Source: Salinisphaera sp. T31B1
Lineage (GTDB): Bacteria > Pseudomonadota > Gammaproteobacteria > Nevskiales > Salinisphaeraceae
DNA: 64,000 bases
NCBI RefSeq assembly: GCF_040361275.1
Contig: NZ_APNH01000001.1
Span: forward strand, 1,151,001-1,215,000
Direction of reading: 5' to 3'
Positions 1 through 64,000 of this stretch are shown here, in pieces. The notes under the pieces were generated by a model that saw only the letters and a program-made list of their open reading frames with translations, did no database searches and was not told the DNA's origin. Position numbers and translations under genes: made by a program. Every line of letters starts with the position of its first letter. Position 1 is the first letter of the stretch.

Positions 1-1
1 G

Positions 2-178
2 TCGCCCAGGCGCATCGAGCAATCGCTGCGTGACGCGGGCTTATCCAACCGCCAGGCCCGTCGCCTGATGAGCGGCGGATATGCCGCATACGCGGGCAAT
101 GTCGACCCCGAAGATCGTGAAGCGCTCCTCTCCGAACTGATCAATTTTCATCGACGTATTTCGGAGTTCGATCTATGA
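2..178 (+). CDS. ClpP-like phage prohead protease, C-terminal end (partial)
   Basis: Only the last 58 codons are inside the window; the gene starts to the left. The visible peptide contains IEQSLRDAGLSNRQARRLM, an ending I recognise from the ClpP-like (S14/S49-type) head maturation proteases of HK97-like phages. None of the catalytic residues is in the window, so activity cannot be judged. The stop codon overlaps the start of the capsid gene in an ATGA junction, the usual translational coupling between protease and capsid genes in a phage head operon. The assignment rests on the short tail plus the capsid neighbour. Confidence 0.6.
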   Translation, partial: SPRRIEQSLRDAGLSNRQARRLMSGGYAAYAGNVDPEDREALLSELINFHRRISEFDL

Positions 179-1290
179 GCCAGCCAAAGAGCAGCGCGGA
201 ATATCTGCGCGAAGCAACAGCCCAGCTTGAGCATGTCAGCAAGGAGGTGCGTGCGGACTATCAGAAGGTCGAAAGTCGCATGCACGATCTTGAGCAACAT
301 GTCGCGACCATGGGCTCGTATGCGGGCGCCGGCGGCCGCGGTTTCGCGGGTCCGTCCGTTGCCAGTAGCTTCACCGCGAGCGATAGCTTCGCGGCGATGC
401 AGAAGGGCGCGAACTCGACCGGGCGTGTCGAGATCCAGGCGCCTATGAACGCCATCACCAACACCGGCGAAGGCGGCACCGAGCACGACGTTCAGGCCGA
501 TCGCGCGAGCACGATCTATAACGACCCGCGCCGCTCTCTGACGCTGCTTAATCTGATGCCCACGCTCCCGGTCACGAGCAAGACGTTCGAGTACCTTCGG
601 CTGAATGGCTATCAGAACGCGGCGGCTTTCCAGATCAACGAAGGCGATCAGAAGGCGGAAGGCGACATGCCGACCGAACTGGTCGATACGCCGATCACGA
701 CGATCGCGCATTTCGTCCGGGCATCCGCGCAGATCATCGACGACGCGCCGGCGCTGGAACAGCAGATCAACAGCCTGCTTCGTTATGGCCTGATGGCGAA
801 GCTCGAGAACGCGCTGATCAACGGCACCGGGACGATCGGCACGATCGACGGGTTGCTGAATCAGGCGACGGCCTACACAGCCACGGCGGACGCTACGGCC
901 GACAAGATCGGCTAGGCGATCACCGAGCTGGACTCGAACGGCTGGAGCGCCAATGCCGTGGTCATGAACCCGGCCGACTGGTTCACCGTGACGAGCGAGC
1001 GCGCAACGGACGGCCAGTACATTCTCGGCACGCCGCGTGCGTCGATGCCGGCGAGCCTGTGGAACCGCACGGTCGCTACCACGCCCAGCATCCCGGCCGG
1101 TCGCGTGCTGGTCATGGATACATCTCAGACCGCGGTGCTCGATCGTCAGCAGCCGGTGCTGATGGCCAGCCGTCTCGACGGCAACAACATGACGACCAAC
1201 ATGATCACGATCCTCGCCGAGATGCGCGCGGGCCTGGCTGTGTTCTCGACGGGTGCCGTGCTGTCGCTGGATCTGACAGCGAGCGGCTAA
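175..1290 (+). pseudogene. HK97-type phage major capsid protein, interrupted by in-frame TAG
   Basis: The reading frame runs for 371 codons but is cut by a TAG at 913-915 (codon 247). Before it lie an N-terminal helical delta-like region (about residues 1-45), a Gly/Ala/Ser linker, and the capsid core with LMPTLPVTSKTFEYLRL and an INGTGTIGTIDGLL loop. After it the same frame continues with AITELDSNGW, VVMNPADW and a typical HK97 capsid end (ILAEMRAGLAV). No base is inserted or lost, so a single substitution (for example CAG or AAG to TAG) explains the break. The product would be a 246-residue truncated capsid unless an amber suppressor reads through. A reinitiation at 958 could give a 110-residue fragment. 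It is coupled by ATGA overlap to the protease gene. Confidence 0.8.
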
Positions 1291-1530
1291 CGCTTCGGTA
1301 GGAGGTTGGCCGCCTGGGGGGGCTTTGCTGTATTCGTCCCTCAAAACGCCCCACAAGTCGTGAGTGTGGTGACAACCGCGACGGCCGGCGGCGGGTTCTC
1401 CGGTACATGATGCCCGCGCGGCCGGCACCTCATCGATGGGGAGGGGTGGTTCGAGAGTTCAGAGCCTCCCCTCCGGACATCGCCTGCCTAATCAATTTTG
1501 CACGTCCACAGATCAGCATTTGAGGTCGCC
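1291..1530. other. Intergenic stretch in the prophage, no gene seen
   Basis: Between capsid and small terminase, where head-tail connector genes often lie, I find no convincing reading frame. A weak inverted repeat (arms GGAGGGG and CCCCTCC, near 1439-1475) is present without a T-tract. This is probably deletion scar or untranslated sequence. Confidence 0.4.
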
Positions 1531-1911
1531 ATGCCAACGCCGCGCAAGCCGACACATCTGAAAGTGATTCAGGGCACGGCCAAGAAGAACCCCGGCCGCC
1601 TGAATCCGAACGAGCCGGGCTTCAACGGCGAGATCGGCGAGCCGCCGGCGCACCTCGACGAATACACCGCGACCATCTGGCATGAACTGGTGCGCATCGC
1701 TTGCCCTGGCGTGCTGCAGAAGTCCGACCGCATCGCGGTCGAGCGTCTGGCCTGCCTGCTAGCGTTGTCACGCCGCGATCCTGAAGCCTTTACTGCGGCT
1801 CACGAATCCGCGCTGCGTGGCTATTTTCGCTCGCTGGGGCTCACGCCGGCCGATCGGTCGCGTGTCTCAGTTCCGAACGACCAATCTCGTAACCCATTCG
1901 AGGGGCTTTGA
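1531..1911 (+). CDS. Phage terminase small subunit, P27 family
   Basis: The protein has 126 residues. It begins MPTPRKPTHLKVIQGT and NPNEP, and ends with a LGLTPADRSRVSV motif, all typical of P27-type small terminases, which bind phage DNA and guide the large terminase to the packaging site. It is somewhat short for the family, suggesting a small internal deletion or a compact variant. I chose the ATG at 1531, preceded by GAGG, over an upstream in-frame start at 1498. The large terminase gene that normally follows is absent; the stop is two bases before the next start. It is probably non-functional in packaging because the partner is missing. Confidence 0.8.
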   Translation: MPTPRKPTHLKVIQGTAKKNPGRLNPNEPGFNGEIGEPPAHLDEYTATIWHELVRIACPGVLQKSDRIAVERLACLLALSRRDPEAFTAAHESALRGYFRSLGLTPADRSRVSVPNDQSRNPFEGL

Positions 1912-1912
1912 T

Positions 1913-2257
1913 ATGGCCATACGGTTTACCAAAGACAGCGAGCCCGGGGCCGCCGACCGGGCGGATTACTTCTTCGCCGAGCCTGGACGGACGATCGCGG
2001 ACGTATGCGGCACCGATCAGCTACGCGCTTGGGTGAATGGCCGCGAGGTGCCAAAGCTGTTCATGCACCGCGCGCACCTGAAAGACGGCGTTGAAGTCTT
2101 CGTTGAGCCGATCCCGAAAGATCCGGTGACGCTATCGATCGCAGCGAGCATTACGGCCGCCGCGGCTGCGGTTGCGCCGGCCGCTTGGGCGGTGGGGCTG
2201 GCTGTGGCTTCAGTCGGCCTGTCCGTAGCTGGCCCCCTTTACCAACCGCAAAGGTGA
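1913..2257 (+). CDS. Putative phage tail assembly protein (lambda gpI-like)
   Basis: This is a 114-residue protein. The first ~75 residues look like a small beta-grasp domain with a WVNGREV strand and a DGVEVFVEPIP segment. They are followed by a hydrophobic Ala/Gly/Val-rich stretch (about residues 76-108) that could span a membrane or pack in the tail tip. This two-part layout matches tail-tip assembly proteins of lambda gpI type, or the N-terminal part of a J-like host-specificity protein. The sequence stops just after the hydrophobic part, so it may be a truncated larger gene. The start ATG follows the terminase stop by one base. A small terminase directly upstream of a tail-tip gene is not a normal phage order and points to internal deletions. 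Confidence 0.45.
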   Translation: MAIRFTKDSEPGAADRADYFFAEPGRTIADVCGTDQLRAWVNGREVPKLFMHRAHLKDGVEVFVEPIPKDPVTLSIAASITAAAAAVAPAAWAVGLAVASVGLSVAGPLYQPQR

Positions 2258-2261
2258 TTCC

Positions 2262-2933
2262 GTGACTTCGATTAATCTGACGCTGACCGAAGACCGTGCC
2301 TGGCTTTCGCAGGATCGCGCTTTCTATGATGTGGGCAAATTGCCGCCGGTCGCCGTGAAAGGCGCGCAGTGCGAGCACCACGCGACGTTGATCGGAGAGA
2401 CGTGCAAAATTGCTGTGTTTCCGTATCAGCGTCTTCTGGTGGGGATGGGTGGCCCGTACGTGCATGTGAATGCGTGGCGCGAGACCGTGCGCCAGACCGG
2501 AGGCGATATCGACAGCCTCAACGATATTGCGCCGCACATCCTGCGCCTGCTCGCGCGCGACTATCCCGCCGAGACGCCTGAAGTGATCCTCATTCATGCG
2601 GGCTACAGCCCGAGCGAACGCTGTGTGACCGCGATCGCGTACAGCTGGGAGGATGATTTCGAGCCGATGCCGCTCGGGCCGGGCCTGACGTGTACGCCGC
2701 CGCCTGACGCAACGGCGCCGGACTACACCGAGCTTCAGGCGTTGCGTACAGCTGCCGACCAGGGGCGCGACGTGGAAACGTTCCATGCGGCGCTGTGCGC
2801 GAATCAGAAGTGGCAGGCGGACAACGGCCGGATTCGAGCGGGTGTGCTGCTATCTGACGAGTATGACTTCGCGTCCGTCGATAAGCATGGCGCGCGCGTC
2901 AACACCGTAAGGAAGGCTCAAGCCGTGGCGTGA
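2262..2933 (+). CDS. Phage-associated hypothetical protein
   Basis: I do not recognise this 223-residue protein. It is soluble with no signal peptide or membrane segment. The middle has short beta-strand-like patches (RLLVGMGG, VILIHAGY, CVTAIAYSW) and the C-terminal third is helical and charged. The pattern of glycine-flanked strands is reminiscent of proteins filling tail-module gaps in siphophages, but that is only position and texture. Translation most likely starts at GTG 2262, preceded by AAGG. It follows the tail-like gene by four bases, so the two are probably co-transcribed. Confidence 0.55.
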   Translation: MTSINLTLTEDRAWLSQDRAFYDVGKLPPVAVKGAQCEHHATLIGETCKIAVFPYQRLLVGMGGPYVHVNAWRETVRQTGGDIDSLNDIAPHILRLLARDYPAETPEVILIHAGYSPSERCVTAIAYSWEDDFEPMPLGPGLTCTPPPDATAPDYTELQALRTAADQGRDVETFHAALCANQKWQADNGRIRAGVLLSDEYDFASVDKHGARVNTVRKAQAVA

Positions 2934-2995
2934 GCGGACAGTGAAGGCCGGGTCGCGGTATAAACGACGCCTAGCTATGACTGAATCTCGACGCT

Positions 2996-3502
2996 ATGTC
3001 AGAACTTGATCAAATCGAATTCGCCGAGCGCGAGGGCGACGCGAGCATGCGCGAGCGCATCGATAACGCCAGTATGCTGCAAAGGCAAGCGACGACTGCA
3101 ATCACTCTGGTCTTAGCCGGTGCAGGCGCCGCGCTCTTATTCGCCGCGCGGGGGGCGGGTAGTTTCGGGGGGGTCGAGGCTGGCTCGATTTCTATCGCAT
3201 TGTGGCTCTTTGCAATTGCAGCGCTGTTGGTTCGCAAGTGCTTAGCCGCGGATGAGTATCCAGCCGCTTACAACCTTCCTCTCGACCTGATCCACGACGA
3301 GCATTCGCTGGTGGATATCCGCCGCGCGCGCCTGGAGAAGCTCGACGAGCGAATACGCGAAGCGATTCTAAAGAACGACGATCGCGCTCGCTGGCTTAAT
3401 AGGTGCTACTACGCGTCTGCCGCCACACCGCTCATCGGTCTTTGCGCGATGGCGGCTTGGGTGGGTTTTTCGGCGGCCGCGGCGGTTTGCTCGGCGGCCT
3501 AG
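2996..3502 (+). CDS. Hypothetical membrane protein at prophage edge
   Basis: This 168-residue protein is of unknown function. A charged N-terminus (residues 1-30) is followed by two hydrophobic helices (about 33-52 and 61-80), a polar helical stretch with many Arg/Lys/Glu residues (about 85-135), and a third hydrophobic helix (about 140-165). The layout resembles small phage or satellite membrane proteins with a cytosolic coiled region, but I see no catalytic motif. It is the last reading frame before the tRNA and may be a cargo gene of the old prophage. Confidence 0.5.
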   Translation: MSELDQIEFAEREGDASMRERIDNASMLQRQATTAITLVLAGAGAALLFAARGAGSFGGVEAGSISIALWLFAIAALLVRKCLAADEYPAAYNLPLDLIHDEHSLVDIRRARLEKLDERIREAILKNDDRARWLNRCYYASAATPLIGLCAMAAWVGFSAAAAVCSAA

Positions 3503-3708
3503 GCGTATGCGTATCAGGCGTCGGCCGGCTGGGGCTGCGCCGGTTCGGCGGCGGGTTTGGGATGCTGGGTTTATTGTCGTTGTCACCCACGTGGCCGCGC
3601 TCCCCCGTTTACCGATTCATATCCTACGCACAGTCGTTATTCGGCACTTATACTGCACTTAAAGCGCCCACGACTTTTGCCGGAATACGCTTAAGCTTCT
3701 GATATCTT
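3503..3708. other. Gap between prophage and tRNA, no integrase
   Basis: This stretch holds a GC-rich first half and a more AT-rich second half (around 3620-3705), and no supported gene. An integrase would be expected next to the tRNA 3' end if an intact element had inserted here. None is visible, so the integrase end has been lost or lies outside the window on the far side of the element. Confidence 0.4.
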
Positions 3709-3784
3709 TGGAGCGGCAGACGAGATTCGAACTCGCGACCTCGACCGTGGGAGGGTCGCGCTCTACCAGCTGAGCTACTGCCGC
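3709..3784 (-). tRNA. tRNA-Gly (anticodon CCC)
   Basis: On the minus strand the sequence folds into a complete cloverleaf. The acceptor stem is GCGGCAG/CTGCCGC, the D arm contains AGCTCAGCTGG, and the anticodon stem is CGACC/GGTCG with loop CTCCCAC. The T arm contains GTTCGAAT, and the 3' CCA is encoded. The anticodon CCC reads GGG glycine codons. The 3' end points at the prophage remnant, the usual orientation when a tRNA 3' end serves as a phage attachment site. Confidence 0.95.
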
Positions 3785-3965
3785 CGCACGTGCATAGCTA
3801 ACGTCATCGATGGCTTTTTTGCAAGTGTATTTCGGCCGCCGTGCTGCAACGCAGGCCGCCGCGGCATCGTATTTTCGCGAACTGCCCACTGGTATCCGCC
3901 GGCGTGCTGGATCAGTATGGGCAAACGCCGATAGCGCCTTGTTTTCTCATCAACCGAGCCGCGCC

Positions 3966-4859
3966 ATGAACAATGCTCTGATTACCGGAGGCACCGGCTT
4001 CATCGGTCGTCATCTGTGTGCTGACCTGCTGGCCGACGGCTGGCGGGTACAGGTGGTTACCCGTGATACCGCGAAGGCCGCGTCCGTGTTGCCGGCCGGC
4101 GCCGAGCCGGTCGCGTCGTTGTCTGCAGCCGACCCGGCCGAGGCGGTCGTCAATCTTGCCGGGGAGAATCTGGCCGACGGCCGCTGGACCGACGCGCGTA
4201 AAAAAGAGATGCGCGAAAGCCGGCTGCGAATCACCCGTGAGCTGACTCAGACATTCGAGTCCTGGGGCGAGCTGCCCCAGGTGTTGGTGAGCGGGTCGGC
4301 CGTGGGGTACTACGGTGCGCGCGGAGCCGATGTCCTCGACGAGATGGAACGTCCGGGCGACGAATTCCAGTCCGAGCTGTGTGTGGCCTGGGAACAGGCG
4401 GCCCGTCGCGCCGAAGGCCTGGATGTCCGGGTATGCCGTATCCGGACCGGTATCGTGCTGGATGCTGACGAAGGCGCGCTGGCGAAGATGATCACGCCGT
4501 TCCGGTTTGGCCTCGGCGGTCATTTCGGTACCGGAACACAGTACATGCCGTGGATCCATATTCGTGACGAGGTGCGTGCGATCCGCTTTCTGATGGACAC
4601 ACCCACGGCCAGTGGCGCGTTCAACCTGACCGCGCCGCGACCGGCCACGAACCGGGAGTTCACCTCGGTGCTGGGCAAGGTGCTGCATCGTCCCAGCTTT
4701 GCCTGGGTGCCCGGCACAGTGCTCAAGCTCATGCTCGGCGAGATGGCGCATCTGCTGCTCACGGGCCAGCGTGCGATTCCCGACGCGCTCGGCAAAGCGG
4801 GTTTCAAGTTCGAGTTCGAGCGGCTCGAGCCGGCCCTGGCCGATCTGCTCGAACGCTAG
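3966..4859 (+). CDS. TIGR01777-type NAD-dependent epimerase (YfcH-like)
   Basis: The 297-residue protein is an atypical short-chain dehydrogenase. It begins with the Rossmann motif ITGGTGFIG at residues 6-14, which binds NAD(P). It carries VNLAGE, SGSAVGYYG and the C-terminal QRAIPDALGKAGFKF segment characteristic of the YfcH/TIGR01777 epimerase family. In vivo substrates of that family are unknown; a sugar-nucleotide epimerase role is assumed from the fold. The ATG at 3966 matches the usual N-terminus of the family; longer in-frame starts would add an unrelated leader. The following dehydrogenase gene starts 18 bases downstream, so they may share a transcript. Confidence 0.88.
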   Translation: MNNALITGGTGFIGRHLCADLLADGWRVQVVTRDTAKAASVLPAGAEPVASLSAADPAEAVVNLAGENLADGRWTDARKKEMRESRLRITRELTQTFESWGELPQVLVSGSAVGYYGARGADVLDEMERPGDEFQSELCVAWEQAARRAEGLDVRVCRIRTGIVLDADEGALAKMITPFRFGLGGHFGTGTQYMPWIHIRDEVRAIRFLMDTPTASGAFNLTAPRPATNREFTSVLGKVLHRPSFAWVPGTVLKLMLGEMAHLLLTGQRAIPDALGKAGFKFEFERLEPALADLLER

Positions 4860-4877
4860 TCGCAGTCAGGAGCGAAG

Positions 4878-6377
4878 ATGACACACGACGGCTTTCTGGC
4901 CGATCTGGCGGCTATCGTGGGCAGCGAGCAGGTGCTGGCGCCCGGCGATGCCGCGGCCTATCTGACTGAATGGCGCGGTGCGTTCAAGCCGGTTGCACGC
5001 GCGGTGGTACGACCGGTCGATACCGAACAGCTCGCCGAGGTGGTGCGACGGTGCGCGGCGGCCGACGTGGCGGTGGTCGCCCAGTCGGGCAACACGGGCC
5101 TGGTGGGCGGGACCGCAGCCGATGACCCGCGCCGTCAGATCATTATCAATCTGGAACGCATGGACCGGGTTCGTGCGATCGATACCGACAACGCCACGAT
5201 TACCGTCGAGGCGGGCTGCACGCTGGCTTCGGTCCAGAAAGCCGCGGGGGAGGCCGGGCTGTATTTTCCGCTAACACTGGCCTCGCGAGACCGCTGTCGG
5301 ATCGGCGGCAATCTGGCCACCAACGCGGGCGGCCTGAACGTGGTCCGTTACGGCAACACCCGCGATCTGGTGCTGGGTCTGGAAGTCGTACTGGCCGACG
5401 GCCGTGTATGGCACAACCTCAGCGGGCTGCGAAAGGACAATAGCGGGCTGGATCTCAACGATCTGTTCGTGGGCAGCGAGGGGGCACTCGGGATCGCAAC
5501 CGCGGCCGTATTCAAGCTTTTCGACCCGATCGAGCAGCAGGTGGTCGGGCTGTTCGGTCTGGAGGACCCGGTGCAGGCGGTGCGGCTGCAGCGCCGGTTG
5601 AACGGCGCGTCCGGGCACAACCTGACCGGCTGCGAGCTGATGTCACGCCAGGCCGTCGAGTTGGCCTGTCATCATATCGACGGATGCGACGAGCCGTTCG
5701 AACGGCCCTGGCCCTGGTATCTGCTGGTCGAACTGGCCAGCTCGGCAAAAGGCGACTGGCTGGCCCAGATCATGCACGATGTGGTAGCCGAGAGCGGATT
5801 CAATGCACACGATCGCGCAGTCCGGGTCGCGACCGACGACACGGCGATCGGTGCACTGTGGCATCTGCGCGAATCGCTGCCGCCGGCTCAGGTGGCCGAA
5901 GGGGCGTCGATCAAGCACGATATCTCGTTGCCGGTGTCTCGTCTGCCGGCGTTTCTGGCCCGTGCGTTGCCGGCCATACGCGACGCGCTCCCGGGCGTGC
6001 GGCCCTGTCCGTTCGGCCATGTCGGCGACGGCAATCTGCATTTCAACCTGTCCAAGCCCGAGGGGGGCGATGACGACGCGTTCCTGGCGCTGTCGGCACG
6101 CGCCCACGACGTGGTTCACGATATCGTCGTCGACATGGGGGGCTCGTTCGCGGCCGAGCACGGCATCGGCCGGTTAAAGGTCGAGGCGATGGCGCGCTAC
6201 AAGCAGCCGGTGGAACTGGACATGATCGGCGCCATCAAGCGGGCACTCGATCCCGATGGTCGGCTCAATCCGGGCGTACTTGTGCCGGCACCGGATCGGG
6301 GGCGACGTACCGCTGCGGCGTCGGCCGACGACACGGGTTCCGGCGATCGGACGGCTCGCGACGCTCGACAGGCCTGA
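4878..6377 (+). CDS. FAD-linked D-2-hydroxyacid dehydrogenase (GlcD/D2HGDH-like)
   Basis: The 499-residue enzyme belongs to the FAD/FMN-containing dehydrogenases that oxidise D-lactate, glycolate or D-2-hydroxyglutarate to the 2-oxo acid. The N-terminal PCMH-type FAD domain (about residues 35-220) contains QSGNTGLVGG and GGNLATNAGG. The C-terminal oxidase domain carries HVGDGNLHFN (about residue 380) and AAEHGIGRLK, the metal and substrate-site motifs of the family. The last ~30 residues are an Arg/Ala/Asp-rich tail of no clear function. A good ribosome site (AGGAG) precedes the ATG. The exact substrate cannot be fixed from sequence; D-2-hydroxyglutarate or D-lactate are the best candidates. 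Confidence 0.88.
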   Translation: MTHDGFLADLAAIVGSEQVLAPGDAAAYLTEWRGAFKPVARAVVRPVDTEQLAEVVRRCAAADVAVVAQSGNTGLVGGTAADDPRRQIIINLERMDRVRAIDTDNATITVEAGCTLASVQKAAGEAGLYFPLTLASRDRCRIGGNLATNAGGLNVVRYGNTRDLVLGLEVVLADGRVWHNLSGLRKDNSGLDLNDLFVGSEGALGIATAAVFKLFDPIEQQVVGLFGLEDPVQAVRLQRRLNGASGHNLTGCELMSRQAVELACHHIDGCDEPFERPWPWYLLVELASSAKGDWLAQIMHDVVAESGFNAHDRAVRVATDDTAIGALWHLRESLPPAQVAEGASIKHDISLPVSRLPAFLARALPAIRDALPGVRPCPFGHVGDGNLHFNLSKPEGGDDDAFLALSARAHDVVHDIVVDMGGSFAAEHGIGRLKVEAMARYKQPVELDMIGAIKRALDPDGRLNPGVLVPAPDRGRRTAAASADDTGSGDRTARDARQA

Positions 6378-6406
6378 CTCCGGTCTTACTGTTCGTAGGC
6401 GTTATC

Positions 6407-6441
6407 GAAAAACACGGGCGTTACCGGCGGCGGACGCCCGT
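6407..6441 (-). terminator. Rho-independent terminator of the nuo operon
   Basis: On the minus strand an 8-bp stem (ACGGGCGT/ACGCCCGT) with a 12-base loop is followed by GTTTTTC. It lies about 100 bases beyond the nuoN stop, the right place to end the long nuo transcript. Confidence 0.7.
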
Positions 6442-6537
6442 CACGCGATCGTCCGAGCCTGCCGGATTGATACTCACACGACTCGGCTCCGAAGCCGGGA
6501 CAGGCGTTAATCGTCCGCGTGCCGGGCGGAGCCGGGC

Positions 6538-7998
6538 TCAGAAACCGCCGATGCCGGCGGCGGTGACGAACTTGATCAGCGGGGCCGGGAAAATACCGAA
6601 GAACAGTACCGCCAGTGCGATCAGGATCACCATGATGCCACCGGACTGCTGGCCCCATCCGGCCACGGCATCGCGACGGCTTTCGCCGGGCTGGTCCAGA
6701 TAGAGAATCACCATCACACGCAGGTAGTAGTAGAGGCCGATGGCGCTGCCGGCGACGATGCCGCCAACGAGCCACCACAGGCCGGATTCCACGCCGACCG
6801 CGATCGCGTAGAACTTGCCGATGAAACCGGCGGTCATGGGTATGCCGGCCAGCGACAGCATCATGACGGTCATCACCGCCGCCAGATACGGCCGGCGCCA
6901 GAACAGGCCGCGATAGTGGTGCAGCGCGCCGGCATCGGTACCGGAATACGGGCTGGATACCAGCGTGACCACGCCGAACGCACCGAGGGTGGTTGCGACA
7001 TAGGTGGTCAGATAGACGCCGACCGTCTCGGCGGCCAGTCCGCTGCCGCCGGCCACGATTGCGGTCAGCAGATAGCCCAGATGGGCGATCGACGAATAGC
7101 CCAGCAGACGCTTGATATTGTTCTGACGCAGGGCCAGCAGATTGCCGATGATCATCGAGGCAAATGCGATCACGCCGAGCAGCGTCAGCAGCCAGGGGCT
7201 GTCTGCCGGTGCGGCCAGCGTGAACAGCCGAAGCAGCAGGGCGAACACCGCCACCTTGCTGACCGTGGCAAGAAACGCCGAAACCGGCCCCGGCGCGCCT
7301 TCATAGACATCCGGCGTCCACAGATGAAACGGTACCAGCGACAGCTTGAAGGCCAGGGCGACGAACATCATGCCGATGCCCATGAGCAGCCAGCTGTGAT
7401 GGGCGCTGGTGCCGGCGGCCAGCGTGCTGGCCAGGTCCGCAAAGACCAGCGAACCCGACGCTGCATAGAGCAGGGCCATGCCGAACAGCAAAAACGCCGA
7501 CGCCGCGCCCGAGAGCACCATGTATTTCAGGCCGGCTTCAAGCGAGATTCGATCCCGATAGGCATAGGCGACCATGCCGTAGAGCGGTACCGACAGCAGC
7601 TCGAGACCGATGAAAAGCGATGCCAGATGACGGGAGGCGATCAGCGCCATGGCGCCGCCGGCCGAACACAGCAGCAGGATATAGAATTCTTCGCGCCGGT
7701 CGGGCAGCGTTTCGAGATACGCGTGGGCCAGTGTCGAGCAGGCCAGCGATGCCACCAGCACGATGGCGAAGAACAACACCGAGTAGTCGTCGATGATGAA
7801 CAGCGGGGTCACCTGAATCGGGGTGACCTGCAACACACCGAGCAGTGAGACGAACGCTGCGTTCAGCCCGATCACGGTGAGCGTAGCGGCCACCACGTGC
7901 TGACGGCGTACGGCGATGGCCACGACGACGGCGACCACCGTTGCACACAGGATGGCCAGCGGGGCGAAGGCGAGCAGTTGAGTCGAGAACTGATTCAT
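6538..7998 (-). CDS. nuoN: NADH-quinone oxidoreductase subunit N
   Basis: The 486-residue, very hydrophobic antiporter-like subunit of the complex I membrane arm has roughly 14 membrane helices. It has the family signature region with LELLSVPLYGMVAY, the conserved proton-channel Lys/His segments (LKYMVLSGAASA, FKLSLVPFHLWTPDVYEGAP) and SIAHLGYLL. It helps translocate protons across the inner membrane when NADH reduces quinone. It is the last gene of the 13-gene operon, starts 25 bases after nuoM ends, and is followed by a terminator. Confidence 0.97.
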   Translation of the reverse strand: MNQFSTQLLAFAPLAILCATVVAVVVAIAVRRQHVVAATLTVIGLNAAFVSLLGVLQVTPIQVTPLFIIDDYSVLFFAIVLVASLACSTLAHAYLETLPDRREEFYILLLCSAGGAMALIASRHLASLFIGLELLSVPLYGMVAYAYRDRISLEAGLKYMVLSGAASAFLLFGMALLYAASGSLVFADLASTLAAGTSAHHSWLLMGIGMMFVALAFKLSLVPFHLWTPDVYEGAPGPVSAFLATVSKVAVFALLLRLFTLAAPADSPWLLTLLGVIAFASMIIGNLLALRQNNIKRLLGYSSIAHLGYLLTAIVAGGSGLAAETVGVYLTTYVATTLGAFGVVTLVSSPYSGTDAGALHHYRGLFWRRPYLAAVMTVMMLSLAGIPMTAGFIGKFYAIAVGVESGLWWLVGGIVAGSAIGLYYYLRVMVILYLDQPGESRRDAVAGWGQQSGGIMVILIALAVLFFGIFPAPLIKFVTAAGIGGF

Positions 7999-8023
7999 AA
8001 CAACGAAGGCCTGGCGACTCGGC

Positions 8024-9550
8024 TCAGCGGGCCGGCAACGGGGAAACGGCGAACCACTGGGTGACCTCGGTCATTGCCGTCTGCGAAATATGAAGCACGG
8101 ACTGGGGATACAGGCCGACCAGCAGGGTGAGCACCAACAGGAGCAGCATCATGCTGTACTCGCGCGGGTCCAGCCCGCCGAGCGTGGCCTCTGATCGCGG
8201 CGTGCCCCAGTAGACGCGGTGCATGAGCACCAGCGAATAGATGGCGGCCAGCACGAGCCCGCCGCTGGCGGCCACGACCACCCAGGGCACGGTCTGGAAG
8301 GCGCCGAACAGGATCAGGAACTCGCCGACGAAGTTGGCGGTGCCGGGCATGCCGAGAGAGGCCATGACAAACACCAGGGCAAAGCCGGGCAGGGCGCCCA
8401 TCCGGCCGAACAGCCCGCCCATCTCGTTCATGTTGCGGGTATGGATGCGTTCGTAGATCTGGCCGGAGATGATGAACAGCCCGGCGGCAGAGAACGCATG
8501 CGCGACCATCAGCACGATCACGCCCTGTAGCGCCAGCAGCGTGCCCGAGTACACGCCGATCAGCACGAACCCCATGTGCGAGATGCTCGAACAGGCGATC
8601 AGTCTTTTGACGTCGGTCTGCGAGTAGGCCAGCAGCGCCCCGTAGTAGATACCCACCAGGCCCAGGCCCATCGCGATCGGCGCGAAGTCGGCCGAGGCTT
8701 CGGGAAACAGCGGAATCGCATAACGCAGCATGCCGTAGGCCGCGGTCTTGAGCAGAATGCCGGCCAGGTCGACCGAGCCGGCGGTGGGCGCCTGTGCGTG
8801 GGCATCGGGCAGCCAGCCGTGCAGCGGCACCACCGGCAGCTTGACCGCGAAGGCGATGAAGAACCCGAGCATCAGCACATAGGCCAGCGGCCCGGTCAGC
8901 GGCGTATCGCGCAGCACGCTGTAGTCGAAGGTGAAGGTGCCGGTCTGGCTGTAGTGGGCGAATACCAGACCGAGTATCGAGACCAGCATCAACAGACCGC
9001 TGGCCTGGGTGTAGATGAAGAACTTGATCGCCGCGGAGATGCGCGTATTGCCCTTCGATCCGCTGTGGCCCCACAGCGCAATGAGGAAATACATCGGAAC
9101 CAGCATCATCTCCCAGAAGAAGAAGAACAGGAACAGATCCACGGCCAGGAACACGCCGACCACGCCGCCGATGATCCAGAGCAGGTTCAGATGGAAGAAT
9201 CCGATCCGGTTGGTGATCTCGCGCCAGGAACAGACCACTGCCAGAACGCCCAGGAAGCCGGTCAGCGTGATCATGACCAGCGACAGACCGTCGAGCGCCA
9301 GATGGAAGGAGATACCGAAACGGTCCACCCAACCGATCCGGAACTCGCGGGTCCAGGCTGGCGTATCGCCCACCGCCCCGTTCAGCGAGTAGTCGCCGGT
9401 GGCCCAGAGCCAAAGCGTGAGCGCCACGATCGCCAGCATGGTGATCAGCGCGATCCAGCGCGGTGCCTGCGACGGCGCGTGCCGGCTCTCCAGCTGCCAG
9501 CAGAGCAGGCCGCCGATGAAGGGAATGAACAGTATCCAGCACAGGATCAT
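8024..9550 (-). CDS. nuoM: NADH-quinone oxidoreductase subunit M
   Basis: The 508-residue membrane antiporter-like subunit of complex I is related to Mrp antiporters. Visible family segments are DGLSLVMITLTGFLG, the conserved Glu in FFFFWEMMLVPMYFL, FAVKLPVVPLHGWLPDAHAQAP, and SSISHMGFVLIG. Length and order fit NuoM of gammaproteobacteria. It pumps protons in the membrane arm between NuoL and NuoN. It lies 43 bases downstream of nuoL in the same operon. Confidence 0.97.
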   Translation of the reverse strand: MILCWILFIPFIGGLLCWQLESRHAPSQAPRWIALITMLAIVALTLWLWATGDYSLNGAVGDTPAWTREFRIGWVDRFGISFHLALDGLSLVMITLTGFLGVLAVVCSWREITNRIGFFHLNLLWIIGGVVGVFLAVDLFLFFFFWEMMLVPMYFLIALWGHSGSKGNTRISAAIKFFIYTQASGLLMLVSILGLVFAHYSQTGTFTFDYSVLRDTPLTGPLAYVLMLGFFIAFAVKLPVVPLHGWLPDAHAQAPTAGSVDLAGILLKTAAYGMLRYAIPLFPEASADFAPIAMGLGLVGIYYGALLAYSQTDVKRLIACSSISHMGFVLIGVYSGTLLALQGVIVLMVAHAFSAAGLFIISGQIYERIHTRNMNEMGGLFGRMGALPGFALVFVMASLGMPGTANFVGEFLILFGAFQTVPWVVVAASGGLVLAAIYSLVLMHRVYWGTPRSEATLGGLDPREYSMMLLLLVLTLLVGLYPQSVLHISQTAMTEVTQWFAVSPLPAR

Positions 9551-9593
9551 CGGGCTTTCCTAGTCGCGGTGATGGGCGGCGGACAGTACATGA

Positions 9594-11444
9594 TCAGCCC
9601 AGCAGCAGAGCGGCGAGGAATATCGCCGCACCGGCAAACAACGACAGCGCATACCAGCGCAGCCGGCCGTTGTGCAGCGGCGACAGTACGCCGTTGAGAG
9701 CGAGTGCGGTGCCGGGCACGATATTGACCAGCGAGTTGATCCAATCACGACGATGCAGGCGGGTGGCTAGCAGATACGGTCTGACGAACACCCGGTCGTA
9801 AAGCGCATCGAAACGCCAGGCGTCGTGCCAGAACCGCCACAGGTTCGCTCCGGTCGGTGTTTCGACCAGGCGGGCCACACGCTGACGATTGCCGAGAAAC
9901 AGCGCCGCCGCCACGCCGAGGCCGACCATGGCCACCACGCTGGACAGGACTTCCAGGCCCAGCTGGAGCATGCCGTGGTCGCCGGCTTCATGTGATGGCA
10001 GCACGTCGCCCAGTGGCGGATGAATCCAGGCGCCGACAAACGTCGACAGCACGGCCAGTACGATCAGCGGCAGATGATGGGCGATGCCCGTGCCGGCGTG
10101 GGCTTCGATCTTCTGCTCCCCGTGGAAGGCGATGAAGATCATCCGGAACGTATAGACCGCAGTCAGAAACGCGCCGACCAGGCCGGCCAGCCAGAGCACA
10201 TGATGACCGTTGGCGAACGACAGCCACAGGATCTCGTCCTTGGAGTAGAAGCCGGCGGTGACCAGCGGCAGCGCGGCCAGTGCGGCGCCGCCGATCACGA
10301 AGACCCAGTAATCCAGCTTGAGCGTCTTGCGCAGACCGCCCATCTTGAAGATGTCCTGCTCGTGATGGCAGGCGATGATCACCGAGCCTGAGGCCAGGAA
10401 CAGCAGTGCCTTGAAGAAAGCGTGGATCATCAGATGGAATATCGCCGCATCCCAGGCGCCGACGCCCAGCGCGAGAAACATGTAGCCGATCTGGCTCATC
10501 GTGGAGTAGGCCAGCACGCGCTTGATATCGGTCTGGCACAGGGCGGCGAAACCGGCGATCAACAGCGTCAGTGCGCCGATCACGCCGACCAGCTGCAGCA
10601 CCATCGGCGCCAGTTCGAAGATGCCGTGCATGCGTGCGATCAGGTAGACGCCGGCGGTGACCATCGTAGCTGCATGAATCAGCGCCGAGACCGGCGTCGG
10701 GCCGGCCATGGCATCGGGCAGCCAGGTCTGCAGCGGCAGCTGCGCGGATTTGCCGACCGCCCCGCCAAGCAGCATCAGGGCGGCCACCTTCGCCATCGGA
10801 TCACCTTCGGCCCAGGCCTGGGGCGCCGCCTGTAGCAGCGCCTGGATGTCCAGCGTGCCGAACGTGGTGAACAACAGGAACAGACCGATGGCCAGGAACA
10901 CATCGCCGATACGGGTGATGATGAAGGCCTTGAAGGCCGCCCAGGCATTGGCTTCGTCACGGTAGTAGTAGCCGATCAGCAGATAGCTGCACAGACCCAC
11001 GCCTTCCCAGCCGAGAAACAGCAGCAGCAGGTTGTCGCCGAGCACCAGCAGGAGCATGGCGACCACGAACAGGTTCATGTAGGCGAAAAAGCGCCCCATC
11101 CCGGGTTCGCCGTCCAGGTCGTGGCTCATGTACCAGCCGGCAAACAGGTGGATGAGAAAACCCACCCCCGTGATCACGCCCAGCATGGTCACCGACAGAC
11201 CGTCCAGATACAGCCCGAAAGTGGGCGTGAAATCGCCCACGGCCACCCAGGTCCACAGCGTCTGTCCGACACTGGGCTCTCCGCTGGCCAGAAATCGCCA
11301 GCACACCAGCAGTACGGTCAGGGCCGACAGACCCACCGAGGATGCGCCGATGGTCTTGGCCATCGAATCGGGCATACGCGGAAAGAATGACAGCACCAGG
11401 CTGCCGGCCAAAGGAAAGGCGATGATCAGAAACAGCAGGTTCAT
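9594..11444 (-). CDS. nuoL: NADH-quinone oxidoreductase subunit L
   Basis: The 616-residue subunit at the distal end of the complex I membrane arm carries about 14 antiporter helices plus the C-terminal amphipathic lateral helix and anchor. Characteristic segments are [52 protein letters not shown] and [15 protein letters not shown] place the start at [10 protein letters not shown], where the ATG overlaps the nuoK stop by four bases; longer in-frame starts would run through nuoK. The C-terminal half contains [16 protein letters not shown] before the lateral helix. Confidence 0.97.
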
Positions 11445-11749
11445 CCGTGCATCTCGCTTGCGGCGTCGATGTCGATGGTCTTGAAGCGCTTGTAGAGCTG
11501 GAGCAACAGGCCCAGCCCGATGCTCGCCTCGGCTGCGGCCAGGGTGATCACCAGGATGAACATCACCTGGCCATCGGGCTGCTGCCAGTGGGCACCGGCG
11601 ACGATGAAGGCCAGGCCTGCCGAATTGAGCATGATTTCCAGGCACATGAGAATGAACAGCGTATTGCGCCGTGTCACGAGCCCCGCAAGGCCGAGTACGA
11701 ACAGAACGGCAGCCAGGGCCATGCCGTGCTCGATCGGAAGACCGGTCAT
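11441..11749 (-). CDS. nuoK: NADH-quinone oxidoreductase subunit K
   Basis: The 102-residue, three-helix subunit is homologous to MrpC. The two buried glutamates needed for proton transfer are visible at about E38 (in [10 protein letters not shown]) and E74 (in [10 protein letters not shown]). The gene overlaps nuoJ upstream and nuoL downstream by four bases each, which suggests translational coupling of the three membrane subunits. Confidence 0.97.
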
Positions 11750-12300
11750 CGTTTGCTCCTCATCGACTGGGTCGTGGTCCGGCGGTCGGCGATGGCCTCG
11801 GCCACGTCACGATCGTCACGGCCCAGGTGGGCGGCGACCACGAGTGCGGCCAGCAGCACGAACGCGGCCAGTTCCACGACCAGCACATACGGCCCGAACA
11901 TGGCCATGCCCACTTTCTGGGCCATCAGCGGCGTGCCTTGAATGGCGCCGATATCGCTACCGTCGGCCAGTGCAATGGCCATGACGATCAGCAGCACGAC
12001 GCCGAGCACGCCCGGGCCGACCCAGACCGAGGGCGCCAGCCAGCGTTTTTCGCGTTCGATGGTCTCCTGGTTGAGGTTGAGCATCATGATCACGAACACG
12101 AACAGCACCATGATCGCGCCCGCGTAGACGATGACTTCGAGCGTGGCCGCGAACGGCGCGCCCAGCGCATAGAACACCACGGCCACCGATAACAGCGACA
12201 CGATCAGATACAACAGGGCATGCACCGGATGCGAGCAGGTGATCACGCGCAGTGTGGCCACGACGGCAACGAAGGCGGCGATATAGAACGCGATGAACAT
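11746..12300 (-). CDS. nuoJ: NADH-quinone oxidoreductase subunit J
   Basis: The 184-residue subunit has five predicted membrane helices. The conserved third-helix region [17 protein letters not shown], which contains the pi-bulge that links quinone chemistry to proton pumping, is intact. The C-terminus is polar and cytosolic or periplasmic. It starts 13 bases after nuoI ends and overlaps nuoK by four bases. Confidence 0.97.
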
Positions 12301-12313
12301 GGGCCGGCCTTGA

Positions 12314-12829
12314 TCAGGGGAGAAGGGTTTTCACGTCGATGGGCTCGGCCTCGTTGATGGCCTCGCCCTTGTCCTTGCCACCCACGGCCATGCCGGCCAC
12401 GCGGTAGAAGTTGTAGCCCGGGCGCTTGCCCACGCCCGAGATGGTCAGATCCGATTTCTCGTAGACCATCTGCTGGCGATCGAACTCGCCCATCTCGAAG
12501 TCCGGGGTGAGCTGGATCGCATAGGTCGGGCAGGCCTCTTCACAGAAACCGCAGTAGATACAGCGCGAGAAATTGATCCGGAACGTCTCCGGATACCAGC
12601 GCCCGGTTTCGTCCTCGGTCTTGACCACGCTGATGCAGTCCACCGGGCAGGCTACGCTGCACAGATTGCAGGCCACGCAGCGCTCGGCGCCGTCGGGATC
12701 GCGGGTCAGTACGATACGGCCGCGATAGCGCGGCGGCAGATAAGGCTGCTCCTCCGGATACAGCACCGTCTCGCGTTTGCGAAAGGTGTGCATGAAGGTC
12801 ATGCCCAGGGTGCGCAGAACACTCAGCAT
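12314..12829 (-). CDS. nuoI: NADH-quinone oxidoreductase subunit I (2x 4Fe-4S)
   Basis: The 171-residue ferredoxin-like subunit of the connecting module relays electrons through clusters N6a and N6b to NuoB. Two complete CxxCxxCxxxCP motifs are present: C51-C54-C57-C61 and C90-C93-C96-C100. The short N-terminal amphipathic helix that sits on the membrane arm is present. I start at [10 protein letters not shown]; a longer frame would read 86 unrelated residues back through the nuoH end. Confidence 0.97.
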
Positions 12830-12878
12830 AAGCGACTCGTGTAATGCCGGTTGATAAGGGTCGGTCGGCGGGTCATCG

Positions 12879-13862
12879 TCAGTTCGCCATGGCCACGACC
12901 ACCGCGCCGGTGATCGCCACGTTAACCAACGCGATCGGCAGCAGGATCTTCCAGCCGAACGCCATGAGCTGGTCGTATCGGGGTCGAACGGTCCCCGCAC
13001 GCAGCAGTACGAAGAAACAGATGAAAAAACCGGCCTTGAGAGCGAACCAGACGAAGCCCGGCAGCACTGGACCCAGCCAGCCGCCAAAGAACAGTACGGT
13101 CACCAGACAGGAGATGAGCACGATGCCCAGATACTCGCCCACGAAGAACATGCCGAACTTCATGCCCGAATATTCGGTGTGATATCCGGCGGTGAGTTCC
13201 TGTTCGGCTTCGGGCAGATCGAACGGGGCACGATGGATTTCGGCGCAACCGGCGATGAAGAAGATCACGAACGCCGGAAACTGCGGGATGACGTTCCACA
13301 TGCCGGCCTGCGATTCGACGATCGCACGCAGATCGAAGCTGCCGGCCAGCAGCACCACGCCGAGCAGGCTCAGGCCCATGAACACCTCGTAGGAGATCAT
13401 CTGGGCCGCCGTACGCATCGCCCCGAGCAGAGCGTACTTGTTGTCCGAGGACCAGCCCGCCAGGATCACCGAGTAGACGCCCAGCGAGCTCATGGCAAGC
13501 ACGAACAGGATGCCGATGTTCAGATCGACCACGCCCAGCGTGGCGGTGAAGGGCACCACCGCGAATGCCATCAGCGTGGTGAACATGATGATCCCGGGGG
13601 CGATCACGAACACGGCCTTGTCGGCAAACGGCGGGATCCAGTCTTCCTTGAAGAAGATCTTGATCATGTCCGCGACCACCTGCAGCAGCCCGAACGGGCC
13701 CACCCGGTTCGGCCCGTAGCGGTCCTGCCAGACACCCAGCAACCGTCGTTCGACCCAGATCAGCATGGCTGCGGCAATCACCACCGCCAGCAGAATGGCG
13801 ATCGTCTCGAACGCGGTGAAGAATATGTCCAGCAACTGGGATTCGCTCAGCCCGAAGATCAT
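12879..13862 (-). CDS. nuoH: NADH-quinone oxidoreductase subunit H
   Basis: The 327-residue, eight-helix membrane subunit forms the quinone-chamber floor. Diagnostic segments are [21 protein letters not shown], the acidic loop [11 protein letters not shown]-like stretch (here [22 protein letters not shown]), and the final helix. It couples quinone reduction to the pumping arm. The start overlaps the nuoG stop by four bases. Confidence 0.97.
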
Positions 13863-16546
13863 GGGGTGACCACCGACGGCAGGCGTACGCCCGTCAGCCC
13901 GTGTGCGCCGACCGGAACGCCGATAGTGCGGTCGGGCAGGCTCGGGTCGATGGTTACCGGCAGGGCATGCACCTCGTTGCCGATGGTCAATCGAAGGGTA
14001 TCGGCCGCCGAGATACCCAGCTCGCGCGCACCGGCTTCGTTGAGGGTGAACCAGGCCCCGCGCGGCATGCGTTCGATGATGGCCGGCGCGCGGGCCGACT
14101 GCGATTCGCTACCGAAGATGTGATAGCGCGGAATCGCCTGCCAGCCGTCGACGGGTTTTATATCTGCATCGGCATAGGGCGGGATCCGGCCGCCGTCGGA
14201 TAACAGGCGGACACCCGGGTCGCCGCCCTTGAGATGGCCGCCGATCTCGTCCTGGAAGCGCGTGATCGCCGCTTGGTTGGAGTCCCACCCCGGCGACCAG
14301 GCATAGCTCATCAACGACGGCGGCGTGGCCGTGCCCTGGTAGCCTTCCATGGAATAGGCCAGGGGCGAGTCGGCGTCCACTTCGGGCCGCTTTTCGCGCA
14401 CGTCCACGTTGGCATAGAGGGCGGTGCGCCCGGAAAAGCGATGCGGGCTGCGCGGAAAGCGCATGCCGAACTTGCGGAAGCTCTGGCTGGGCGCGGCGTC
14501 GCGGATACCGGCGAACACGGGCAGATCCACTTCGATCGCAGCAATCACATCGTCCATGCCCTGCCAGCCAAGCGCGGTGTCGCCCCCGCGGGCGATATCC
14601 ACACACCAGCGCCAGCCCTCCTGCAACGGTGCATCGGGGATGAACACCTGGAAGAAGCGCTGGGCGCGGCCTTCGTTGTTGACGAGCGTGCCGTCGGCTT
14701 CGGCGAAGCTGCCTGCCGGCAGCACGTAGTCGGCCTTGGCGATGGTGGCGGTCAGACTGTGATCCAGCACGATCAGCCGACGCAGGCGCTTGAGCGCGGC
14801 GTCGACGCGGACCTTGGGTGCGCGCTCGTACAGGTCGTTCTGCATGACCACCAGGGTATCCGCCCGGCCGGCTTCGATGGCGCTCAAGGCATCGTCGACA
14901 TCGGCCTCGCCCATCATCGCCATGCCCAGGCTGTTGGCCTCGGTCAGGGTGACGAACAGGTTGGCGTCCTCGTGTACCGACTCGAGTGCCCGCATCACGT
15001 TGCCGGCTGCGGTCAGTACCGCTTCGCTACCGAGGCTGGTGCCAGCCACGATCAGCGGCTTGCGAGCACTCTTGAGCACTGCGGCGATGGTCTCGGCCTG
15101 CGCACGGGTTTCGTCGGTGAGATTCTCCGGCGCCGGTGCGCTCGGGTCGAGCACGTGGGCCACCGCAAAGCCGAGCCGGGCGATCATCGCCGGGCGGGCA
15201 TGGAACAGCTCCGTGGCGACATCGTCGAGACGAGTGGCCGCCGGCACCGCCATGATCAGCGGGCTGTAGAAATGCTGGCCTTCGTCGCGCACCGCACGCG
15301 AGTGCCATTTCGGAATCTTGGCGGCCTTGGCCAGCTCGTAGTGCCGATTGCGCACCGACTGGCGCAATGACAGGGCCAGGCGTGGTGCAGTCTGGGTGAC
15401 GTCTTCACCGAGAATGAAGATGGCGTCGCAGTCCTCGACCTCGCGCAGCGTCGGCAGCCGGCTGGCATGCGCGCCGAGCAGCGTGTGCGCGGCCAGGCTG
15501 GCATGGCTATCAGGCCCGCTCATGCCGTTGTAGAAACGGCTTGCGCCAACCAGTTGTCGCAAGGCGAAGTTGTCTTCCAGCGAGGCACGCGGCGAGCCGA
15601 TGCCAATGGTAGTGGACGCGCTGGCGAGATCGGTACGGATATCGTCGAGGATGACATCCATCTCTTGTGGCTCGAGCACGCCGGTGGCGGTACGCGCCAG
15701 CGGCTGACGCGGGCGGTCGTCGCGGTTGACGAAGCCGGCGCCGAAACGGCCGCGATCGCACAGGAAATAGTGGTTGATCTCGCCGTGATACCGGTTCTGG
15801 ATACGCTTGAGCAGTCCCTGGCGGGAACCGGGGCTGGTGTTACAGCCCAGCGAGCAATGGGTACAGATGCCGGGCGCGTTCTGCATGTCCCATTTGCGGT
15901 TGTAGTGTGCGCCCAGCGTCTTGTCGGTGAACACGCCGGTCGGACAGACCTCGACCAGATTGCCAGAGAACTCGCTGTTGAAGGCGCCGTCAGCTTCGCG
16001 GCCGAAATAGACGTTGGAGTGCGAACCGAGCACGCGCAGATCGTCGCCGTCGGCATAGTCGCGGTAGTAGCGCACGCAGCGATAGCAGGCGATGCAGCGG
16101 TTCATCTCGTGGTTGATGAACGGCCCGAGATCCTGATTTCTGTGCGTGCGCTTGGGCCCGCGATAACGTCGACGCGTGTGGCCGGTCATCAGGGTCATGT
16201 CCTGGAGGTGGCACTCGCCGCCTTCCTCACAGACCGGACAGTCGTGCGGGTGGTTGATCATCAGCCATTCGATGACCTGGGCCCGGAAATCGCTGGCCTC
16301 GGTATCGCTGATCGAAAACCGTGAGCCGTCGGCGGCCGGGGTCATGCAGGCCATCACGATCTGACCCTGGGTATCGTCTTCGTCCTTGTACTGCTTGACC
16401 GCGCATTGGCGACAGGCGCCGACACTGTGCAGCTCCGGATGCCAGCAGAAATACGGCAGGTCGTAGCCCTTGGAGAGCGCGACACGCAGCAGATTGTCGG
16501 TGTCGTCGACATCGTACTGCTTGCCATCGATCGTGATCGTTGCCAT
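13859..16546 (-). CDS. nuoG: NADH-quinone oxidoreductase subunit G
   Basis: At 895 residues this is the largest hydrophilic subunit and matches the long gammaproteobacterial form. The N-terminal 2Fe-2S domain has C34, C45, C48 and C67. The His-Cys3 cluster motif [16 protein letters not shown] follows, then CIACYRC for a 4Fe-4S cluster, then CTHCSLGCN, the ligand set of the off-path N7 cluster. The rest is a molybdopterin-oxidoreductase-like fold that has lost its cofactor in this family, ending in a C-terminal molydopterin-dinucleotide-binding-like domain. It carries electrons from NuoE/NuoF towards NuoI. Confidence 0.96.
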
Positions 16547-16562
16547 CGGGAAAACCGTGGAG

Positions 16563-17879
<1,317 letters not shown>

Positions 17880-17887
17880 GACTCGTC

Positions 17888-18355
17888 CTACGGATATTCC
17901 GCGAGAATGGCGTCGACCTTCTCCGGCGTCAGCCGGCCGTGATAATCGGTGTTGATACGCATCGCCGGGCCGTTGTCGCAGTTGCCGAGACACACGATCG
18001 GCAGCAGTGTGAAACGGTTATCGGCCGTGGTCTGGCCAAACTCCACGCCAAGAATCTTCTTGAGATACGCCGAGATCTCCTCGTAGCCGGTCAGATAGCA
18101 GGAAATCGAGTCGCAGATCATGATCACATGACGTCCGACGGGCTGGCGGAAGATCAGGTTATAGAAGGTCGCGACCGCCTCCATCTGGGTCGGGGTTACC
18201 CCGACCACGGCGGCTGCGGCCTCCAGGGCCTCGTCGGATACCCAGCCGCGATGCTCCTGGACGATCTTGAGCGCTTCGATGGTGGCCGCGCCCGGATCCT
18301 CGTAGAGAGTCATCTCGTGACGGATGGCCGCGATTTCGGTCTCTGAAAGTTTCAT
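17888..18355 (-). CDS. nuoE: NADH-quinone oxidoreductase subunit E (2Fe-2S)
   Basis: The 155-residue thioredoxin-fold subunit carries the off-pathway N1a 2Fe-2S cluster. The four ligands are visible as C81 and C86 (ICDSISC) and C122 and C126 (CLGNC). Length and motif spacing are those of NuoE. It is separated from nuoCD by 142 bases, the only large gap inside the operon; I see no gene in that gap. Confidence 0.97.
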   Translation of the reverse strand: MKLSETEIAAIRHEMTLYEDPGAATIEALKIVQEHRGWVSDEALEAAAAVVGVTPTQMEAVATFYNLIFRQPVGRHVIMICDSISCYLTGYEEISAYLKKILGVEFGQTTADNRFTLLPIVCLGNCDNGPAMRINTDYHGRLTPEKVDAILAEYP

Positions 18356-18497
18356 GTCGAGGCCCTCGAATCGCCGCTGCGCTCGGTAGCGGGCACGCCG
18401 GCGGTGCTCGAATGTCTCATTCTTGAATACATACGCTGCGATAGCTGCCCACCGCCGGCACGCACGCTGTCTTGGCCCGCTGTGTTATTCAAAAGCG

Positions 18498-20246
18498 TCA
18501 TCGGTCCACGTCCGCCATGACGAAGTCGATCGAGCCGATGATCGCGACCAGATCGGCCACCAGCCCGCCCTGCGAGATCAATGGGATCTGCTGCAGGTGA
18601 GCGAAACTCGGCGTACGGATACGGGTGCGATAGCTCATCGCGTTCTTGTCGGATATCGAGTAATAGCTGTTGAGTCCCTTGGTGCCCTCGACCATGGTCG
18701 CCGACTCCATGGGCGGAATGACCGGGCCCCAGCTGACGGTCAGAAAATGCGCGATCAGGGTTTCGATATCCTGCATCGTGCGTTCCTTGACCGGCGGCGT
18801 GGTCATCGGGTGGTCGGCCTTGTAGTCGCCGGCCGGCATGTTCTTCAGACATTGCTCGATGATGCGGCAGCTCTGGAACATCTCTTCGATACGTACATCC
18901 AGCCGGTCCTGGCAGTCGCCATTGGTGCCGGTGGGTATCTCGAAGTCGAAGTTCTCGTAGCCCGAATAGGGACGGGCCTTACGCAGATCGAAGTCCACGC
19001 CGGTCGCACGCAATCCGGCACCGGTGATGCCCCAGTCGATCGCCTCGTCCTGAGAGTAGGCGCCGATATGCTTGGAGCGCTCGACCAGGACCTTGTTGCG
19101 CGCCATGGCCTTCTTGTATTCGGCCAGTCGCGGCGGGAACCAGTCGACGAACTCCTTGACCTTGCGGTCCCAGCCGCGGGGCAGGTCCATCGTCAGCCCG
19201 CCGATACGGAAATAGGCCGGATGCATGCGAAAACCGCAGATCGCCTCGATCACGTCGTAGGCCTTCTGGCGGTCGGAGAACATCCAGAAGATCGGGCTCA
19301 TGGCACCGATGTCCTGCACGTAGGTGCCAAAGAACATCAGATGGCTGGTAATACGGAAGAACTCGCACAGCATCACGCGGGTGACCTTCACGCGTTCGGG
19401 CACCTCGATGCCCAGCACGCGCTCTAGGTTCATCACGTACGGCAGTTCGTTCATCACCCCGCCGAGATAATCCACCCGGTCGGTGTAGGGGATATAGGTG
19501 TGCCAGGTCTGGCGCTCGGCCATCTTCTCGGCGCCGCGATGGTGGTAGCCGATATCCGGCACTGCGCCCATGATCTCCTCGCCGTCGAGCTGAAGCACGA
19601 TACGGAACACGCCGTGTACCGAAGGGTGGTTCGGACCCATGTTGAGGAACATGAATTCGGCATCTTCGGATTCGCGCTTCATGCCCCAGTCTTCGGGCTT
19701 GAACTGTAGCGCATCCTCCTCGATGTCCTGGCGCTTGGGGTCCAGATGAAGGGGCTCGAACTCGGTCGCCCGGGCGGCGTGGTCCTTGCGCAGCGGATGG
19801 CCTTTCCAGGTCGGCGGCATGAGGATGCGCCGCAGATTGGGATGGCCATCGAATACGATGCCGAACATGTCCCACGTTTCGCGCTCGTACCAATTGGCGT
19901 TGGGCCAGATGCCGGTGACCGTGGGCACGCTCAGATCGTCGTCGAAAAGGGCGACCTTGAGCCGGAACTCGGCGACCGGGAACAGACTCAGCAGATGATA
20001 GACAACGGTGAAGTCGGCGGCCGGCTGGTCGAATCGGTGCTCACGCGCACGTTCGTCGATTGCAGTGATATCGAAGAGCATGCGGTAACGCGGGGTGGCG
20101 TCGGTCTTGAGAAACGACAGCACATCGCGAATCAGTCCGCGTTCGACCCAGAACGTGGGCATCCCGTCGGCGGTGATCTGCTGATGGAAGGCCGATTCGC
20201 CGAACCGCTCGGCCAGCTGATGTCCGATGGTCACGGTATCAAGCAT
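18498..20246 (-). CDS. nuoC: NADH-quinone oxidoreductase fused subunits C and D
   Basis: The 582-residue fusion has NuoC (30 kDa subunit, about residues 1-180, with [12 protein letters not shown] and HPLRKD) joined to NuoD (49 kDa subunit, about 185-582). NuoD contains [14 protein letters not shown], the quinone-site His region, and the family C-terminus [12 protein letters not shown]. NuoC-NuoD forms the quinone-binding pocket next to NuoB. The fusion is the arrangement of E. coli and Pseudomonas and supports a gammaproteobacterial host. It follows nuoB by 52 bases. Confidence 0.97.
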
Positions 20247-20298
20247 GGTAGCGTCCGGCGTTGTCGGTCACGGCGGTTATCGAGCGCATCATCACGGG

Positions 20299-20946
20299 TC
20301 AGACCTCGTCCGGCGTGCGCAGGGTCGTCTGCGACAGACGATCCTCGCGCTTGCGGTCGCGCTGCGAGAGTTTCGGTGCCTGGGTGACACCCTGAGGACC
20401 GATCATCCAGGACAGGGGCCGCTTCTCGGAGCCGATCGATTCCTGCAGCAGCAACAGCCCCTGCAGAAACGCCTCAGGCCGGGGCGGGCAGCCCGAGACG
20501 TACACATCCACGGGTAGGAACTTGTCCACACCCTGAACGACCGAGTAGATGTCGTACATGCCGCCAGAGTTGGCGCAGCTTCCCATGGAAATGACCCAGC
20601 GCGGTTCCATCATCTGTTCGTACAGACGCTGGATCACCGGAGCCATCTTCAGAAAACAGGTGCCGGCGACGACCATTACATCGGATTGACGCGGAGTCGC
20701 GCGGATGACTTCCGAACCGAAACGCGCCATGTCGTGTGGCGCGGTCAGCGCGGTGGCCATCTCCACGTAGCAGCACGACAGGCCGAAGTTGAACGGCCAC
20801 ATCGAATGCTTGCGGCCCCAGGCGATCATGTCGTCGAGCTTGGCGGTGACGACGTTGCGCGCCAGCGCGTCCTCGAGCGTACCGTTATCCGCCCCGGCCG
20901 AGCCGGGCTTGGGATTCTTGTCCGTGCTGGTAAGAGACCAGGCCAT
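20299..20946 (-). CDS. nuoB: NADH-quinone oxidoreductase subunit B (cluster N2)
   Basis: The 215-residue subunit holds the terminal 4Fe-4S cluster N2 that reduces quinone. The ligands are visible: adjacent C58-C59 (GLSCCYVEM), C124 (MGSCANSGG) and C153 (SGCPPRPEA). A polar N-terminal extension of about 20 residues and a charged C-terminal tail ([12 protein letters not shown]) flank the core. It sits 42 bases after nuoA in the operon. Confidence 0.97.
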
Positions 20947-20988
20947 CTGTCGCCACCCTGATGGGTCGTCGGATGAAAACGCCGCGCG

Positions 20989-21429
20989 CTATCGCTGCGC
21001 GTTGCGCCGTTGATTGCTTTCGATCGCGTCGAGCCGATACTGACGCGGGGCCTTCGGCGCCCAGTCGAGCGCGCCGATCCGCCATTCGTAGATCAGGCCC
21101 AGCGTGAGCACGCCGAGAAAGAACAGGAACGCGAAATAGCCCGGCCAGCCAAGATCGGGCGCGGCGATCGCCCAGGAGAAGATGAACACCACTTCCAGAT
21201 CGAACAGCACGAAGATGATCGCCACCAGATAGAACTTCGCCGAGAAGCGCATGCGTGCGCTGCCCGTCGGCTTGATGCCCGACTCGTACGGCTGGTCGCC
21301 CAGACGCGACGAGTGGCGTCCGCCGAGCATGGCCGACAGCCCGATCATCATCAGGATCAGGCCCAGCGTGGCTGCCGTGAAAAGCAGCAGCGGCCAGATC
21401 ACGACAGCTTGTTCGGTGGCGGCGTCCAT
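20989..21429 (-). CDS. nuoA: NADH-quinone oxidoreductase subunit A
   Basis: The 146-residue, three-helix membrane subunit begins the nuo operon. The conserved loop YESGIKPTGSARMRFSAKFY between helices 1 and 2 lines the quinone tunnel, and FVLFDLEVVFIFSWA with its acidic residues is intact. The C-terminal tail is basic. The transcript should start in the 300-base region between this gene and the divergent aconitase gene. Confidence 0.97.
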   Translation of the reverse strand: MDAATEQAVVIWPLLLFTAATLGLILMMIGLSAMLGGRHSSRLGDQPYESGIKPTGSARMRFSAKFYLVAIIFVLFDLEVVFIFSWAIAAPDLGWPGYFAFLFFLGVLTLGLIYEWRIGALDWAPKAPRQYRLDAIESNQRRNAQR

Positions 21430-21737
21430 AGCGTGTGTTCCATTCTACGCGACACGCCCCCGTACGGATGAAGCAGTCGCGTCCAGAAAGATCGGCGCAT
21501 TTTATTTGTATTATGCAGAAACGTCGATGCCGACATTTCCGGCACAAGGTCCCCGGGCCTTGCTGCAACCTGAACGTTAGCCGATTTGGGCCCCTATTGG
21601 CGAGCGCTGTGTGACAAGCCGTTCGCATACATGACGTCGTCGCCGCGCTTGGGGCTCCGTCGACGGAGGACAGCCCGCTTTGTGATTGCGCCCCCTCGAA
21701 GCTAGAGTGGGGTCAAAACTGATACCGGAGGCCACCG
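21430..21737. other. Divergent promoter region nuoA / aconitase
   Basis: No gene is visible in these 308 bases. On the minus strand an AT-rich patch with CATAAT (complement of 21510-21515) could be a -10 box for nuo, but no good -35 is spaced to it. On the plus strand a GGAGG site sits just before the aconitase ATG. Confidence 0.4.
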
Positions 21738-23669
21738 ATGGCACAGAACGTTGCCCAGAAACTCATTGCCTCGCATCTGATCGACGGCGACATGACGCCC
21801 GGCGAGGAGATCGCGGTCCGAATCGACCAGACCCTGACCCAGGACGCTACCGGCACGCTGGTGATGCTTGAACTGGAGGCGATGGAGCTCGACCGGGTCA
21901 AGACCGAGGTCTCGGCGCAGTATGTCGATCACAACCTCATCCAGGAAGACAACAAGAACCCGGATGACCATCTGTTTCTGCAGTCGGCCTGCGAGCGCTT
22001 CGGTGCGTGGTTCTCGCGTCCGGGCAACGGCATCTCCCATGCGGTACACATGGAACGCTTCGGCCGGCCGGGCAAGACGCTGCTTGGCTCGGACAGCCAT
22101 ACGCCGGCCGGCGGTTCGATGGGTATGCTCGCCATCGGCGCCGGCGGTCTCGAAGTCGCCATGGCGATGGCCGGCGAACCGCTTTATACCAAAATGCCCA
22201 AGGTGTTCGGCATCAAGCTGACCGGCAAGCTGCCGGACTGGGTATCGGCCAAGGACGTGATCCTCGAGATGCTTCGCCGCCACGGTGTATCCGGCGGCGT
22301 GGGCAAGATCATCGAGTACTACGGGCCGGGGCTGGATAACCTCGAAGCCATGGACCGGCATGTGATCGCCAACATGGGCGCCGAGCTGGGCGCGACCACC
22401 ACCGTGTTTCCCGCCGAAGCCGAGATTCGGCGTTTTCTCAAAGGCCAGGGCCGCGAGGATGAATACGAGGAACTGGTCGCAGACGAGGGCTGTGAATACG
22501 ACGAACACGACGAGATCGATCTGTCGACGCTGGTACCGCTGATCGCCAAACCGACTTCGCCGGGCAATGTGGTGCCGGTGGAGGAACTGGCCGGCGACGA
22601 CCTCTACCAGGCCTATATCGGGTCATCGGCCAACCCCGGCTATCGGGATTTCGCGATGGCCGCCGAAATGGTCCGCGGTCGTCAGGTATCCAAGCACGTC
22701 TCGTTCGACGTCAACCCGTCGTCGCGTGCGATGCTCCAGACGCTGGCACGAGACGACCGTCTCGGCGTCTTGATCGGTTCCGGCGCACGGATTCATCAGG
22801 CTGGCTGCAACGGCTGTATCGGCATGGGCCAGGCGCCGGCATCGGGCCGCAACAGCCTGCGTACCACCCCGCGCAATTTCCCGGGCCGATCCGGCACGAA
22901 GGAAGATTCCGTCTTCCTGTGTTCGCCCGAAACCGCGACCGCCTCCGCGCTGATGGGCAAGATCACCGATCCACGCACGCTGGACTTCGACTATCCGAAG
23001 GTGGTCAACCCCGAGGACCCGGTGATCAACGACCAGATGATGGAGGCCCCGCTGGCCATTGAAAAGGCCCGCGAGGTCGAGCTGGTCAAGGGCCCCAATA
23101 TCAAGTCGCTACCGGACTTCGACGGGATTCCGGATGCGTTCGATATCCCGGTGCTGCTCAAGGTCGGTGACGATATCTCCACCGACGAGATCATGCGTGC
23201 CGGCGCCGAAGTGCTGCCTTTCCGGTCGAACATTCCTGCGATCGCCGAGTTCGTTTACGACGTCGTGGACGAGGAGTATCCGGCGCGCGCCAAGGACACC
23301 GGCGATCATGCCATCATCGGCGGCTCAAACTACGGTCAGGGCAGTTCGCGTGAGCATGCCGCCATCGCGCCACGTTATCTGGGCCTACGCGTGGTCATCG
23401 CCAAGGACTATGCGCGTATTCACTGGCAGAACCTGGTCAATTTCGGGGTGCTGCCGCTGACCTTCGCCGAGGGCGACGATCTGGATCGGCTCAAGCAGGG
23501 GTCCAAGCTGCGGATCAGCGGACTTCACGATGCGCTGGCGGCCGGCGATTCGATCACGGTCGAGACCGAGTCCGGCGACACCATCGAATGTCGGCATGGC
23601 CTGTCCGATCGCCAGATCGAAATCCTGCGCGCGGGCGGGTTGATCAACTGGAAGCGCGACCAGGGCTGA
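21738..23669 (+). CDS. Aconitase-family hydro-lyase (putative aconitate hydratase)
   Basis: The 643-residue protein belongs to the aconitase superfamily and most resembles the ~650-residue putative aconitase group (TIGR01342 type), not AcnA or AcnB. The N-terminal part carries DHNLIQ and LGSDSHTPAGGSMGMLAIGAGG. The cluster region has AGCNGCIGMGQ with C357 and C360. The canonical first ligand motif GSCTNS is replaced by GSSANPG (S297 in place of Cys). The C-terminal swivel domain carries GGSNYGQGSSREHAA with the active-site Arg/Ser. It probably isomerises citrate or a related 2-hydroxyacid in the TCA or methylcitrate area. It stands alone, with a GGAGG ribosome site. Confidence 0.85.
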   Translation: MAQNVAQKLIASHLIDGDMTPGEEIAVRIDQTLTQDATGTLVMLELEAMELDRVKTEVSAQYVDHNLIQEDNKNPDDHLFLQSACERFGAWFSRPGNGISHAVHMERFGRPGKTLLGSDSHTPAGGSMGMLAIGAGGLEVAMAMAGEPLYTKMPKVFGIKLTGKLPDWVSAKDVILEMLRRHGVSGGVGKIIEYYGPGLDNLEAMDRHVIANMGAELGATTTVFPAEAEIRRFLKGQGREDEYEELVADEGCEYDEHDEIDLSTLVPLIAKPTSPGNVVPVEELAGDDLYQAYIGSSANPGYRDFAMAAEMVRGRQVSKHVSFDVNPSSRAMLQTLARDDRLGVLIGSGARIHQAGCNGCIGMGQAPASGRNSLRTTPRNFPGRSGTKEDSVFLCSPETATASALMGKITDPRTLDFDYPKVVNPEDPVINDQMMEAPLAIEKAREVELVKGPNIKSLPDFDGIPDAFDIPVLLKVGDDISTDEIMRAGAEVLPFRSNIPAIAEFVYDVVDEEYPARAKDTGDHAIIGGSNYGQGSSREHAAIAPRYLGLRVVIAKDYARIHWQNLVNFGVLPLTFAEGDDLDRLKQGSKLRISGLHDALAAGDSITVETESGDTIECRHGLSDRQIEILRAGGLINWKRDQG

Positions 23670-23808
23670 ACCCGGCGCGCACACGCCGACCACGGCTACG
23701 GCGGGTGAGCCGGACTCGGCGGCGCCACGGATGGTTACGTGAATTTACGGACTGCGCCCGGCACGTCGCCGGGCCTAGTCTTGATCGACTCCGTTGCGTG
23801 AACCTGCC

Positions 23809-24375
23809 ATGACTGAACTCTACTGCGATAGCCGGCAGACTCGTGGGTTGAGACTGTGTGATGCCGATCCCCACTGCATTGCCGCGCGGCTGGCGGCCAT
23901 CGGCGTGCATTATCGGTCGGTAGCGCTCCCGGCCGTGGCGTTCGATGCCGAAGCGGGCTGCGATGAAATCGTCGGCAGTTATCTCGCGCCGCTGAACACG
24001 TTGCTCGATGGCATGGACGGCGTGTCGCTGGATGTCACCACGGTCATGCCGGACCATCCACGGATCGCGTCGCTGCAGCGCACCTTCATGACCGAACACC
24101 GCCACGATGCGGTTGAAGCGCAGATCATGGTGTGGGGTCGCGGCACGCTGTATATGCGGGGTCGTAACGCGGTATGGGCGTTGTGCTGTGGCGCGGGTGA
24201 TTTCGTTCGGTTGCCCGCGGGCATGGGACACTGGTTCGCGTTCGACACATCCCTGGGGTTTCGTACGCTGCGGTTGTTCGAGTCCAGCCGTGGCCAACGA
24301 AGAATCCGGCGTGGACGGAACATGAGCGGCGTATATGCCGTGCCGCGGTCGATGCCGCAATTGCGCCCCGGCTGA
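23809..24375 (+). CDS. mtnD: Acireductone dioxygenase-like cupin
   Basis: The 188-residue protein aligns with acireductone dioxygenases, the metal enzymes of the methionine salvage pathway. The metal ligands are all present: two His and one Glu in EHRHDAVEAQ, and the fourth His in PAGMGHWF. The RTLRLFES ending matches the family. The residue after the Glu-Val pair that is normally Arg in the family (E-V-R) is Gln here (E-A-Q), so substrate handling may differ. No other methionine-salvage gene is next to it. A short rho-independent terminator follows, so it is probably monocistronic. Confidence 0.7.
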   Translation: MTELYCDSRQTRGLRLCDADPHCIAARLAAIGVHYRSVALPAVAFDAEAGCDEIVGSYLAPLNTLLDGMDGVSLDVTTVMPDHPRIASLQRTFMTEHRHDAVEAQIMVWGRGTLYMRGRNAVWALCCGAGDFVRLPAGMGHWFAFDTSLGFRTLRLFESSRGQRRIRRGRNMSGVYAVPRSMPQLRPG

Positions 24376-24390
24376 GGCCGCCACAACACG

Positions 24391-24411
24391 CCGCGCGTGC
24401 GCGCGGTTTTG
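24391..24411 (+). terminator. Rho-independent terminator after the cupin gene
   Basis: The stem CCGCGC/GCGCGG with loop GTGC is followed directly by TTTTG, 16 bases beyond the stop. The stem is short but all GC. Confidence 0.55.
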
Positions 24412-24487
24412 TATCGACGCCGGTACAAGCGTATTCTTCCGTCGCCTATAACCCCTATCGGCTTTTTCGGTTTACGGGAACCAATCC

Positions 24488-25099
24488 ATGGACGAGCAAT
24501 CCGTTGTCACCGCCTATCGCCGCCTGTCGCGGCAGTACGACCGTTTCTTTGGCCCGGTTTTCGAGCAGGGTCGTCTGGAAGCGGTCCGCCGGATGGATTG
24601 CCGGGCCGGCGATCGCGTGCTGGAAGTGGGGGTGGGCACCGGCCTGTCGCTGGACCACTACGCCGACGGCGTTCAGGTCGTGGGCATCGACGTCTCCCCG
24701 GACATGCTCGAGCATGCCAAGGCCCGGGTGAACGGCAACGCCGATCGCATCACGCTTGCGCTGATGGACGCTCAGGCGCTCGAGTACGCCGATGACAGCT
24801 TCGACAAGGTGGTCGCCATGTATGTGGCGTCGGTGGTGCCGGACCCGAACCGGATGGTCGACGAAATGAAACGGGTCTGCAAGCCCGGCGGCGAACTGTT
24901 CATCGTCAACCACTTCAGCCAGGGCAAGGGGCCGATGGCCTCGCTCGAGCGCCTGGCATCGCCGTTGTCCAAGCTCGTCGGTTTCCGGCCGTCGTTTCCG
25001 CTGGACGAGTTCTTGACCATGGCCGATCTTGACGTCATCGAGACGAAAAAAGTCAATGCTTTCGGATACTGGACGCTGATTCACGCCCGCAACCGCTGA
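24488..25099 (+). CDS. PmtA-like phospholipid N-methyltransferase
   Basis: The 203-residue class I SAM-dependent methyltransferase has motif I VLEVGVGTGLSL at about residues 41-52, VVGIDVSPDML, and the post-motif MYVASVVPDPNRMVDEMKRVCKPGG. The overall sequence resembles bacterial phosphatidylethanolamine N-methyltransferases (PmtA), which convert phosphatidylethanolamine towards phosphatidylcholine at the membrane face. The LSRQYDRFFGPVFEQGR N-terminus fits that group. UbiE-type enzymes share the fold, but length and N-terminus favour PmtA. No signal or membrane helix is seen. Confidence 0.75.
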   Translation: MDEQSVVTAYRRLSRQYDRFFGPVFEQGRLEAVRRMDCRAGDRVLEVGVGTGLSLDHYADGVQVVGIDVSPDMLEHAKARVNGNADRITLALMDAQALEYADDSFDKVVAMYVASVVPDPNRMVDEMKRVCKPGGELFIVNHFSQGKGPMASLERLASPLSKLVGFRPSFPLDEFLTMADLDVIETKKVNAFGYWTLIHARNR

Positions 25100-25204
25100 T
25101 CCACAGCCCAGGCGTTTCAGCGCGCCGTCCTCGCCCCGCGGGCTTCGGCCCGGCTTTACCGAGCGCCAATCCGTGTAAGCGCGCCGGTGGCTCGTCGGGC
25201 CGTC

Positions 25205-26203
25205 CTATTGCCCGAACAGCCTTTTGCCCAGCGCCACGCGCTCACCGGCCGATTCGGGAATGGTCTCGAGTGCGCGTACCTTCTCGAGGCGGTTGAGCAG
25301 GCCCATCTGGTTGGCGAGCTGGATATTGAGCCCTGGCCGGGCGTTGTATTCGAGCACCAGCGGGCCGTGGTTACGGTCGAGCACGACGTCCACCCCCAGA
25401 TAGCCAAGGCGGGTCAGGTCGTAGGAGCGCGCCGACAGCTCCAGCAGCGCATCCCAATCGGGTACCTGGATACCACGCACTGCGTGGCCGGAGTCGGGAT
25501 GCGCATCGAGCACGCTGTTGAACCAGACACCATCGACGGTATGGCCGCTGGCCAGATCGATCCCTGCGCCGATCGCGCCCTGGTGGAGATTGGCCTTGCC
25601 GTCGGACTGGCGCGTGGGCAGGCGTACCATGCTGGCGACCGGCACGCCGCGGAACACGATGGTGCGGATATCAGGCACGCCCTGGAAGCTCACCGCGTCG
25701 AACACCGAGTGCGGCTGCACCCGATATTCGATGATCGCCTTGTCGGGCAATCCGCCGAGGCTGTACATGCCCGACAGGATGTTGGAGATGAAATGTTCCA
25801 GCTCCCCTCGGGATACGCTCACGCCGGACGCGCGTACGAACTGCGCGCCGCGGCGGCCGGCGATGACCATGATCCCATTGCCGCCCGAGCCCTGCGCGGG
25901 CTTGATCACAAACTCGCGGTGATGGCCCAGTAAGGTATCCAGGTCGCGGATCTGGTGCTCGATCTCGACCACGCCGTAGAGCTCGGGGGTGGCAATTCCG
26001 GCGGCCATGGCCAATTGCTTGGTCTTGAGCTTGTCGTCGACCAGCGGGTAGAAACGCCGCTCGTTGTACAGGCTGATGTAATCGCCGTTGCGCTGGTTCA
26101 TGCCCAGGATGCCCAGCCGCCGTAACGTGGCCGGCGAGCGCATCGGCGGATTGCTGCGCAGCAGACGCCAGCGGGCACGCAGTCGTGAGGTCAGCCCGGC
26201 CAT
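25205..26203 (-). CDS. RimK-like ATP-grasp alpha-L-glutamate ligase family protein
   Basis: The 332-residue protein is of the TIGR02291-type RimK-related group. The ATP-grasp core is visible: VIKPAQGSGGNGIMVI is the glycine-rich lid region, EYRVQPHSVFD follows, and GVDVVLDRNHGPLVLEYNARPGLNIQ carries the Mg-binding Glu/Asn. Such enzymes join an amino acid (often glutamate) to a peptide end or small molecule; the target here is unknown. I start at the ATG of the TGATG overlap with the preceding gene's stop; an in-frame ATG 42 bases further upstream would overlap that gene more. It is the last gene of a three-gene set with a transglutaminase-fold protein and a retropepsin. Confidence 0.85.
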   Translation of the reverse strand: MAGLTSRLRARWRLLRSNPPMRSPATLRRLGILGMNQRNGDYISLYNERRFYPLVDDKLKTKQLAMAAGIATPELYGVVEIEHQIRDLDTLLGHHREFVIKPAQGSGGNGIMVIAGRRGAQFVRASGVSVSRGELEHFISNILSGMYSLGGLPDKAIIEYRVQPHSVFDAVSFQGVPDIRTIVFRGVPVASMVRLPTRQSDGKANLHQGAIGAGIDLASGHTVDGVWFNSVLDAHPDSGHAVRGIQVPDWDALLELSARSYDLTRLGYLGVDVVLDRNHGPLVLEYNARPGLNIQLANQMGLLNRLEKVRALETIPESAGERVALGKRLFGQ

Positions 26204-27741
26204 CAGCTGCGTGAAATAGCCCGCGCCGCGGCCCGGAAACGCCATAGTTCCGACAGCCGGTAGCCGGTATAGCGGCCGGCCAGCAGCGTGAAGGCCAGCA
26301 CCAGCAGCAACAGTTCGGGAAAGACGAAGGCCAGATACTCGGCCAGCGGATTGGTCATCACCACGAATCCGAGCGCGGCCACCGCCAGACTGCCGAGACC
26401 CGACAGCAGCGCATCCTTGGGCCCGTTCTCGTCCCAGACGATCGACATGCGCTCGATGGTCATCGCCAGGATCACCATCGGAAACAGCGCGATCGACAGC
26501 CCGTGCTCCATGCCCAGCTTGTGGCTGATCACCGATACGCCGGCCATGAGCAGGATCACGATCGTCAGCATGGAGGCCAGTCTGGGAACCAGCAGCAGCT
26601 TCAGCCGCTCCAGATAGAAGCGCACGATCAGCCCCAGGGCGACCAGCACCGAAAACAAGATACAGCCCCAGATCAGCTCGGTTTCGCGAAAAGCCAGCGC
26701 GATGAGCACCGGCATGAATGTGCCGAAGGTGCGGAAACCGACGAAGTTGCGCAGCAGTACGACCACCAGCGCGCCCAATGGTACGGTCAGCAGCACCTTG
26801 TAGGTGTTCTGGGTCGCGATCGGCAGCGACAGCAGCGAATAGTCGAGAATGTCGGAGTTGAGCAGGCGCGCGCGTTGCTGGGCCAGTCCCATTACATCGC
26901 GCGAGGCGCGGGTGGCCGAGAAATCGACCTGGGCGTTGGATGCACCGTCCAGGCGCACGAGCGGTCGTTGACCGACGTGCCAGACCAGAACATCCCGGGC
27001 GAACCCCTGGTGGCCGTTGATCGGGTTGAAAGCCAGCCAGTCCTCGCCGTTGTAGACTTCCAGCCAGGGGTTGAGCCGGCCGTGGCGAAGCCCTTCAGCC
27101 AGGGGCAGCACGTAGGCGATCCGGGTCGGGATACGCGCGCCGGCGAGAATATACTGCAGCCGCTGGACCTGCTCGAGCGGCCGCGCGCTGTCGTCGCGCA
27201 ATACCTCGACCTCGGCGTCGGCGGTCGGGTCGTTGAAGCGGCGGAGCAGCTCCTGGGTGAACGAGGCCGTATCCGCCGAGCGCGAGCGCACGTTCTCGAG
27301 CAGGGCAAACACCGCGGCGCGCTCGGGCGCGGTGTATTCGGGAATCGACGGGTAGGCCGGCACCGGCCGTTCGCGTTCGCGGTTGGCGTCGGCGTCCTCG
27401 TTGAGCACCACGCGGTAGTAGAGGGTCTGACGCCCGTTGAGATTGCGTGCGGCCCAGCGTGCGATGCGGTTGGCGCCTTCGGGTTCGGTCGCCAGGCCGA
27501 AGCCCGACGAGACGAAGCTCTCGTCGAGTACGGTGAAGCCGGGCGGGTCGCTGGGAATGGCCAGCGCGGCCTTGGCCGAGCGTCCGTCACCGTCGAACGT
27601 CAGCGTGGCTTCGACCGTCCACACTTCGGCGCTTGCGTCCGGGGTAAGCGGCACGCCGAGACGGCTGACCTTGTAGTAGCAGATGCCGACCGCCGTGATC
27701 ACGAGCACGAGCGCCAGCACCTTGAGGTGCATGTCCTTCAC
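26203..27741 (-). CDS. Inactive transglutaminase-fold 7-TM membrane protein
   Basis: The ~512-residue membrane protein has one N-terminal helix (about residues 7-24), a large periplasmic part (about 30-290) with transglutaminase-like segments (ARIPTRIAYVLPL, WLEVYNGEDWLAFNP) that lack the catalytic Cys triad, and a C-terminal bundle of about seven helices (about 320-505). This is the architecture of the Transglut_i_TM / 7TM_transglut families, which regularly occur between a RimK-like ligase and a retropepsin-like protease. I chose GTG 27741 because GGAG sits seven bases upstream; the ATG three codons later (27732) is an alternative. It may hold or present a peptide-modification substrate at the membrane; that is inference. 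Confidence 0.85.
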   Translation of the reverse strand: MKDMHLKVLALVLVITAVGICYYKVSRLGVPLTPDASAEVWTVEATLTFDGDGRSAKAALAIPSDPPGFTVLDESFVSSGFGLATEPEGANRIARWAARNLNGRQTLYYRVVLNEDADANRERERPVPAYPSIPEYTAPERAAVFALLENVRSRSADTASFTQELLRRFNDPTADAEVEVLRDDSARPLEQVQRLQYILAGARIPTRIAYVLPLAEGLRHGRLNPWLEVYNGEDWLAFNPINGHQGFARDVLVWHVGQRPLVRLDGASNAQVDFSATRASRDVMGLAQQRARLLNSDILDYSLLSLPIATQNTYKVLLTVPLGALVVVLLRNFVGFRTFGTFMPVLIALAFRETELIWGCILFSVLVALGLIVRFYLERLKLLLVPRLASMLTIVILLMAGVSVISHKLGMEHGLSIALFPMVILAMTIERMSIVWDENGPKDALLSGLGSLAVAALGFVVMTNPLAEYLAFVFPELLLLVLAFTLLAGRYTGYRLSELWRFRAAARAISRS

Positions 27742-27757
27742 GATCAGGCTCCGCCGT

Positions 27758-28333
27758 TCAGTCGTGACTGTCGTCGTCCGGCGTGTTCTCTTCCGGGTTG
27801 TGGGCGACCGTGCGGCTGTCGTCGTCACAGCTCGGCTCGTGCAGGAACGTGCGACCGACATCGATCAGGCCCAGATGCTTGATGGTCCGCCGGCCCAGCA
27901 GCATCGGATAGATCATGTCGCTACGATCACGCAACGAGAACTGCTCTTCGTAGATCGTGTCGTTCATACAGATCTTGAGCAGCACCACCGGCCGATGGTC
28001 GGAGCCGCCGGCGCCGGTGACCCTGAGGTTGCGATACAGTGGACGCTCGAACTCGCGGGTGGCCATGTCCTCGTCGCGCTGATCCTCGATCCCGATGGTG
28101 AACCGGACCCAGCTTTTGCCATCGCGCTTGAATTGCTCGATATCGGTGGCGTGCAGCGACGACGTGAGCGCGCCGGTATCCAGCTTGGCCTTGGCCACCA
28201 CGCCCCACGGCTCGATCCGGGCGTTCTCGACCCAGCCGTAGACGGTCTTGCCGGTCGCGGCCAGCGTGCTCGTGGATGCGGCGCAGAGCATTCCCAACAG
28301 CGCAATACGTCGGAGTATGGGGGTGGCTTGCAT
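27758..28333 (-). CDS. Retropepsin-like aspartic protease (RimB / PF05618 type), exported
   Basis: The 191-residue protein has a signal peptide (about residues 1-26, ending near TLAA). A retropepsin-like domain follows, with the catalytic motif KLDTGALTSSLHA and a second strand pair including MLLGRRTIKHLGLID. This PF05618 family was named ATP-dependent zinc protease in databases, but the fold is a single-domain aspartic protease. The C-terminal ~20 residues are very acidic. It is the first gene of the three-gene set, 16 bases before the transglutaminase-fold gene, and would act in the periplasm where that protein's soluble domain lies. Confidence 0.85.
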   Translation of the reverse strand: MQATPILRRIALLGMLCAASTSTLAATGKTVYGWVENARIEPWGVVAKAKLDTGALTSSLHATDIEQFKRDGKSWVRFTIGIEDQRDEDMATREFERPLYRNLRVTGAGGSDHRPVVLLKICMNDTIYEEQFSLRDRSDMIYPMLLGRRTIKHLGLIDVGRTFLHEPSCDDDSRTVAHNPEENTPDDDSHD

Positions 28334-28392
28334 CAAGACAGTCCTTGTCCGCGTCGGGCGGATCGTCGTCGGGTTTGTCGGTTGTGAGGCGG

Positions 28393-29694
28393 CTAGTGGC
28401 CGCGGTTGATGGCGCGATAGCCGATATCTCGGCGATACATCGCATCCCGCCAGCGGATACGATCGACGCCGGCATAGGCACGGGCCTGCGCCTGGGCGAC
28501 ATCGTCGCCGAGTGCGCATACGCATAGTACCCGACCGCCGCTGGTGCGTACGCTGCCGTCGTCGGCGAGTCGCGTGCCGGCATGGAAGACCTGGGTGCCT
28601 TCGGCCGCGGCGTCTTCGAGGCCGGTGATGATGTCGTCCTTGTCGTAGGCACCCGGATAGCCGCCGGCGGCCATCACTACGCCCAGCGCCGCCTGAGCGT
28701 GCCACTGGGCCCGGGCCTGGTCGAGTCGACCCGCCAGTGCGGCCTCGATGAGATCCACCAGGTCGGATTTCAGGCGCATGAGGATCGGCTGGGTCTCGGG
28801 GTCGCCCAGACGCACGTTGAACTCGAGGACTCGGGCGGCGCCTTCGTCGTCGATCATCAATCCGGCATAGAGAAACCCGGTGAACGCACAGCCGTCGGCG
28901 GCCATGCCGGCGACCGTGGGTTCGATGATGTCGGTCATCACTCGGGCGAAGACCGCATCGGTCATCACCGGGGCAGGCGAGTAGGCGCCCATGCCGCCGG
29001 TGTTGGGGCCGGTATCGCCATCATAGGCGGCTTTGTGATCCTGCGAACTGGCCAGGGGCAGTACATGGGTGCCATCGACCAGGGCAATGAAACTCGCTTC
29101 TTCGCCTTCCAGGAACCGCTCGACCACGATCCGGGCGCCGGATTCGCCGAAGGCGTTGTCCTCCAGCATGTCGCGTGCGGCCGCCAGGGCTTCGTCCACG
29201 GTCGCGGCCAGAAACACGCCCTTGCCGGCCGCCAGGCCGTCGGCCTTGACCACGATCGGTGCGCCCATCTCGCGAATGAAGGCTTCGGCCCGGGCATAGT
29301 CGGTGAAGACCTCGTAGTCGGCGGTCGGGATCGCGTGCCGAGCGAGAAAATCCTTGGAAAATGCCTTGCTGGCCTCGAGCTGGGCGGCAGCCCGGCCCGG
29401 GCCGAAGCAGGCCAGGCCGGCCTGCTCGAAGGCATCGACGATGCCTTCGGCGAGCGGCGCCTCGGGGCCGATCACGGTCAGCGAAATGGCGTTGTCGGTC
29501 GCGAAATCACGCAGTCCCTGGATATCGGTCGGCTCCAGGGCGAGGTTGGTCACGCCGTCCATCAGCGCGGTGCCGGCATTGCCGGGGGCGACATATACAT
29601 GCACGACACGCGGCGAGGCCGCGATCTTGACCGCAAGCGCATGCTCGCGGCCGCCGTTGCCGACAATGAGTACCCGATGGTCTGACTGGCTCAT
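28393..29694 (-). CDS. purD: Phosphoribosylamine-glycine ligase
   Basis: The 433-residue GAR synthetase catalyses step two of purine biosynthesis: phosphoribosylamine, glycine and ATP to GAR. The N-terminal VLIVGNGGREHALA, the ATP-grasp core with VVKADGLAAGKGV (about residues 140-152), EEASFIALVDG, and EFNVRLGDPETQ are all present. The length is standard. It is transcribed divergently from the LpxH-like gene, with 205 bases between them in which I see no gene. It is 59 bases upstream of the retropepsin gene on the same strand. Confidence 0.97.
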   Translation of the reverse strand: MSQSDHRVLIVGNGGREHALAVKIAASPRVVHVYVAPGNAGTALMDGVTNLALEPTDIQGLRDFATDNAISLTVIGPEAPLAEGIVDAFEQAGLACFGPGRAAAQLEASKAFSKDFLARHAIPTADYEVFTDYARAEAFIREMGAPIVVKADGLAAGKGVFLAATVDEALAAARDMLEDNAFGESGARIVVERFLEGEEASFIALVDGTHVLPLASSQDHKAAYDGDTGPNTGGMGAYSPAPVMTDAVFARVMTDIIEPTVAGMAADGCAFTGFLYAGLMIDDEGAARVLEFNVRLGDPETQPILMRLKSDLVDLIEAALAGRLDQARAQWHAQAALGVVMAAGGYPGAYDKDDIITGLEDAAAEGTQVFHAGTRLADDGSVRTSGGRVLCVCALGDDVAQAQARAYAGVDRIRWRDAMYRRDIGYRAINRGH

Positions 29695-29899
29695 GAAATG
29701 CTACCTGGAGGCCACCCGCGGCGGCGCGGCGCACGGCGGGTTTGGAACGATGCGGCGCAAGCTTAGCAAAGGCGTACCGCCTGTCGCCCGTCTCGGCCGG
29801 CCGCCGGGTGCCTGTCACGGATCGGTCACCGAACCGTCACCTTGCGGTGATGTAGGCCGAATAACCTGTCGCGGTGTGTTCGACGACCCGGCGTTTGCC

Positions 29900-30727
29900 A
29901 TGACCACTTCCTCTCCGAGCGCCCAAGAGCCGGTCCGCTATCGCAGCGTGTTCGTCTCGGATGTCCATCTGGGTACGGCCGGAAGCCAGGCCGAGCAGCT
30001 CAGCGCTTTTCTCAAGCATTGCCAGTGCGAGCATCTGTATCTGGTCGGTGACATCATCGACGGCTGGCGCCTGCAATCCACCTTTTTCTGGCCGCAGGAA
30101 CACACCAATGTCATCCGCAAGATCCTGACCAAATCCAAGCGGGGTACGCAGGTCTACTACGTAACCGGCAATCACGACGATTTCCTGCGCAAGTTCGTGG
30201 ACTACGAGCTGCGCATGGGCAATATCCGCGTGCTCAACGATGCCGTGCATACCACGGCCGACGGCCGGCGGCTGTTCGTGATCCATGGTGACCTGTTCGA
30301 TGTAGTCACCCGGTATCACCGCTGGGTCGCGCGTATCGGCGATGTCGCCTATATCACCCTGCTGCGCGTCAACCGCTATTTCAATAATGCCCGCGCACGC
30401 CTGGGCTATCCGTACTGGTCGCTGTCGGCCTATGCCAAGCATAAGGTCAAATCGGCGGTTAATTTCATCAGCGAGTTCGAGAAGGCGGTCGCGCACGAAT
30501 GTCGGCGCCGTGGTTTCGACGGCGTGGTCTGCGGCCATATCCATCACCCCGAGATCAAGAGGCTCGAGGGCGTGACCTATTACAACTCGGGTGACTGGGT
30601 GGAATCGGCCAGCGCCCTGGTCGAACATCTCGACGGCCGGATGGAGATCGTTTACTGGGATAGCGACAGAGCAGAGCATCGCGCCGGCGGGTTGCGCGAC
30701 AAGGTGCGGGCGCTCAACGCCGCCTGA
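29900..30727 (+). CDS. LpxH-like UDP-2,3-diacylglucosamine diphosphatase family
   Basis: The 275-residue calcineurin-like metallophosphoesterase has the five metal motifs SDVHLG (residues 20-25), GDIIDGW, GNHDDF, HGDLFD and CGHIHHP. The family hydrolyses UDP-2,3-diacylglucosamine to lipid X in lipid A synthesis; this longer type (~270 residues) is the LpxH2-like branch, whose activity is less certain. The segment between motifs 4 and 5 is helical and basic, suited to sit on the membrane. I start at the ATG at 29900, since longer frames would read antisense to purD. Confidence 0.8.
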   Translation: MTTSSPSAQEPVRYRSVFVSDVHLGTAGSQAEQLSAFLKHCQCEHLYLVGDIIDGWRLQSTFFWPQEHTNVIRKILTKSKRGTQVYYVTGNHDDFLRKFVDYELRMGNIRVLNDAVHTTADGRRLFVIHGDLFDVVTRYHRWVARIGDVAYITLLRVNRYFNNARARLGYPYWSLSAYAKHKVKSAVNFISEFEKAVAHECRRRGFDGVVCGHIHHPEIKRLEGVTYYNSGDWVESASALVEHLDGRMEIVYWDSDRAEHRAGGLRDKVRALNAA

Positions 30728-30798
30728 TGCCGGCTCGCCCACGCCGGGCGATCCCACGGTAGACTGTGCCGCGTCACGACCAGCCGGACGCGAGTGCC

Positions 30799-31317
30799 AT
30801 GACTGTTGAAGATACCCTCCACGAGGGCGAATTCCTGCGCTTGAAACGCGTGGGCACCTGGGAATACGCCGAACGCGTGAACGCCCGCTGTGCGGTGGTG
30901 ATCGTGGCGGTGACCGATGCCGGCGAACTGCTGCTCGTCGAACAGCCGCGCCAACCGGTCGGCGCGAACGTGCTCGAATTGCCGGCCGGGTTGGTTGGCG
31001 ATATCGACGGCGCCGAGGACGAAGAGATGGCGGTTGCCGCGGCGCGTGAGCTCGAGGAAGAGACCGGTTATCGCGCCGGCCGGCTCGAGTTCCTTGCTGG
31101 AGGGCCGCCCAGCGCCGGGCTGGCCAACGAGGCCGCGTATTTCTATCGCGCTTTCGACTTGCAGCGTATCGATGCCGGCGGCGGCGACGACAGCGAGCAG
31201 ATCACCCCGCATGCAGTGCCGCTCGACGGCATTGAGGCATGGCTTGCCGCGCGTGCCGGCGAGGGCGTGCTGGTCGATCCGAAGATCTATGCCGGTCTGT
31301 ATTTCGTCAATCGCTAA
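30799..31317 (+). CDS. Nudix hydrolase (ADP-ribose pyrophosphatase type)
   Basis: The 172-residue protein carries a near-canonical Nudix box (EMAVAAARELEEETGY) and the fold expected for ADP-ribose or related NDP-sugar pyrophosphatases (LLLVEQPRQPVGANVLELPAG before the box). It would split ADP-ribose or a similar nucleoside diphosphate derivative in the cytosol. I use the ATG at 30799; an in-frame GTG at 30766 is a weaker option. Its 3' end overlaps the convergent phosphopantetheinyl transferase by 11 bases. Confidence 0.85.
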   Translation: MTVEDTLHEGEFLRLKRVGTWEYAERVNARCAVVIVAVTDAGELLLVEQPRQPVGANVLELPAGLVGDIDGAEDEEMAVAAARELEEETGYRAGRLEFLAGGPPSAGLANEAAYFYRAFDLQRIDAGGGDDSEQITPHAVPLDGIEAWLAARAGEGVLVDPKIYAGLYFVNR

Positions 31318-31942
31318 GCGGCTGTGAGCGCAGGCGCACGATGGCCAGCGGTCGGTCGCAGGCCAGACAGGCTGCATAGCCCGGTGCGAGTTCGATCGAA
31401 CGGGTGATCCAGCGTCGGCCGTCGAGCGTCGCGCCGCCCTCGTCCAGCGTGATTGCGCGGATACGCTTGAGCCCCACGCGGCCGCTGGCCTTGACCGTGG
31501 CCTCGCGCGCGCACCAGTAGTCGAAGAACCGCGCCGGCGTCTGCTCGATCGCCGGCCGCTCGGCGTCGCCGATCAAGCGGCCCAGGCGGTCCGGCACGAC
31601 CGGGCGGCGGTGTTCAACGTCCAGTCCGATACGCATGTCCGGCGAATCGGCCAGCGCACAGGCCACCAGTGCCTGGCTATGGGAGATGCTGAACTCGGCC
31701 GCGCCGTCGATTCGCGGTCGGCCCCGGGCGTCCAGGCCGATGCGCTCGATCGCATGCCGGTCGTATCCAGCCTGCTCGAGCGCGCAGGCCAGCAACCACA
31801 GCCCGGTTTGTGTCCGCGCACGCGCCGCGGGCGAGCGCATGCGCGCCAGACGCGTCCGGTACGCCGGCGGCGCCGCCTCGATCGGCCGGCTGTATGCGAT
31901 TTTTTCTTGTGCGCCATCTAACAGGGTGTAGAATACATCCAT
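31307..31942 (-). CDS. Sfp-type 4'-phosphopantetheinyl transferase
   Basis: The 211-residue protein moves phosphopantetheine from CoA to the serine of carrier proteins. Motifs are GRPRI, FSISHSQALVACA, the Mg-binding IGLDVEH, and FDYWCAREATVKASGRVG, which is the WxxKEA region with CAREATVK. It begins in an AT-rich patch (ATTAATTTTTAATAATGG) with no clear ribosome site, so it may be translated from a very short leader. It is divergent from the P450/FAAL-ACP pair and would be well placed to activate that ACP domain, as well as other carriers in the cell. Confidence 0.88.
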   Translation of the reverse strand: MDVFYTLLDGAQEKIAYSRPIEAAPPAYRTRLARMRSPAARARTQTGLWLLACALEQAGYDRHAIERIGLDARGRPRIDGAAEFSISHSQALVACALADSPDMRIGLDVEHRRPVVPDRLGRLIGDAERPAIEQTPARFFDYWCAREATVKASGRVGLKRIRAITLDEGGATLDGRRWITRSIELAPGYAACLACDRPLAIVRLRSQPLSD

Positions 31943-32021
31943 TATTAAAAATTAATGTTCCCTTGTTGGATTGGACGTGCGAACGGGCGGCTTGGAGACG
32001 CCGTTGGCAACGTCGATCGAG
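31929..32021 (+). promoter_or_regulatory. AT-rich divergent promoter region, PPTase / P450
   Basis: An extended -10-like element TGTAGAAT (TAGAAT at 31929-31934) is followed by an AT-rich block with a perfect inverted repeat ATTAA-AAA-TTAAT near 31942-31956. The -35 match is poor. This AT island stands out in the GC-rich surroundings and is the only place from which the P450 gene can be driven. Confidence 0.35.
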
Positions 32022-32033
32022 ATGGGGTATTCG

Positions 32034-33341
32034 ATGTCGAACAGCTTATCCGATGTCCGGCCGGTCGTCGGGCCCAGCGCCTGTTTTCCCATAGGCCCGG
32101 ACGATGCCACCCGAAGCATGCTCTGGCGCTGGCACGGCGCCTTTGGCGATGTCTATCGTGTGCAGTCGGAAGACAATGCCGATGCCTCGTGGGTGATTCA
32201 CGATCCGGCGCTGGTCCAGAAGATCCTGGTCGGCCACGCCGCCAATTACCGCAAGGGCGCCGGGCTGGACCGGGTCCGTATTCTGCTGGGCAACGGCATC
32301 ATGGTCAGCGAAGGCGAGTTCTGGACGCGCCAGCGACGGCTGCTCCAGCCGGCGTTTCGTCCGCGCACGCTTGCCGATTTCAACGGTATGATCGATCAGG
32401 AAAACCGGCGTCTGGCCGAGCGCTGGCGCATGCATGCCGAGACCGGCCAGCCGCTCGAGGTAGCCGCTCAGATCAGCGAATCGACGCTGGTGATCGTACT
32501 CAAATCGATCTTCGGCGCCGACTACCCGTACATCGTCGAGGGCGAGTCGAATCCCTTCAGCCTGCTGACCGAGGAGCCCGAGCGCAATCTGCGTTTCGCA
32601 GCCCGGTTTCGGCGTCTGGGGCGGCTCGTCGAGCAGCTCATCGATCGCCGCGAGTCGGCGCCGCGTCCTGCGTTCGACTTTCTCGGCCATATGCTGGCCG
32701 CCCGCAGCCGAGCCGGCGAGGCCATGTCGCGCAAAGCGTTGATCGACGAGGTGATGACCCTGATCGTTGCCGGACACGAGACCACGGCCAGTGCACTGGC
32801 CTGGGCCTGGTACCTGATTGCGGTGAACCCGGTGATTCGCGAACGGCTACAGGCGGCGGCGGACCGCGTGGACCTCGATCAGCTGGGTCGCGACGGGGGT
32901 CATCGCAACCCGGATTTGGCGTACTTCGACGCGGTCATCAATGAAACCCTGCGTCTGTATCCGCCGGGATGGCTGCTATCGCGCCGGGCCGTGGCAGACG
33001 ACTCACTGGGTGAACACCGTATCGAGGCGGGCGCGCAGCTGTTCATCAGCCCGTATGTGCTGCATCGGCATCCGGACTACTGGCGTGCCCCGGAAACCTT
33101 CGATCCGGCGCGCTTCGAGCAGGGCGAAGAGCCCGCGCACCGGTTTGCCTATATCCCGTTCGCGGCCGGTCCCCGCCACTGTATCGGCGAGCAGATGGCC
33201 ATGACCGAGATGCGCGTGCATCTGGTGCACATGCTGCGCCGATTCACGCCGAGCTATGCCGATCCACATCCGCCGCAAATGGAATCGCATATCAACCTGC
33301 GGCCGGCAGACGGAATTTATTTACAATTGGCGGCGAGATAA
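32034..33341 (+). CDS. Cytochrome P450
   Basis: The 435-residue soluble P450 has all diagnostic motifs: I-helix AGHETTAS (about residues 246-253), the ETLR of the K-helix, and the heme-binding FAAGPRHCIG with the thiolate Cys at 383. The C-helix WTRQRRLLQPAF is also present. No membrane anchor is seen, as usual for bacteria; redox partners are not nearby. It resembles P450s that oxidise long acyl chains, but the group cannot be fixed by eye. I start at 32034; ATG 32022 is possible. The stop is 16 bases before the FAAL-ACP gene, so the two are almost surely co-transcribed, and the P450 may act on the ACP-bound acyl chain. Confidence 0.92.
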   Translation: MSNSLSDVRPVVGPSACFPIGPDDATRSMLWRWHGAFGDVYRVQSEDNADASWVIHDPALVQKILVGHAANYRKGAGLDRVRILLGNGIMVSEGEFWTRQRRLLQPAFRPRTLADFNGMIDQENRRLAERWRMHAETGQPLEVAAQISESTLVIVLKSIFGADYPYIVEGESNPFSLLTEEPERNLRFAARFRRLGRLVEQLIDRRESAPRPAFDFLGHMLAARSRAGEAMSRKALIDEVMTLIVAGHETTASALAWAWYLIAVNPVIRERLQAAADRVDLDQLGRDGGHRNPDLAYFDAVINETLRLYPPGWLLSRRAVADDSLGEHRIEAGAQLFISPYVLHRHPDYWRAPETFDPARFEQGEEPAHRFAYIPFAAGPRHCIGEQMAMTEMRVHLVHMLRRFTPSYADPHPPQMESHINLRPADGIYLQLAAR

Positions 33342-33357
33342 ACAACGCCCGTTTGCT

Positions 33358-35313
33358 ATGCACTCGTTCACCACATTGGACCAGGCGCTGGATGCCCAGG
33401 TTCACGGTTCTGCCGAAATCGGCTTCATCGACGGCGCCAACGACGAGCGCCGGCTCAGTTACAAATTGCTTTCGCGCGCGGCCCTGCGTTTGCTGGCGGT
33501 GCTGCAGGATCGCGGTGCCACGCAGGGCGAACCGGTCATCCTGTTCGTGGCCGACAATCTGCGGTTCGTACAGTTCTTCTGGGCAGCGATCTATGGTGGC
33601 CTGGTGCCGGTCCCGGTGGCTGCCGGTGCGGCCGATGCACATCTCGACAAGCTCGTGCGGGTCTGGAAACACCTCGGCGAACCGCGAGTGATTGCCGAAC
33701 CTCGGCATATCGAGCGCGTTCAGGCCTTTCTGGAACAGCGCGGCGAGCATGACGCCGCTGGCCGGCTCGCCGGCCAGGCGCTGTCCGACGAGCCGCCGGC
33801 GGTCGAGCGCGAAGCGGTACGGGCGAGCCTGAAGCCGGAAGATACTGCGTTCATCCAGTTCTCCTCCGGTTCGACCGGCGATCCGAAAGGGGTGGTGCTC
33901 ACCCACGCCAACGTGCTGGCCAACATCGCGGCCATCACGCAAGGCTCGCGGTTCGGTGAGCGCGAGATCGCGGTGTCGTGGATGCCGCTGACCCACGACA
34001 TGGGGCTGATCGGCTTTCATCTGACGCTGGTCTGCAATGGCTTCGACCATCATCTGATGGCGACCGACCTGTTCGCGCGTCGACCGTTATTGTGGCTGGA
34101 AAAAGCGTCGGAGAAACAGGCGACGCTGCTGTGTTCGCCCAACTTCGGCTATCGGCACACGCTGCGCGCGATCTCGGCCAAGGGCCTGCCCGAGCTGGAC
34201 CTATCGTCCGTGCGGCTGATCTACAACGGTGCCGAACCGATCGCGGCCCCGTTGGTGCGCGAATTTCTCGACACGCTGGCGCCGGCCGGTCTGAATGCAC
34301 ACAGCATGTTTGCCGTCTACGGTCTCGCCGAGGCCAGTCTCGCGGCCACCTTTCCGCCGGCCGGTTCGGGTCTGCGCAGCCTGCGAGTGGCGCGCGGCGA
34401 ACTCGGCGTGGGCGATGCGGTGTGCTTCGATGAGGGTGACACGTCGATCGAGCTGGTCAATCTCGGCGCGCCGGTGACCGGCACCGAAGTACGGATCGCC
34501 GATGCAAACGGCCAACCGCTGCCCGAGGACCGGGTCGGCCGGGTCTGGATCCGGGGCACCAACGTGACGGCCGGCTATCACGACAACGCGGCGGCCAACG
34601 ACGCGGCACTGATGGGCCACGGCTGGCTCGATACCGGCGATCTCGGTTTCGTGCACGGTGGTGATCTGCTGATCACCGGCCGGGCCAAGGAAATCATCTT
34701 CGTCAACGGCCAGAACCACTATCCGCAGGATCTGGAAGCGATCGCCGTGGACGTCGACGGCGTGGAGATGAACAAGATTGCGGCCGCCGGCGTACGCGCG
34801 CCGGGCGCGGATACCGACGACCTGGTGCTGTTTGTGGTCTTCCGTGGCCATCTGGCCGACTTCGTGCCGATCGCGCGTGAACTGGTCTCGAAGATCAACC
34901 ACCACGCCGGGTTGGCGGTGGCCCATGTGGTGCCGATCCGGCATATGCCCAAGACCACCAGCGGCAAGCTCCAACGTGCGCAGCTGGCCGGCGATTATGC
35001 CGCGGGGGTGTATGCCGAGACCGTCGCCGAGCTCGATGCACTGCTGCGCCCGAACGACAGCCCGGGCGCGGCGGCCGAGGACGCCGGCGACACCGTCGCG
35101 GATCTGAAGGCGATCTGCGACGAAGTCGCGCCCGACAAGCAGATCGGCTACGGCGACGATCTGTTCGAGATCGGACTGTCGTCGCTGGAACTGGCCCAGA
35201 TCCATGAAGGGATCGAAGCGCGCTGGCCGGATCGTCTCGAGGTCACCGACCTGTTCGACTATCCGACGATCAACGATCTCGCGGCCTATCTCGACGAGGA
35301 GCGCGCGGCGTAG
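33358..35313 (+). CDS. Fatty acyl-AMP ligase fused to acyl carrier protein domain
   Basis: The 651-residue protein has an adenylation domain (about residues 1-560) and a C-terminal carrier domain (about 575-651). The P-loop FSSGSTGDPKGV, PLTHDMGLIG, and the FAAL-like ITGRAKEIIFVNGQNHYPQD support a fatty acyl-AMP ligase, which activates free fatty acids with ATP and passes them to an ACP and not to CoA. The ACP domain has LFEIGLSSLEL with the phosphopantetheine Ser near 609. With the P450 upstream and the PPTase divergent, it looks like a dedicated loading module for a modified acyl chain. There is no NRPS or PKS module in the window. Confidence 0.9.
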   Translation: MHSFTTLDQALDAQVHGSAEIGFIDGANDERRLSYKLLSRAALRLLAVLQDRGATQGEPVILFVADNLRFVQFFWAAIYGGLVPVPVAAGAADAHLDKLVRVWKHLGEPRVIAEPRHIERVQAFLEQRGEHDAAGRLAGQALSDEPPAVEREAVRASLKPEDTAFIQFSSGSTGDPKGVVLTHANVLANIAAITQGSRFGEREIAVSWMPLTHDMGLIGFHLTLVCNGFDHHLMATDLFARRPLLWLEKASEKQATLLCSPNFGYRHTLRAISAKGLPELDLSSVRLIYNGAEPIAAPLVREFLDTLAPAGLNAHSMFAVYGLAEASLAATFPPAGSGLRSLRVARGELGVGDAVCFDEGDTSIELVNLGAPVTGTEVRIADANGQPLPEDRVGRVWIRGTNVTAGYHDNAAANDAALMGHGWLDTGDLGFVHGGDLLITGRAKEIIFVNGQNHYPQDLEAIAVDVDGVEMNKIAAAGVRAPGADTDDLVLFVVFRGHLADFVPIARELVSKINHHAGLAVAHVVPIRHMPKTTSGKLQRAQLAGDYAAGVYAETVAELDALLRPNDSPGAAAEDAGDTVADLKAICDEVAPDKQIGYGDDLFEIGLSSLELAQIHEGIEARWPDRLEVTDLFDYPTINDLAAYLDEERAA

Positions 35314-35325
35314 ACCGCCACCGGT

Positions 35326-36051
35326 TTAACCCGAACGACGGCGCTCGCGGCGAGGGTTCGCGCCCAGCTCGGCGTCGGCGGTATCGGTCAAGCCGTCCAG
35401 TCGCTGGCCGAGTTCGCGTGCGCGCTGGTCGATATCGTCGCCGCGGGCGACCGTCAGCGGCTCGCCAATGGTGATCACGACGCGAGCGAACGGCTTGGGA
35501 ATGATCAACGCATCCCACGAACCGAGCTGCCAGTAGCGGTCGGCGGCGAACGACATCGGCAGCAAAGGGGACCGGGTCAGCTGGGCGAGCATGATGCTGC
35601 CCGGCTTGACCTGGCGGGCCGGGCCGTGTGGACCGTCCGGATGCAGAATCGGCGATACGCCCTCACGCATGGTCGTGTACATATCGCGCAGCGCTTTGGC
35701 TCCGGTCCGGTTGGCCGATCCGCGCACGATGCGCGCGCCCATGCCTGACACCATCCGAGCCACGAGCTCGCCGTCGCGGGAGGGCGAGACCAGAAATCCC
35801 GGTTCGAGCCCCTGTTCGCGTGCCCGCAGCAGATGTCCGACACATACGCTCAGTCGCTGGTGCCAGCAGCAGGCGAGTAACGGCTGTCCTTGTGAGATCA
35901 GTCGTTCGAGATGGGACGCCCCCTCGATACGCTGGATCCGGCAGCTGGCGAGCAATGCGCGGGCCAGTACGCGCAGAATCGGAGCCGCCAGCCGCATCCA
36001 CCAGGGGGATGCGGGCTGCGCCTCTGGGCGGGTATTGGATGACTCGGTCAT
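35326..36051 (-). CDS. DUF374 lysophospholipid acyltransferase family protein 1
   Basis: The 241-residue protein has a short N-terminal hydrophobic segment (about 22-40) that anchors it to the membrane. A DUF374 acyltransferase domain follows: CCWHQRLSV, LVSPSRDGELVARM, RGSANRTGAKAL and HPDGPHGPARQVKPG. Such enzymes transfer an acyl group to a glycerophospholipid or lipid A precursor; donor and acceptor are unknown. Its start overlaps the stop of a second DUF374 gene by four bases, and the two are clear paralogues. It ends 12 bases from the convergent FAAL-ACP gene. Confidence 0.85.
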   Translation of the reverse strand: MTESSNTRPEAQPASPWWMRLAAPILRVLARALLASCRIQRIEGASHLERLISQGQPLLACCWHQRLSVCVGHLLRAREQGLEPGFLVSPSRDGELVARMVSGMGARIVRGSANRTGAKALRDMYTTMREGVSPILHPDGPHGPARQVKPGSIMLAQLTRSPLLPMSFAADRYWQLGSWDALIIPKPFARVVITIGEPLTVARGDDIDQRARELGQRLDGLTDTADAELGANPRRERRRSG

Positions 36052-36785
36052 GCGGTACGTCGCTTGTGTGTCTGTGCGGCTTCGGCGATCGCCTCGAGGC
36101 GGTCGATTTCCTGGCCGATATCGGCCGCCAGGGCCTCGGCCTGTTGGGTGCCGTGAAGTGCCCCGACCCACAACGGTTCGCCCACGGCGACGGTCAGGTG
36201 GGAGAAGGGCTTGGGAATACGGCTGCCATCCCAGGATTTCATCTGCCAGTAGCGGCTGGCCGCACAACCCATCGGCCACAGGGGCGCGCCGCTGCGACTG
36301 GCCAGCACGATTGCGCCGGGCTTGAATCGATGCGCCGGTCCCCGCGGGCCGTCGCCGTAGATCATCGGGGCGATACCGTCTGCGACTGCCTGTGTGAGCG
36401 CGCGCACCGCTTCGCTGCCGCTGCGCGTGGAAGACCCGCGAATCGGGACCGCCGCGTAGAACCGACACACGCGCGCGATCATGTCGCCCTCGCGGGACGG
36501 GCTGATCAGAAACCCGAGTGGGAGCCCCTGCCGGATCAGCGATTGCAGAAAAAGACCGCTGCAGACCAGCGTTTGATGCCAGCCGCAGGGAATGGCCGGT
36601 GCGCCCGAGCTCAGCCCGGTGGCCACCCGGGATTCGCCGTGGACCAAGGTGATCCGGCAGGTCCGTCGCAGCACGCCGGCGATCAGGCATATGCCGGCCG
36701 CCACCGCGCGCCCCATCAGCTGCTCGAGCCAGACGGGCCGGTCCTTTTTGCGGCGGGTTTTTCTCGGCGTGGCGGTCGGCGCCAT
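36048..36785 (-). CDS. DUF374 lysophospholipid acyltransferase family protein 2
   Basis: The 245-residue paralogue of the downstream protein is led by a strongly basic N-terminus (PRKTRRKKDRP) and one hydrophobic helix (about 25-42). The core has CGWHQTLVC, FLISPSREGDMIARV, RGSSTRSGSEAV and YGDGPRGPAHRFKPG. The His in the WH motif and the Gly-Pro-rich substrate loop are shared with protein 1. The two are translationally coupled. The tandem pair may act on different acceptors or add two acyl chains. The tail from about residue 215 is helical and polar. Confidence 0.85.
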   Translation of the reverse strand: MAPTATPRKTRRKKDRPVWLEQLMGRAVAAGICLIAGVLRRTCRITLVHGESRVATGLSSGAPAIPCGWHQTLVCSGLFLQSLIRQGLPLGFLISPSREGDMIARVCRFYAAVPIRGSSTRSGSEAVRALTQAVADGIAPMIYGDGPRGPAHRFKPGAIVLASRSGAPLWPMGCAASRYWQMKSWDGSRIPKPFSHLTVAVGEPLWVGALHGTQQAEALAADIGQEIDRLEAIAEAAQTHKRRTA

Positions 36786-36903
36786 GGGGAATCTCGGTCG
36801 CGGGGCCGGCGATGATGCGGCGCCAGCCTAAGCCTAACCCGTATCGGTTGAAACCGTGGGCGATCGCTCGCATCCTTTGCCGACCATTCCTGTCCGAATC
36901 GCC

Positions 36904-38384
36904 ATGTCCGCTCTGGGACGACTGTACGGCCGAGCGCCGGCTCTGCTGACCGATCTGTATCAGCTGACCATGGCGTATGCGCACTGGTACAACGGCCACC
37001 ACGAACGCGAGGCCGTGTTCCACCTGTTCTTTCGCGAGGCGCCGTTCAACAACGGGTTTGCCGTGGCCTGCGGCATCGAGACCGCTCTGGAATACGTCAC
37101 CCAGATGCGCTTCGAGGCCGAGGATATCGCCTACCTGGCCACGCTCAAGGACAACGCCGGCAACCCGCTGTTCGCGGATGATTTCCTGGATTACCTCCGA
37201 GACTTCCGTTTTACCGGTGATATCGATGCCATGGCCGAGGGCACGGCAGTGTTCGCCCACCAGCCGATGCTGCGTGTGCGCGCGCCCATCATCGCCGCCC
37301 AGATGCTCGAAACCGCGCTGCTGAATCTGATCAACTTCCCGACCCTGGTCGCGACCAAGGCCGCACGCATTGCACATGCCGCCGGGGCCGATCCGGTCCT
37401 GGATTTCGGACTGCGCAAGGCGCAGGGCATCGACGGCGGTGTCTCGGCCGCGCGCGCAGCCTATATCGGCGGCTGCGCGGGCACCTCGAACGTGCTGGCC
37501 GGGCAGCTGTTCGGTATTCCGGTCTCGGGTACGCATGCCCACGGTTGGGTCATGGCCTTCGACGCCGAACTGGATGCCTTCGACGCCTATGCCGCAGCGC
37601 TGCCCGATCACTGCATCTTCCTGGTGGACACCTACAACACGATCGAGGGCGTGCGTCACGCGATCGAGGCCGGACACAAGCTGCGGGCCGCCGGACACGA
37701 GATGCGGGGCATACGTCTGGATTCGGGCGATCTGGCCGAACTGTCGCGGACCGCTCGCCGCATGCTCGATGAGGCCGGCTTCGAGCAGGCCCGGATCGCG
37801 GCCAGCTCGAGTCTGGACGAGCATGTGATCGCCGACCTGAAGGCCCGCGGTGCGCCGATCGTACTCTGGGGCGTGGGGACCAAATTGATCACCGCTCAGC
37901 CGGATGCCGCACTCGACGGCGTCTACAAGCTCGCGGCCATGCGCAACGACGCCGGGCGCTGGTCCTACCGCATGAAGCTGTCGGATACGCCCGGCAAACT
38001 CACCCGTCCAGGCGTTCAGCAGGTTCGTCGCTACTACGAGGACGCCACGCCCGTGGCCGATCTGCTCTACGACGAGGCCGCCACCCATACCGCCTGGTGC
38101 GGCGCCGACCAGACCGGCGTTCAGGAGTTCGCCGAAATCCCGAACTATCAGGACCTGCTCGTGCCGATGGTGCGCGGTGGCCGGCGTGTCGCCAGCCCTC
38201 CGGCGCTGGCGGACGTGCGCGCACACGCGCTGGCCCAGTTTGCGCTGTTCGCCTCGCGCGCAGACTATCCGGCATTGATCGACCGTTATCTGGATGAGGC
38301 GACCGATGATCTGCGCGACTGGCTGGCCGGTCGTCATGCATCAAGCGACGAACACAGGCCCGAACGTTCGACGGATACCCGGGC

Positions 38385-38388
<4 letters not shown>
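36904..38388 (+). CDS. pncB: Nicotinate phosphoribosyltransferase
   Basis: The 494-residue enzyme makes nicotinate mononucleotide from nicotinate and PRPP in NAD salvage. The N-terminal LLTDLYQLTMAYAHWYNG, the central VSGTHAHGWVMAF with the active-site His, and RLDSGDLAEL match the family. I start at the ATG at 36904 over a longer in-frame start at 36856, because the family begins close to there. The stop overlaps the start of pncA by four bases, forming a salvage operon. Confidence 0.95.
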
Positions 38389-40975
<2,587 letters not shown>

Positions 40976-41052
40976 TCGGCCGCGCATGATTCAGGCGTAA
41001 TTCAGTATGTCACGGCTAGTTTCACGATGCGGATTCGATCTATTATCAACAC

Positions 41053-41070
41053 GCCGGAACGCGTTCCGGC
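41053..41070. promoter_or_regulatory. Perfect 18-bp palindrome in the 5' leader of the DUF3015 gene
   Basis: GCCGGAACG/CGTTCCGGC is a perfect palindrome placed between a -10-like TATTAT (41041-41046) and the ribosome site. It would fold at the very 5' end of the mRNA or serve as a dyad operator. Confidence 0.4.
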
Positions 41071-41086
41071 GGCAAGGGGACATGCA

Positions 41087-41476
41087 ATGAACACATCGAG
41101 CCGACCGATTCTTAGTCGTACCGTGGTCGTCAGCGCATTGGTGCTGGGTCTGGGCGTATCGAGCGCGGCGCTCGCCGATCGCGATGACCTGATCACCACG
41201 GCGAGCACGGCCGGTACCACGGCCTATATCGTCGGCAAGAACGTCGACGACAACGATTTCGCTCAGGCACAGGACTTCGCCGACAGCCAGTCGGTCGCCC
41301 TGCAGCGCGAAGCGGCTACCGGCGAAGGCGAACACATCGACTCGCTGGCGCTGTTGCTCGGCGAACAGGATCCCGAGGCGTTCGGCCAGTGGATGCAGAC
41401 ACACTACGCCGAACTGTACAGCGACGGCGTGGATACGAAAGCCAACCTTGCCGACCGTATCGTGGCCATGCGCTGA
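41087..41476 (+). CDS. Exported DUF3015-like protein
   Basis: The 129-residue protein has a clear signal peptide (about residues 1-31, ending SSAALA before D). The mature part ends with QREAATGEGEHIDSLALLLG and YAELYSDGV, which resembles the C-terminal region of DUF3015 proteins; the family's function is unknown. The ribosome site AAGGGGA is well spaced to the ATG at 41087. A strong terminator follows 20 bases after the stop, so the gene is a single transcription unit. Identification by C-terminus only, so moderate. Confidence 0.6.
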   Translation: MNTSSRPILSRTVVVSALVLGLGVSSAALADRDDLITTASTAGTTAYIVGKNVDDNDFAQAQDFADSQSVALQREAATGEGEHIDSLALLLGEQDPEAFGQWMQTHYAELYSDGVDTKANLADRIVAMR

Positions 41477-41496
41477 ATCCGGACCGGATGGATAGA

Positions 41497-41524
41497 ACGC
41501 CGCACCCCGTGCGGCGTTTTTTTT
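41497..41524 (+). terminator. Strong rho-independent terminator
   Basis: The stem ACGCCGCAC/GTGCGGCGT (9 bp) with loop CCC is followed by eight T. It terminates the DUF3015-like gene. Confidence 0.9.
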
Positions 41525-41654
41525 GCGCGGCATGCGCGCCGCACGCGAGACGGCGGCACGCCGCCGGGGCGGTTGGTATTGCATTCGGCCGAGTGCTGGT
41601 GTTCGATGACAGCCTGCCAAGGGCGCGGTCGAGCGTCCCGACGAGGAGTCTCGC

Positions 41655-42584
41655 ATGACCACGGCCTTCTATAGCCACGACAGTTGCCCGTTGCACGATA
41701 TGGGCGGCGGCCATCCCGAATCGCCCGGCCGATTGGCGGCCATCGAAAAGGGCATGGGCGTGGTCGGCGTCGATCGACGCATCGAACGACGCGATGCGCC
41801 TGCGGCGGACGTGCAGGCCATCAAGCGCGTACACGATGCCACCTATGTCGATGAACTCATCGCGTTTGCGCCCAACGATGGCCTGCGGCGTATCGACGGC
41901 GATACGGCGATGAATCGGCATAGCCTGGGCGCGGCACTGCATGGTGCTGGCGCCGCAATCGCGGCCACCGACGCCGTGCTGGCCGGCGAGATCGCGAACG
42001 CCTTCTGCGCGGTACGCCCGCCCGGTCATCATGCCGAACACGCTCGCGCCATGGGTTTCTGCTTCTTCGACAACGTGGCGGTGGCCGCTGCCCACGCGCT
42101 GGCCGTACACGGGCTGTCGCGTGTGGCCATTCTGGATTTCGATGTTCACCACGGCAATGGCACCGAGGACGTGTTCCGCGGTAACGAGCATGTGCTGTTC
42201 TGCTCCAGCTACCAGAACCCGCTGTTTCCGTTTACCAGCGATACCAGCACACCGGGCCGGCTGATCAAGTCGCCGCTGCGCCCGGGTACGGGCGGGCATG
42301 TCTTTCGCAAGGCGATCGAGCGCGACTGGCTGCCGGCGTTGGATGCGTTCGCGCCCGAGATGATCTTCGTCTCGGCGGGTTTCGATGCCCACCGCTCGGA
42401 TCCGCTGGCCGATCTCATGCTCGAAGCCGAGGATTTCGCCTGGGTGACCGAGCGCATTGCCGAGGCGGCCGCACTGTATTGCGACGGTCGGCTGGTGAGT
42501 ACGCTCGAGGGCGGCTACGCGCTGGATGCACTGGCCGCGAGCGCGGCCGTGCATATCGACGTACTGTCGCGCGCCGGCGAATGA
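41655..42584 (+). CDS. Histone deacetylase-family amidohydrolase
   Basis: The 309-residue class II-type deacetylase-like protein carries the zinc and catalytic residues: HHAEHARAMGFCFFDN, LDFDVHHGNGTEDVF, SAGFDAH, and the ending TLEGGYALDALA. Bacterial members hydrolyse acetylated polyamines or other N-acetyl amides; the substrate here is not known. The RPPGHHA motif contains the tandem His of the charge relay. The gene is coupled by ATGA overlap to a small secreted protein. Confidence 0.92.
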   Translation: MTTAFYSHDSCPLHDMGGGHPESPGRLAAIEKGMGVVGVDRRIERRDAPAADVQAIKRVHDATYVDELIAFAPNDGLRRIDGDTAMNRHSLGAALHGAGAAIAATDAVLAGEIANAFCAVRPPGHHAEHARAMGFCFFDNVAVAAAHALAVHGLSRVAILDFDVHHGNGTEDVFRGNEHVLFCSSYQNPLFPFTSDTSTPGRLIKSPLRPGTGGHVFRKAIERDWLPALDAFAPEMIFVSAGFDAHRSDPLADLMLEAEDFAWVTERIAEAAALYCDGRLVSTLEGGYALDALAASAAVHIDVLSRAGE

Positions 42585-43015
42585 GTCTCGCGTCGTGGTC
42601 CCGCGCGCGCGCGGCGATGGCCGGATTCCTGCTGTGCGCGCTCTGGCTTGCGCCGACCTGGCCGGCCGGCGCCGATGAGGCCGTCGGGACGGATCATGAG
42701 CCGAAGCCTCCGTCTGAGGCCGCTCGCGATGCGAAGGGTCCGACCGATTTCCTGGAATTCAGCAGCACGCTGACCGCCGACTGCATGCTGCATCGGTCGC
42801 AGCTGCGCCAGATTGCCAATACCAGTGCCGACCGAGCGATCCGTGTGGTGCTCTGGAGTTATACCGGCAAGACACGCAGCCAAGGCAGCAGTACCAAGAC
42901 CCTCCAGCCCGGCGCGGCCCCCGTGCCGCTGGGCTGTGACGGCACGAGCGGGCTGCAACGCCGCTGGGAGATCGAGTCCGCCGAGTTCGTCGAACCCGGC
43001 GGTACCAATGACTAG
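42581..43015 (+). CDS. Small secreted protein of unknown function
   Basis: The 144-residue protein starts MSLASWSRARAAMAG. A hydrophobic segment at about residues 11-28 ends near PAGA, giving a likely signal peptide. The mature part has two cysteines (in LTADCMLHRS and LGCDGTSG) that could form a disulfide, and a basic middle. I do not recognise the family. It overlaps the deacetylase gene by four bases and its 3' end overlaps the convergent TRAP permease by four bases. Confidence 0.55.
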   Translation: MSLASWSRARAAMAGFLLCALWLAPTWPAGADEAVGTDHEPKPPSEAARDAKGPTDFLEFSSTLTADCMLHRSQLRQIANTSADRAIRVVLWSYTGKTRSQGSSTKTLQPGAAPVPLGCDGTSGLQRRWEIESAEFVEPGGTND

Positions 43016-45012
43016 CCTGCGACCGGAGCCCGCCCGGGCCGATTGAACCAGAACGCCAGGGCCAGGGCCGGCAACCCGAACACGGCGGCCGTGAGCCACA
43101 GCTGGGCGTGGGTCATCGGCACCGGGCCGCCGCCGGGAATGGCTACGGCCAGACCGGCGACGATCAGTGCCGCGCGCAGCGGCCACTGCAGCAGCGTATG
43201 CCGACAGAGGTTGCCCACGCCCAGCAGATAGCCCTGCATCGCTCCGGCGATGAGTACCACGCCGATCACGGCTTCGGTGAACACGTACAGAATCTGGATC
43301 GCGCTGCCCTGCAGGATCAGCGCGGGGTTGAGCACGAACAGGAACGGAATGAAGTAGATGATGCTGCCCAGACGCATGGCCTGGAAACCGGTCGCCATCG
43401 GCCGCGCGCCGGCCAGCGTGGCGGCAGCGAATGCGCCCAGGGCCACCGGCGGGGTGATATAGCTGAGCATGCCCCAGTAGAGAATGAACAGATGCACGGC
43501 CAGCGCATTCATGCCGCCGCCGTTGACCAGTGCCGGGGCCAGGGCGACGGCGAGGAAGATATATGCTGCGGTGACGGTCATGCCGATGCCCAGGATGAAG
43601 CTGGTCGCAGCCCCCATGAACAGCAGCACGAGCGTGCTGCCACCGGCCAGGTAGATCAGATCGTTGGCAATGGTGCCGGACAGACCCGTCACCGACAGCG
43701 CACCAACGAGCAAGCCGACGCCCGAGAGGATGGCAATCAGTTCGGCGAACAGCTTGGCCGCGCCGAGGAAGAAATCCTTGACCTCGGCCCAGCCCCAGCG
43801 CTGGTAGGGCAGCACCTGGTTGATGATCAGCAGCAGCGCGGTGGCATAGAAGGGCGCGATCGCCTCCTGACGCAACACGAACAGCATCCAGATAAGCAGG
43901 ATGAATACGAAGATGAAATACCAGCCTTCCTTGAGCGTCTGCTTGGTGGAGGGCAACTCATCCTTGGGTAGCCCTTTGAGTTCGTGGCGAGCGGCATAGG
44001 CATCGATCTGTATGAACAGGCCAAGGAAATACAGAACCGACGGAATCGCCGCGGCCATGGCGATATCGCCATAGGGAATATTCAGGAAGCTGGCCATGAT
44101 GAAGGCGGTCGCGCCCATGACCGGCGGCATGAGTACGCCACCGGTCGAGGCGCAGGCCTCGACGCCTGCCGCATAAGACCGGCCGATGCCGACCCGGCGC
44201 ATGGCCGGGATCGAGAGCACGCCGGTCGTCAGCACGTTGGTGATCACGCTGCCGCTCATCGAGCCCATCAGCCCGGAGGAGAAGATCGAGACCTTGGCCG
44301 GGCCGCCGCGGACATGGCCGAGCAGCGCGAACGCCAGATTGATGAAGAACTTGCCACCGCCGGTCTTCTGCAGGGCCACGCCGAACAGCAGGAAGCCGAT
44401 CACCAGGTTGGCAAAGGCCTGCAGGGGAATCCCCATGATGCTCTCGCGCGACATCGCGTGGTAGATCGCGGTCTGCGGCCAGCTCGAAGGAAAGCCCTTG
44501 ATCGGGCCGGGCATGACGTCGGCGAAGATCGGATAGATGCTCGCCAGGCCGACGATGATCGCGATCGGCAGGCCGCCGGCTCGGCGTGTTGCCTCGATCA
44601 CGAATGCCCACAGCACGAAACTCATGATCATCGCGTTACGGGGCGCGGCGTACTCCCAGCCCAGGTCGATGATATCGGTGGCGTTGTAGACAAAATAGCT
44701 GCAGGTCGCGAACGCGCCCGCGAACAGCACGATGTCGTACCAAGGTGGGCTGGTCCGTTTGGACTGGCCCCAGGCCGGCCACATGACGAACACCAGCGGC
44801 AGCATCAGCGTGACGACCGTATAGAAGAACTGGCTTTCGACCTGGGTAACGAACGACAGGTAGCCGAGGTTGAGCAGATAGTCGAGCGTGATGAGGGTCA
44901 GTGCGAGGGTGGCCAGACGGGGCAGCCAGGCCCAGGCGCCGGCGAGCGGCCGGATGCCCGACACCTCGGTCGCGGCGCTGTCGGTTTCCTTGATCGGTTC
45001 GTTGGGGGTCAT
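43012..45012 (-). CDS. TRAP transporter fused permease (4TM/12TM)
   Basis: The 666-residue inner-membrane protein joins the small DctQ-type subunit (about residues 25-180) and the large DctM-type subunit (about 190-640) as in the TAXI-type TRAP systems. Typical segments are FSSGLMGSMSGSVITNVLTTG, ASTGGVLMPPVMGATAFIMA, and YWGMLSYITPPVALGAFAAA. It imports an organic acid with the sodium gradient and the TAXI receptor encoded upstream. The receptor and permease are separated by 127 bases with a strong hairpin. Confidence 0.92.
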   Translation of the reverse strand: MTPNEPIKETDSAATEVSGIRPLAGAWAWLPRLATLALTLITLDYLLNLGYLSFVTQVESQFFYTVVTLMLPLVFVMWPAWGQSKRTSPPWYDIVLFAGAFATCSYFVYNATDIIDLGWEYAAPRNAMIMSFVLWAFVIEATRRAGGLPIAIIVGLASIYPIFADVMPGPIKGFPSSWPQTAIYHAMSRESIMGIPLQAFANLVIGFLLFGVALQKTGGGKFFINLAFALLGHVRGGPAKVSIFSSGLMGSMSGSVITNVLTTGVLSIPAMRRVGIGRSYAAGVEACASTGGVLMPPVMGATAFIMASFLNIPYGDIAMAAAIPSVLYFLGLFIQIDAYAARHELKGLPKDELPSTKQTLKEGWYFIFVFILLIWMLFVLRQEAIAPFYATALLLIINQVLPYQRWGWAEVKDFFLGAAKLFAELIAILSGVGLLVGALSVTGLSGTIANDLIYLAGGSTLVLLFMGAATSFILGIGMTVTAAYIFLAVALAPALVNGGGMNALAVHLFILYWGMLSYITPPVALGAFAAATLAGARPMATGFQAMRLGSIIYFIPFLFVLNPALILQGSAIQILYVFTEAVIGVVLIAGAMQGYLLGVGNLCRHTLLQWPLRAALIVAGLAVAIPGGGPVPMTHAQLWLTAAVFGLPALALAFWFNRPGRAPVAG

Positions 45013-45088
45013 GGGCGATGTCTGCCAGCGTTGCAGCGCAATGCGCGACGCGCATCACGCGAATGAGGGGGCGGTTGGGCAAACCGAA

Positions 45089-45119
45089 GACGGCGCGGCC
45101 CACCAAAGGCCGCGCCGTC
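45089..45119 (-). promoter_or_regulatory. Intercistronic hairpin between TAXI receptor and TRAP permease
   Basis: The stem GACGGCGCGGCC/GGCCGCGCCGTC is a perfect 12-bp inverted repeat with a 7-base loop. In the direction of transcription it is followed by only a weak T-run, so it is likely a partial terminator or mRNA stabiliser that keeps receptor levels above permease levels. Confidence 0.6.
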
Positions 45120-45139
45120 ATGACGTCATCCGGTTGGCG

Positions 45140-46297
45140 CTATTCGAAGACCGGGTCCATGTCAGCGCCCTTGAGCGCCTCGGCGCGCGCGCTCATCCAG
45201 CCTTTCTCGAACGCGGCGTCGTCGCTGGGCGGATCACCCGCGGTGTAGTCCTTCCAGGTCTTCATGAGGAGATTCTGACGCTCGACGAGCATGTCCTGAT
45301 GGGCTTGCATCTCGTCGGTCCAGACGCCTTTCTCCTTGTAATACTTGACCACGGCGTCGTGGAAGGGAATCACCCATTCCATGTTCTGTTTGTCCAGCGC
45401 ATAGCCGGCGTTACCGGGGGCTGCATCCTTGTATTTGTCGAAGTCCTCGATGAGCACCTTGATCAGGTTGTAGGCCGTCTGATCGTCCAGCCGGTCGTTG
45501 CCGATCAGGATCGGATAGGGGTAGCTGGCACCGATCCAGGGGTGGTCCTTGCCGTAGTCACCGGCGACCGAGGTGGCCTTGTGCGGCTGGAAGTAGGGCG
45601 CGACCTTCTTGAGCCGTTTCCAGCCTTCGGTGTCGTTCGGGTCCAGCGTGGGCCAGACGATGCCGCGCGGGCTGGCCGCCAGCTGCTGGGCGGGCGGCGC
45701 CACGCTCATGGTGAACGACGCATCGGCTTGGTTGGCGATGATGCCGTCGAACGAGCGGCCGTAGCCCGGATAGGTGACCTTCTCGACGTCGTCCCAGGTC
45801 AGTCCGCCGAAAGCCAGAAATGCTTCGGTCCCCTTGTTGAGCGCATCGTCACCGCGAATATAGGCTACGCGCTTGCCTTTCAGATCGGCCGGTGTCTTGA
45901 CACCGGTATCACCGGCTACGGCCACGCCCAGGCCGAAGCTGGCCGTGGATGTGGCAATCACGCGGATCGGCTGAGGACCCCACTGACGCCCGGCGAACAT
46001 CATCACGCCTTCGAAGCCGTAGTAGCTGGCGATGCCGCAGGCGCACAGTGGCACGCGGCCCAGCCGCAGCGGCGTCATGCGCGAGACATCGTTTTCCCCC
46101 GGTAGGATACGCACCGACGTGCCGTATTCGTTCTGGAGAAGATTGCCGATCGACACCATCTGCGTATAGCCGGCCGAGCCGGTACCGTACGCGGTCATGG
46201 CCAGCGTGCGGGGCAGTTTGACGTCGCTGGCGGCCAGGGCCGCAGACGCGCTCAGAGCAATGGCGCCGGCAGACAGCGCCTTGAGTATCGGTCGCAT
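45140..46297 (-). CDS. TAXI-family TRAP solute-binding protein
   Basis: The 385-residue periplasmic receptor has a signal peptide ending near ASAALAAS (about residue 24). The mature part begins with an RTLAMTAYGTGSAGYTQM strand-helix typical of TAXI binding proteins, and includes GVKTPADLKGKRVAYIRGDDA, the hinge-region segment seen across the family. Substrates of TAXI receptors are often glutamate, 2-oxoglutarate or other C4-C5 acids, but cannot be told here. GAGGAGAA precedes the start. Upstream lies a 32-bp inverted repeat. Confidence 0.92.
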   Translation of the reverse strand: MRPILKALSAGAIALSASAALAASDVKLPRTLAMTAYGTGSAGYTQMVSIGNLLQNEYGTSVRILPGENDVSRMTPLRLGRVPLCACGIASYYGFEGVMMFAGRQWGPQPIRVIATSTASFGLGVAVAGDTGVKTPADLKGKRVAYIRGDDALNKGTEAFLAFGGLTWDDVEKVTYPGYGRSFDGIIANQADASFTMSVAPPAQQLAASPRGIVWPTLDPNDTEGWKRLKKVAPYFQPHKATSVAGDYGKDHPWIGASYPYPILIGNDRLDDQTAYNLIKVLIEDFDKYKDAAPGNAGYALDKQNMEWVIPFHDAVVKYYKEKGVWTDEMQAHQDMLVERQNLLMKTWKDYTAGDPPSDDAAFEKGWMSARAEALKGADMDPVFE

Positions 46298-46342
46298 GAT
46301 GTTCTCCTCGAGGATCGGCGGGTGCGGACAATATACCGCTTT

Positions 46343-46374
46343 GTGAAATGCTATTTTATTAATAGCTAATTCAC
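46343..46374. promoter_or_regulatory. 32-bp inverted repeat at the TAXI-TRAP promoter
   Basis: The arms GTGAAATGCTATT and AATAGCTAATTCAC pair with one gap and one mismatch around a short T/A core. It lies just upstream of a TATATT -10-like box for the minus strand. This looks like the operator of a dimeric regulator of the transporter. Confidence 0.5.
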
Positions 46375-46602
46375 AGTAGACAGCGGCGCCGGGCGTGTCA
46401 ACGGCAGCGACGCTCAGACTTTTGTCGCAGATAAATCCCTGTAATTAGCAGGTTTTATCCCATGCGCCCGCCTGTCCGGGCGTCAATGCGGCGAGATGTG
46501 CCGGACTCGGTCGTGGGCAGCCGGTCGTGTCGCGCAAGTCGGCTTGCCCAGCCAGCGTTCCACAGCGATCCGGTCTTGTCCGAGGCCTCGTCTTCGTCGA
46601 TA

Positions 46603-46621
46603 ATTGCAAATAATTCGCATT
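46603..46621. promoter_or_regulatory. Fur box-like element before TonB receptor
   Basis: ATTGCAAATAATTCGCATT matches 13 of the 18 defined bases of the AATGATAATNATTATCATT consensus and forms a near-perfect palindrome. It is about 85 bases upstream of the receptor start. Confidence 0.65.
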
Positions 46622-46704
46622 AACATTGTTCGATTCGCGGCCTCGAGAATGCCGGGCCGCCGGGCGCGAAGCCGCCCTCTTTTTCATTCCTCCGGGGGAC
46701 CGAC

Positions 46705-48885
46705 ATGAGACAGTTCTGGCACGCAGGCACGGCAATCGTCTGTTTGGGCGCGGGTTTGGGCCAGGCCGCCTGGGCCGCGGACGCCGATGCCGGGCGTTCG
46801 GCCGACACGTTGTCGCTGGGCGCAATCGATGTGCAGAGTTCCGCCTTGGCGAGCGGCGATCGCCTGCCGGCGGCCAACTATGCCGGCGGTCAGGTTGCCA
46901 GCGGCGGACGGCTGGGCATCCTCGGCGAGAAGCAGGCCATCGATGTGCCGTTCAACGTGGTCAGCTTCACCTCCGAACTGGTTGACGATCAGCAGGCAGA
47001 TACGGTGGCCGACGTGTTGGTCAACGATGCCTCGGTGGTCTCGGGACTGGGTTTTGGCAACTATGCCGAGCGCTACACCATCCGTGGATTCGAACTTCTC
47101 GGCGAGGATCTGGCCTTCGGCGGTCTGTACGGGGTGCTGCCACGTCAGATCGTGGCGACGAACTTCGTCGAGCGCGTGGAGCTATTCAAGGGGGCGAACG
47201 CCTTTGCCAACGGCGTGCCGCCGACCGGCTCGGGCGTGGGGGGTGCCGTCAACCTCGAGCCCAAGCGTGCGACCGACGATCCGCTGACTCGCCTGCGTGT
47301 GGGCTACGCGTCCGACAGCTACGGCGAGACCGCTATCGACGCGGGCCGTCGTTTCGGCGAGAACAAGCAGTTCGGCGCGCGGGTCAACCTGGCCTACGGT
47401 GACGGCGATACCGCCATCGACCACGAGCACCGGGAGAATATTTCCACGGCGCTTGCGCTGGATTTTCGCGGCGAGCGCAGTCGTGCGTCCCTGGATGCCG
47501 GGTATCAGAAGCAGGATATCGACGGCGGCCGCTCGATCGTGCGCCTCGGGCCCGACCTGCAGTCGGTACCGGCAGCGCCGGATGCCGAGACCAACTACAC
47601 GCCGGAGTACACCTTCAGTCGTCTGGAAACCGTATTCGGCATGCTGCGCGGCGAATATGACGTCAGCGACGCCTGGACGGTCTATGCAGGGATCGGCGCC
47701 AACGATACCGACGAGCTCGGTGAATACGCCTCGGTCACGCTCGACAACGCCAACGGCGATGCCAGCGTCGGCCGTCTCGGCGTGCCATACGAAGCCCAGG
47801 CATTCGCCGGCCAGGGCGGCGTACGCGGCAGTTTTCTGACCGGTCCGGTCAGTCATAGTCTGAACCTCGGCTATGCCGGGTTCTATCGCAAGACGAGCTC
47901 GGCGTTCACCTTCGCCCCGGCCACGCCGAACAACACCAATATCTATGATCCGGTGAATCTGGATTCGCCGGCCACGACATCGGCATCGGGCGATCTGGAT
48001 AATCCCAACGTGCGCAGCCGTACGCGTGCCGACGGGGTGGCGCTCTCGGACACGCTGGGCTTTGTCGACGACCGGGTGCTGCTGACGCTCGGGGCACGCT
48101 ATCAGGCGATCGAGGTGAACAACTACAGCTACGAGGGCGTGCTCGATCGCGACAACCGGCCCGACGACGACAAGATCTCGCCGGTCTACGGGCTGGTGGT
48201 CAAGCCGTGGGAGAACGTGTCGCTGTATGCCAACCATATCGAGGCCCTGCAACCCGGTGACGTGGCACCTAACACCGCGAACAATCCGGGAGTGACGATC
48301 GGCATCGCCGAATCCAAGCAGAACGAGATCGGCGCGAAATATGCGGGCTCTCGGTTTGGCGGCGGTATTGCATTGTTCGAGATCGAACAGCCCAATGCGC
48401 GGCTCGATGATAACGGCGATTTCGGCTATTTCGGCGAGCAGCGTAACCGCGGGGTGGAGCTGAGCTTCCACGGTGATGTCGTGGACGGCTTGCGACTGAT
48501 CAGCAGTGCCACCTGGATTGATTCGAAGCTCCAGGATACCGGTGACGGCACGACCGAGGGCAACCATGCCATCGGCGTTCCGGAATACCGCCTGGTGGTC
48601 GGTGGTGACTGGGACCTGCCGGGGGCACCGCGCTGGACGGTCGACGGCCGGGTCATTCGGACCGGCTCGCAGTATGTCGACGACGCCAACGATTTCGAGA
48701 TCGACGGCTGGACCCGGGTGGACCTGGGCCTGCAGTACCGGATGCCGGCGGGACAGAGAACCGTCGTCTGGCGGGCGCGCGTGGAGAACGTGGCCGATAG
48801 CGACTACTGGGCCTCGGCGCAGGGTGGCTATCTCACCCAGGGCGATCCGCGCACGTTCAAGCTGTCGGCCATGGTGGATTTCTAG
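46705..48885 (+). CDS. TonB-dependent siderophore receptor
   Basis: The 726-residue outer-membrane protein has a signal peptide ending near AAWA (about residue 23). A plug domain (about 70-190) contains NVVSFTSELVDDQQADTVADVL and the ELFKGANAF segment, and a 22-strand beta-barrel ends in an aromatic residue (LSAMVDF). The plug and TonB-box region resembles ferric-siderophore receptors of the FhuA/FhuE/FpvA group, which import Fe-siderophore with TonB energy. The siderophore is unknown. A Fur-like box precedes it, and a terminator-like hairpin follows. Confidence 0.92.
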   Translation: MRQFWHAGTAIVCLGAGLGQAAWAADADAGRSADTLSLGAIDVQSSALASGDRLPAANYAGGQVASGGRLGILGEKQAIDVPFNVVSFTSELVDDQQADTVADVLVNDASVVSGLGFGNYAERYTIRGFELLGEDLAFGGLYGVLPRQIVATNFVERVELFKGANAFANGVPPTGSGVGGAVNLEPKRATDDPLTRLRVGYASDSYGETAIDAGRRFGENKQFGARVNLAYGDGDTAIDHEHRENISTALALDFRGERSRASLDAGYQKQDIDGGRSIVRLGPDLQSVPAAPDAETNYTPEYTFSRLETVFGMLRGEYDVSDAWTVYAGIGANDTDELGEYASVTLDNANGDASVGRLGVPYEAQAFAGQGGVRGSFLTGPVSHSLNLGYAGFYRKTSSAFTFAPATPNNTNIYDPVNLDSPATTSASGDLDNPNVRSRTRADGVALSDTLGFVDDRVLLTLGARYQAIEVNNYSYEGVLDRDNRPDDDKISPVYGLVVKPWENVSLYANHIEALQPGDVAPNTANNPGVTIGIAESKQNEIGAKYAGSRFGGGIALFEIEQPNARLDDNGDFGYFGEQRNRGVELSFHGDVVDGLRLISSATWIDSKLQDTGDGTTEGNHAIGVPEYRLVVGGDWDLPGAPRWTVDGRVIRTGSQYVDDANDFEIDGWTRVDLGLQYRMPAGQRTVVWRARVENVADSDYWASAQGGYLTQGDPRTFKLSAMVDF

Positions 48886-48899
48886 CCTTTAGCAACCAT

Positions 48900-48921
48900 G
48901 GGCCCGGGAATGCCCGGGCCC
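48900..48921 (+). terminator. GC-rich hairpin after the TonB receptor
   Basis: The stem GGGCCCGGG/CCCGGGCCC (9 bp) has loop AATG, 15 bases past the stop. There is no T-tract, so it may stall or stabilise and only partly terminate. Confidence 0.4.
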
Positions 48922-49094
48922 GCGGACAGTGTTGGCCAGGTCGTGCAGCGCCAAGCCCGCGCCGGGCCATTACCGGCCCGACTCCGGCGCAATTCCGGTC
49001 AATCCGGGCCGATCGGTCGCCCGGGCCGTGCGCAGGCGCTGATCGGGCTGGAGAAAACGCCAGGGCCGGGGGCGTGCCCCGAGGCGCCGTCCGG

Positions 49095-50123
49095 CTAGCG
49101 CGAGAAGTCGTCGGGGAGCCTGACCAGCGTGGCGCCCCAGGACAGGCCGACCCCGAAGCCGACCAGCAGCAGCAGGCCGCCGGGTTTGATCTGGCCGTTG
49201 GTCAACGCCCGCTTCATGGCGATCGGCACGCTGCAGGACACGGTGTTGCCGATATCCTCCATGCACACCACGAACCGTTCGGCCGGCAGCGCCAGTTTCT
49301 TGCGGATACCTTCCAGTACGGTCGCGCTGGCCTGATGGGGGATCACCGCGTCGATATCGTCCAGGCTTACCCCGGCCTTTTCGCATAGCTGGGTGACCGC
49401 CTGGGGGACTTCGCGCAAAGTGAACTCGATCACCGCACGCCCGTTCATGTAAATGTTGTGGTCCGAACGCGTGTTGCCGTGGCGGTCGGTGTACTCCTCC
49501 GAGGGCGTGGCATGACCGCGGTTACGCATGCCGCTGTTGGGCACGATCAGGTCCTGGGCGCCGGATCCATCGGTACCATAGATGAACGGGCCGATCGTGG
49601 ATTCTCCCTCGGCGGCGCTCATCAGGGTGGCGGCCGCGGCATCGCCGAACAGCGCGCGCACGCTCTTGTCGCCGGGGTTGACGAATTTGCTGTAGGTGTC
49701 GGCGGTGATCAGCAGCAGGCGTTTCGACTGGCCGGTCTCGATCAGGGCCTTGGCCACGCCCAGCGCGTAGATGTACCCCGAGCAGCCCAGGTTGATGTCG
49801 AGCGCGCCGATATGCGTGGGCAGGCCGAGGCGTTCCTGGATCAGACAGGCGGTGGTCGGGGCCAGATAATCCGGCGACTGGGTGCAGAAGATCAGGTAAT
49901 CGATCTCGGCGGGGTCAATGCCGGTGCGTTCGAACAGCCGCTGCGCGGCGATCACGCCGAAATCCGAGGCGCATTCGTCATCATTGGCGACATGGCGCGC
50001 GCGGATGCCGGTCTTTTCGGCAATCTTTTCCAGCGGCCAGTTGGGAAAGCGCGCCGCGATCTCGTCGATCGATTCGGTCCGCTCGGGGAGCATGTATTCG
50101 ATGGCGTTGATGACCGCAGACAT
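49095..50123 (-). CDS. 3-oxoacyl-ACP synthase III (KAS III family)
   Basis: The 342-residue thiolase-fold enzyme has the catalytic triad Cys (INLGCSGYIYAL), His (VIPHQAS) and Asn (GNTVSCS). FabH members condense acetyl-CoA with malonyl-ACP to start fatty acid synthesis; homologues load other starters in specialised pathways. There is no plsX, fabD or acp neighbour as in the usual fab operon, so this may be a secondary KAS III. I start at MSAVINAIEY (50123); an ATG ten codons earlier is possible. Confidence 0.85.
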   Translation of the reverse strand: MSAVINAIEYMLPERTESIDEIAARFPNWPLEKIAEKTGIRARHVANDDECASDFGVIAAQRLFERTGIDPAEIDYLIFCTQSPDYLAPTTACLIQERLGLPTHIGALDINLGCSGYIYALGVAKALIETGQSKRLLLITADTYSKFVNPGDKSVRALFGDAAAATLMSAAEGESTIGPFIYGTDGSGAQDLIVPNSGMRNRGHATPSEEYTDRHGNTRSDHNIYMNGRAVIEFTLREVPQAVTQLCEKAGVSLDDIDAVIPHQASATVLEGIRKKLALPAERFVVCMEDIGNTVSCSVPIAMKRALTNGQIKPGGLLLLVGFGVGLSWGATLVRLPDDFSR

Positions 50124-50536
50124 TATTCGGGTACCCGGGGATGGAACGGACAATCACGTAGCAACGGTTTTCTCCCGATCAACTGATGGCCACATGGGCC
50201 TGAACCGCCTGTAGGCCACAACGACAGGCGGACAATATCGACACCCGAAGCGCCCGCGTCAACGCCGGTCGTTCGCATTCTGCGAGACCGTGCGGTTCCG
50301 GTTTCATCCGGTGCCGCGCGTTTCGCGCCTTCGAGTCCGCCATGGTAGCGGCCTTGGGCGCGCTTTGCCTGTTGCGTGTCCGACACCGGTGCCCGGCCGG
50401 TGCGCCGCCAGCCCGGCGTGCGGGCCTGCCTACCGATGGGCAGATCTGTGTCGAAGCCGTGCAGGTTACGATGAACTAACGCGGGCAGCCACATACTCAT
50501 GCTCGTTATTCGACACGGTGGCGCGAGGGCGCACAG
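50124..50536. other. Region between KAS III and eptA-like gene, no gene seen
   Basis: The 413 bases are GC-rich and contain antisense-looking frames only. No clear promoter, terminator or repeat stands out; they presumably hold promoters for both divergent genes. Confidence 0.4.
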
Positions 50537-52213
50537 ATGAGCGACAGGCGAGCCAGCACGGCACGGTTTCGGCCGCGGATCGGGGTGCACGCGTTCACGC
50601 TGCTGGTGGCGCTGTTCATCGTAGCGGTAGACAACCGCGAATTCTGGCAGCAGCTCGACGCGGCCGCGCATCTGACCGAGATATCGAACTGGCCGTTCGC
50701 GATCGCCGTCGCGGTATTCCTGGTGGCCGCACTGTCTTTTCTGATGTCGTTGTTCGCCTGGCGCTATCTCTACAAGCCGTTCGTCATCGGTTTGCTGTTG
50801 ATCGCCTCCGTCGTGGCGTATTTCATGACGACTTATGGCGTGGTCATCGACGATACGATGCTCGCCAACACGGTCGAAACCGACAGCGCCGAGGCGGCCG
50901 GACTGTTCAGTCTGGCGCTGGTCTGGCATCTGCTGATCACGGGCGTGCTGCCGGTTGTGATCGTGCTCTGGGTTCGTCTCGATTACCGGCCGTTCTGGCG
51001 GGCGCTTGCCTGGCGCCTCGTGTTCGCCCTGATCATGCTGGGCGTGGCCGGCGGCGCGATCGGCGCCCAGTATAAGAGTTTCTCGCTGGTACTGCGCCAG
51101 AACCGGGACCTGCGGATGTTCATCAATCCGACTTATGCGATTTACTCGGCGAGCCAGTTCCTCACCCGCAGCGCAGAGGCCGAGAACATCCCACTCAAGC
51201 ACATTGGCCAGGATGCGACGCGTACGTCGGCTGCCGGCAGCCGCGCTCGCCGCAAGATCCTGATCGTGGTGGTCGGCGAGACCACGCGCGCGGCCAACTG
51301 GGGGCTCAACGGCTACGAACGCGATACCACGCCGGAACTGGCCGTCCGCGGCGTGCTGAACTTCGGCGATGCCCATTCCTGCGGCACGTCCACGTCGGTG
51401 TCGGTGCCGTGCATGTTCTCGCCGCTGACGCGTAAGAACTACGACGAGTACGAGGCGCGCCATTCCGAGAACCTGCTGGACGTACTCGCGCGGGCCGGTG
51501 TGGCGGTGCACTGGCAGGAAAACCAGGCTGGTGGCTGCAAGGGCGTCTGCGAGCGCGTGCCCACCGAGAACATGCGGGCCCGGCGAATCGAGGGCGTCTG
51601 CGACGCGGATCATTGTCTCGACGAGGTGTTTCTGCACGGCCTGTCCGCATCCCTGGACGACGGCAAGGGCGATCTCGTGATCGTCATGCATACGATGGGC
51701 AGCCATGGGCCGGCCTACTACGAGCGTTACCCGAAGGATTTCGCCGTCTTCGGCCCCGAGTGCCGCAGCAACCGGCCCGCCGACTGTTCTCGCGCCGAAC
51801 TCGTCAACAGCTACGACAACACCGTTCGCTATGTCGATCACATCGTGGCCTCGCTGATCGACAAGCTCAAGACCCGTGCCGATGCAGCCGATACGGCGCT
51901 GATCTATCTGTCCGACCACGGCGAGTCACTGGGCGAGAACGGGCTCTACCTGCACGGCTTCCCCTACATGGTCGCGCCCTCCGAACAGACCCATATCCCC
52001 ATGGTGGCCTGGCTTTCGCCGGGCTTCATGCGCGACTCCGGACTGGCGCCCGCCTGTCTGGCCCGGGCGACCGGTGAGCGGGTCAGTCAGGACAATCTGT
52101 TCGACACCGTGCTGGGGCTCATGGATGTGCAGGCCACGGTCTACGATCCGGCCGAGGATCTTTTCGCCAACTGTCGCCAGGCGGGTGCGAACGGCCAAAA
52201 GCCGGCGGACTAG
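50537..52213 (+). CDS. EptA-type lipid A phosphoethanolamine transferase
   Basis: The 558-residue protein has about five N-terminal membrane helices (to ~175) and a periplasmic alkaline-phosphatase-like domain (about 230-550). The zinc and nucleophile site VVGETTRAANWGLNGYERDTTP carries the catalytic Thr, and YLSDHGESLGENGLYLHG has the distal zinc ligands. It moves phosphoethanolamine from phosphatidylethanolamine to lipid A phosphates, lowering negative charge and polymyxin binding. Several cysteines (CGTSTSVSVPCMF, GGCKGVC) match the disulfides of the family. No PmrAB-type regulator is nearby. Confidence 0.9.
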   Translation: MSDRRASTARFRPRIGVHAFTLLVALFIVAVDNREFWQQLDAAAHLTEISNWPFAIAVAVFLVAALSFLMSLFAWRYLYKPFVIGLLLIASVVAYFMTTYGVVIDDTMLANTVETDSAEAAGLFSLALVWHLLITGVLPVVIVLWVRLDYRPFWRALAWRLVFALIMLGVAGGAIGAQYKSFSLVLRQNRDLRMFINPTYAIYSASQFLTRSAEAENIPLKHIGQDATRTSAAGSRARRKILIVVVGETTRAANWGLNGYERDTTPELAVRGVLNFGDAHSCGTSTSVSVPCMFSPLTRKNYDEYEARHSENLLDVLARAGVAVHWQENQAGGCKGVCERVPTENMRARRIEGVCDADHCLDEVFLHGLSASLDDGKGDLVIVMHTMGSHGPAYYERYPKDFAVFGPECRSNRPADCSRAELVNSYDNTVRYVDHIVASLIDKLKTRADAADTALIYLSDHGESLGENGLYLHGFPYMVAPSEQTHIPMVAWLSPGFMRDSGLAPACLARATGERVSQDNLFDTVLGLMDVQATVYDPAEDLFANCRQAGANGQKPAD

Positions 52214-52605
52214 TCCGCGCGCAGGGCGTAGCGGCCGCTTCCGAGCAGTGCCACGGCCACGGCCACGAACAGAAAGAACGCCTGCAGTTCAATCGCCCAG
52301 CCGCCCTGGGGGCCCAGCGACAGGATCTGGCCGGTATGCGCCAGCAGTAGCGCGAACACCATGTTGATGATGACAACCACCGCGGCCGGGCGTGTGAACG
52401 CGCCTGCAATCAGCAGGATCGGTGCCACGATCTCGCCAAAGAACACGCCGTAGGACAGCGCCTGTGGCAGGCCGTAACCGGCAAGCATGGCCTGTACGCC
52501 GTCGATGCCGCCGGTGATCTTGGCAAAGCCGTGGGCGATCAGCAGCAGGCCCAGGGTCAGCCGCAGGATGAGTTTGCCGATGTCGTCGGCCAGATATCGG
52601 TTCAT
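52210..52605 (-). CDS. DoxX family membrane protein
   Basis: The 131-residue, four-helix inner-membrane protein has GLLLIAHGFAKITGG and GEIVAPILLIAGAFTRPAA, both typical of the DoxX/YphA group. Function is not settled; members have been linked to respiratory or redox-stress complexes. It overlaps the convergent eptA-like gene by four bases and is not part of an obvious operon. Confidence 0.85.
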   Translation of the reverse strand: MNRYLADDIGKLILRLTLGLLLIAHGFAKITGGIDGVQAMLAGYGLPQALSYGVFFGEIVAPILLIAGAFTRPAAVVVIINMVFALLLAHTGQILSLGPQGGWAIELQAFFLFVAVAVALLGSGRYALRAD

Positions 52606-52696
52606 GGGCAGGGCAACGAAAGAGATCGACGAATTCTAAACTGCACGGTGCGAATCAGCGAGCACGAGCAGTGCGCAGTCCGCATCAGCCCTCGGG

Positions 52697-52981
52697 CTAG
52701 GTTCGATCGCGCCGAGCCGTGGCCAGCCGGGTCTTGAGTGCACAGCCGCTGCAACTGGTGCACCCTCCGCTCGCACAGCCGCCGGCCCGGTCGGTCGCCG
52801 GTGCAAGCCAGCGCCCCAGCCGCTGAAGCGGTGCGGGCCGGTGGGGCTGGGTCAGCGAGGCCGCCAGCGCCGCCTGGAAACGCAGCGACGTGGCCGGCAG
52901 GAAGCGCCGAATGGCCGCCACGCTGCAGATCAGCAGCAGTGTCGCGAGCACCACGGCCTGGAACACCAGGAATAGCGACAT
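52697..52981 (-). CDS. Small Cys-rich membrane protein downstream of feoB (DUF6587-like)
   Basis: The 94-residue protein has an N-terminal hydrophobic helix (about residues 5-24), a basic amphipathic middle, and a cysteine cluster near the end (GGCASGGCTSCSGCALK). It resembles the small DUF6587-type proteins found at the end of feo operons. It may take the place of FeoC, which here is missing, perhaps binding iron or an Fe-S cluster at the FeoB cytosolic face. It starts 16 bases after feoB ends, so it is in the feo operon. Confidence 0.65.
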   Translation of the reverse strand: MSLFLVFQAVVLATLLLICSVAAIRRFLPATSLRFQAALAASLTQPHRPAPLQRLGRWLAPATDRAGGCASGGCTSCSGCALKTRLATARRDRT

Positions 52982-52997
52982 GGTCTGAGCTCCTCGA

Positions 52998-54836
52998 TCA
53001 GCCGCCGGCGATCAGCCGGGCGATCTGGAAGGTGGCGAACGATGCCAGATAGGCCAGCCCGAAAAGATAGCCCGTGGCCGCGGCAACGACCCGCCAGGAA
53101 TTGGTCTCGCGGCGGATCACGGCCAGGGTGGACAGACACTGCGGCGCAAAGACATACCAGGCGAGTAGCGATAGCGCCGTGGCCAGGCTCCACTGGTTGC
53201 CGATGAGCGTGCCCAGCTGTTCGCTGACGCTGGCCTCGTTGCCGGACATCGCATAGACAGTGCCGAGCGCGGAAACGGCGACTTCGCGTGCGGCCATGCC
53301 CGGTACCAGCGCTACACAGATCTGCCAATTAAAGCCGATCGGTGCGAACACATATTCCAGACCATGGCCGAGCATGCCGGCGAAGCTGTAGTCGATCGCA
53401 GGGCCCGGCGCGCCGGCCGGGGCGCCCGGAAAACTGGCCAGGAACCAGAGCAGTACGGTGAGCACGAAAATGATGCCGCCCACACGGCGCAGAAAGATCC
53501 GCGCGCGTTGCCATAGCCCGAAAGCGATATCGCGCGGGTTGGGCAGCCGATAGGGCGGCAGTTCCATCATCAGGGCGTGTTCGCTCTGGTCGCGGCGCAG
53601 CCGCTTCATCACCCAGGCCACGCACATGGCGCTGACGATGCTGGCGACATACAGACCGAACAGCACCATCCCCTGCAGGTTGAACAGCCCGAGCACGCTC
53701 TGCCGTGGAATGAAGGCGGCGATGAGCAATGTATAGACGGGCAGGCGCGCTGAACAGGTCATCAATGGCGCGACGAGAATCGTCGCCAGCCGGTCGCGCG
53801 GGTCGGAGATGCTGCGGGCCGCCATGATGCCGGGGATCGCGCAGGCAAAACTCGACAGCAGCGGAATGAAGGCCCGGCCGGTCAGTCCGGCCTTGAACAT
53901 GATCCGATCGAGCAGAAACGCGGCCCGGGGCAGGTAGCCGGACTCTTCCAGCATGAGGATGAACAGGAACAGGATCAGAATCTGTGGCAGGAAGACGAGC
54001 ACCCCGCCCAGGCCCGCGAACAACCCGTCAGTGACCAGGCTGTGGAGAGCGCTATCGGCAGGAAATACCGACGCCGCGTGCGATCCGAGCCAGCCGATGC
54101 CGGTTTCGATCCAGCCCATCAACGGCTCGGCCCAGGAAAACACCGCCTGGAAGATCAGAAACATCATCACGGCGAGGGCAGCCAGGCCGACCACCGGATG
54201 CAACAGCCAGCGGTCGATGGCGTCATCCGTGGACCGGGCCTGGACAGGCATCTGTACGGCCGCTTGCATCAGATGACGGACCTCGCCATGCAGGTCGGAC
54301 CCCGGTACGGCCGGCGGCCGCGGCAGATCGGTATCCAGCTGTGCGATCAGCGCGGCGACGCCGTCGCGCCGTACGGCCACCGTCTCGATCACCGGCATGG
54401 CCAGACCGCTGGCCAGGGCCTGTCGATCGATACGAATACCACGGCGACGGGCGCTGTCCATCATGTTCAGTGCGACCACCATGGGACGGCCGAGGCGGGC
54501 CAGTTCCAGCACGAAGCGCAGGTGCAGACGCAGGTTCGTGGCGTCCACCACGCACACGATCAGATCCGGCGGGGCCTCGTCGGCGTGGGTGCCGTTGCAG
54601 ATCGACTCGGTCACGCGCTCGTCCGGGCTGGCCGAGCTCAGGCTGTATGCCCCGGGCAGATCGAGCAGGCTGAACACGCGGCCCGACGGGGCCTGCAGCC
54701 GGCCCTCCTTGCGCTCGACGGTCACTCCCGCGTAGTTGGCGACCTTCTGATGGCTACCCGTCAGCCGGTTGAACAGCGCGGTCTTCCCGCAGTTCGGGTT
54801 GCCCGCCAGTGCGATTCTCAGCGTCGCGGCGCTCAT
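52998..54836 (-). CDS. feoB: Ferrous iron transporter B
   Basis: The 612-residue GTPase-permease imports Fe(II). The N-terminal G domain (about residues 1-170) has GNPNCGKTALFN (G1), DLPGAYSLSS (G3) and NMMDSARRRG (G4). The helical bundle with two Gate motifs follows, including FACAIPGIMAARSI and MTCSARLPVYTLLIAAFIP. The gene is somewhat short, lacking the C-terminal extension of E. coli FeoB. It overlaps feoA by four bases. Confidence 0.95.
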   Translation of the reverse strand: MSAATLRIALAGNPNCGKTALFNRLTGSHQKVANYAGVTVERKEGRLQAPSGRVFSLLDLPGAYSLSSASPDERVTESICNGTHADEAPPDLIVCVVDATNLRLHLRFVLELARLGRPMVVALNMMDSARRRGIRIDRQALASGLAMPVIETVAVRRDGVAALIAQLDTDLPRPPAVPGSDLHGEVRHLMQAAVQMPVQARSTDDAIDRWLLHPVVGLAALAVMMFLIFQAVFSWAEPLMGWIETGIGWLGSHAASVFPADSALHSLVTDGLFAGLGGVLVFLPQILILFLFILMLEESGYLPRAAFLLDRIMFKAGLTGRAFIPLLSSFACAIPGIMAARSISDPRDRLATILVAPLMTCSARLPVYTLLIAAFIPRQSVLGLFNLQGMVLFGLYVASIVSAMCVAWVMKRLRRDQSEHALMMELPPYRLPNPRDIAFGLWQRARIFLRRVGGIIFVLTVLLWFLASFPGAPAGAPGPAIDYSFAGMLGHGLEYVFAPIGFNWQICVALVPGMAAREVAVSALGTVYAMSGNEASVSEQLGTLIGNQWSLATALSLLAWYVFAPQCLSTLAVIRRETNSWRVVAAATGYLFGLAYLASFATFQIARLIAGG

Positions 54837-55078
54837 GCGGGCCGGCTCGTATCGACTTCCACGCGGGCGGCCTCGCTTGCACGCAGAGCAAATCGCGTGG
54901 ACCCGATACGCACCAGAATCGGATCGCCGCCCAGCGGTGCCCGGGCGACGATCTGCAGCGGCTCGCCGTCGACAAACCCCAGATCACGCAGCCGCTGGGC
55001 GATGACGTCCGGTGCCTGGCGGTCGGTAACCTGGCGCACGACCGCGGGTGTATCCGATGGAAGTTCTGAAAGACGCAA
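54833..55078 (-). CDS. feoA: Ferrous iron transport protein A
   Basis: The small SH3-like cytosolic protein of about 81 residues has LSELPSDTPAVVRQV, RLRDLGFVDGEPLQIV and LRASEAARVEV, the FeoA fold. It stimulates FeoB. No ATG is close to the family start, so I propose TTG at 55078; an ATG 48 codons earlier would add an unrelated leader that spans the Fur-like box region. The stop overlaps feoB by four bases. Confidence 0.8.
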   Translation of the reverse strand: MRLSELPSDTPAVVRQVTDRQAPDVIAQRLRDLGFVDGEPLQIVARAPLGGDPILVRIGSTRFALRASEAARVEVDTSRPA

Positions 55079-55095
55079 GCGTTGGCCGCCGAAGG

Positions 55096-55114
55096 AATGA
55101 GAACTATTCGTATT
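55096..55114. promoter_or_regulatory. Fur box-like element near feoA
   Basis: AATGAGAACTATTCGTATT matches 13 of 18 defined bases of the Fur consensus. It lies just upstream of the TTG start of feoA and shares the half-site ATTCGTATT with the next element. Confidence 0.6.
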
Positions 55115-55164
55115 GTACTCGCAAGTATTCAGCCATGCGAACCCGAGATGGGAGGGTGCTGGCT

Positions 55165-55183
55165 TTTGATAATGATTCGTATT
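55165..55183. promoter_or_regulatory. Fur box-like element before FhuC-like gene
   Basis: TTTGATAATGATTCGTATT matches 13 of 18 defined bases, including an intact GATAAT. It sits in the divergent region between feoA and the siderophore ABC importer genes, so it may serve both. Confidence 0.65.
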
Positions 55184-55249
55184 TGCCTTATTCTGCAACC
55201 GTTCCCACGTCACAGTGGCCAAGCCGAGCCCGGCGTCGCGGAGAAGCCC

Positions 55250-56017
55250 ATGTTCGAATTCAATGCCTGCCGCTTCGAGGTCAACGGGCGATGCCTGCTC
55301 GAGGCGTCCGATCTATGCTTCAAGCAAGGGTTGGTGTACGGGCTGATCGGGCACAACGGCTCCGGCAAGTCGACGCTGCTCAAACTCATGGCGCGCCAGC
55401 AGTGCGCAAGCTGTGGTGAGGTCTGTCTCAACGGCCGGGCGGTCGACGACTGGGGGCACCGTGAGTTCGCCCGCGAAGTCGCTTATCTGCCCCAACAGCT
55501 GCCCAGCGCGACCAGCCTCACCGTGCGCGAGCTGGTAGCCTTCGGGCGCTATCCCTGGCATGGCTTGCTCGGGCGCATGAGCCGCAAGGATCGCGAGCAG
55601 GTCGATCGCGCACTGGATCTGACCCATACCACCGAATTCGCCGATCGCATGGTGGACACGTTGTCCGGCGGCGAACGTCAGCGTGTATGGCTGGCCATGC
55701 TGCTGGCCCAGGGCAGCCGGTTCTTGCTGCTGGACGAGCCGCTGTCCGCGCTGGATATTGCCCACCAGGTCGATACGCTGGCACTGATCCGCGAGCTGAC
55801 CACCACGCTCGGCATCGGTGTGATCATCGTGCTCCACGATGTCAACATGGTCTCGCGCTACTGCGATCAGCTGGTTGCGCTGCGCGGGGGCCGGCTGCTG
55901 GCCCAGGGCAGCCCGAACGAACTCATGCAGGACGCCACGCTGGAGGCAATCTACGGCATCCGCATGCGCGTGATGGCGCATCCGACCGACCACCATCCGA
56001 TCGCCGTCGTTCAATGA
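55250..56017 (+). CDS. Iron-siderophore ABC importer ATPase (FhuC/FecE-like)
   Basis: The 255-residue ABC ATPase has Walker A GHNGSGKST, the signature LSGGERQR, Walker B FLLLDEP and an H-loop HDVNMVSR. The sequence fits the Fe-siderophore and cobalamin class (FhuC/FecE/BtuD). It powers import with the permease encoded two genes on. GGAGAA precedes the ATG at 55250; the stop is coupled to the binding-protein gene by ATGA overlap. Confidence 0.92.
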   Translation: MFEFNACRFEVNGRCLLEASDLCFKQGLVYGLIGHNGSGKSTLLKLMARQQCASCGEVCLNGRAVDDWGHREFAREVAYLPQQLPSATSLTVRELVAFGRYPWHGLLGRMSRKDREQVDRALDLTHTTEFADRMVDTLSGGERQRVWLAMLLAQGSRFLLLDEPLSALDIAHQVDTLALIRELTTTLGIGVIIVLHDVNMVSRYCDQLVALRGGRLLAQGSPNELMQDATLEAIYGIRMRVMAHPTDHHPIAVVQ

Positions 56018-56988
56018 GCCGGCGCAGGCGCCGAGCCTTGCCCGGTGTCCTGCACCGGCTTGCCGTTCTGCTGGTCGGTCTGACCGTGCTGGCCGGGCCT
56101 GTAGTCGTGGCGGCAGCGGCCAACGGCGAGACGGGCCAGGACGCAGCGCCGCCACGAGTCGCCGCGATCGATTGGGGGCAGGCACAGACATTGACCGCGC
56201 TGGGTGTACCGCCGGTTGCGGCCGCGCAGACCGACAGCTACAACATCTGGGTAGGCGCCCCCAAGCTCGACGCTGCGACCCGCGAGTTGGGCCTGCGCGC
56301 ACAGCCGAACATGGAGCTTTTGTCCCAGCTCGATCTCGATCTGATCACGATCACTTCGATGTATGCATCGGCTGAACCGCGCCTGTCGCAGATCGCGCCG
56401 GTCAAGTCGATCGATATCTATCAGCGCAGCGGCGATGTCTGGACCAACACGCTGGCCGCCACGCGGGAACTTGCTGCGGCGGTCGGACGCCCGGCGGCCG
56501 CTGAACGCCTGATCGAAAAGACCCAGCGTCAGATCGCCCGGTACGCCCGCCAACTGGACGGAGATACGCCGCCGCTGCTGGTCGTCCAGTTCATGGACGC
56601 ACGTCATGTGCGCGTATACGGCCAGCGCAGTCTGATCGATTCGACCATCGAGCAGATGGGCCTGACCAACGCCTGGCAGCAGCCCACGCTCATGTGGGGC
56701 TTTGCGCTGGTGCCCATCCAGCGCCTGGCAGCGATCGACGATGCGCTGATGGTCGTCATGGGGCCGATTCCGGTCGGCGTGGAAGCCGAGCTTGCCGACA
56801 GCGTGGTCTGGCAGAGCCTGCCGACGGTCCGCCGCGGGGCGCTGGTGCATATTCCGGGTGTATGGAGTTACGGCGGGCTGCCGTCGACCACGCGCTTCGC
56901 CCGGTTGATCGTGGCCGCGCTGGCCGACTATGCCGGGCCAGCCACGGCCGACGCAGCGGACAGCGCATCGGCGTCCTCCGCTTCGTGA
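56014..56988 (+). CDS. Periplasmic siderophore-binding protein (FhuD-like)
   Basis: The 324-residue protein has a long basic then hydrophobic signal segment (about residues 1-36). The class III binding-protein fold shows in VAAIDWGQAQTLTALGVPP, LDLITITSMY and AELADSVVWQSLPTVRRGAL, which matches the iron-siderophore group. It delivers Fe-siderophore from the periplasm to the permease. It overlaps the ATPase gene by four bases. Confidence 0.88.
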   Translation: MSRRRRRALPGVLHRLAVLLVGLTVLAGPVVVAAAANGETGQDAAPPRVAAIDWGQAQTLTALGVPPVAAAQTDSYNIWVGAPKLDAATRELGLRAQPNMELLSQLDLDLITITSMYASAEPRLSQIAPVKSIDIYQRSGDVWTNTLAATRELAAAVGRPAAAERLIEKTQRQIARYARQLDGDTPPLLVVQFMDARHVRVYGQRSLIDSTIEQMGLTNAWQQPTLMWGFALVPIQRLAAIDDALMVVMGPIPVGVEAELADSVVWQSLPTVRRGALVHIPGVWSYGGLPSTTRFARLIVAALADYAGPATADAADSASASSAS

Positions 56989-57005
56989 GATTGTCCCGGC
57001 CTGCG

Positions 57006-58961
57006 ATGACGCCTGCCCGGCTGTGCGCGCCGCTGATGCTGGTCCTGCTCGGGCTGATGGTCTACACCCTCAACCAGACCGCCCAGGGCATCGGCCCCTG
57101 GGGTCTGCTGTTCGGAAGTGATATCAAGGCCATAGTGGTGCGCTACAGCTGGGCGCCGAGCCTGGCGGTGGCCCTGTTGGGCGGCGCGGGGCTGGGCCTG
57201 GCGGGCGTTCTGCTGCAACAGACCTTGCGTAACCCGCTGGCGTCGCCCACCACCCTGGGTGTGGCCAGTGGCGCGCAGCTGGCACTGCTGGTCGCGACGC
57301 TGTTCGCGCCCTCGCTCGTGGTCTGGTCGCGCGGCGGTGTGGCGTTTGCAGGCGGCGCACTGGCCCTGGGTCTGGTTTTCGGGCTGGCCTGGCCGCGTCG
57401 GCTGGCCCCGACGGTGCTGGTGCTCGCCGGCATGGTGGTCAATCTCTATGCCGGCACGCTGTCGCTGGCCCTGATTCTTTTCAACCAGGAAGCCTTGCAG
57501 GGCATGATGATCTGGGGCGCGGGCTCGCTGACCCAGGACAACTGGAGCGGCGTGGTCTATCTGCTGCCGCGTCTGGCGCTCGGGCTGATCGGCGCGCTGC
57601 TGCTCAGTCGGGCACTCGCCTTGCTCGATCTGGACGAGGTCAACGCGCGTAATCTGGGGGTTTCACTGCTGTGGCTGCGCCTGGCCAGCCTCGGTCTGGC
57701 CGTGTTCGTAGCCGTGTGCGTGGTGGCCCGGCTCGGCAATATCGGCTTCATCGGCCTGGCCGCCCCCGCGATCGTGCGTATTGCCGGGGCGCGCACGTTC
57801 AAGGCGCGCCTGCTATGGGCGCCCGTGCTGGGTGCACTGCTGCTGGCGCTGGCCGATCAGGCGCTCAACGTGTTCGCGGGCAGCTCGGCCATGCTGGTGC
57901 CCACCGGCGCGGTCACCGCCGCGCTCGGCGCGCCGTTGCTGCTGTGGCTTATCCCACGCTTGAGCATGGCCCGCAGCGCGCCCACCAGCGGTGCGCTCAA
58001 TGCGCCGGTTCGACGCCGTTCGCCCCGACGTTTCATCGCATTTCTGGCCCTCGCTGCACTGCTCATGGCCGTGATCGGGCTGCTGGTCGGCCAGGGCAGC
58101 ACTGGCTGGCACTGGCCGTGGAGCCTGGCCTGGTCGGAATCCGGCGCCTGGCGGCTGCCACGGGTGGCCGCCGCGGCGGCGGCCGGCATGATGCTGGCGC
58201 TGGCCGGCACCATCATCCAGCGCGTTTCAGGCAATCCGCTGGCCAGTCCGGAAGTCCTGGGCATCAGCGCCGGTGCGGGACTGGGGCTGCTGGGGCTGCT
58301 GCTGTTCTTTCCCGAGGTCTCAACGGGGTGGTCGCTGACGGCCGGCACCATCGGCGCGCTGGCCACCCTGGGGCTGCTGATCGCGGTCAATGCACGCTCG
58401 GGCTTCGAGCCCGAGCGGCTGCTTCTGACCGGGATCAGCGTGATGTTCCTGTTCACCGCGGTCCAGCAGATCGTCATGGCCGGGGGCGACCCGCGCGTGC
58501 AGGGGGCGCTGGCCTGGATTCTGGGTTCGACCTATTCGGTGTCGCTGCCGCGCGCGTTGCTGGTCATGGCCGTGGCCGTCGCACTCATCGCCCTGGCACG
58601 GCCATTCGCGATCTGGCTGGATCTGCTACCGTTGGGCGGGCCCACGGCCCGGGCGCTGGGGCTGGACGTCGATCGCAGCCGGCTGTTCCTGCTTCTGCTG
58701 GTGTCGGTGCTCACCGCGGGGGCCACGCTCATCGTCGGCCCGCTGAGCTTCGTGGGGCTGCTGGCGCCGCATCTGGCCCGAATTCTTGGCCTGTCGCGCG
58801 CGCGTGAACAGATGGCCGGCTCGATCGTGCTGGGCGCGCTGTTGATGATCGGCGCCGACTGGCTCGGCCGTGAACTGATCTTTCCGTTCGAGCTGCCCTC
58901 GGGCATGGTCGCCACGCTGCTCGGCGGCGGCTACTTCATGTGGCGGTTGCGCCGTCTCTAG
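57006..58961 (+). CDS. Fused siderophore ABC permease (FhuB-like)
   Basis: The 651-residue membrane protein has two homologous halves of about ten helices each. Each half has the loop LAGVLLQQTLRNPLASPTTLGVASGA or its second copy LAGTIIQRVSGNPLASPEVLGISAGA, which meets the ATPase. FIGLAAPAIVRI and FVGLLAPHLARI also repeat. This doubled architecture is that of FhuB. A GTG start at 56985 that overlaps the previous stop is a possible alternative. The gene ends about 100 bases from the convergent exporter gene. Confidence 0.9.
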   Translation: MTPARLCAPLMLVLLGLMVYTLNQTAQGIGPWGLLFGSDIKAIVVRYSWAPSLAVALLGGAGLGLAGVLLQQTLRNPLASPTTLGVASGAQLALLVATLFAPSLVVWSRGGVAFAGGALALGLVFGLAWPRRLAPTVLVLAGMVVNLYAGTLSLALILFNQEALQGMMIWGAGSLTQDNWSGVVYLLPRLALGLIGALLLSRALALLDLDEVNARNLGVSLLWLRLASLGLAVFVAVCVVARLGNIGFIGLAAPAIVRIAGARTFKARLLWAPVLGALLLALADQALNVFAGSSAMLVPTGAVTAALGAPLLLWLIPRLSMARSAPTSGALNAPVRRRSPRRFIAFLALAALLMAVIGLLVGQGSTGWHWPWSLAWSESGAWRLPRVAAAAAAGMMLALAGTIIQRVSGNPLASPEVLGISAGAGLGLLGLLLFFPEVSTGWSLTAGTIGALATLGLLIAVNARSGFEPERLLLTGISVMFLFTAVQQIVMAGGDPRVQGALAWILGSTYSVSLPRALLVMAVAVALIALARPFAIWLDLLPLGGPTARALGLDVDRSRLFLLLLVSVLTAGATLIVGPLSFVGLLAPHLARILGLSRAREQMAGSIVLGALLMIGADWLGRELIFPFELPSGMVATLLGGGYFMWRLRRL

Positions 58962-59063
58962 ACGGCTGGCTGGCCGCGCCCGTTGCACGCGGCTGACCGG
59001 CCGCCGAGCGTCGATGGGCGGCGGTCGGTCGCGATGACCACGCCTGTCCGGGCCGCGTTTCGT

Positions 59064-60734
59064 TCAGCCGCGGCCGATCCGTGCGACCGCGTCGGCCGTG
59101 GCGGCATCGCGGGTGGCCCCGGTGAGTTCCACCAGCTGGCCGCTGCGCATTTCCAGCAGGCGATCGGCGTGTTCGAAATAGTGATCGTCATGACTGATCG
59201 CGAACACGGTATGGCCACGCTCGGCGAAGGCCGGCAGCAGTTCGCGATAGAACACGCGCCGGAATACCGGGTCCTGGTCGGCGGCCCATTCATCCAGCAG
59301 CAGGATATCGCGCGTTTCGGCCAGGGCGAGCATGAGCGCCAGCCGCTTGCGCTGTCCCTGCGACAGCTGGGTATCGAGAATGCGTTCCTCGGCCAGAACG
59401 AGCTTGCCTTCCAGTCCCAGACGCCGACGCCAGTCCTCGATGAACGCTGCCGGCGCCGGCGTGCCATCGTCGCCGATCAGCTGATCGAACAGGTGGAAGT
59501 CGGTGAACACGGCGGCGAACAGTCGGCGTAGCGACGCCCGCCGATCGGGATCGACGACCACGCCGTCGACCAGGATCTGGCCGGATTTAACGGCATACAG
59601 GCCGGTCAGCACGCGGGCGAGCGTGGTCTTGCCGCTGCCGTTGCCGCCGATGAGAAAGACCAGCTCGCCGCGCCGGAGAGTGAGATCGATCGGGCCAATG
59701 GCAAACCCGTCGGCCGTGTCGTGTTCGTCGCGGTCGTAGGCGAAACACACGCCGCGCAGTTCGAGCGTCTGCCAGTCGCGGCTGATCGGCTCCGGCGTGT
59801 CGAAATCCGGCGTGTAGTCGGCCAATGCAAGTGCGCGCAGCTTTTCGAAAGCCACTTCGGCGGCGATCAGCGTCGGCAGTGCTCCGACCGCACCGATTAG
59901 CGGCGTACGCAGAAACAGGATGGTCAGCGAGTAGGTGGCCGCCACCGTGGGCGTGGCCCAGCCCAGGCCGTTGGCCAGAAAGAACACCAGCCCGATCGCG
60001 CCGAGCATCATGATGTTGGCCCAGTTGTTGGCCGACAGATGGAAGGTATCGGCCCGGATGATATGGCGTCGGTAGCGCTGGGCGTCGGCGGTGTAGACCT
60101 CGTCGAACAGGCGCTGCGCGCGCGCCCGGTTGAGCCCGAGTTCCTTGCGTCCGCCGATCACCGTTTCGTAGTCGCGATACAGCGCGTCCTCGGCCTCGCG
60201 CACGAGCCGGATATGATGATAGACCCGGCGTACCAGCCAAGACCCGACGGCCATGGTGGCCGCGATCCAGGCCGCGGTCACGACCAGAATCGACGGCGAC
60301 AGCCAGCCCAGATAGATCACGCAGGCCAGGGTGAGTATCGTGCCCTGAACCAGTTCGGGCAGACGCACGAAGGCGATGGTCACGTTGCGGACATCGGCCG
60401 ACAGGGCGGCCAGCAGACGGGCACTGCCCAGACGCTCGACGCGTTCGATATCGGTATCGAGAATACGCTTGACCAGACGCGACCGCAGATCGAACACGAA
60501 ACGGTGACCGAGCGTGGTCAGGCCGAGCTGGGCGCCCAGCGACACCGCCAGCAACAGCACGACCAGCCCGAAGAACGCGGGCAGTGCGCCCAGCGGATTA
60601 CCGCCGGCTTCGATCAGGCGGGCATTGATGAAGGCGATCACACCGATGCCCAGCCCGGCGCTGACCAGGCTCGCAATCAGCACGGTCACGAACGCCGCGC
60701 GATAGTCGCGCATGATCAGTCGCAGCAGTTCCAT
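59064..60734 (-). CDS. SyrD/PvdE-type cyclic peptide or siderophore exporter ABC protein
   Basis: The 556-residue half-transporter has six N-terminal membrane helices (about 15-300) and an ATPase (about 330-556). The ATPase has Walker [10 protein letters not shown], the signature LSQGQRKR, and [13 protein letters not shown], which is the form typical of the SyrD/PvdE family. PvdE moves pyoverdine precursor to the periplasm; other members export lipopeptides. It is six bases downstream of the FhuF-like gene and likely shares its iron-regulated promoter. No peptide synthetase is in the window. Confidence 0.9.
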
Positions 60735-60740
60735 GGGCGG

Positions 60741-61499
60741 TTATCCGGAGGCGCGTTCGAGGACGGGAAACCGCATGGCACGCGGGCAGTTCGCGCACAG
60801 ATCCCATCGGGCGTCGAGATCGCGCATGCAGCACAGGCGGCGGCACTGATCGACGGGCCGGCCGTCGCCGTCCATTGTACCGGGCGGGCAGCGCTTGTAG
60901 GCACGGTAGAAAGGGTTGAAGCCACCGTCCGGGCGATCGCGACGGCTCAGCAGGTCGCGAACTGCGATGCGTGGCGCGCGGGGCGCTTGCGCCTGGCGAT
61001 CCAGCTCGTCGAGCGCCCAGGCGATATAAGTCGAGGCGTTCGACCAGAACACCCGGGGCGCAAGCCGGCAATGAGCGGACAGAGCGTTCACCACCGGCGT
61101 GAACACCTCGTCGATCAGTGCCGACAGGTCGTGGCCGGCGTGGGCAGTGCCCGGTGTATCGGCAAGCCGGAAATAAGCCGGCGTGCCGTCGTCGCGGCTG
61201 GCCAGTGCCAGGCCGTCCAATGTCAGGGGCAAGGCTCGCCCGCTGCCCAGTTGGGCCACGAGCGTGGCGATGCCGAGCCGGCTGAAGAACCATTTCGACC
61301 ACTGCGAAGCCGCCGCACGCGGTTCGTAGGTGTCGTGCGCAGCCGAAAAACATGCCAGACGTTCGGACAGTGACGCCGGCTCGATCAGTCGGCGCATCGG
61401 CACAGTCGCCGGATCCCACGCGGCCGGGCGCAGCGCATCGGCAAAGCCGGCGAGGTTGTCGTGGAAATACGAGGGATAAAGCGCCGCGACCATAGACAC
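60741..61499 (-). CDS. fhuF: FhuF-like ferric-siderophore reductase
   Basis: The protein of about 252 residues carries the C-terminal cysteine set CRRLCCMRDLDARWDLCANCP, which is the CCx10CxxC 2Fe-2S motif of FhuF-type ferric reductases. These release iron from siderophores in the cytosol. The start is GTG at 61499, or ATG two codons later. A Fur-like box lies 30 bases upstream. It is the first gene of a two-gene unit with the exporter. Confidence 0.85.
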   Translation of the reverse strand: MSMVAALYPSYFHDNLAGFADALRPAAWDPATVPMRRLIEPASLSERLACFSAAHDTYEPRAAASQWSKWFFSRLGIATLVAQLGSGRALPLTLDGLALASRDDGTPAYFRLADTPGTAHAGHDLSALIDEVFTPVVNALSAHCRLAPRVFWSNASTYIAWALDELDRQAQAPRAPRIAVRDLLSRRDRPDGGFNPFYRAYKRCPPGTMDGDGRPVDQCRRLCCMRDLDARWDLCANCPRAMRFPVLERASG

Positions 61500-61528
61500 C
61501 GACCGCTACGGCGTCGTACCGCGCGTGG

Positions 61529-61547
61529 AATAAGAATCGTTATCAAT
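61529..61547. promoter_or_regulatory. Fur box-like element before fhuF-like gene
   Basis: Read on the minus strand, ATTGATAACGATTCTTATT matches 14 of 18 defined consensus bases, the best of the four seen. It covers the expected promoter of the fhuF-exporter unit. Confidence 0.7.
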
Positions 61548-61604
61548 ACGGTAACGTGCCGGGCCGTCCCTGGCCAGCCATGTGTCACAACTCGGCAGCA
61601 CCCA

Positions 61605-61628
61605 ATCTGACATTACGCCTTGTCAGAT
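61605..61628. promoter_or_regulatory. Perfect inverted repeat overlapping the -35 of the monooxygenase promoter
   Basis: ATCTGACA and TGTCAGAT are perfect 8-bp arms separated by 8 bases. The right arm overlaps the -35 box TTGTCA. This is the classical position of a dimeric repressor (for example TetR-type) site. Confidence 0.6.
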
Positions 61629-61648
61629 AGTCCGAAAATTGCTATTTT
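61620..61648 (+). promoter_or_regulatory. Sigma70-type promoter of the flavin monooxygenase
   Basis: TTGTCA (-35, 5 of 6) and TATTTT (-10, 4 of 6) are 17 bases apart, placing the transcript start about 45 bases before the ATG. Confidence 0.55.
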
Positions 61649-61698
61649 TCATTTGCCGGCATTCCGCCGGCGTGTGAATCGATGCGACGGAGTGCGTC

Positions 61699-63252
61699 AT
61701 GGCCGTGACCGATCTGCTGACCAAGCTCAACCCGCTGAAGTCCGATCTGAAGATCGATACCGATATGCATATCGCGATCGTCGGCGCCGGTTTTTCGGGG
61801 CTGGGCATGGCGATCCGCCTTAAGGAAGCCGGGATCGAAAACTTCACGATCCTGGAGCGGGCGGCCGATGTCGGCGGCACCTGGCGCGACAATCACTATC
61901 CCGGAGCGGCCTGCGACGTCGCCTCACATCTGTATTCGTTCTCGTTCGAGCAGAACCCCAACTGGTCGCGTGCGTTCGGCCAGCAGCCCGAGATATTCGA
62001 CTATATCCAGCGTTGTACCGACAAATACGATCTGCGTCGGCATATCCGCTTCAATACCACCATCGTCTCGGCACGCTTTGACGAGGACGCCGGCGTGTGG
62101 ATATCCCGCACTGCCGACGGCGAAGAGCTGACCGCGCATTTCGTGATCTCGGCGGTGGGCGCGCTGGCCGATCCGGCCTGGCCGAACATTCCGGGTCTGG
62201 ACGAATTCACCGGCAAGCTGATGCATACCGCGCGCTGGGACGACGACTACGATCTGGCCGACAAGCGAGTGGCGGTCATCGGCTCCGGCGCCAGCGCGAT
62301 CCAGGTCGTACCCGAAATCGCCAAGGCCGCCGGCGAGCTGACCGTGTTCCAGCGCACGCCCAGCTGGATCATGCCCAAGCCCGATCGGCCGATTCCTGCC
62401 TCCGAACAGGCCGAGTATCGCGAATCCGCCTACAAGCTGAAAAAGCGTCGCCTGCGGATCTACTGGGTGAGCGAGTTCTTCGCGCCGTTCGTCATTTCCG
62501 ATCTGGGCTTTTTCAAGAAACAGGCCGAGGCGATGGCGCTCAAGCACATGCGCAAACAGGTGGCCGATCCGTCCCTGCGCGCGGCGGTTACGCCCGACTA
62601 CCGCATCGGCTGCAAGCGCGTGTTGATTTCCAATGACTGGTATCCGGCACTACAGCAGGACAACGTCACGCTGATCGCCGACGGCCCGGCCCGTATCGAG
62701 GGCAATATCGTGATCACGCACGACGGGCGCCGGATCGAAGTGGATGCCATCGTCTGTGCCACCGGCTTCAAGGTACCCAGCAAGGCCGCGCCGTTCCCGG
62801 TCACCGGACGTCAGGGGCGTGATCTGAACACCGCCTGGGACGATGGCGCTGAAGCCTACAAGGGTGTGACGGTATCCGGCTTTCCCAACCTGTTCTTCCT
62901 GATGGGGCCGAATACCGGGCCCAGCCACACGTCGGTGCTGGAGTTCACCGAACAGCAGATGGACTATGCCCTGCAGGCCATAGCCCACGTTGCACGCCGC
63001 GGACTGAAGTTCATCGATGTGAAGAAGAAAGTGCAGGACAAGTTCAATCGCGGTATCCAGTGGCGAATGAAGCACACGTCGTGGACCTCGGGCTGCAACA
63101 GCTGGTATCTAACCGATTCCGGCAAGAACACCACGCTTTATCCGGGCTTCAACTGGGAGTACCGGCTGCGTTTGATGCGCTTCAAGCCGAGTGAATACGA
63201 CGAGGTCAAGCGCGATAACGCAGTGTCCGCGCGTACCGATCGAGCCGCCTGA
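61699..63252 (+). CDS. Flavin-binding monooxygenase, Baeyer-Villiger type
   Basis: The 517-residue two-dinucleotide-fold enzyme has an FAD motif GAGFSG at about residues 33-38, an NADPH motif GSGASA at about 196-201, and the BVMO fingerprint FTGKLMHTARW (FxGxxxHxxxW) at 170-180. GGTWRDNHYPGAACDVASH is also typical. It would insert oxygen next to a carbonyl or oxidise a heteroatom with NADPH and O2; the substrate is unknown. GGAG is well spaced before the ATG. The gene stands alone between a regulated promoter and a strong terminator. Confidence 0.92.
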   Translation: MAVTDLLTKLNPLKSDLKIDTDMHIAIVGAGFSGLGMAIRLKEAGIENFTILERAADVGGTWRDNHYPGAACDVASHLYSFSFEQNPNWSRAFGQQPEIFDYIQRCTDKYDLRRHIRFNTTIVSARFDEDAGVWISRTADGEELTAHFVISAVGALADPAWPNIPGLDEFTGKLMHTARWDDDYDLADKRVAVIGSGASAIQVVPEIAKAAGELTVFQRTPSWIMPKPDRPIPASEQAEYRESAYKLKKRRLRIYWVSEFFAPFVISDLGFFKKQAEAMALKHMRKQVADPSLRAAVTPDYRIGCKRVLISNDWYPALQQDNVTLIADGPARIEGNIVITHDGRRIEVDAIVCATGFKVPSKAAPFPVTGRQGRDLNTAWDDGAEAYKGVTVSGFPNLFFLMGPNTGPSHTSVLEFTEQQMDYALQAIAHVARRGLKFIDVKKKVQDKFNRGIQWRMKHTSWTSGCNSWYLTDSGKNTTLYPGFNWEYRLRLMRFKPSEYDEVKRDNAVSARTDRAA

Positions 63253-63273
63253 ACACCACCTGCGCGGGCGCAT

Positions 63274-63305
63274 AAAAAAGCCGGGGCGCACGCGCCCCGG
63301 CTTTT
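63274..63305 (+). terminator. Bidirectional rho-independent terminator
   Basis: The stem GCCGGGGCGC/GCGCCCCGGC is flanked by AAAAAA on the left and TTTT on the right, so it can end both the monooxygenase gene and the convergent dehydrogenase gene. Confidence 0.9.
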
Positions 63306-63344
63306 CCATCGGCATTCGCCGACGACGGATCAGCCCCGATCGGC

Positions 63345-64000
63345 TTATCCCGCTTGACCGCGGGTAACACGAAAGATCGTGCTGCCGGCGTCGTCACTGA
63401 TGTACAGCGCGCCGTCGGCTGCCTGGGCCAGCCCGGCCGGCCGATGCTCGGCCTCGCCCGGCGAACGGATGGTGTCACTGCCGGTGAATCCCTTCGGTCC
63501 GGCGAAGGTCTTGTAATCGCCGCTGGGTTTACCGTCGGCGAACGGCTGGAATATCACACGATAGCCGGCCTGGGGGCTGGGCGCCCGGTTCCACGACCCG
63601 TGGAAGGCGATGAATGCGCCGTCGGCATAGCCTTTGCCCAGGCCCTCGCCTTGGCTGAACTGAATTGCCATTGGTGCCCAGTGGGCGGGATAAGCTGCGA
63701 TCGGGTCCTCGAAGTTCTTACAGCGGCCAACCTTGTCACCGTCCCCGCCGTACTCGGGCCCGAGCACCTTCTTCTTCTGCTTCGGGTCGTAATAGCAGAA
63801 CGGCCAGCCGAAGTTGTCACCTTCATCGACGGCGAACAGTTCCTCGGCCGGTAGATGGGCGCTTTGTTCCTGGGTGAACTCGTCCGGCCAGTTCGAATGC
63901 AGTTGGTCGCGCCCGTGCTGGGCCCCGTAGAGCTGGCCGTCGTGCCAGGCCAGCGCGAACATGTTTCGAATCCCCGTGGCAAAACGGGCATCCGGTGAGA
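63345..64000 (-). CDS. PQQ-dependent sugar dehydrogenase, C-terminal part (partial)
   Basis: Only the last ~218 codons are in the window; the gene begins to the right. The visible part has ATGIRNMFALAWHDGQLYGAQHGRDQL, the strand-loop typical of soluble PQQ sugar (aldose) dehydrogenases of YliI/Gdh-B type. NFGWPFCYYDP and FHGSWNRAPSPQAGYRV follow, and it ends with YISDDAGSTIFRVTRG. The family oxidises sugars in the periplasm with PQQ. Whether a signal peptide is present cannot be seen. Confidence 0.85.
   Translation of the reverse strand, partial: SPDARFATGIRNMFALAWHDGQLYGAQHGRDQLHSNWPDEFTQEQSAHLPAEELFAVDEGDNFGWPFCYYDPKQKKKVLGPEYGGDGDKVGRCKNFEDPIAAYPAHWAPMAIQFSQGEGLGKGYADGAFIAFHGSWNRAPSPQAGYRVIFQPFADGKPSGDYKTFAGPKGFTGSDTIRSPGEAEHRPAGLAQAADGALYISDDAGSTIFRVTRGQAG

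Follow-up and report, generated by a model that had tools for sequence, protein, structure and literature searches.

Late lipid A acyltransferases use acyl-ACP from ordinary fatty acid synthesis. In the AcpXL/LpxXL system of Rhizobiales a dedicated ACP serves one such enzyme in long-chain acylation; LpxXL belongs to the PF03279 family, and the system is not known to involve a FAAL or a P450. DUF374 proteins constitute the LpxJ family of late lipid A acyltransferases, represented by LpxJ of Campylobacterota and Rickettsia, and residues W60, H61, D86, D132, W172 and D173 are essential in the Rickettsia enzyme (available portions of PMC6148475). In proteobacteria a dedicated acyl-ACP synthetase and ACP (AasR/AcpR) steer free fatty acids to sphingolipid (accessible text of PMC9386255), and polyyne clusters combine a FAAL with a dedicated ACP and, in some, a P450 (available sections of PMC8406139).

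The locus considered here is a compact set of five genes in a window (the whole stretch of DNA analysed, 64,000 nucleotides) from Salinisphaera sp. T31B1, and it resembles each of these systems in part. As in AcpXL/LpxXL, a dedicated ACP would serve a late acyltransferase, but the cassette adds a FAAL and a P450 and uses DUF374. As in AasR/AcpR, a dedicated synthetase and ACP would channel free fatty acids into a single lipid, but the cassette has the two as one fused protein, includes a P450 and pairs with DUF374 rather than SPT. Between the cassette FAAL and the AasR-like FAAL encoded in the same genome, identity is 37%. The two acyltransferases share their Pfam family with LpxJ, yet are genetically tied to their own FAAL-ACP and P450, whereas the available portions of PMC6148475 mention no dedicated donor for LpxJ. 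Open-access literature searches turned up no described system of such composition.

All five reading frames proposed by the sequence-only reading are present at the positions claimed, in a Salinisphaera-like genome, and all five proteins pass their Pfam cut-offs. An Sfp-type 4'-phosphopantetheinyl transferase (PPTase; 211 aa, 31307..31942, reverse strand; PF01648, 27.5 bits, cut-off 25) is, as had been claimed, divergent from a cytochrome P450 (435 aa, 32034..33341, forward strand, ATG at 32034; CYP102/CYP97/CYP184-like; PF00067, 232 bits), and the 91 bases between them (31943..32033) contain no sigma-70-type match. The P450 ends at 33341 and, after 16 bases, is followed by the FAAL-ACP fusion (651 aa, 33358..35313, forward strand; PF00501, 187 bits, and PF00550, 34.1 bits), with which it is probably co-transcribed. 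Within the fusion protein the ACP domain spans residues 586-645 (35113..35292, forward strand) and carries the phosphopantetheine serine, Ser609, at 35182-35184. Twelve bases beyond the end of FAAL-ACP at 35313 – again in agreement with the claimed geometry – lies the stop of the convergent DUF374 copy a (35326..36051, reverse strand; PF04028, 68.8 bits, cut-off 26.8), which overlaps by 4 bases copy b, a paralogue found in Salinisphaeraceae (36048..36785, reverse strand; PF04028, 58.8 bits, cut-off 26.8). A promoter and terminator scan of the locus gave no signal exceeding chance. The claim that NRPS and PKS genes are lacking holds at the locus, but at another site in the genome an open frame of 2,746 aa contains an AMP-binding match; because of this match the cassette PPTase may serve other clients too.

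All 40 aligned cassette PPTases share the His, Asp, Glu, Glu and Lys of the PPTase motif, but the WxxKEA lysine varies (19 Arg, 12 Lys and 9 other in the same alignment) and is Arg in the Salinisphaera sp. T31B1 copy. In the P450 the heme-ligand Cys, the ExxR motif and the acid/Thr pair of helix I are kept in 61 of 61 aligned sequences and the fold is supported by structure prediction; CYP107H1 (BioI) is not among the 50 Foldseek matches listed for it, an absence that carries no weight against any reading, and a scan of nine genes in and around the locus (29936-39011) revealed no redox partner. FAALs are marked by an insertion in the AMP-binding domain, and the cassette protein carries one of 25 residues relative to E. 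coli FadD, as does the AasR-like FAAL. FadD32, FadD23 and a fatty acyl-adenylate ligase are among the 15 PDB sequences that it matches at E 1e-40, and its best NCBIfam model is a fatty acyl-AMP ligase (389 bits, under the cut-off of 600), none of its NCBIfam scores reaching the respective cut-off. With an AMP-binding domain nearest to FAALs and the insertion in place, it is assigned to the FAALs, with acyl-AMP and acyl-ACP, rather than acyl-CoA, as predicted products. The phosphopantetheine Ser of the ACP is kept in 81 of 83 aligned rows, the other two having a gap.

Since DUF374 is the LpxJ family (PMC6148475, portions available), the label of lysophospholipid acyltransferase previously given to the two DUF374 genes is probably wrong. 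Copy a retains all six LpxJ-essential residues – the His61/Asp132 dyad, Trp60, Asp86, Trp172 and Asp173 – whereas copy b retains five, differing from LpxJ by a Glu at the Asp86 equivalent, like the other examined copies of its clade. Across 70 aligned rows five of the positions are invariant and position 86 is Asp in 62 and Glu in 8, six rows from the profile search that lacked the motif residues having been dropped as non-DUF374 (the one scanned is a cation efflux protein; none of the six counts at the 1e-70 threshold used for the locus counts below); in the wider set a few rows deviate, for example L180 with Cys at 173. The fold predicted for copy a is that of LPLAT acyltransferases; an NCBIfam scan matched no model to either copy. 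In a tree of DUF374 sequences other than the characterised LpxJ proteins, the cassette DUF374s form a single clade (support 100/100) separate from the sampled stand-alone DUF374s. Copy b forms a clade of its own (100/99) and is absent from 5 of the 15 Salinisphaeraceae FAAL-ACP genomes in the tree: the gene pair is a duplication within Salinisphaeraceae.

That FAAL-ACP/P450 pairs elsewhere might never accompany DUF374 genes, named by the sequence-only reading as evidence against itself, is not what was found. Among the 55 FAAL-ACP loci whose flanks reach 4 kb or more upstream and 1.5 kb or more downstream, 49 have a DUF374 gene (threshold 1e-70) within 6 kb: upstream on the reverse strand in 38, downstream on the reverse strand in 8 and upstream on the forward strand in 3. 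The linkage persists across differing gene orders and in P450-free loci. Anywhere on the retrieved stretches, a P450 was found in 45 of the 55 loci (missing from 10) and a PPTase in 34 (missing from 21); both are thus optional members of the cassette. These counts come from profile searches, first-pass gene calling having missed many P450s (shadow frames). With a looser threshold and a less exact FAAL start, DUF374 was scored in 53 of the 58 loci having 4 kb or more upstream, all but L047, L055, L072, L080 and L081; the up/down assignments of that count are unreliable, and the stricter count is preferred. Locus L033 is scored as lacking DUF374 in the stricter count because its copy lies about 6.7 kb away; genes for an FGGY kinase, a permease, FAD oxidoreductases and a DeoR regulator, and no lipid gene, lie between it and FAAL-ACP.

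In a sample of 185 genomes of the same class FAAL-ACP is rare (8 genomes), and DUF374 exceeds the cut-off in 7 of these 8 compared with 15 of the 177 others (Fisher p 1e-6, uncorrected for kinship). The P450 subfamily (E 1e-60) adjoins FAAL-ACP in 7 of the 8 genomes that have it and is, in this sample, nearly cassette-specific. In all 16 Salinisphaeraceae FAAL-ACP genomes every DUF374 match lies within about 10 kb of FAAL-ACP. Many loci are related, so the locus counts are not independent; the neighbourhood of FAAL-ACP and DUF374 is nevertheless not due to chance.

The gene set, its conservation and co-occurrence, the catalytic residues and the predicted folds of copy a and the P450 are the observations from which we infer loading, oxidation and its position, transfer and acceptor. 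We propose, with a probability of about one half, that the locus is a dedicated acyl-ACP module in which a chain oxidised by the P450 is delivered to an acyltransferase of LpxJ type, most likely for attachment to lipid A. The PPTase would arm the ACP of the fusion, whose FAAL would adenylate a free fatty acid and load it on its own ACP; oxidation by the P450, most likely a hydroxylation, would take place on the ACP-bound chain or immediately before loading. The LpxJ-type DUF374 protein would then take the oxidised chain over from FAAL-ACP and attach it to a lipid; the likeliest acceptor is lipid A, which would receive a secondary chain instead of the one that LpxM adds. A true LpxJ activity would be 3' secondary acylation. 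The earlier suggestion of a modified membrane lipid thus survives as the best-supported reading, amended in that the enzyme is of the LpxJ family, the P450 and PPTase are optional and the DUF374 pair is family-limited. More tentatively, a lipid A secondary chain may be oxidised by the P450 while on a FAAL-loaded dedicated ACP, so that free fatty acids, salvaged or exogenous, complete the outermost lipid rather than the AcpP pool; the tailoring enzyme would be swappable between lineages, the place of the P450 being taken by a KAS III in G226, by a radical SAM protein in L080 or by other enzymes. If true, oxygenated chains would reach the outer membrane by a new route, with an acyltransferase possessing its own loading enzyme, carrier and P450; fatty acid salvage would be tied to outer membrane composition; and a DUF374 clade of several gammaproteobacterial lineages, many metagenome-only, would gain a testable function. 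Experimental confirmation would establish a new way of building lipid A.

A different acceptor – a glycerophospholipid, a hopanoid or an unknown glycolipid, the cassette DUF374 clade not being LpxJ in function – appears unlikely, given that the characterised DUF374 enzymes are lipid A acyltransferases (PMC6148475, portions available) and that the 16 Salinisphaeraceae FAAL-ACP genomes have no DUF374 match outside the cassette. LPS-type neighbours (PF03279, ArnT-like PMT_2, ArnC-like GT2, GT9) also argue for lipid A, occurring at 28 of 80 loci as a raw count without a random-locus baseline, with one representative scanned per cluster and Arn-like matches far under cut-off; neighbour counts over the 80 loci rest on first-pass gene calling. 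Supply of a hydroxylated acyl chain for sphingolipid (ceramide) by the P450/FAAL-ACP pair, with the DUF374 association secondary, is improbable. It would account for the Panacagrimonas-type loci, where a cassette without DUF374 is embedded in a sphingolipid locus: in Panacagrimonas (L159) and G035 (L160) genes for an AasR-like FAAL and an SPT-type enzyme come after PPTase, P450 and FAAL-ACP, L160 also having NTP-transferase, CDP-alcohol and LptF/G-like genes nearby. Of the 19 genomes with FAAL-ACP in the relatives set, 13 have SPT (E 1e-120), and Salinisphaera sp. T31B1 itself has an SPT locus on another contig (G000:C3). The cassette of this genome, however, has no SPT gene, SPT occurs at just 2 of the 80 loci, the six FAAL-ACP genomes without it are all Salinisphaera (two only 81-85% complete), and in the class sample it is found in 2 of 8 FAAL-ACP genomes against 7 of 177 others (p 0.05).

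It is also quite unlikely that the acyl product of FAAL-ACP and the P450 is soluble or secreted, the DUF374 genes acting separately with AcpP. Polyyne pathways do include FAAL and ACP, with a P450 in 10 actinobacterial clusters, and G015 and G145 keep DUF374 and PPTase without FAAL-ACP; but the polyyne clusters possess a desaturase triad and most a thioesterase and rubredoxin (PMC8406139, available sections), none of which is encoded among the nine cassette-region genes, and the DUF374 linkage holds in varied gene orders and without the P450. Bacillus BioI is a P450 acting on acyl-ACP. Similar cleavage to pimeloyl-ACP for biotin is most improbable here, even though no BioC match in the genome reaches the model cut-off (77 bits at best, cut-off 185): a tblastn search with E. 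coli BioA/B/C/D/F/H of the window, the 80 loci and 9 further stretches revealed no convincing biotin gene near a cassette (BioF matched four times, in each case at an SPT-type gene, and BioA once, weakly). Such a role would leave DUF374 unexplained and is at odds with the rarity of FAAL-ACP in the class; it was set aside on the gene context, biotin genes not lying alongside as for BioI.

With regard to the proposed transfer to lipid A, the Salinisphaera sp. T31B1 genome has two PF03279 genes, one LpxL-like (TIGR02207, 269.8 bits, cut-off 297.8; TIGR02208, 153 bits) and one inside the sphingolipid locus (TIGR02208, 62.8 bits), so that, as a likeness to LpxJ systems, LpxM is absent by model cut-off (TIGR02208, 336 bits). 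A literature search on Salinisphaera lipid A or hydroxy fatty acids yielded nothing usable. All single-PF03279 genomes (11 of 61) carry DUF374, but fewer PF03279 genes as a sign of DUF374 replacing LpxM was rejected as confounded, because six of the 11 are exactly the SPT-less Salinisphaera and the second PF03279 gene of Salinisphaera sp. T31B1 lies in its SPT locus. One LpxL plus DUF374 is not a uniform complement: in G236 (72% complete) DUF374 is accompanied by two strong PF03279 genes, and in G121 the sole PF03279 match is very weak. G215 lacks a DUF374 match, and its FAAL-ACP has a PF03279 gene next to it instead.

The five cassette genes of Salinisphaera sp. T31B1 (4.36 Mb, nine contigs) have a NUDIX gene on one side and a nicotinate phosphoribosyltransferase gene on the other. 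They are a PPTase (31307-31942, minus strand), a P450 (32034-33341, plus strand), a fatty acyl-AMP ligase fused to an ACP (FAAL-ACP; 33358-35313, plus strand) and two acyltransferases of the DUF374 family (PF04028), copy a (35326-36051) and copy b (36048-36785), both on the minus strand. Reading frames and domain scans bore out the coordinates and family assignments that a sequence-only reading had given for all five. The P450 and FAAL-ACP genes, 16 bases apart, are probably read as a single transcript, and copies a and b, which overlap by 4 bases, probably share a second. Our main reading, to which we give a probability of about 0.7, is that the cassette genes cooperate on an envelope lipid.

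Linkage was assessed in the best 80 of 577 confirmed candidate loci. Since these were picked on FAAL-ACP similarity alone, they are unselected for the other cassette genes; for the same reason FAAL-ACP is the hub of every locus. Profile matches were counted in the 55 loci whose flanks reach 4 kb or more upstream and 1.5 kb or more downstream; these are not independent events, many of the 80 coming from related metagenome-assembled genomes with common synteny. DUF374 was within 6 kb of FAAL-ACP in 49 of them, and the fetched stretch carried a P450 at any distance in 45 and a PPTase in 34. On the minus strand, DUF374 lies upstream in 38 loci and downstream in 8, the Salinisphaera arrangement; the remaining 3 have it upstream but on the plus strand. 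The link between FAAL-ACP and DUF374 has thus outlived rearrangement. Six loci lack DUF374 by the 6-kb count: in L033 it lies at approximately 6.7 kb, L047 and L081 are sphingolipid loci, L072 has a PF03279 gene at 5.1 kb, and the others are L055 and L080. One Salinisphaera-type locus (FAAL-ACP identity 79%, same synteny) comes from a record titled Endozoicomonas sp. G2_2 (NZ_JAGHQU010000003.1), an organism name that is probably wrong. At locus L109, FAAL-ACP and DUF374 adjoin a xanthomonadin-like set (FkbO/Hyg5-like chorismatase, FAD monooxygenase, AMP ligase and PF03279, by domain scan); the same set, by gene cluster only, adjoins them at L086.

An evenly drawn sample of 185 genomes of the class is less biased than the 80-locus set. 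FAAL-ACP (E 1e-120) occurs in 8 of these genomes, and DUF374 scores above cut-off in 7 of the 8 vs. 15 of the 177 others (Fisher P = 9.6e-7, ignoring kinship). In 6 of those 7 the two genes are within 3 kb; in G077 they are on different contigs. The cassette P450 (E 1e-60) is likewise present in 8 of the 185 genomes, and in 7 it adjoins FAAL-ACP.

Within the Salinisphaeraceae, 16 of 17 genomes carry FAAL-ACP, and all the DUF374 matches of these 16 lie within about 10 kb of it. The 17th, G015, gave no FAAL-ACP match genome-wide; its syntenic stretch, without P450 or FAAL-ACP, retains the PPTase and one DUF374. In a midpoint-rooted tree of 137 DUF374 rows (119 different; several long branches, characterised LpxJ absent) the cassette DUF374s form a single clade of 101 rows (support 100/100), outside which fall the sampled stand-alone DUF374s and six rows, dropped as profile picks without the motif residues (one scanned: cation efflux). 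A clade-a copy is present in 15 of the 15 family FAAL-ACP genomes in the tree (G009 is not included) and a clade-b copy also in 10; the G015 copy falls in clade b. Copy a therefore accompanies FAAL-ACP and copy b need not, a distinction based on one loss. Cassette-clade DUF374s without FAAL-ACP occur in G015 and G145, and in both the PPTase adjoins DUF374.

Which lipid is served? DUF374 is the LpxJ family, which, according to PMC6148475, takes the place of LpxM in adding the 3' secondary acyl chain of lipid A; the same paper identifies the essential LpxJ residues (W60, H61, D86, D132, W172 and D173 in Rickettsia), of which copy a keeps all six and copy b five. T31B1 has two PF03279 genes. One is LpxL-like, scoring 269.8 bits with TIGR02207 (cut-off 297.8), well above its 153 with TIGR02208, and the other is within the sphingolipid-type SPT locus on contig 3, so that an LpxL candidate is present and LpxM, by model cut-off, absent. 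Such a putative LpxL without LpxM is the setting in which LpxJ occurs elsewhere. G215, a genome with FAAL-ACP and P450, gave no DUF374 match in a genome search; there a PF03279 gene directly adjoins FAAL-ACP and an LpxL-like gene is on another contig. LPS-type flanking genes (PF03279, ArnT-like PMT_2 with ArnC-like GT2, or GT9) occur at 28 of the 80 loci, a count that has no random-locus control and scans one representative per cluster, with Arn-like matches far under cut-offs. Two genomes count against the LpxJ reading: G236 has two strong PF03279 genes besides DUF374, and G121 has just one, very weak, PF03279 match; the pattern of LpxL plus a cassette acyltransferase is thus not uniform.

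One alternative is a sphingolipid. The SPT locus of T31B1 (contig 3, 232000-251000, outside the window) comprises SPT (best PDB matches bacterial SPTs, E 1e-128), an AasR-like FAAL, ACP, SDR, epimerase, LptF/G-like, NTP transferase and the PF03279 acyltransferase. In Panacagrimonas and the related G035, an AasR-like FAAL and an SPT-type gene come immediately after PPTase-P450-FAAL-ACP; G035 also has ACP, NTP-transferase, CDP-alcohol transferase and LptF/G-like genes close by. Neither locus has a cassette DUF374; here the sphingolipid may receive the oxidised chain. In the class sample SPT (E 1e-100) is found in 2 of the 8 FAAL-ACP genomes vs. 7 of the 177 others (P = 0.05). Genome searches found no such SPT in 6 of the 19 FAAL-ACP genomes of the relatives set (identity at least 49%), all six of them Salinisphaera, making a sphingolipid unlikely as the general answer. 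For lipid A as the envelope lipid served by the cassette we put the odds at about even.

On the donor side, the gene adjoining FAAL-ACP varies. In most loci it is the P450, which likely hydroxylates the chain; elsewhere it is KAS III (G226), a radical SAM/SPASM gene (L080, with its gene cluster also at L055), an FAA-hydrolase-like gene (L075, with its cluster also at L087 and L100) or a pyridine nucleotide oxidoreductase (L074). With one to three loci per substitute, the variety is consistent with a carrier-bound chain that receives different tailoring from lineage to lineage. The closest precedent for this logic is AasR/AcpR, described in PMC9386255 as a specialised synthetase and ACP steering free fatty acids into sphingolipids; the AasR-like FAAL of T31B1 shares 37% identity with the cassette FAAL. 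The enzymes are known, as is the use of a dedicated ACP for one lipid; the combination with a P450 we did not find described. No such cassette appears in the titles and abstract openings of open-access literature on DUF374, which is not proof of absence, and no such system is among the matches listed in combined searches of open-access papers.

Directly upstream of the PPTase are an LpxH-like metallophosphoesterase (29936-30727; score under the LpxH cut-offs) and the NUDIX hydrolase (30766-31317). First-pass clustering found the former in 5 of the 80 loci and the latter in 9, all Salinisphaera-type. Salinisphaera cassettes also neighbor NAPRTase and nicotinamidase genes (36856-39011 in the window), which like NadC belong to NAD synthesis. 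A PAS-GGDEF-EAL gene is near the cassette in 42 of the 80 loci and NadC in 29, a recurrence that shared synteny may explain.
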